Assembly (NCBI GenBank): GCA_024278555.1
Contig: JAJRSX010000189.1
Coordinates: 1-24,042 of the forward strand
Direction of reading: 5' to 3'
DNA from: a bacterium
GTDB lineage: Bacteria; CG2-30-53-67; CG2-30-70-394
Length of the DNA: 24,042 nucleotides
A model generated the notes under the pieces. It did no database searches. It was not told where the DNA came from and saw nothing but the letters and a program-made list of their open reading frames with translations. How positions within the stretch are numbered: position 1 is the first letter of the stretch; each line of letters begins with the position of its first letter. Below are positions 1-24,042 of the stretch, one piece after another. A program made the translations under genes and the position numbers.

Positions 1-358
1 CGTCCTCGCGCACGGCAACCCCGTGGCGATCCATCGCGAGGCCCAAGAGGAGGAACGCACCTCTCCTTTGCGGTGCTCCGTGTCCTCTGTGTCTCTGTGT
101 TGAAATCGCCCTCCAGGCTCGCGCCGTGATCACCTCGTGAGCCCCTCGACCCGGTTGGCGGTATCCCCTCCCCCTGACATCTCGCCCTCTTTCCAATTGC
201 CCATCATCGGTCATGAGCTAGGGGCAATCGGCATTTCTTGAGATGACGGCGTCGGTCGGCTGAAGCCGACCCTACGGTCTGGTAACCCCATCTTGTTTCC
301 GCTGATCCTCTGAGAGCTGTTCGCTGTTCGCTGAAAACTGAAAGCTGTTCGCTGAAAG
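1..358. other. Intergenic region with short repeats, no gene seen
   Basis: No convincing coding region is visible here; the open frames have no recognisable protein content. Around 61-106, read on the minus strand, there is a short-period purine-rich motif (CACAGAGACACAGAGG type) resembling the other short-period repeats at 15.5-16.1 kb and 23.75-24.04 kb. A REP-like palindrome lies at 254-275, and a degenerate repeat of AGCTGTTCGCTGAAA lies at about 315-360, abutting the stop codon of the cytochrome gene. The region is downstream of that minus-strand gene. Confidence 0.6.
254..275 (-). repeat. REP-like palindrome (GTAGGGTCGG type)
   Basis: An 8-base stem (GGTCGGCT / AGCCGACC) with a 2-base loop is flanked by GTAGG when read on the minus strand. 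The arrangement, GTAGG followed by a GC palindrome, is shared with elements at 3190-3242, 20331-20355 and 22004-22028. It lies downstream of the cytochrome gene and could also act as a weak transcription terminator, but no T-tract follows. Confidence 0.55.
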
Positions 359-360
359 CT
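315..360. repeat. Degenerate short repeat, AGCTGTTCGCTGAAA unit
   Basis: The unit AGCTGTTCGCTGAAA occurs at the right side of this stretch, and a longer variant with an inserted GTTCGCT precedes it. The repeat runs up to the last codon of the minus-strand cytochrome gene. Function unknown; it looks like intergenic repeat DNA. Confidence 0.5.
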
Positions 361-1534
361 ACTCCACCGCGCTCTCTGCCTCCGCGACCAGCTTCGGCCG
401 CGCCAGCTCCGCGGGCAGCCGATCGCCGAGCTTGGTGGCCATGGCCGGCGGCAGGAGGCGGTAGAGGAGGCGGGCGCGGACCCGGGCCACGGTCGGCGGC
501 ATCCGGTAGGTGATCTCGCGTACCTCCCCCGGGGTGAGGCGGTTATCGGCGGCGGTCCGCGTCGCCCGCGGCGGCGGTACCGGCCGTCCGGCATCGTCGG
601 TGAGACGGACCATCAGGTGGCCGTCCGGCCCGCGGCCTTTGCCGGGGCAGCTACGCCACACCTCGCGACCGGCGGTATCGAGGCCGACCACCTCCAGCAC
701 CCCCATGCGGAAGGGGGCGCCGGTGGGGAAGGCGTGGGCGACACGGGAGCGCAGGACCACCCGCGCCTCCACCCCGCCGCCGGCACGCCGCGCCTCCACC
801 TCCACGGTGGTGGCGCGGGCGACCATCGCCTCAGAGTGGCCGCCGAGCATCGAGTGGTCGGCGTGGCCGTCGCGCACCGCCATGTGGCAGGCCTGGCAAG
901 GTGCCGCACCGCCCCCGTCACGCACCTCATCGCCGGTACGGCAGACCGCGACCCCCTTCTTGTTCGTGTGGTGGCCGTGGCACCCGAGGCAAAACTCCGG
1001 CGAGGCGAGCCAGGCGCCGCGCCGCTCCATGGGGAAGCGGGCGGCGCCGCTGCCGCTGAACCGTGGCCCCTGGAGGCGATCGGTGGAGCAGGTGTAGCTG
1101 TGCACCCCACGGCTCTCCACCCCGGCAGTACGGCCGGTGAGGGTGTGGCAGGTGGTGCAGGTGACCCCATCGAGGTAGACCGGCTCGGCGTCGAGCTTGC
1201 TCGTCCCATCCAGGGCCGCGGCGACCACGTGACACGCCGGGCAATGGGGCGGCCCACCCCCCTGGGTGACCCCCTCCTGGGTAGGGTCGCCGACCATGCG
1301 GCGGTACATGGCGCCGTGGATCGGATCCTTCAGGGGGTTCGCCTGGGCGTGCATGGAGCCCTGCCACTCGCGGTAGATCTCCTCGTGGCAGGCGCCGCAC
1401 TCGGCCGCGGTGATGTGGTGCAGGGGCTGCTGCACCGACGCCTCTGTCGGCGTCGTCACCACCTCCGGTGCGGTGTGGCAGGCGGCGGCGGAGAGAAGAA
1501 GGAGGGCGGCGGTGGCGAGAAGGGCTTGGCGCAT
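359..1534 (-). CDS. Pentahaem cytochrome c family lipoprotein (c554-like)
   Basis: This 391-residue exported protein carries five CXXCH haem c motifs, at residues 46-50, 98-102, 126-130, 182-186 and 213-217. The N-terminus (MRQALLATAALLLLSAAAC) is a signal peptide with a plausible lipobox ending at Cys19, so it is probably a periplasm-facing lipoprotein. The spacing and the start (AAECGACHEEIYREW) resemble the cytochrome c554/multihaem family that carries electrons between membrane quinol oxidation and periplasmic acceptors. The last 150 residues lack haem motifs and contain AHAFPTG, a signature often seen in the C-terminal beta domain of such cytochromes. I chose the ATG at 1534 over the longer frame because it starts the signal peptide and has GGAG about 7 bases upstream. 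The partner and acceptor are unknown. It diverges from the cfa gene. Confidence 0.85.
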   Translation of the reverse strand: MRQALLATAALLLLSAAACHTAPEVVTTPTEASVQQPLHHITAAECGACHEEIYREWQGSMHAQANPLKDPIHGAMYRRMVGDPTQEGVTQGGGPPHCPACHVVAAALDGTSKLDAEPVYLDGVTCTTCHTLTGRTAGVESRGVHSYTCSTDRLQGPRFSGSGAARFPMERRGAWLASPEFCLGCHGHHTNKKGVAVCRTGDEVRDGGGAAPCQACHMAVRDGHADHSMLGGHSEAMVARATTVEVEARRAGGGVEARVVLRSRVAHAFPTGAPFRMGVLEVVGLDTAGREVWRSCPGKGRGPDGHLMVRLTDDAGRPVPPPRATRTAADNRLTPGEVREITYRMPPTVARVRARLLYRLLPPAMATKLGDRLPAELARPKLVAEAESAVE

Positions 1535-1628
1535 GGCGGCTCCGTGCGGGTGGGTGGGAGAGGGCAATGTAGCAGAGCTGCAACGCGACACCACGGCCCA
1601 CAATCGCCGGATCCATCTGCAGCCCTCC

Positions 1629-1661
1629 GGCCCCCCCTTCCCCCGGGCCCCCCCTTCCCCC
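1629..1661. repeat. Two tandem copies of a C-rich 16-mer
   Basis: GGCCCCCCCTTCCCCC occurs at 1629-1644 and again at 1646-1661, immediately left of the palindromic array in the cytochrome/cfa divergent spacer. Low-complexity DNA; no function is evident. Confidence 0.7.
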
Positions 1662-1664
1662 AGG

Positions 1665-1800
1665 AATTGGGGTCAGGAATTGGGGTCAGGCTTGCAAACT
1701 TGCAAGTTTGAAATTGGGGTCAGGCTTGCAAACTTGCAAGTTTGCAAGCCTGACCCCAACTTCCCCAACTTCTGACCCAACTACAACTCTGACCAACTTC
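1665..1800. repeat. Nested palindromic array related to the RAYT element ends
   Basis: AATTGGGGTCAGG occurs three times, at 1665-1677, 1678-1690 and 1712-1724. A 33-base direct repeat occupies 1678-1710 and 1712-1744. Bases 1714-1759 form a 46-base perfect palindrome whose half contains GGGGTCAGGCTTGCAAACTT. To the right, decayed inverted heads (CTGACCC and CTGACC followed by AACT) continue to about 1800. The core motif GGGGTCAGGCTTGCAA is identical to both ends of the transposase element at 19261-20288. This is therefore a non-coding REPIN- or MITE-like relative probably mobilised in trans (inference). It lies in the divergent promoter region of the cytochrome and cfa genes. Confidence 0.85.
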
Positions 1801-1897
1801 CTTCGACCGCCCTGGCCGGAGGTGGGCAGGCGGTAAAGTTGCGGGTAGCTTGGGAGCTGCACCGGTCGCGCCCCACGGCGGGAGAGAGGAGAGAGCC

Positions 1898-3148
1898 ATG
1901 TTCTTGCTTGCCAACATGATGAAGCGCTTCGTCCAGGTGGGGACCCTGCGGGTGATCGACCCCAAGGGCCGCGAGCACCTCTTTCGCGGCCAGCCGGGGC
2001 CGGAGGTCGGCTTCCGCCTCACTGACCCGACCCTGCCCAGGCGCATCTTTTTCAACGCCGAGCTCGGCGTCGGCGAGGGGTACACCAATGGCACCTTCAT
2101 CCTGGAGGGGTGCGACCTGCACGACTTCTTCGCCTTCTACAGCGCCAACCAGGAGGCCCTGTGGCACTACCCCACCCAGTCGGCCCTGGCCCGCGTCTCC
2201 CGCCTCTTTCGCCGGGTGCAGCAGCATAACCCGGTGGGCAAGGCGCAGGAGCACGTCTCCCACCACTACGACATCTCCAACGACCTCTACCGCCTCTTCC
2301 TTGACGACGACCTCCAGTACTCGTGCGCCTACTTCCGCCGCCCGGAGGTGGGGCTGGAGGAGGCACAGCTCGACAAGAAGCGCCACCTCGCCGCCAAGCT
2401 CTGCCTGGAGCCGGGCCAGCGGGTCCTGGACATCGGTTGCGGCTGGGGCGGGATGGGGGTCTACCTAGCGCAGGTGGCGGGGGTGGAGGTGGTGGGGGTG
2501 ACCCTGTCCCACCAACAGCACCGCCTGGCGTGCGAACGGGCCGAGGAGGCGGGGGTGGCGGATCGCGTCCGCTTCGAGCTGATGGACTACCGGCTCCTGG
2601 AGGAGCGGTTCGACCGGATCGTCTCGGTGGGGATGTTCGAGCACGTGGGCACCGGCCGCTACCGGGAGTTCTTCTGCAAGGTGGCGAACCTCCTGGAGCG
2701 CGACGGGCTGGCCCTCCTCCACTCGATCGGCCACATGAGCCCGCCGTCGGTCGCCTCGCCGTGGCTGCGGCGCTACATCTTCCCCGGCGCCTACTCGCCG
2801 TCGCTCTCCGAGGTCTTGCCGGCGGTCGAGGAGAACCGCCTGTGGGTGCTGGACGTGGAGATCCTCCGCACCCACTACGCCGACACTCTACGCCACTGGT
2901 ACGAGCGCCTCACCGCCCACCGCGACGAGGTGGTGGCGATGCACGACGAGCGCTTCTTTCGCATGTGGGAGTTCTACCTGGTGAGCTGCGAGAATATGTT
3001 CCGCAACGGCGCCCAGATGGTCTTCCAGATGCAGCTCGCCCACCGCCGCGACGCCGCGCCGCTCACCCGTGACTACATCGGCGAGGCCGAGGCGCGGCTG
3101 GTCGAGCGGGAGGCGGAGCTCACCACAAGGGAGCCGGTTCCCCGGTAG
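1898..3148 (+). CDS. cfa: Cyclopropane-fatty-acyl-phospholipid synthase family methyltransferase
   Basis: This 416-residue protein would transfer a methylene group from S-adenosylmethionine to the double bond of membrane phospholipid acyl chains. It acts at the inner face of the cytoplasmic membrane. The SAM-binding motif VLDIGCGWGG is at about residues 177-186, followed by VTLSHQQ (201-207) and the family signature SVGMFEHVG (243-251). HHYDISNDLYRLFLD (122-136) is a typical Cfa segment. Cys364 in LVSCENMFRNG matches the active-site cysteine region. The length is close to the usual 380-420 residues. The ATG at 1898 is preferred to an upstream TTG because a purine-rich GGAGAGAGGAGAGA precedes it and the family N-terminus begins there. 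Upstream lies the palindromic array; downstream lie the palindromes at 3190-3538. It could instead be a related fatty-acid methyltransferase acting on the same substrates. Confidence 0.92.
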   Translation: MFLLANMMKRFVQVGTLRVIDPKGREHLFRGQPGPEVGFRLTDPTLPRRIFFNAELGVGEGYTNGTFILEGCDLHDFFAFYSANQEALWHYPTQSALARVSRLFRRVQQHNPVGKAQEHVSHHYDISNDLYRLFLDDDLQYSCAYFRRPEVGLEEAQLDKKRHLAAKLCLEPGQRVLDIGCGWGGMGVYLAQVAGVEVVGVTLSHQQHRLACERAEEAGVADRVRFELMDYRLLEERFDRIVSVGMFEHVGTGRYREFFCKVANLLERDGLALLHSIGHMSPPSVASPWLRRYIFPGAYSPSLSEVLPAVEENRLWVLDVEILRTHYADTLRHWYERLTAHRDEVVAMHDERFFRMWEFYLVSCENMFRNGAQMVFQMQLAHRRDAAPLTRDYIGEAEARLVEREAELTTREPVPR

Positions 3149-3189
3149 GAGGGGGGCCCACCCCCGATGCAGCCCCAACGGGCCTGCCA

Positions 3190-3242
3190 CGCCGTCGGCG
3201 CGGTTCGCTCCTACCGCGCCACCGCGGCCATGCGGTCGTAGC
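3190..3242 (-). repeat. Pair of REP-like palindromes
   Basis: Read on the minus strand, GTAGGAGCGAACCGCG lies at about 3199-3214 and a CTACGACCGCATGGCCGCGG unit at about 3222-3241. Both have the head-plus-GC-palindrome layout of the REP-like elements elsewhere in this window. They lie 40-90 bases downstream of cfa. Confidence 0.45.
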
Positions 3243-3277
3243 AACCCCTCACCACCCAAGCCGGGGGGGGTGCAGAT

Positions 3278-3372
3278 GGCCCCAGATTTGGCCCGACCCG
3301 CAGCCCGCGACCGCAGGCGTACTTGTTGTACTCCGAGGATCGCGGGCGAGGACGCGGGCCGAAGATGGGGCC
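3278..3372. repeat. Imperfect palindrome of 95 bases
   Basis: The ends GGCCCC and GGGGCC are complementary, and most of the first 38 bases pair with the last 38 (for example GCCCGCGA against TCGCGGGC). The central loop region carries GTAC on both sides of TTGTT. It ends exactly where the next palindrome begins. It is probably a mobile intergenic repeat and could also terminate cfa transcription. Confidence 0.65.
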
Positions 3373-3538
3373 AGGAGCCTGTCGGACTTATGCACGATCT
3401 ACTGCGGGAAAGCGGATCTCGGCCAGAATTGTGCCCCGTTCTTCGTTGCATAGGCCCATGTAGCGCTCGAACGGAGCGCAATTCTGGCTCGAGCCCGCTT
3501 TCCCTCGCGACGATCGCATAAGTCCGACAGACTCCTGG
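3371..3538. repeat. Long inverted repeat, about 64-base arms, MITE-like
   Basis: The left arm 3371-3434 pairs with the right arm 3476-3538 with few mismatches. CCAGGAG and CTGTCGGACTTATGC at the left recur as the complement GCATAAGTCCGACAG and CTCCTGG at the right. GCCAGAATTGTGC pairs with GCGCAATTCTGGC near the centre. The loop is about 41 bases and carries no gene. The right end lies 16 bases from the stop codon of the minus-strand FKBP gene, so it may also serve as its terminator. Confidence 0.8.
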
Positions 3539-3554
3539 CTGCGCGCCCCACCTC

Positions 3555-3983
3555 CTAGAGGATCTCGACGAGCTTTAGCTCGAAGATCAGCTCCTTCCCC
3601 GCCAGGGGGTGGTTGCCGTCGAGGGTGATGGTCTCGTCGTTCACCTCGGTGACCACCACCTGGGCATCGCCGCCCTCGGGGGAGGTAATCTGCAGGACCG
3701 CGCCGGGCTGCGGGTCGATGTTGTCGGGCACCCGGCTGCGCTCGATCACCGCCACCATCTGCTCATCGCGCTCGCCGTACGCCTCTGCCGGCGGGATCGC
3801 CACGGTCTTCGTACCGCCGATCTCCATCCCCAAGACCGCCGCCTCGAACCCGGGAATGACCATCTTCTCGCCGATGGTGAGCTCGAGGGGATCGCGCTCG
3901 AGGGAGGAGTCAAAGATGGTGCCGTCGTTGAGAAAGCCGCTGTAGTGCACCCGTACGGTGTTGCCCTGCTCTGCCGCTGCCAT
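3555..3983 (-). CDS. FKBP-type peptidyl-prolyl isomerase, SlyD-like
   Basis: This 142-residue cytoplasmic protein (no signal peptide) would catalyse cis-trans isomerisation of prolyl peptide bonds and act as a folding helper. The FKBP part begins VRVHYSGFLNDGTIFDSS (residues 11-28) and includes LTIGEKMVIPGFEAAVLGM (35-53). The chaperone 'insert-in-flap' region follows. The protein closes with the typical HPLAGKELIFELKLVEI (125-141). The metal-binding His/Cys-rich tail of E. coli SlyD is absent, so a nickel-delivery role is not indicated. The ATG at 3983 has GAGGA about 9 bases upstream. It diverges from the sensor kinase gene over a 173-base spacer. Confidence 0.92.
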   Translation of the reverse strand: MAAAEQGNTVRVHYSGFLNDGTIFDSSLERDPLELTIGEKMVIPGFEAAVLGMEIGGTKTVAIPPAEAYGERDEQMVAVIERSRVPDNIDPQPGAVLQITSPEGGDAQVVVTEVNDETITLDGNHPLAGKELIFELKLVEIL

Positions 3984-4156
3984 GGATCGGTCCTCGTGTC
4001 GGTGGCCGCCACGCCGTATCGACGCCAGGCCAGGTTAAGGGGTGAAAAAATCAACCTACCAGAAACGTGCCCCAGTTTGCGCCTGATTTCGCCGCCGCGA
4101 TTGATGCCGATCAAAGGCGTGGGCTATAAACGGCCTTCCGTGTCCCGGAGACGTTC

Positions 4157-6449
4157 GTGAGCGATGGTGAGAATGGTACCGCGCGATCCGCCCGAGACCG
4201 GCCGCACGAACACCTGCTCTATCGCCTCACCACCATCCTGCTGCTTGCCTGGAGCGCGGTGGCGGCGGCCTCTCTGTGGTGGAACGTCCACCGGGAGACG
4301 GTCGAGGCGGAGGTGATAGCCCACCGCGAGGCGAAGGCCTACTTCGTCACCGACCGGGCGCTACGCCTCTGGTCGACCGACCACGGGGGCGTCTACGTGG
4401 AGGTGGCGGGGAAGACGGCGCCGAGCCCCTACCTGGCTGCCCTCCCGGAGCGCGACGTCACCACCCCGTCGGGACGCCTGCTCACCCTGATGAACCCGGC
4501 CCAGATGATCCGCGAGATCGACGGCTACGGCACCGGCGTGGGTCGGGCGCGGAGCCGCATCACCAGCCTCCACCCCCTGCGCCCGGAGAACGGCCCTGAC
4601 GAGTGGGAACGCGCAGCCCTGCAACGGCTCGCCACAGGTGAAGAAGAGGTAGGGGAGATCACCGGCGACGGCGAGGTCGCCCGCTTTCGCCTCATGCGCC
4701 CGCTGGTCACCAAGGCGCCGTGTCTGAAGTGCCACGCAGCCCAGGGGTTCCAGGTGGGCGACATCCAGGGGGGGATCGTCGTCTCCCTGCCGATGGCGCC
4801 CTTGTGGGCGATCGGCCGCCGCCACACCACCACCATCGTCGCCGGCCACGCCCTCCTGTGGCTCACCGGGGTGCTGGGGATCGGCATTGGCCGCCGCCGT
4901 CTCGCCCGCGAGATCGTCGAGCGGCGGGCGGTGGAGACCCACCTGCGCCGGCGCACCGCCGACCTGCGCCACCTCTTCGATCACGCCCCGGTGAGCCTGT
5001 GGCGCGAGGATTTCTCGGCGGTGAAACAGCGCATCGACGCCCTCCGCGACCAAGGGGTCACGGATCTACGCCGCCACTTCCTTGACCACCCGGAGGTGGT
5101 GCGCGAATGCGCCGGCCTGGTGCGGGTGGTCGCCGTCAACCACGCCGCCGTCGCCCTGCACAGGGCGAGCAGCCAGGAGGAGCTCCTCGCCGGCCTGCCA
5201 AAGACCTTCACCAAGAGCTCCTACGAGGTCTTCCGCGAGGAGCTCGTCACCTGTGCCGCGGGAAAGACGGAGATGGAGGGCGAGGCGGTGGTGCAGACGG
5301 TGGACGGGGAGGTGCGCCACGTCCTCATCAAGGTCTTCATCGACCCCCACACCCCGGAGTGGTCGAATGCCTACGTCTCCATCGTCGACCTGACCCCGCA
5401 GAAAAAGATGGAGGCGGAGATCCGCGACAGCGAGCACCGCTACCGCACCCTGGTGGAATCGACCGCGGCGATCCTGTGGGAGTTCGACCTGCTCGCCGGC
5501 CGCTTCACCTACGTCTCCCCCCAGGCGACCACCCTCCTCGGCTACCCCCCCGAGGCGTGGACCGACCTCGACTCGTGGGCGGCAATGATCCACCCCGACG
5601 ACCGAGCCGGCGCCGTCGACCACTGTGCCACCGCCATCCGCCGCGGCCAGGACCACGCCCTCGAGTACCGGGCGGTCACCGCCACCGGGGAGACCGTGTG
5701 GCTGCGCGACGTGGTCACCCTGATCCTGGAGGGGGGGAGACCGGTGCGCGCCAAGGGGGTGATGTTCGACATCAGCGAGAACAAGCAGACCGAGGCGGTG
5801 GTCCGCGACGCCCTGCGGGAGAAGGAGGTCCTCCTGCGGGAGATCCACCACCGGGTGAAGAACAACTTCCAGGTGATCGTCAGCCTCCTCAAGCTCCAGT
5901 CCCGCCACATCGACGACCCAAAGCTCAAGGCGGCCTTCGAGGAGAGCGTCACCCGGGTCCACACCATGGCGATGGTCCACGAACGCCTCTACGGCGAGGG
6001 TAACCTCGCCACGGTGGACGGCGGCGACTACCTGCAGGCGATCGTCACCGACCTGCAACGCCTCTTCGGCCGCGGCGCGCGGATCACCACCCGGGTGGAG
6101 ACAGACCCCGCGCCCCTGGCGGTGGACACCGCCATCCCGTGCGGCCTGATCGCCAACGAGCTGGTGAGCAACTGTTTCAAGCACGCATTTCCCGGAGGCC
6201 GAACCGGGGAGATCCGGGTGGCTTTGCGCCGCACGAAGGGGGACAGTAACGGTTCACATTATCGTCTCACGGTGCGCGACGACGGGATCGGGATCGACCC
6301 GGCGCTCTCCCTCGCAGAGGTGAAGAGCGTCGGCCTTCGCCTCGTCACCACCCTCACCGAGAACCAGCTCGGCGGCTCGGTGGAGCTCCGGCGCGACCAC
6401 GGTACGTCGTTTAGTATTGAATTCACCGTCCCCTCGGAAGGAGACCCCC

Positions 6450-6463
<14 letters not shown>
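4157..6463 (+). CDS. Membrane haem-binding sensor histidine kinase (DUF3365-PAS-PAS-HisKA_2-HATPase)
   Basis: This 768-residue protein has two membrane segments, at about residues 21-42 and 223-245, enclosing an extracytoplasmic domain of the DUF3365/Tll0287-like type. That domain contains one CXXCH haem c site, CLKCH, at 189-193. The cytoplasmic part has a first PAS-like region (about 270-412), a canonical PAS/PAC (about 425-545), a HisKA_2 dimerisation domain REIHHRVKNN (561-570; phospho-acceptor His most likely 565) and an HATPase domain. The latter shows the N box NELVSNCFKHAF (667-678) and the G1 motif DDGIGI (708-713). It is predicted to sense redox state or a small ligand through haem. 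The GTG start at 4157 has GGAG 6 bases upstream. It overlaps the next gene by 14 bases, so both kinases are probably co-expressed. The signal itself is unknown. Confidence 0.9.
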
Positions 6464-8417
<1,954 letters not shown>

Positions 8418-8419
8418 GC

Positions 8420-9607
8420 GTGTCACCTCCCCCGGAAGAGAGCACCTCACCGACTGCGGCGTGGCGCAGCGAGCTCGACGCCCTGGCGGCGGCGGGATTG
8501 GCGCGCTCGCGCCGACGGGTCGACTCGCTCCACGGGCCGCAGGTGGAGGTGGGGGGCCGCCGGCTCCTCCAGTTCTGCGCCAACAACTACCTCAACCTCG
8601 CCTCCCACCCGCGCCTGATCCACGCCGCGGTGGAGGCGGCCCACCGGTACGGCACCTCCGCCGCCGCCTCACCCCTGGTGTGCGGCCACATGCAGCCCCA
8701 CGCCGAGCTCGAAGAGGCCATCGCCCGCTTCAAGGGGACGGAGGCGGCCGTCGTGGTGGGCTCCGGCTTCCTCGCCAACCTGGCGCTCCTCACCACCCTG
8801 GTGGGCGACGGCGACCGGATCCTCTGCGACCGCCTCAACCACGCCTCGATCATCGACGGCGCCCGCCTGTCGCACGCCCGCCTGCGGGTCTACCCGCACC
8901 GCGACCTCGATCGCCTCGAACACCTCCTGCGGCAGGAGACGACCGGTCGCACCCTCATCATCACCGACGGCGTCTTCTCCATGGACGGCGACCTCGCGCC
9001 GCTGCCGGCCATCTGCGACCTCGCCGACCGCTACGGCGCCACGGTGGTGGTGGACGACGCCCACGCCACCGGGGTGGTCGGCGACGGCGGCCGCGGCACC
9101 CTCTCCCACTTTCACCTCGACCCGGGCCGCGCCATCACCATGGGGACCCTGGGCAAGGCCCTGGCCGGCTACGGCGCCTTCATCGCCGGACCCCGGGTGG
9201 CGATCGACCTGCTCATCAACCGCGCCCGGCCGCTCATCTACTCCACCGGGCTGCCGCCGGCGGTGGTGGCGGTGGCCACCGAGGCGATCCGATTGATCGA
9301 GGAGGACCCGGCGCGGGTCGCCCGCCTCGGCGAGCGCGCCGCCTACCTCCGTGGCGAGCTCGCCCCCCTCGGCGTTGCGCTCCCCGAGGAGCCCACCCCG
9401 ATCGTGCCGCTGATCGTAGGCGAGGCAGAGGCGGCAGTCGCCCTCTCCAAGCAGCTCCTAGAGGCATCCGTGTGGGTGCCGGCGATCCGCCCCCCCACAG
9501 TACCCGAAGGAAGCAGCCGCCTGCGCATCGCAATCTCGGCCGGCCACTCGGAGTACCAGATCGACTACCTCGTCGCGGCGCTCCGCCACCTCACCCCTAC
9601 TCCATAG
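8420..9607 (+). CDS. bioF: 8-amino-7-oxononanoate synthase (alpha-oxoamine synthase family)
   Basis: This 395-residue PLP enzyme would condense pimeloyl-ACP (or -CoA) with L-alanine to give 8-amino-7-oxononanoate, the first committed step in building the biotin rings. Features include NNYLNLASHP (55-64), DRLNHASIIDGARLS (137-151), DGVFSMDGD (183-191), the PLP-contacting DDAHATG (212-218), and the Schiff-base lysine K246 in TMGTLGKALAG. The C-terminal AIRPPTVPEGSSRLRI matches BioF rather than 2-amino-3-ketobutyrate CoA ligase. The GTG start lies 2 bases after the hybrid kinase stop codon with no clear ribosome site, so translational coupling is likely. No bioA, bioB, bioC or bioD is in the window. 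Another alpha-oxoamine synthase specificity, such as signal-molecule synthesis, cannot be excluded. Confidence 0.85.
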   Translation: MSPPPEESTSPTAAWRSELDALAAAGLARSRRRVDSLHGPQVEVGGRRLLQFCANNYLNLASHPRLIHAAVEAAHRYGTSAAASPLVCGHMQPHAELEEAIARFKGTEAAVVVGSGFLANLALLTTLVGDGDRILCDRLNHASIIDGARLSHARLRVYPHRDLDRLEHLLRQETTGRTLIITDGVFSMDGDLAPLPAICDLADRYGATVVVDDAHATGVVGDGGRGTLSHFHLDPGRAITMGTLGKALAGYGAFIAGPRVAIDLLINRARPLIYSTGLPPAVVAVATEAIRLIEEDPARVARLGERAAYLRGELAPLGVALPEEPTPIVPLIVGEAEAAVALSKQLLEASVWVPAIRPPTVPEGSSRLRIAISAGHSEYQIDYLVAALRHLTPTP

Positions 9608-9708
9608 GCTCCACCGCTGCTTCGAACCCAGGGTCTCGCCCCTCCGGAGAGGCACCGGTCGCCCCACCGCCCCCCTCCGCTTCGACTTCCCGCCGCGCGG
9701 AGCGGACA

Positions 9709-10992
9709 ATGGCGGCCATGGCTCGTCCCGCTGTCGTCACCGGCCTCGGCGCCCTCACCCCCCTCGGCCTCGACCTCCCCGCGACCTGGGCGGCGCTGCT
9801 GGCCGGCCGATCCGGGGTGGCGCCGGCCGAGGGGATCGAGGTGGCGGGGCTGCCGCCGGTGGCCGTGGGCCGGATCCGCGGCTTTGATCCGACCACCGCC
9901 CTGACGCCGGACGAGGTGCGCAAGGGCGACCGCTTCGTCCACCTGGTCCTCGCGGCGGCCAAGGAGGCGATATCGGATGCCCGCCTTCATGGCGACTTCG
10001 ACCCGGACCGCGCCGGCGCCATCGTCGGCTGCGGCCGCGGCGGTCTGCCGGCGGTGGAGCGCGCCGCGACGGCCTACCAGCGGCGCGGCGGGCGTGGGGT
10101 CTCGCCCCACTTCTCGGTCCACACCCTGCCGAGCATGGCCGCCGCCGCGGTGGCCCGGGCCCACCGACTCCACGGCCCCTGCTTCGGGGTCGCCACCGCC
10201 TGCGCCTCTGGCAGCCACGCGATCGCCGAGGCGGCCCACTGTATCGCCCGCGGCGAGGCGGAGGTGGTGGTCACCGGCGGGGTCGAGGCGGTGGTGACCC
10301 CGATCATGCTCGCCGGCTTCGCCCGCGCCGGGGTCCTCGCCCCAGCGGGCAATGATCCGGCCGCCTGCTGCCGCCCCTTCGACCGCTCCCGCGCCGGCTT
10401 CTGCCTCGGCGAGGGGGCGTGCTGCCTGGTCCTCGAGTCGGAGGCCCACGCCCGCGGTCGCGGGGCGCGGATCTACGGCCGGGTCGCCGGCAGCGGCATG
10501 ACCTGCGACGCCCACCACCCCACCACCCCCGACCCCGAGGGGCGATCGCTGGCGCGCGCCATCACCGCCGCCCTCACCGCCGCCGACCTCGCCCCGGACG
10601 ACCTCGACTACCTCTCCGCCCACGGCACCGGCACCCGGCTCAACGACCCGGCGGAGGCGGCGGCGATCCACCGTGGTCTCGGCCCGGCGGCGGAGACCAC
10701 CCCCATCTCCGCCATCAAGGGGGCGACCGGCCACCTCCTCGGCGCCAGCGGCGCGGTGGAGGCAGCGGTCTGCCTCCTGACCCTCTACCACGGCATCGCC
10801 CCCGCCACCCGCAACCTCACGGACCCGGACCCCGCCTGCCCCCTCGCCCACATCACCGGCGCCCCGCGCCGCGGAACCTATCGCGCCGGCCTCTCCCTCT
10901 CCGCCGGCTTCGGCGGCCTCAACGCGGCCCTGCTCTTCACCGCCGACTGCGCCATCGAGCGATATCCTGGGGGCGTAGGGAGCGAGGCTTGA
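9709..10992 (+). CDS. Beta-ketoacyl-ACP synthase, FabF (KAS II)-like
   Basis: This 427-residue condensing enzyme would join an acyl chain on its active cysteine to malonyl-ACP with loss of CO2. The KAS I/II triad is visible: Cys165 in ATACASGSHAI, His305 in SAHGTGT, and His342 in KGATGHLLGASG with Lys337. The N-terminal VVTGLGALTPLG and C-terminal SLSAGFGGLNAALLF are canonical. The ATG at 9709 has GGAG 6 bases upstream; the second ATG at 9718 is too far from it. The gene lies 101 bases after bioF and 27 bases before the next gene, on the same strand. No acyl carrier protein, FabG or FabZ is nearby, so whether it serves bulk fatty acids, a biotin precursor or a specialised lipid is not evident. 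The C-terminus has a short extra tail (ERYPGGVGSEA). Confidence 0.88.
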   Translation: MAAMARPAVVTGLGALTPLGLDLPATWAALLAGRSGVAPAEGIEVAGLPPVAVGRIRGFDPTTALTPDEVRKGDRFVHLVLAAAKEAISDARLHGDFDPDRAGAIVGCGRGGLPAVERAATAYQRRGGRGVSPHFSVHTLPSMAAAAVARAHRLHGPCFGVATACASGSHAIAEAAHCIARGEAEVVVTGGVEAVVTPIMLAGFARAGVLAPAGNDPAACCRPFDRSRAGFCLGEGACCLVLESEAHARGRGARIYGRVAGSGMTCDAHHPTTPDPEGRSLARAITAALTAADLAPDDLDYLSAHGTGTRLNDPAEAAAIHRGLGPAAETTPISAIKGATGHLLGASGAVEAAVCLLTLYHGIAPATRNLTDPDPACPLAHITGAPRRGTYRAGLSLSAGFGGLNAALLFTADCAIERYPGGVGSEA

Positions 10993-11019
10993 AGCCCCCC
11001 AAGAAGGGAGGAGCAGACG

Positions 11020-11289
11020 ATGCGGATCGGCAAGCTCATTTCCCTGGTGACCCTCCTCACCGCGCCGCCGGCGTGGGGGACGCAGCCGACGGCGGGAGAT
11101 CTCGCCATCGGCGAGGCGTTGCAGCAAGACATCACGGTGGAGCCCGAGCGGGTCGCCCGCAAGCTCTTCAAGCCGGTGGAGTGGGTAGTGACCTCACCAC
11201 CCCGGCCGCACCCGTTGCCGGCCACCTTCCCCGCCGTGGCCTCGCCACCCACCCCCGGCGTCGAAGCGCCCCGGCCCGAGAGACGATAG
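11020..11289 (+). CDS. Small exported protein of unknown function
   Basis: This 89-residue protein begins with a typical Sec signal peptide (MRIGKLISLVTLLTAPPAWG, cleavage likely after AWG at residue 20). The mature part is about 69 residues, with an acidic-to-basic helix-like stretch (GDLAIGEALQQDITVEPERVARKLF) and then a proline-rich tail (about 58-89). A very strong ribosome site, GGGAGGAG, precedes the ATG at 11020, which supports it as a real gene despite its size. I recognise no family. It sits between the ketosynthase and selB on the same strand. Confidence 0.6.
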   Translation: MRIGKLISLVTLLTAPPAWGTQPTAGDLAIGEALQQDITVEPERVARKLFKPVEWVVTSPPRPHPLPATFPAVASPPTPGVEAPRPERR

Positions 11290-11352
11290 CCCGCTCGAAC
11301 GAGGGCGGGAGGCAGGCGGCAGAGGCGGCCGCGGTGTGGTAAGTACCGCCGG

Positions 11353-13251
11353 ATGGCCCCCCTCCCCCCCCTGGTGATCGGCACCGCCGGCCACATCGAC
11401 CACGGCAAGACCGCCCTGGTGCGTGCCCTCACCGACACCGACACCGACCGGCTCCCGGAGGAGCGGCGGCGCGGGATCACCATCGAGCTCGGCTTCGCCC
11501 ACCTCACCCTCCCCTCGGGACGGGAGGCGGCGGTGGTCGACGTGCCGGGCCACGAGCGTTTCGTCCGCCACATGGTCGCCGGCGCCCAGGCCGTCGACCT
11601 CGTCTTGCTGGTGGTGGCGGCGGACGACGGGGTGATGGAGCAGACCCGCGAGCACCTGGAGATCTGCGACCTCCTCGGCTGCGCCGCCGGGGTCGTGGCG
11701 ATCACCAAGAGCGACCTGGCCGACGGTGACTGGCTCGACCTGGTGGAGGGCGACGTGCGCGCCGCCCTCGCCCCCACCCGCCTCGCCGACGCCCCGATCG
11801 TCCGTTGCTCCGCCGCCACCGGCGCCGGCCTCGCCCCCCTCCTCGCCGCCCTCGACGCGGTGGCGGCGACGGTGGCGCCGCGCGACGCCGGCCGCCCCTT
11901 TCGCCTCCCCATCGACCGCTCCTTCACCCTCCACGGCTTCGGCACCGTGGTCACCGGCACCATCGTCGACGGCGAGGTCGCGGTCGGCGACCGGCTCCTC
12001 TGCCTCCCGGCAGGGAGCGAGGCGCGGGTGCGCGGCATCGAACGCCACAACCGGCCGGTGGAGCGGGTGGGGGCGGGGGCGCGGGCGGCGATCAACCTCG
12101 CGGGGGTGGAGACCGGCCGCCTGCCGCGGGGAGGCTGGCTCTGCCGCCCCGCCACCTACGAGGCGACACATCTGCTCACCGTGGAGGTGACCACCCTGGC
12201 GCGCACCGCCCCGCCCCTGACCGGTCGCCTCCCCCTGCGCCTCCACCTCGGCGCCGCCGACCTCGCCTGTCGCCTCCACCCCCTGGAGGGGCGGGAGATC
12301 GCCCCCGGCGCCACCGCCCTCGCCCAACTCACCGTCGCCGGCGGGGTGGTCGCCCTCCCCGGCGACCGCTTCGTCCTCCGCACCCCGTCGCCCGCGGCCA
12401 CCGTCGGCGGCGGCCGACTCCTCGCCACCGGCGGCCACAGGCTGCGCCCTCGGGGGGGCGCGGGGGCGGCAGCCATCCGTCCCCTCACCAGGACCCACCC
12501 GGACGACCGCCTCGCCGCCCACCTCGCCCTCGCCGGTCGCCACGGGATCGCCACCTCTCGCCTCTGCTTCGTTACCGGCGAGTTGCCGGCCGCCGCCAGC
12601 GCCACGGCCGACCGCCTGGTTGCCGGCGGCCGGGCGGCGGTGGCGGGGGAGGTCTACTTCGACGCCGCCCTCCTCCCCCCCCTCGGCGCTGGCCTCACCA
12701 CCCTCCTCGCCCGCCTCCACGCCGCGCGGCCCTACGATCCGGTGGTCCCCTCCAGCGAGCTCCTCCACGCCCTCCGCCTCCCCCTGCCCGCCCTCCTCGA
12801 TGCCGTGGTGGCGGCCACCGACGGGGTGGTCGCCGAGAGCACCGGAGTGCGCCTCGCCACCCATCAGGTGCAGGTCACCGGCGCCCGGGCCGAGGTCCGC
12901 GACCGCCTCCTGGCGCTCTTCGCCGAGACCCCCTTCGCCCCCCCCACCGCCGCCGAGGCCGCCCGCAGGCTCGCCCTCCCCCCGGCCGAGGTCGAACGCC
13001 TGCTGACCCACCTCGCCCGCACCGGCGAGGTGGTGCGCATCGCCGCCCACCGCCACTACCTGCCGGCTGCACTGGCGCAGGTGGAGCAGAGAGTCCGCGA
13101 CCACCTCGCCGCCCACACCACCCTCACGGTGGCCGAGTTCAAAGCGCTCTTCACCCTCACCCGCCGCACCGCCATCCCCCTGTTAGAGCACCTCGACCGC
13201 ACCGGCGTCACCCGCCGGGACGGCGAGGTAAGAAGGGCGGGCGGCAGATAG
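11353..13251 (+). CDS. selB: Selenocysteine-specific translation elongation factor SelB
   Basis: This 632-residue GTPase would carry selenocysteyl-tRNA(Sec) to the ribosome at UGA codons marked by a SECIS hairpin. The G1 motif GTAGHIDHGKT (10-20), G2 region RGITIELGF (40-48), G3 DVPGHE (63-68) and a G4 variant TKSD (118-121) are visible, followed by EF-Tu-like domains 2 and 3. The GC-rich C-terminal half (about 390-625) has the winged-helix arrangement used for SECIS RNA binding, ending in EFKALFTLTRRTAIPLLEHLDR, a typical SelB ending. The length matches bacterial SelB (about 610-640 residues). The ATG at 11353 is close to the first conserved strand; its ribosome site is weak. No selA, selD or tRNA-Sec is seen in the window. 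The gene implies that selenoproteins exist elsewhere in the genome. Confidence 0.93.
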   Translation: MAPLPPLVIGTAGHIDHGKTALVRALTDTDTDRLPEERRRGITIELGFAHLTLPSGREAAVVDVPGHERFVRHMVAGAQAVDLVLLVVAADDGVMEQTREHLEICDLLGCAAGVVAITKSDLADGDWLDLVEGDVRAALAPTRLADAPIVRCSAATGAGLAPLLAALDAVAATVAPRDAGRPFRLPIDRSFTLHGFGTVVTGTIVDGEVAVGDRLLCLPAGSEARVRGIERHNRPVERVGAGARAAINLAGVETGRLPRGGWLCRPATYEATHLLTVEVTTLARTAPPLTGRLPLRLHLGAADLACRLHPLEGREIAPGATALAQLTVAGGVVALPGDRFVLRTPSPAATVGGGRLLATGGHRLRPRGGAGAAAIRPLTRTHPDDRLAAHLALAGRHGIATSRLCFVTGELPAAASATADRLVAGGRAAVAGEVYFDAALLPPLGAGLTTLLARLHAARPYDPVVPSSELLHALRLPLPALLDAVVAATDGVVAESTGVRLATHQVQVTGARAEVRDRLLALFAETPFAPPTAAEAARRLALPPAEVERLLTHLARTGEVVRIAAHRHYLPAALAQVEQRVRDHLAAHTTLTVAEFKALFTLTRRTAIPLLEHLDRTGVTRRDGEVRRAGGR

Positions 13252-13311
13252 AGGGGGGACTCGCTTGCATCGACGTCCAAGGTCATCCGGGATCGGGTCG
13301 CTGCGGCCTCC

Positions 13312-13413
13312 CTACCGGGGCGCTCGACAGACGTCGCGCCGATGGCCGACCTTGACGACCACCACGGTCAGCTCGCGCTCTTCGATCACATCGACAATCG
13401 GGTCGGCCCTCTC
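13312..13413 (-). pseudogene. RelE/ParE-family toxin, C-terminal remnant
   Basis: On the minus strand the last 33 codons before a TAG read ...VDVIEERELTVVVVKVGHRRDVCR, which closely matches the conserved C-terminal strand pair and VKVGHRR(D/E)VYR ending of RelE-type mRNA-interferase toxins. Upstream of DPIVD the similarity stops: the N-terminal two thirds and the antitoxin are absent, and the expected GDYR(I/V)VYDV segment appears shortened by small deletions. The remaining space overlaps the start of the next plus-strand gene. I infer a decayed toxin gene left after insertion or loss of a toxin-antitoxin pair in the selB 3' flank. Confidence 0.5.
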
Positions 13414-13494
13414 AGACACCGTCACCAAACTGAGGCGACGTCGCCCTGCCGCCGGTCTCTCCCTCGCCGCCGTCCCTGTTCTACCCTCCCCGCC

Positions 13495-14121
13495 ATGGAG
13501 TGGAGCAACACGGAGATCGATCGGTACTCGCGCCACCTCCTCCTGGAGGAGATCGGGTGGGAGGGGGGGGCGCGCATTCGCCGTGGCCGCCTCCTCCTGG
13601 TGGGCGACGTGGAGCCCACCACCCTGCGCTACCTGACGGCGGCGGGGGTGGCCCACCTCGCCCTGACGCGGCCATCCGGGAGGCTGGCGGCGGCGGCAGG
13701 GGCGGTGGAGGGTGAGGGCGAGATCGCGCTCCTCACCGGCCCCCTCGACCCGGCGCAGGTGGACGGCTACGACGCGGTGGCCATTGGCGGCGCCGGGCGT
13801 GCTGCGGTAGCGGCGGCGTGGCACGCCTCCCACCGGCCCGCGGTGGTCGCGGCAACCGGCGCCACGGCGGCGGCGGTCACCACCCTCACCGGCGACCATG
13901 GCTGCCCGGCGTGTATCGACCTGGGGCCGGAGCTCCCCCCGGCAGGGCCGGTGGCGGAGGCCCTGCACGGGATCACCGCCACCCTGGTCGCCACCGAGAT
14001 GCTCAAGCTCCTCGCCGGGGGCACGCCACCGCTCGTCGGCGAGCTTCTGGTGGTGGAGAATGACGGCCGCCTCGACCGTCGGCCGCTGAATCGAAAACCG
14101 GGATGCCCGATCTGCGGCTGA
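13495..14121 (+). CDS. Short, degenerate MoeB/ThiF (E1-like) family protein
   Basis: This 208-residue protein opens with the MoeB/ThiF/HesA signature EIDRYSRHLLLEEIGWEGGARI (about 7-28). It ends like those proteins, with two CXXC pairs (CPAC at 137-140, CPIC at 204-207) that would bind structural zinc, and LHGITATLVATEMLKLLAG (157-175). Normal members adenylate the C-terminal glycine of MoaD/ThiS-type sulfur carriers and are about 250 residues long. Here the nucleotide-binding glycine loop after the first beta strand is replaced (LLLVGDVEPTTLRYL). The Asp, Arg and Lys that bind ATP and Mg in the next 60 residues also cannot be found. It is probably not a standard adenylating enzyme; it could be a scaffold or a decaying copy. 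The ATG at 13495 is placed by homology; no ribosome site is obvious. Confidence 0.7.
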   Translation: MEWSNTEIDRYSRHLLLEEIGWEGGARIRRGRLLLVGDVEPTTLRYLTAAGVAHLALTRPSGRLAAAAGAVEGEGEIALLTGPLDPAQVDGYDAVAIGGAGRAAVAAAWHASHRPAVVAATGATAAAVTTLTGDHGCPACIDLGPELPPAGPVAEALHGITATLVATEMLKLLAGGTPPLVGELLVVENDGRLDRRPLNRKPGCPICG

Positions 14122-14138
14122 CCGCCGCCGACGGCGGT
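14121..14138. terminator. Hairpin between convergent stop codons
   Basis: ACCGCCG pairs with CGGCGGT around the loop CCGA. The hairpin starts on the last base of the plus-strand TGA and ends one base before the UspA stop codon, so it fills the convergent gap. No T-tract follows on either strand; a bidirectional terminator role is inferred from position. Confidence 0.45.
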
Positions 14139-14139
14139 G

Positions 14140-14559
14140 CTACCGCGCCAGCAGGACGTTGCACGGCGCGTGGTGCACCACCTTGCTGCTCACCGAGCCG
14201 AGGAGAAAGCGGTTGATCGCCGACCTCCCCTTGTTGCCGATGACAATGAGGTCGTACCCCTCCTCCTCGGCGAGCTCGACGATGGCGGAGGCGGGATCGG
14301 CGACGATGAAGCGCTCATCGATCTCCACCCCCTCGACCCCCGCGGTCTCCTCCTCCACCCACTCCTTGAAGGCGGCGCGATCACCGCGCTCGAGGACCGG
14401 CTGGAGGTCCTCGCCGAGGTCCTCGATCGAGGTCACCGCGTTCGGCTGATGGACGCGCAGGAGGGTAATCGAGCCACCCTCAAGCCGGGCGACATGGACC
14501 GCCTGGCGAAAGGCGTTTCGTGACGTCTCAGAGAGGTCGATCGGACAGAGAATCTTCAT
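14140..14559 (-). CDS. Universal stress protein, UspA family
   Basis: This 139-residue single-domain cytoplasmic protein has MKILCPIDLSETSRNAFRQA at its N-terminus. Near the C-terminus is the ATP-binding signature GNKGRSAINRFLLGSVSSKV (108-127), matching G-x2-G-x9-G-S, so it is probably an ATP-binding member. It ends with HHAPCNVLL, as is usual. Such proteins form dimers and help cells survive starvation or redox stress, but the client is not predictable. The ATG at 14559 is preceded by AGGAAAGGGG. The frame continues far upstream without meaning. It is convergent with the MoeB/ThiF-like gene and divergent from the EEP gene. Confidence 0.9.
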   Translation of the reverse strand: MKILCPIDLSETSRNAFRQAVHVARLEGGSITLLRVHQPNAVTSIEDLGEDLQPVLERGDRAAFKEWVEEETAGVEGVEIDERFIVADPASAIVELAEEEGYDLIVIGNKGRSAINRFLLGSVSSKVVHHAPCNVLLAR

Positions 14560-14694
14560 GGCAGCCCCTTTCCTCGCAACGGCGGGTTTGCCGTCTAGTC
14601 GAGCTTTAACAAAAAGGTGGCACCACGACAAACGGCGCGGCCACGGGTCTACCCCGCGCCGTGGTGATAGGCTCACCCAAGAAGAGACCCCCGC

Positions 14695-15444
14695 ATGCGC
14701 ATCCTCACCTACAACATCCAGGTCGCGATCGGCTCGTGCCGCTATCGCCACTACCTGCTCCACGGCTGGAAGCACGTCATGCCGCACGGCCAGACCCTCC
14801 CCAACCTCGACCGGATCGCCGAGGTGATCGCGCCGTACGACATCGTCGCCCTCCAGGAGGTGGACGGCGGCTCCCTGCGCACCCGCTTCGTCAACGAGAC
14901 CTGTTACCTGGCGGAGGAGGCGGGGTTCGGGTCGTGGAAGAGCATCGTCACCCGCGACCACGGCATCTTCGCCCAACACACCAACAGCCTGTTGAGCCGC
15001 ACCGCCCCCCTGCGGGTGGAGAGCCACCGGCTGCCCGGGGCGATGGAGGGGCGCGGGGTCCTGGAGGCGGACTTCGAGATCGATGGGCGGGTGGTCACCG
15101 TCTTCTGCACCCACTTGGCGCTGAACTGCCGTGCCCGGCTGCGCCAGGCCCACGCCCTGATCCGGCGCATCAACCGCCGAGAGAGCGCCATCCTGGTCGG
15201 CGACTTCAACTGCCAGCCCGGCTCCCCGGCGATTCGCGCCCTGCTGGCCGAGACCCGCCTGCGCCCCGGCCGCTGGCTCCCGGCGACCTACCCGAGCTGG
15301 CGACCGCGGCGGGTGATCGACCACATCCTCGCCACCGACGACCTCGCCATCGACCACCTGGAGGCGACCCCCGCCCTCCTCTCCGACCACCTACCCCTCT
15401 CCGCCAAGGTGCGCCTACGACAGCCGGTCGCGGTGGCGGCGTAA
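14695..15444 (+). CDS. Endonuclease/exonuclease/phosphatase (EEP) superfamily hydrolase
   Basis: This 249-residue metal-dependent phosphodiesterase has no signal peptide and is therefore cytoplasmic. EEP motifs in order are RILTYNIQ (2-9; Asn7), LQEVD (53-57; metal ligand Glu55), CTHLAL (138-143), GDFNCQP (169-175; Asp170, Asn172), RVIDHIL (206-212) and LSDHLPL (229-235; Asp231, His232). The complete catalytic set suggests an active enzyme. The substrate could be DNA, a phosphoinositide-like lipid or another phosphodiester; similar small proteins are annotated only as EEP family. The ATG at 14695 has a weak AAGAAGAGA upstream. It diverges from UspA over 135 bases. Confidence 0.85.
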   Translation: MRILTYNIQVAIGSCRYRHYLLHGWKHVMPHGQTLPNLDRIAEVIAPYDIVALQEVDGGSLRTRFVNETCYLAEEAGFGSWKSIVTRDHGIFAQHTNSLLSRTAPLRVESHRLPGAMEGRGVLEADFEIDGRVVTVFCTHLALNCRARLRQAHALIRRINRRESAILVGDFNCQPGSPAIRALLAETRLRPGRWLPATYPSWRPRRVIDHILATDDLAIDHLEATPALLSDHLPLSAKVRLRQPVAVAA

Positions 15445-15521
15445 CGTCGTCGGTTTCGGTAAGGACCCAGGCGACGTGTCGCGGAGAGGCCGCGGGATAC
15501 GAGAGCGGCCCGGAAGGATGA

Positions 15522-15558
15522 TCTCGCGCAGAGACGCTGAGCCGCTGAGCCGCTGAGG
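15522..15558. repeat. Short-period repeat, CGCTGAGC x3
   Basis: TCTCGCGCAGAGA is followed by three 8-base units (CGCTGAGC, CGCTGAGC, CGCTGAGG) at 15535-15558. An inverted relative with the same TCTCGCGC head lies at 16081-16111, so the pair brackets about 590 bases of intergenic DNA. Confidence 0.6.
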
Positions 15559-15713
15559 GGGAAGGTGGCGAGGGAGAGGTCGCCGGTGGCGGCGGTGAGG
15601 TCCACCTCGACCTTGAAGAGGCGCGAATAGGCAAAACCGCCTCTCCCCTTAGCTCAGCAAACTCACCGCATTGGTGGTGAGTCCACAGTGGGGTCCCTTC
15701 TGGCAGAGGGTTG

Positions 15714-15871
15714 ACCACGGGGGACACGGGAAAGGCTGGGGGCAGAGAGGGGCGGCGGTTCTTTACCCGCCCCCGCGAAGGGTGGCTTCGTGGCCTTACG
15801 ACGGAGCCGCCAAGAAACCAGCTAGCTGCCGGAAGTGGCCTGCCCCACGAGCCCCCCGTGTCCCCCGTGGT
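15714..15871. repeat. Inverted-repeat element with 17-base perfect ends
   Basis: ACCACGGGGGACACGGG at 15714-15730 is the exact reverse complement of 15855-15871. The 124 bases between them contain partly complementary GC-rich segments but no gene. It looks like a small non-coding mobile repeat, nested within the larger bracket at 15522-16111. Confidence 0.7.
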
Positions 15872-16080
15872 AAAAACCTACCAGGATCCGCGTTTCCCAT
15901 AGTGTTGGCGTTGGCCACGGTCCCGTAGGAATCCCGGCGCATCTAGCGAACGACGGCTGAGCTGAGGGGATAGGCGAAAGAGCCGTGATCCCTCCCCTTC
16001 ATGCTCTTCATGGCGGTCTCCTGCCAGGCGAGACAAATCCCAATCGTGGCGCCTGCGCCGCCTATGGACCGGGAAGCGAT

Positions 16081-16111
16081 CTCCGCGTCTCCGCGTCTCC
16101 GCGCGAGAATC
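16081..16111. repeat. Short-period repeat, CTCCGCGT x3
   Basis: Three near-exact CTCCGCGT units (16081-16104; the third ends C instead of T) are followed by CGCGAGA. Read on the minus strand this is TCTCGCGCGGAGACGCGGAG, a relative of the repeat at 15522-15558 in the opposite orientation. Confidence 0.6.
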
Positions 16112-16130
16112 CACCCGACAATGGTGGGCG

Positions 16131-18206
16131 TCACACCTCCATCGCCTCAACAATCAGCTCGGCGATATCCCTCGCCTCCATCCGGTCGATGGCGAGCTCC
16201 TTGATGCCGTCGCCGAGCATCGTCTTGCAGAAGGGGCAGGCGGTGGCGATGAGGTCGGCGCCGGTGGCCTGGGCCTCGGTACAGCGGGCCTGGTTGATCC
16301 GGCTGCCGAGGGACTCCTCCATCCACATGCGTGCCCCGCCGGCGCCGCAGCAGAAGCTCTCCCGGCCGTGGCGGACCATCTCCACCGGCTCGGCGCCCGG
16401 CAGGGCGGCGAGCAGCGCCCGCGACCCATCGTAGCCGTCGTTGTAGCGGCCGAGGAAGCAGGGGTCGTGGTAGGTGATCCGGCGGCGGGCACCCTCCTTC
16501 AAGCGGATGCGCCCCGCCGCGACCAGCTCGGCGAGGAGCTCGCTATGGTGGCGGACGGTGAGCTGGAACGGTGGCGCCTCCGGGTCGGCGGCGGCGCGCA
16601 GCTCGGCGAACCGCCGGTACTCCTTGTTCAGGGTGTTGTAGCCGTGGGCGCAGCTCACCACCACCTGAGTGACGCCGTACTTGGCAAAGAGGTCGAGGTT
16701 GTGGCCGGCGAGCTCGTGGAAGAGGTACTCGTTGCCGCCGCGCAGGGCCGCGTCGCCGCAGCACCCCTCCTCGTTGCCGAGGATCCCCACCTTGTAGCCG
16801 GCCCGTTTCAGGATGGTGAGCAGGGCCACCGCGGTCTTCTGGTGTTGCTTGTCAAACGAGGCGGCGCACCCCACGAAGTAGAGGAGATCGACCTCGGAGT
16901 CCTCCGCAAGGGGCCGCACCCCGAGCTCCTCCGGCAGCCAGTCGGCGCGCTTGGCAAAGGCGAAGCCGTACGGATTGCGGTTGTTTTCCAGGTTCATGAA
17001 GCTCTTTTGCAGCTCCGGCGCCATCTCCCCCTCCATGAGGATCTGGTGGCGGCGCACCTCGACGATGCGCGACACGTGCTCGATGTTCACCGGGCACGCC
17101 GCCATGCAGGCGCCGCAGTTGGTGCATGACCAGACCGCGTCGAGCGCCACGTGGCCGCCAATGAGCGGCTCCCCACCCGCCGCCTCCATCGCCGCCTGAA
17201 TCTGGTTGATCAGCCGCTTCGGCGACAGGGGCTTGGCCGTGGCCCAGGCGGGACAGCGGTCCTGGCAGCGGCCGCAGCGGGTGCATGCGTCGGCGTCCAA
17301 GAGCGCCTTCCACGACAGGTCCGCAACCTCACCGACGCCGAACCGCTCCGCCTCCTCGAACTCGGCCGGGTCGATGAGCGGGGTGGTGTAGCGGGTCGCC
17401 GCCGCCTCATTGTCGAGGTTGCCGCAATAGACATTGACGGTGGCGATGACCAGGTGGCCGAGGCGGCCGGTCGCCATCAACCCAATGCAGAGGAAGGAGG
17501 CGACCATATGGAGCCACCAGTTGGCGACGTGGACGACACGCAGGCCCCCATCGCCCACCCGCGACAACGACTGGGCGAGGAGATAGCCCACCGGCGACCA
17601 GACCTCGAAGCTCGGGAGGTGGGTGAGGGCGATGCGCATCGCCTCCCCCATGAAGCCGGTGACGGCGATCAACGCCAGGAGGGCGAGGGTGGCGGCGTCG
17701 GTCGGGCGGTTGTCGAGGCGCTCGGGCCGCACCACGTACCGCCGGTAGGCGGCCATCCCGATGCCGATCAGGAGGACCACGCCGCCGAGGTCGGCGATCA
17801 GCGACCACACCAGGTAGAAGGTGCCGTGGATGAAGTGGAGGCCGAGCAACGGCGCGGTGAGGTCCTCCTCCACGAAGATCACCAGGGTGACCCCGAAGAG
17901 GGTGAGGAAGCCGTAGAAGAGGGCGGCGTGCATCACCCCGGCGTACCGCTCCCGCACCACCTTCGACTGCCCCAGGACGTAGCGGGCCACCATCGCCAGC
18001 CGTGCCATCGGCCGGTCGGTACACACCGCCGCCCCACCCTGGCGCCACAGCCGTAGCCGCCGCATCAGGCTGAGGGCGAGGTAGGCGAGGGCCGCGGCAA
18101 AGAAGAGGTAGACCCCCCACCGCATGAACCCATGCGGGCCGCCGACATTGAAGAAGAGCTCGCGGGTGACCTCCGTGGACGGGAGGTGGGAGGCGATGGG
18201 GCTCAT
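16131..18206 (-). CDS. Membrane Fe-S oxidoreductase, EtfD/HdrD-like with NarI-like membrane domain
   Basis: This 691-residue protein has an N-terminal membrane domain (about residues 26-260, five or six hydrophobic segments, with several histidines as candidate haem b ligands). Two ferredoxin-type clusters follow, C308/C311/C314/C318 and C361/C364/C367/C371, each with a following proline. Two CCG domains come next (GCAASFD...EEGCCGDA at 447-485 and HDPCFLGRYN...FCCGAGGARMW at 580-628), as in heterodisulfide reductase subunit D. This layout is that of membrane oxidoreductases that take electrons from electron transfer flavoprotein and reduce quinone (EMO/EtfD type), and of DsrK/HdrD relatives. 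No etfA or etfB is next to it. The ATG at 18206 has AGGGAG upstream and fits better than the longer frame. The PEP-CTERM gene lies 105 bases upstream on the same strand. Confidence 0.88.
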   Translation of the reverse strand: MSPIASHLPSTEVTRELFFNVGGPHGFMRWGVYLFFAAALAYLALSLMRRLRLWRQGGAAVCTDRPMARLAMVARYVLGQSKVVRERYAGVMHAALFYGFLTLFGVTLVIFVEEDLTAPLLGLHFIHGTFYLVWSLIADLGGVVLLIGIGMAAYRRYVVRPERLDNRPTDAATLALLALIAVTGFMGEAMRIALTHLPSFEVWSPVGYLLAQSLSRVGDGGLRVVHVANWWLHMVASFLCIGLMATGRLGHLVIATVNVYCGNLDNEAAATRYTTPLIDPAEFEEAERFGVGEVADLSWKALLDADACTRCGRCQDRCPAWATAKPLSPKRLINQIQAAMEAAGGEPLIGGHVALDAVWSCTNCGACMAACPVNIEHVSRIVEVRRHQILMEGEMAPELQKSFMNLENNRNPYGFAFAKRADWLPEELGVRPLAEDSEVDLLYFVGCAASFDKQHQKTAVALLTILKRAGYKVGILGNEEGCCGDAALRGGNEYLFHELAGHNLDLFAKYGVTQVVVSCAHGYNTLNKEYRRFAELRAAADPEAPPFQLTVRHHSELLAELVAAGRIRLKEGARRRITYHDPCFLGRYNDGYDGSRALLAALPGAEPVEMVRHGRESFCCGAGGARMWMEESLGSRINQARCTEAQATGADLIATACPFCKTMLGDGIKELAIDRMEARDIAELIVEAMEV

Positions 18207-18311
18207 GGCGGGCTCCCTGCAACAAAAAAACAGCGCGACCCGGAGGCGGGACCACCGCCAAGATACCAAGCCCCCCGCGAAGGCCAAGGGGTATGGCGCC
18301 CCCCCGTGTGG

Positions 18312-19046
18312 CTACGCTCGACCGCGGCGGGACCGGGCGCCGCAAAGGCCCACCAGCACGGTAAGGCAGAGGGCGAAAGCGGGCGGCTCAGGGACCGGCG
18401 CCTTCGCCGCCCCCACGGTGAGGCCGTGCCACCCCTCCCGCAGGGGGATCGTCCAGGAGAGCTGCTCCACCACCCCGGCGAACTGGAGGGTACCGCTCCC
18501 CTCCCACCCCTGGAGGGTATCGCCACCACGATCGTTGGGACCTGCGTCCACCAGGCGGGTATCCTCCTCCGGGCTCCAGTAGTCGCCACCGGAAGAGAGG
18601 ATCGTAAAGGGCCGGTCGAACTGATACTCCACCAGGAGGTTGGGGCGGCCAACGCTCACCACCGCCACCACCGGATCAAGGACCGGTGGGGAAAAGGTGA
18701 GGGTGTGGAGACTCTCATCACCGCCGGCAAGGATCACCATATCGCCGGTGGGCGGCCCATGCTCCGCCTCACCGCTCACGTAGGTCGACTCGGGGACCCA
18801 ATAGCTCACCCCGCCGTCGATCCGGGAGCCAAAAAGCCCACCATCATAGCGCACCTCCACCTCGGTCCCGTCGGTGAGGATGAGCTCACCAACCAGCCAG
18901 TCACCACCTCTCTCGGTCCAGTCGACCCAGCCGACCGTCGCACCGGCCGCGACACAGGGTGTCATGAGGAGGGTGAGACACAGGAAACGACCCCAGAGGC
19001 TACACGGGTGTGGGGTTTGGGTCCGGTAAGAGCGATAGCAGGGCAT
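18312..19046 (-). CDS. PEP-CTERM sorting-signal protein, function unknown
   Basis: This 244-residue exported protein has an N-terminal signal peptide (hydrophobic core about residues 18-34, cleavage near AAGA at 33-36). Its C-terminus carries the tripartite PEP-CTERM signal: VPEP at 218-221, a hydrophobic helix at about 223-237 and an arginine-rich end (RSRRGR). In bacteria with exosortase (EpsH), this tail is cleaved and the protein is sent to the cell surface or polysaccharide matrix. The central part is rich in beta-strand residues, Gly, Asp and Trp, and I recognise no enzyme motif. Two ATGs are possible; the one at 19046 is chosen because GGGAG sits 7 bases upstream, whereas the ATG at 19052 would be 1 base from it. 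Confidence 0.75.
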   Translation of the reverse strand: MPCYRSYRTQTPHPCSLWGRFLCLTLLMTPCVAAGATVGWVDWTERGGDWLVGELILTDGTEVEVRYDGGLFGSRIDGGVSYWVPESTYVSGEAEHGPPTGDMVILAGGDESLHTLTFSPPVLDPVVAVVSVGRPNLLVEYQFDRPFTILSSGGDYWSPEEDTRLVDAGPNDRGGDTLQGWEGSGTLQFAGVVEQLSWTIPLREGWHGLTVGAAKAPVPEPPAFALCLTVLVGLCGARSRRGRA

Positions 19047-19151
19047 CCTCATTCTCCCTGGAGACGGGTTGGAGCCGGGGATCCATCCGCGAGTACGACG
19101 TCGACTGCGCCCCCCGACAACTACCCCTGCCTATCGACTACAGCCCCGCCG

Positions 19152-19177
19152 CACCTGAGACGGACACCTGAGACGGA
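19152..19177. repeat. Two tandem copies of a 13-mer
   Basis: CACCTGAGACGGA occurs at 19152-19164 and 19165-19177, with a partial third unit (CAAACGGACGA) after it. It lies in the spacer upstream of the PEP-CTERM gene. Function unknown. Confidence 0.7.
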
Positions 19178-19260
19178 CAAACGGACGACGAGCCGGGCGA
19201 AACGGCCTGGGAGCGGAAAACCCAAAAGACCTCACCCCCAAGAAATCTCGGCTCAGCCTC

Positions 19261-20288
19261 TGGGGTCAGGCTTGCAAACTTGCAACTTCGTCGCAAAGTA
19301 TCTTTTGTAACTGGTGTAATCGATCGACCAGGGTAGCGTCGGTGTCGGCCCGAACACGAAGCCGACGGAGGGCCGACGAAACGCTGCTCTCATCGCGACG
19401 CAGCACCCTTCCCACCTCCCGCAGGGTTGCGTCGCACGACTCCATACCAAGCCAAGCGACCACCGCCCGCGCCTCCGCGAGCCGCCGCGCCTGCCCCCTT
19501 CCGGACAAGGCACCCTCGTCGACCTGATACTCCTCGCACACCACCGTCACCGCTCGCTCCAACGGCACCGGCAACCTCTCCGGCCGCACATCGGCCCCGA
19601 GCACCGACTGCAAAAAGTCGTCATCCCCGAGGCATCGCGAATCATCCCCCCCGTGGTGAAAATCAGTCCGCCGGCCCTCCCCCACCCCTTGGGCGACAAA
19701 CCGCGCATAACGCCGCCGCGCCGGACCCACCCGCTTCCCGAACTGGCCAAGCACCCATTCCGTGGTCAGCCAAGAGAGCTGCTCCTTCCCCATGTAGGCG
19801 CTCTGCCCACTCCACGGGTAATCAACCGCATCCTCCACCAGCCTCGCTCGCACCGGGTTCAGATGGATGTAGCGCACCAACTCCAGCAGGTAGCTGTCGC
19901 GATCCACCAAGATCGCCTTGTACCGGCCCTGGAAGAGGTGGCCCACACGACCTTGCAGCCGATTCACCCGTCGTGTGTAGCGGAAGGTAACATTCTGCAT
20001 CGCACGCGAAAGCGGCACCTCCCCCACCTGCACCACCAGGTGGAGGTGGTTCGGCATGCAGCAAAACGCGTGCACCCGATAACCGAACCGCTCATGCCCC
20101 TCCTCCAACAACCCATAGAGATGACGGTAGTCCCCCTCCGAAAAAAAGATCCTCCCACCGCCGTTGCCACGCAGCATCACGTGGTACACCCCGCCCGGCA
20201 CATGGATCCGTGGTTTACGTGCCATCTGTAGCTCCCTTTTAAAACAAGAGATTTGGTACTATCTTACCAACTTGCAAGCCTGACCCCA
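19261..20288 (-). mobile_element. RAYT element with inverted terminal motifs
   Basis: TGGGGTCAGGCTTGCAA at 19261-19277 is the exact reverse complement of 20272-20288, and the pair closely flanks the transposase gene. The left copy continues as ACTTGCAA, like the orphan palindromic array at 1665-1800. No target-site duplication is apparent, as expected for HUH/Y1 transposition. I infer that these ends are recognised by the encoded enzyme and that the array at 1.7 kb is a non-autonomous relative. Confidence 0.8.
19266..20225 (-). CDS. REP-associated tyrosine transposase (RAYT, Y1_Tnp family)
   Basis: This 319-residue protein has a Y1/HUH nuclease domain: IHVPGGVYHVMLRGN at 7-21, the metal-binding HUH motif in MPNHLHLVV (57-65; His60, His62), FQGRYKAILVD (98-108), and the likely catalytic tyrosine Tyr119 in LVRYIHLNPVRA. 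A C-terminal DnaA-like helix-turn-helix region (about 240-292, with LREVGRVLRRDESSVSSALRRLR) is typical of the longer RAYT group. The enzyme would cut and join single-stranded DNA at palindromic REP sequences. The ATG at 20225 has AGGGAG 6 bases upstream. The last codons (ASLQA and TGA) lie inside the left terminal repeat, so the repeat is partly coding here. Confidence 0.92.
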   Translation of the reverse strand: MARKPRIHVPGGVYHVMLRGNGGGRIFFSEGDYRHLYGLLEEGHERFGYRVHAFCCMPNHLHLVVQVGEVPLSRAMQNVTFRYTRRVNRLQGRVGHLFQGRYKAILVDRDSYLLELVRYIHLNPVRARLVEDAVDYPWSGQSAYMGKEQLSWLTTEWVLGQFGKRVGPARRRYARFVAQGVGEGRRTDFHHGGDDSRCLGDDDFLQSVLGADVRPERLPVPLERAVTVVCEEYQVDEGALSGRGQARRLAEARAVVAWLGMESCDATLREVGRVLRRDESSVSSALRRLRVRADTDATLVDRLHQLQKILCDEVASLQA

Positions 20289-20330
20289 ACCCTCCCACCG
20301 TGCCCGCTCCCCTCCTGTGGCGGTGGTGAG

Positions 20331-20355
20331 GTAGGAGCGGCGTCCCGCCGCGACC
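20331..20355 (+). repeat. REP-like palindrome (GTAGGAGCGG type)
   Basis: GTAGGA is followed by GCGGCG (20337-20342), loop TCC, and CGCCGC (20346-20351), then GACC. The layout matches the element at 22004-22028. It lies 43 bases outside the RAYT element. Confidence 0.6.
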
Positions 20356-20806
20356 CGGGATCACCGCGAGAGGCGGCGCCTGCCCTTCGCCTCGGGGACT
20401 CCCTCCTGGAACGGATTGCCGTGACCAAACGGATCAACCTTGACAGTGTGATCTGAGATGGTGTCTGTTTCCCGGCTAGATGGCGTGGCGCTCGTTGCCC
20501 AGGAGGGCAGCAGACAGGAGGTCGAGGTGCGAGGAGCGTACGATAGCTTGGGAAGGAGGGGGACGGCAGCGGGCCGGTTCGGCGGCCACGCTGCAGAGGT
20601 GGGTCGGCAGTGGCGCTGTCTGACTGCACCCGCGCGGAGGGGGGTCTGATGCGCTCGAAATCGAGTCCACCCCTGCTTGCCCAGGAGGGGCCCCGGAGGA
20701 CGGAGCTCCCGGCAGGGGTGGGCCTCGCCGCCCCCTGATCCTTGGGGGCGGCGGGGCCGACTCGCCCACCGCCACTTCACATCCCGGCGCCACGGAGGGT
20801 GCCGTC
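20356..20806. other. Intergenic region with a strong hairpin, no gene recognised
   Basis: About 450 bases precede the Rpn gene. Open frames exist on both strands but none resembles a known protein, and none has a good ribosome site. The inverted pair CCACCCCTGC (from about 20669) and GCAGGGGTGG (from about 20712) and the hairpin at 20721-20758 are the visible structures. A decayed mobile element is possible but I cannot name one. Confidence 0.5.
20721..20758. repeat. GC-rich hairpin upstream of the Rpn gene
   Basis: GGCCTCGCCGCCCC at 20721-20734 pairs with GGGGCGGCGGGGCC at 20745-20758 with one G-T or C-A mismatch, around a loop of about 10 bases. It ends about 50 bases before the Rpn start codon. 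It could be a terminator without T-tract, an RNA leader structure or a repeat; the sequence does not decide. Confidence 0.5.
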
Positions 20807-21862
20807 ATGGACCACGACCACAGCTACAAATACCTCTTCAGCCACCCGGAGCTCGTCCGCGACCTCCTGCAAGGCTTCGTCCACGAGCCATGGATAGGGG
20901 AGCTCGACCTCGCCACGTTGGAGCGAGTCAACGCCACCTACGTCACCGCCGACCTGCGGGAGCGCGAGAGCGACATCATCTGGCGCGTCCGGCTCCGAGA
21001 TCGGTGGATCTACGTCTACCTCCTCATCGAGTTTCAGTCGAGCGTCGACCGCTACATGGCGGTGCGGCTGCTCACCTACCTTGGGCTCCTCTACCAGGAC
21101 CTCATCCAGGGCAAACAACTCCACGGCGGCAAGCTTCCCCCGGTACTACCCCTGGTGCTCTACAACGGAGAGCCCCGATGGAGTGCGCCCCTCTCCATCG
21201 ACGAGATGATCGACGTAATTCCCGGAGGGCTGTCCAAGTACCGGCCACGCTTCCAGTACCTCCTGCTGGATGAGGGCCACTACGATGCGCGGAACCTGCC
21301 GGAGCGCAATCTCGTTACGGCGATCTTTCGACTGGAGACCAGCCGTGCCACAGAGGATGTCCTCCGTGTGTTGGAGAATCTGATAGAGTGGCTACACCTT
21401 CCCGAGCAGGATTCTCTGCGACGGGCGTTTACCCTCTGGGTCAACCGAGTCGTTTTTCCCATGCTCGATCCTGAGGAGACGGTACCGCAAGTCAAGAATT
21501 TGGTGGAGGCCAAGACCATGCTGGCAGAACGGGTAAAGCGGTGGACACAAGAGTGGAAGGAAGAGGGCCTTCAAGCGGGCCTGCAGGAGGGCCGGCAAGC
21601 GGGCCTGCAGGAGGGCCGGCAAGCGGGCCTGCAGGAGGGCCGGCAAGCGGGCCTGCAGGAAGGCCTGCAGGAAGGCCTGCAGAGAGGGATCCGCGCAGGG
21701 CTCTTGGAGGCGATCGAGCTGGGGTTGTCGATCAAGTTTGGCGACGAGGGGGTGGCGTTGCTGGCGCGCATCCGCCAGATCGAGGATGTCGACCACCTGC
21801 GGGCGATCACGGAGGCGATCAAGACGGCGGCCACCCTGGAAGAGGTAGAGGCGGCGGTCTGA
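20807..21862 (+). CDS. Rpn family recombination-promoting nuclease / putative transposase
   Basis: This 351-residue protein starts with MDHDHSYKYLFSHPELVRDLLQGFV, the hallmark of the Rpn (YhgA-like, Transposase_31) family. A PD-(D/E)XK nuclease core is visible: Asp56 in RESDIIWRV and Glu75-Phe-Gln77 in VYLLIEFQSS. VLPLVLYNG (about 113-121) is also typical. Characterised members cut DNA and raise RecA-independent recombination; some act in defence or conflict with phage. Residues 256-294 are octapeptide repeats QAGLQEGR (three perfect, then shorter LQEG units), predicted to be a helical or coiled linker before the C-terminal region. The ATG at 20807 has GGAGGG upstream. A hairpin ends about 50 bases before the start. 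Confidence 0.88.
   Translation: MDHDHSYKYLFSHPELVRDLLQGFVHEPWIGELDLATLERVNATYVTADLRERESDIIWRVRLRDRWIYVYLLIEFQSSVDRYMAVRLLTYLGLLYQDLIQGKQLHGGKLPPVLPLVLYNGEPRWSAPLSIDEMIDVIPGGLSKYRPRFQYLLLDEGHYDARNLPERNLVTAIFRLETSRATEDVLRVLENLIEWLHLPEQDSLRRAFTLWVNRVVFPMLDPEETVPQVKNLVEAKTMLAERVKRWTQEWKEEGLQAGLQEGRQAGLQEGRQAGLQEGRQAGLQEGLQEGLQRGIRAGLLEAIELGLSIKFGDEGVALLARIRQIEDVDHLRAITEAIKTAATLEEVEAAV
21572..21681 (+). repeat. In-frame 24-base tandem repeat inside the Rpn gene
   Basis: Three exact 24-base units (21572-21595, 21596-21619, 21620-21643; each encodes QAGLQEGR) are followed by a fourth, partial unit and then shorter GCAGGAAGGCCT-type 12-base units to about 21681. The perfect nucleotide identity suggests recent expansion. 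A change by one unit would keep the frame. Confidence 0.92.
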
Positions 21863-22003
21863 GAGACTCCTCCGGGGCAGGCGGCGAAGGCGATCTCTCG
21901 GACAGGGTTACCGCCTGGCAGGGTGGGGAATCCGCGGATCAACGCAGATATCTTCGGGTGGCCATCCGGGGGGCTGGCGACGCGCGGGGGCTGCGGGCCT
22001 GAG

Positions 22004-22028
22004 GTAGGAGCGGGCCACGCCCGCGACC
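22004..22028 (+). repeat. REP-like palindrome (GTAGGAGCGG type)
   Basis: GTAGGA is followed by GCGGGC (22010-22015), loop CAC, and GCCCGC (22019-22024), then GACC. It lies between the convergent ends of the Rpn gene and the sugar transferase gene. The head and layout match 20331-20355. Confidence 0.65.
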
Positions 22029-22111
22029 CCGGCCCCCACCTGGTAAGGGGGCGGCCAGCCGCGCCGCCAGATCCGCACGCCCGCCCTCCCACCGCCGCCG
22101 GCGGCGCCGGA

Positions 22112-23536
22112 TCAGTACGCCCCGCGGCCCGACAACACCGCCGGGATCGTCAAGGCGAGGATCTTCAGATCCAACGCCAGGGACCAGCGGTCGATGTACT
22201 GAAGATCGAGCTTGATCCACTCGCCAAATCCCGTCGTACTCCGACCGCTCACCTGCCAGAGACCCGTAAGGCCGGGGCGCATCGACAAACGGCGGAGCTG
22301 CCAGTCCTCGTAACTCTCCACCTCGCACTGAAGGGGAGGACGAGGCCCCACAAGGCTCATCTCACCTTTGAGGACATTGAAGAGCTGCGGTAGCTCATCA
22401 AGGCTCATGCGCCGCAAAAAACGGCCCACGCGGGTCACCCTCGGATCATCTTCAATCTTGAACACCGGCCCGTCTGCCTCGTTGTATTCGGCGAGTGACG
22501 TCTTCATGTCGTCCGCGCCGTCCACCATCGAACGGAACTTGAACATCACGAACTCTCGCCCATTGAGCCCACACCGCTTCTGGCGGAAGAGAATCGGACC
22601 GGGAGAGGAGAGACGCACCGCCACGGCACACGCCAAGAGCACCGGGCTCAGGACGACGATCAGCGCCAGTGCCCCCACGGAGTCGAACATCCCCTTCACC
22701 GCCATCCCGAGGCTCCCCTCGGCGGTCGCGGAAAAGGAGATCATCGGGATCGACCCCAGCTTGTCCACCGCCACCCGCGCCACCGGCGGGTCGGCGAAGT
22801 CCATCATCAGGCGCGCCTGGACCCCCATCATCTCGCACACCTTGAGGGCCTCCTCCACCTGATCCAGCTCGATCTCCGGCACCGCGAAGACCACCTCGTC
22901 CACCACCACCTCGCGCAAGACCTTCAGGAGATCCTCCACCGTCCCGAGCACCGGCATACCGTGGACCTCCTTGCCCACCAGAGCCCGGCCGAGGCCATTA
23001 CGGCCGAGGAGCCCCACCACCTTCAACCCCCACTCCGGGTGGTCCGCAAAGAGGTCTGCCATGCGCCGCGCCCGCCGGGTCGTCCCGACGATCACGATCT
23101 GCTTGGTATTCTGCCCGCGCGCTCTTGCTACACGCAGGATCTCATGGATCGCCAGGCGCGAGGCGACCCCTACGACCAGGTTGAGACCAAAGAAGGCGAC
23201 GAGCACCGAGCGCGGCACCTCCACCAGCCGCGTCAAATAAAGGAAGGCGGCCAACAGCCCCACCCCCAGGGTCACCGAGCGCACCACCACGCCCACCTGA
23301 TGCCACCGCGCCCGCGTGCGCATCGGCTGATCCGAGCGCACCAGACGGAAGACCAACGCCCAGATCGGCGCGATCACCGCCAACAGACCGAGCTGCTGCC
23401 GCAGCTCCAACGGGACCCCGGGCCAGCCGCGCAGCCAGGTCACCAAGGGAAAGGCCACGAGCAGGCAGACAGCCGACACGACGAGGTCGTGCAACAGACG
23501 TGCACGCCCCATGTACCGCACCGCACGAAGATCCAT
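22112..23536 (-). CDS. Polyprenyl-phosphate sugar-1-phosphate transferase (exopolysaccharide-type, WcaJ/EpsB-like)
   Basis: This 474-residue membrane protein would start exopolysaccharide repeat units by moving a sugar-1-phosphate from a nucleotide sugar to undecaprenyl phosphate. It has four N-terminal membrane segments (about 15-34, 48-66, 82-102, 109-127) and a CoA-binding/Rossmann-like domain (about 144-250, starting KQIVIVGTTRRARRMADLF). One further membrane segment (about 284-308) precedes the catalytic C-terminal domain. That domain shows PILFRQKRCGLNGREFVMFKFRSM (314-337), RRMSLDELPQLFNVLKGEMSLVGPRPP (375-401) and RPGLTGLWQVSGRS (420-433). These are family signatures, with the DE pair at 380-381. 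The ATG at 23536 has GGAGGAGG upstream. No other glycan gene is in the window; more may lie beyond it or elsewhere in the genome. Confidence 0.92.
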   Translation of the reverse strand: MDLRAVRYMGRARLLHDLVVSAVCLLVAFPLVTWLRGWPGVPLELRQQLGLLAVIAPIWALVFRLVRSDQPMRTRARWHQVGVVVRSVTLGVGLLAAFLYLTRLVEVPRSVLVAFFGLNLVVGVASRLAIHEILRVARARGQNTKQIVIVGTTRRARRMADLFADHPEWGLKVVGLLGRNGLGRALVGKEVHGMPVLGTVEDLLKVLREVVVDEVVFAVPEIELDQVEEALKVCEMMGVQARLMMDFADPPVARVAVDKLGSIPMISFSATAEGSLGMAVKGMFDSVGALALIVVLSPVLLACAVAVRLSSPGPILFRQKRCGLNGREFVMFKFRSMVDGADDMKTSLAEYNEADGPVFKIEDDPRVTRVGRFLRRMSLDELPQLFNVLKGEMSLVGPRPPLQCEVESYEDWQLRRLSMRPGLTGLWQVSGRSTTGFGEWIKLDLQYIDRWSLALDLKILALTIPAVLSGRGAY

Positions 23537-24042
23537 CGTGGGTCCTCCTCCACGGGAACCAAAAATTGGCAAGCAGTCAATCAGGAAGATCAAGAGGGGC
23601 TACACAGAACGCAGCCTCGATAGGAGATGGGCGCAGTCTAGCCGCCGAGACTCTTCGGTCAAGACCGGCCGAGGGTTGAACACCTTCTAATCCACGGACG
23701 GGTCAGCCATGAAAGCCTCGGGAGACCGCGAAGGAGAGCAAGAAGACAGATCTTTAGCCACGGAATCCACGGAACCGCACGGAAAACAGCAGAGACGATC
23801 ACACAACCATCCGGTTGACCATCGCTATTAGTCGGACAAGATCCACCCCCCGTTGGCCTTCCCGGCCCGCGCCGTTTCTCCAGCCTGCCACCTGTGACTC
23901 TTGCCCTCCGTGCCCCGCCCCCCCTCCGTGCGTTTCCGTGGGTTCCGTGGGTTCCGTGGGTTCCGTGGCCCAAAACGCTGTTACCTATCATTTCGTTATT
24001 AGCCACGGAATCCACGGAACCGCACGGAAAACAGCAAAGCCA
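23537..24042. other. Intergenic region with short-period repeats, no gene seen
   Basis: The region runs upstream of the sugar transferase gene to the window end. No protein is recognisable; the one open frame translates the tandem repeat. The promoter of the sugar transferase should lie in 23540-23700, but I see no clear -35/-10 or -24/-12 pair. The right half is occupied by the repeats listed next. Confidence 0.6.
23754..24036. repeat. Direct repeat pair with inverted 9-base tandem units between
   Basis: A 38-base sequence beginning TTAGCCACGGAATCCACGG occurs identically at 23754-23791 and 23999-24036. Between them, three exact 9-base units GGTTCCGTG (23941-23967), preceded by GTTTCCGTG, are a relative of the same motif in the opposite orientation (CACGGAACC on the minus strand). 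No gene is enclosed. It resembles the short-period repeats at 15.5-16.1 kb. Confidence 0.85.

Follow-up and report, generated by a model that had tools for sequence, protein, structure and literature searches.

The array lies in the spacer between two divergent genes, a cytochrome c554-like gene (positions 359-1534, minus strand) and a CMAS/cfa-type gene (1898-3148, plus strand), as stated in the original prediction; positions refer to the window, i.e. the whole stretch of 24,042 nt that was analysed. At its centre is a perfect palindrome of 46 bp, found exactly at the predicted coordinates (1714-1759), which is the longest in the window and has a chance expectation of about 3e-10 per 24-kb window. 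It comprises an intact fused element of 42 bp (1716-1757) with its TT/AA flank, and the predicted DNA fold of this fused form is a hairpin of 19 uninterrupted base pairs (-23.7 kcal/mol, z -9.0). The additional heads reported beside the palindrome are present as well. Two of them lie to its left, a head of 9 nt at 1669-1677 and, closer to the palindrome, a half element of 29 nt at 1682-1710; both are plus-strand rungs of what we call a ladder. The outermost rung (1663-1681) consists of GGAATT, the truncated head GGGGTCA (1669-1675) and a repeat of GGAATT, the duplicated unit being GGAATTGGGGTCA. The second rung is the half element itself, GGGGTCAGGCTTGCAAACTTGCAAGTTTG, recognised by sequence match and fold, which forms a single short REP-like hairpin with GGGGTCAG as an unpaired 5' foot; it is joined to the intact element by AAATT (1711-1715, plus strand), a re-copied flank. 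The right-hand ladder (1758-1799, minus strand) is decayed and reads AACTT, CCCCAACTT, CTGACCCAACT, ACAACT and CTGACCAACTT, with the three decayed head copies spread across 1763-1799.

The window also contains a gene (19266-20225, minus strand) for a TIRYT/RAYT-type transposase of 319 amino acids, with a Y1_Tnp domain (3.5e-11) and a C-terminal Bac_DnaA_C domain (residues 226-288, 1.1e-9). Its score against the NCBIfam model REP_Tyr_transpos, 78.1 bits, is slightly below the cut-off of 80. One inverted terminal repeat, flanked by CTCT, overlaps the stop codon at the 3' end of the gene (19262-19285, plus strand), and the other lies upstream of the gene (20270-20287, minus strand). Both ends start with GGGGTCAG, which fits the GGGGWSAS consensus of the TIRYT class (PMC3733652). 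The 16-mer GGGGTCAGGCTTGCAA occurs without mismatch five times in the window (0.26 expected), namely at 1682, 1716 and 1742 (minus) in the array and at 19262 and 20272 (minus) at the transposase ends. The identity of the palindrome core with both ends of the transposase element, and its descent from them, are thus supported.

Because it combines Y1_Tnp and Bac_DnaA_C domains with flanking inverted repeats of the GGGGWSAS type, the transposase is a TIRYT, a known kind of enzyme. All traits of this class were found: an HUH/Y1 enzyme of RAYT type, GGGGWSAS ends, the Bac_DnaA_C extension and dispersed TIR repeats. With REPINs of the GTAG type the element shares inverted pairs and hairpins, but its foot is GGGGTCAG and there is no GTAG. 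By its fused DnaA-like domain, the transposase fits subclass 2.1.2 of the TnpA-Y1 enzymes in the available text of Quentin et al. 2018 (PMC6006769). The same text describes subclass 2.1 genes as having no REP-like sequences nearby. TIR families are moderately abundant in some species according to the accessible part of Di Nocera et al. 2013 (PMC3733652), so that the dispersed family found here is also of a known kind.

This family is spread through the genome to which the window belongs, an assembly of 3.06 Mb in 211 contigs. There, about 31 sites carry GGGGTCAGGCTTGCAA, with 55 exact copies and a further 5 near matches, compared with 1 for the reversed pattern. The palindrome had been called an orphan, a label that does not hold in view of these copies and of a cognate gene at a distance of 17.5 kb. 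Besides single heads, the copies form about 21 inverted pairs whose heads point outward. A typical element has a length of 83 bp and reads GGGGTCAGGCTTG-CAAACTTGCAAGTTTG-25 nt-CAAACTTGCAAGTTTG-CAAGCCTGACCCC; when elements are oriented by this spacer, CTCT flanks one side and AATT the opposite side in most cases. The 42-bp core in the window is exactly this element minus 41 bp (one 16-bp CAAACTTGCAAGTTTG and the 25-nt spacer), the deletion lying between two internal 16-bp direct repeats. By its sequence, the palindrome therefore corresponds to two inverted ends of the transposase element fused through a 41-bp internal deletion. The fused form also occurs in contigs C24 and C147, and a fourth case, in C56, is interrupted by the contig end. 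We regard the palindrome as a putative non-autonomous, REPIN/MITE-like mobile element of the transposase encoded at 19266-20225, which is likely to be the cognate enzyme of the family.

Other elements accompany this family. Eight single-headed copies share a 50-nt tail starting with ATATCACGCACAACGCTCTGAAAGCAGGCTCGCAAGAA and lack a second head; they form a separate element type with the same head. Two more transposase genes (C27 and C185) have their own heads, and elements with matching heads are dispersed in the genome. A fourth Y1 transposase gene (C70) lies between inverted repeats like AAAAAGGGGACAGG/CCTGTCCCCTTTTT, which have yet another GGGGWSAS-like head. No direct repeat was seen by eye around ladder-free elements, so target-site duplication around whole elements was rejected. 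Insertion into pre-existing palindromes was rejected for the window element, as inverted outer flanks of at least 6 nt were found in only 1 of 19 elements of its family (0.8 after shuffling). For the other head families of this genome, such flanks were found in 7 of 11 elements (1.4 after shuffling). Five elements with other heads (C15, C19, C57, C104 and C171) are centred in inverted flank repeats of 6-10 bp, and their flanks, when joined, give a palindromic site, which may reflect either target choice or flank copying.

Ladders like that in the window are found throughout its genome, in the sole other genome of the genus (the genus mate) and also in unrelated genomes, where they occur at transposase ends. 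The 60 nt outward of 51 family ends contained 30 additional GGGGTCA motifs (0.24 expected), every one of them oriented like the end beside it and none the opposite way. The pattern GGGGTCA-N1-30-GGGGTCA occurred 76 times in the window's genome and 34 times in the genus mate, against 2 matches of the reversed control in each. Outside the genus, both ends of a transposase gene carry ladders in two unrelated genomes. At least 5 flank bases were identical in 74 of 116 pairs of adjacent heads within a locus, while 2000 between-locus shuffles gave a mean of 4.4 and a maximum of 12. As the flank is locus-specific, each clean rung must have arisen after insertion, as a local tandem copy of flank and truncated head. 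On the evidence of these repeats, we conclude that the flanking heads are local tandem duplications of a locus-specific flank of 4-12 nt and a truncated head. In the window family, only 1 of 13 CTCT-flanked ends was laddered, compared with 19 of 38 other ends (P 0.008, post hoc).

The joints between rungs were analysed in a strict set of 47 rungs from 34 loci. Breakpoints cluster at GGGGTCA/G: in 26 of the 47 rungs the head breaks off after 7-8 nt (GGGGTCA or GGGGTCAG), that is, at the hairpin foot. The copied flank, 4-12 nt long, starts with CA in 20 of the 47 (7.3 expected), a number not reached in any of 5000 random draws (P<1/5000). The restart at CA recurs outside the genus, in 7 of 15 strict rungs (2.2 expected, P 0.0008). 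Microhomology is absent at 24 of the 47 joints, which weakens microhomology slippage as the sole cause.

Two genomes of the same class (G006 and G004) gave more than 200 and about 40 GGGGTCA-pair matches, respectively, mostly 8-bp tandem GGGGTCAA arrays beside AGGATTCCAGGGGTCA; these very abundant arrays are of a different type.

Comparison with the genus mate bears on the age of the array. Its transposases are 62-64% identical to that of the window, and one locus ends in GGGGTCAGTCCTGCAA, of which 29 dispersed copies were found at up to 2 mismatches, whereas the window 16-mer GGGGTCAGGCTTGCAA is absent from its genome. Head and transposase thus co-vary between the two genomes, in this one comparison. 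The cytochrome and cfa genes are kept adjacent and divergent in the genus mate, and their 345-bp spacer contains no palindrome and no array, only a single TGACCCC that is compatible with chance. The array is therefore not fixed in the genus, and of the two outcomes that would have counted against the original prediction, absence of the motif elsewhere and an array fixed in relatives, neither was seen. The two spacers are too divergent to place an exact empty site. From this single comparison, we infer that the element reached the spacer once the lineage had separated from that of the genus mate, the only one sequenced. No consensus sigma-70-like promoter or terminator was found within 1500-1950, and the suggestion that the array regulates the cytochrome and cfa promoters is unsupported. 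We found no evidence of promoter control, and the array is presumably selfish DNA.

The explanation that we favour, with a probability of about 0.6, is that a selfish, TIRYT-derived REPIN/MITE-like element acquired its ladder locally after insertion, by transposase-assisted joining. Once the element had inserted, a short stretch of flank and the first bases of the element were copied again in tandem, each event adding a rung. In the proposed mechanism, replication would stall at the foot of the element hairpin with its 3' end at GGGGTCA(G). The single-stranded flank would be cut by the HUH transposase 5' of a CA dinucleotide, and the joining of the stalled 3' end to the cut flank end would add one rung. 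A 3' end stalled in this place together with a flank cut before CA would yield exactly the joint that is observed, and the asymmetry of the ends, with CTCT spared and AATT laddered, fits a strand-specific enzyme. Against an enzyme, the junctions read GGGGTCA/CA, so that no one simple rule is common to both cuts. Both the mobility of the element and the action of the enzyme are inferred. According to the available text of PMC8266576, the HUH transposases of this superfamily cleave single-stranded DNA next to a hairpin, hold the 5' end on a tyrosine and can hand it over to a free 3'-OH; the TnpAREP studied cuts at CT and CA, 5' and 3' of the hairpin, and transfers strands to a free 3'-OH in vitro. 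No activity of a TIRYT-type transposase, in vitro or in vivo, is reported in the available text of the papers covered. The wider idea that TIRYT transposases themselves build ladders in many bacterial lineages, by cutting the flank at CA and joining it to stalled ends, is put forward tentatively. If true, each locus would preserve traces from which earlier activity of the enzyme can be read.

The main rival, which we consider less likely although the sequence is compatible with both, is that the ladders arose without a transposase, by ordinary replication slippage or template switching at the strong hairpin of the same mobile element. Such a process would agree with breakpoints located at the hairpin foot and with the seven near-identical 11-nt rungs in C147, which are typical of secondary slippage. 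In C30 and C31, the flank of one end is found inverted inside the ladder of the other end, which is natural for enzyme-free template switching at a hairpin. Slippage does not readily account for the half of the strict junctions that lack microhomology, for the preference for CA at the restart, or for the sparing of CTCT ends although both palindrome ends are alike. The original prediction attributed the layered layout to heads that inserted repeatedly, side by side, a reading that would here involve whole or partial elements. Some rungs are indeed nearly complete half elements of 29-31 nt (1682-1710 in the window, C30 and C104), but each clean rung carries local flank and is always oriented as the adjacent end, and unique flank would not be copied by independent insertions. 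IS200/IS605-type insertion produces no target duplication. Repeated insertion is therefore improbable, and the extra heads argue instead for local tandem duplication after one insertion.

The least probable reading, to which we give very little weight, is that the ladders are artefacts of a fragmented, metagenome-type assembly. The assembly does consist of 211 contigs, with several elements at contig ends. At the start of one contig (C88:25-68) lies a collapsed element, GGGGTCATGACCCC, whose ladders mirror each other perfectly and whose flank is mirrored over at least 20 nt, and near the end of another (G001:C84:3541-3682) lies an element bordered on either side by flank that is perfectly inverted over about 50 bp; both may be fold-backs. 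Ladders are, however, also found inside contigs, their rungs are unequal and carry unique flank, and the same junction rule recurs in unrelated genomes. The ladders also have a wider meaning: they are sequence footprints with definite breakpoints (GGGGTCA/G, restart at CA, one end spared), which lead to predictions about cleavage and strand transfer and bear on how repeats are spread by RAYT-like enzymes. They also show amplification in place of short flanking DNA beside a mobile hairpin.

A literature query with the head sequence GGGGTCAGG yielded no obviously relevant paper, and no published description of such ladders was found in the open-access literature, subscription papers lying outside this coverage. 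As far as the available text describes them, the TIRtrons (TIRYT; PMC3733652, PMC6006769) have in common with our system a RAYT-like HUH gene, GGGGWSAS inverted repeats (GGGGTCAG here) and a Bac_DnaA_C or HTH C-terminus, as well as TIR repeats that are scattered singly, as dimers and in groups (PMC3733652). Ladders of truncated heads with copied flank are not described in the accessible parts of PMC3733652 or PMC6006769. Also different from TIRtrons, as far as these are described there, are a defined family of 83-bp dimers that includes a fused form of 42 bp, a lineage-specific head and asymmetric CTCT/AATT ends.

Two other repeat systems are close to ours. REPIN-RAYT systems with GTAG REPs were reportedly described by Bertels and Rainey in 2011. 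In the available text of Corneloup 2021 (PMC8266576), such REPtrons resemble our family in that inverted pairs of hairpin units co-vary with one transposase gene and an unpaired 5' foot adjoins the hairpin; here, however, the foot is GGGGTCAG without GTAG, and the ends and C-terminus of the transposase place it in the TIRYT branch. Clusters of GTAG repeats with flanking DNA are noted in the accessible part of PMC3733652, and BIME-2 and other tandem REP clusters share with our ladders the local tandem amplification that includes flanking DNA. The single rungs found here differ in that they are not whole units: they break off 7-8 nt into the head and restart at CA. The new part is thus the ladder with its junction rule, while the element itself belongs to a known kind.
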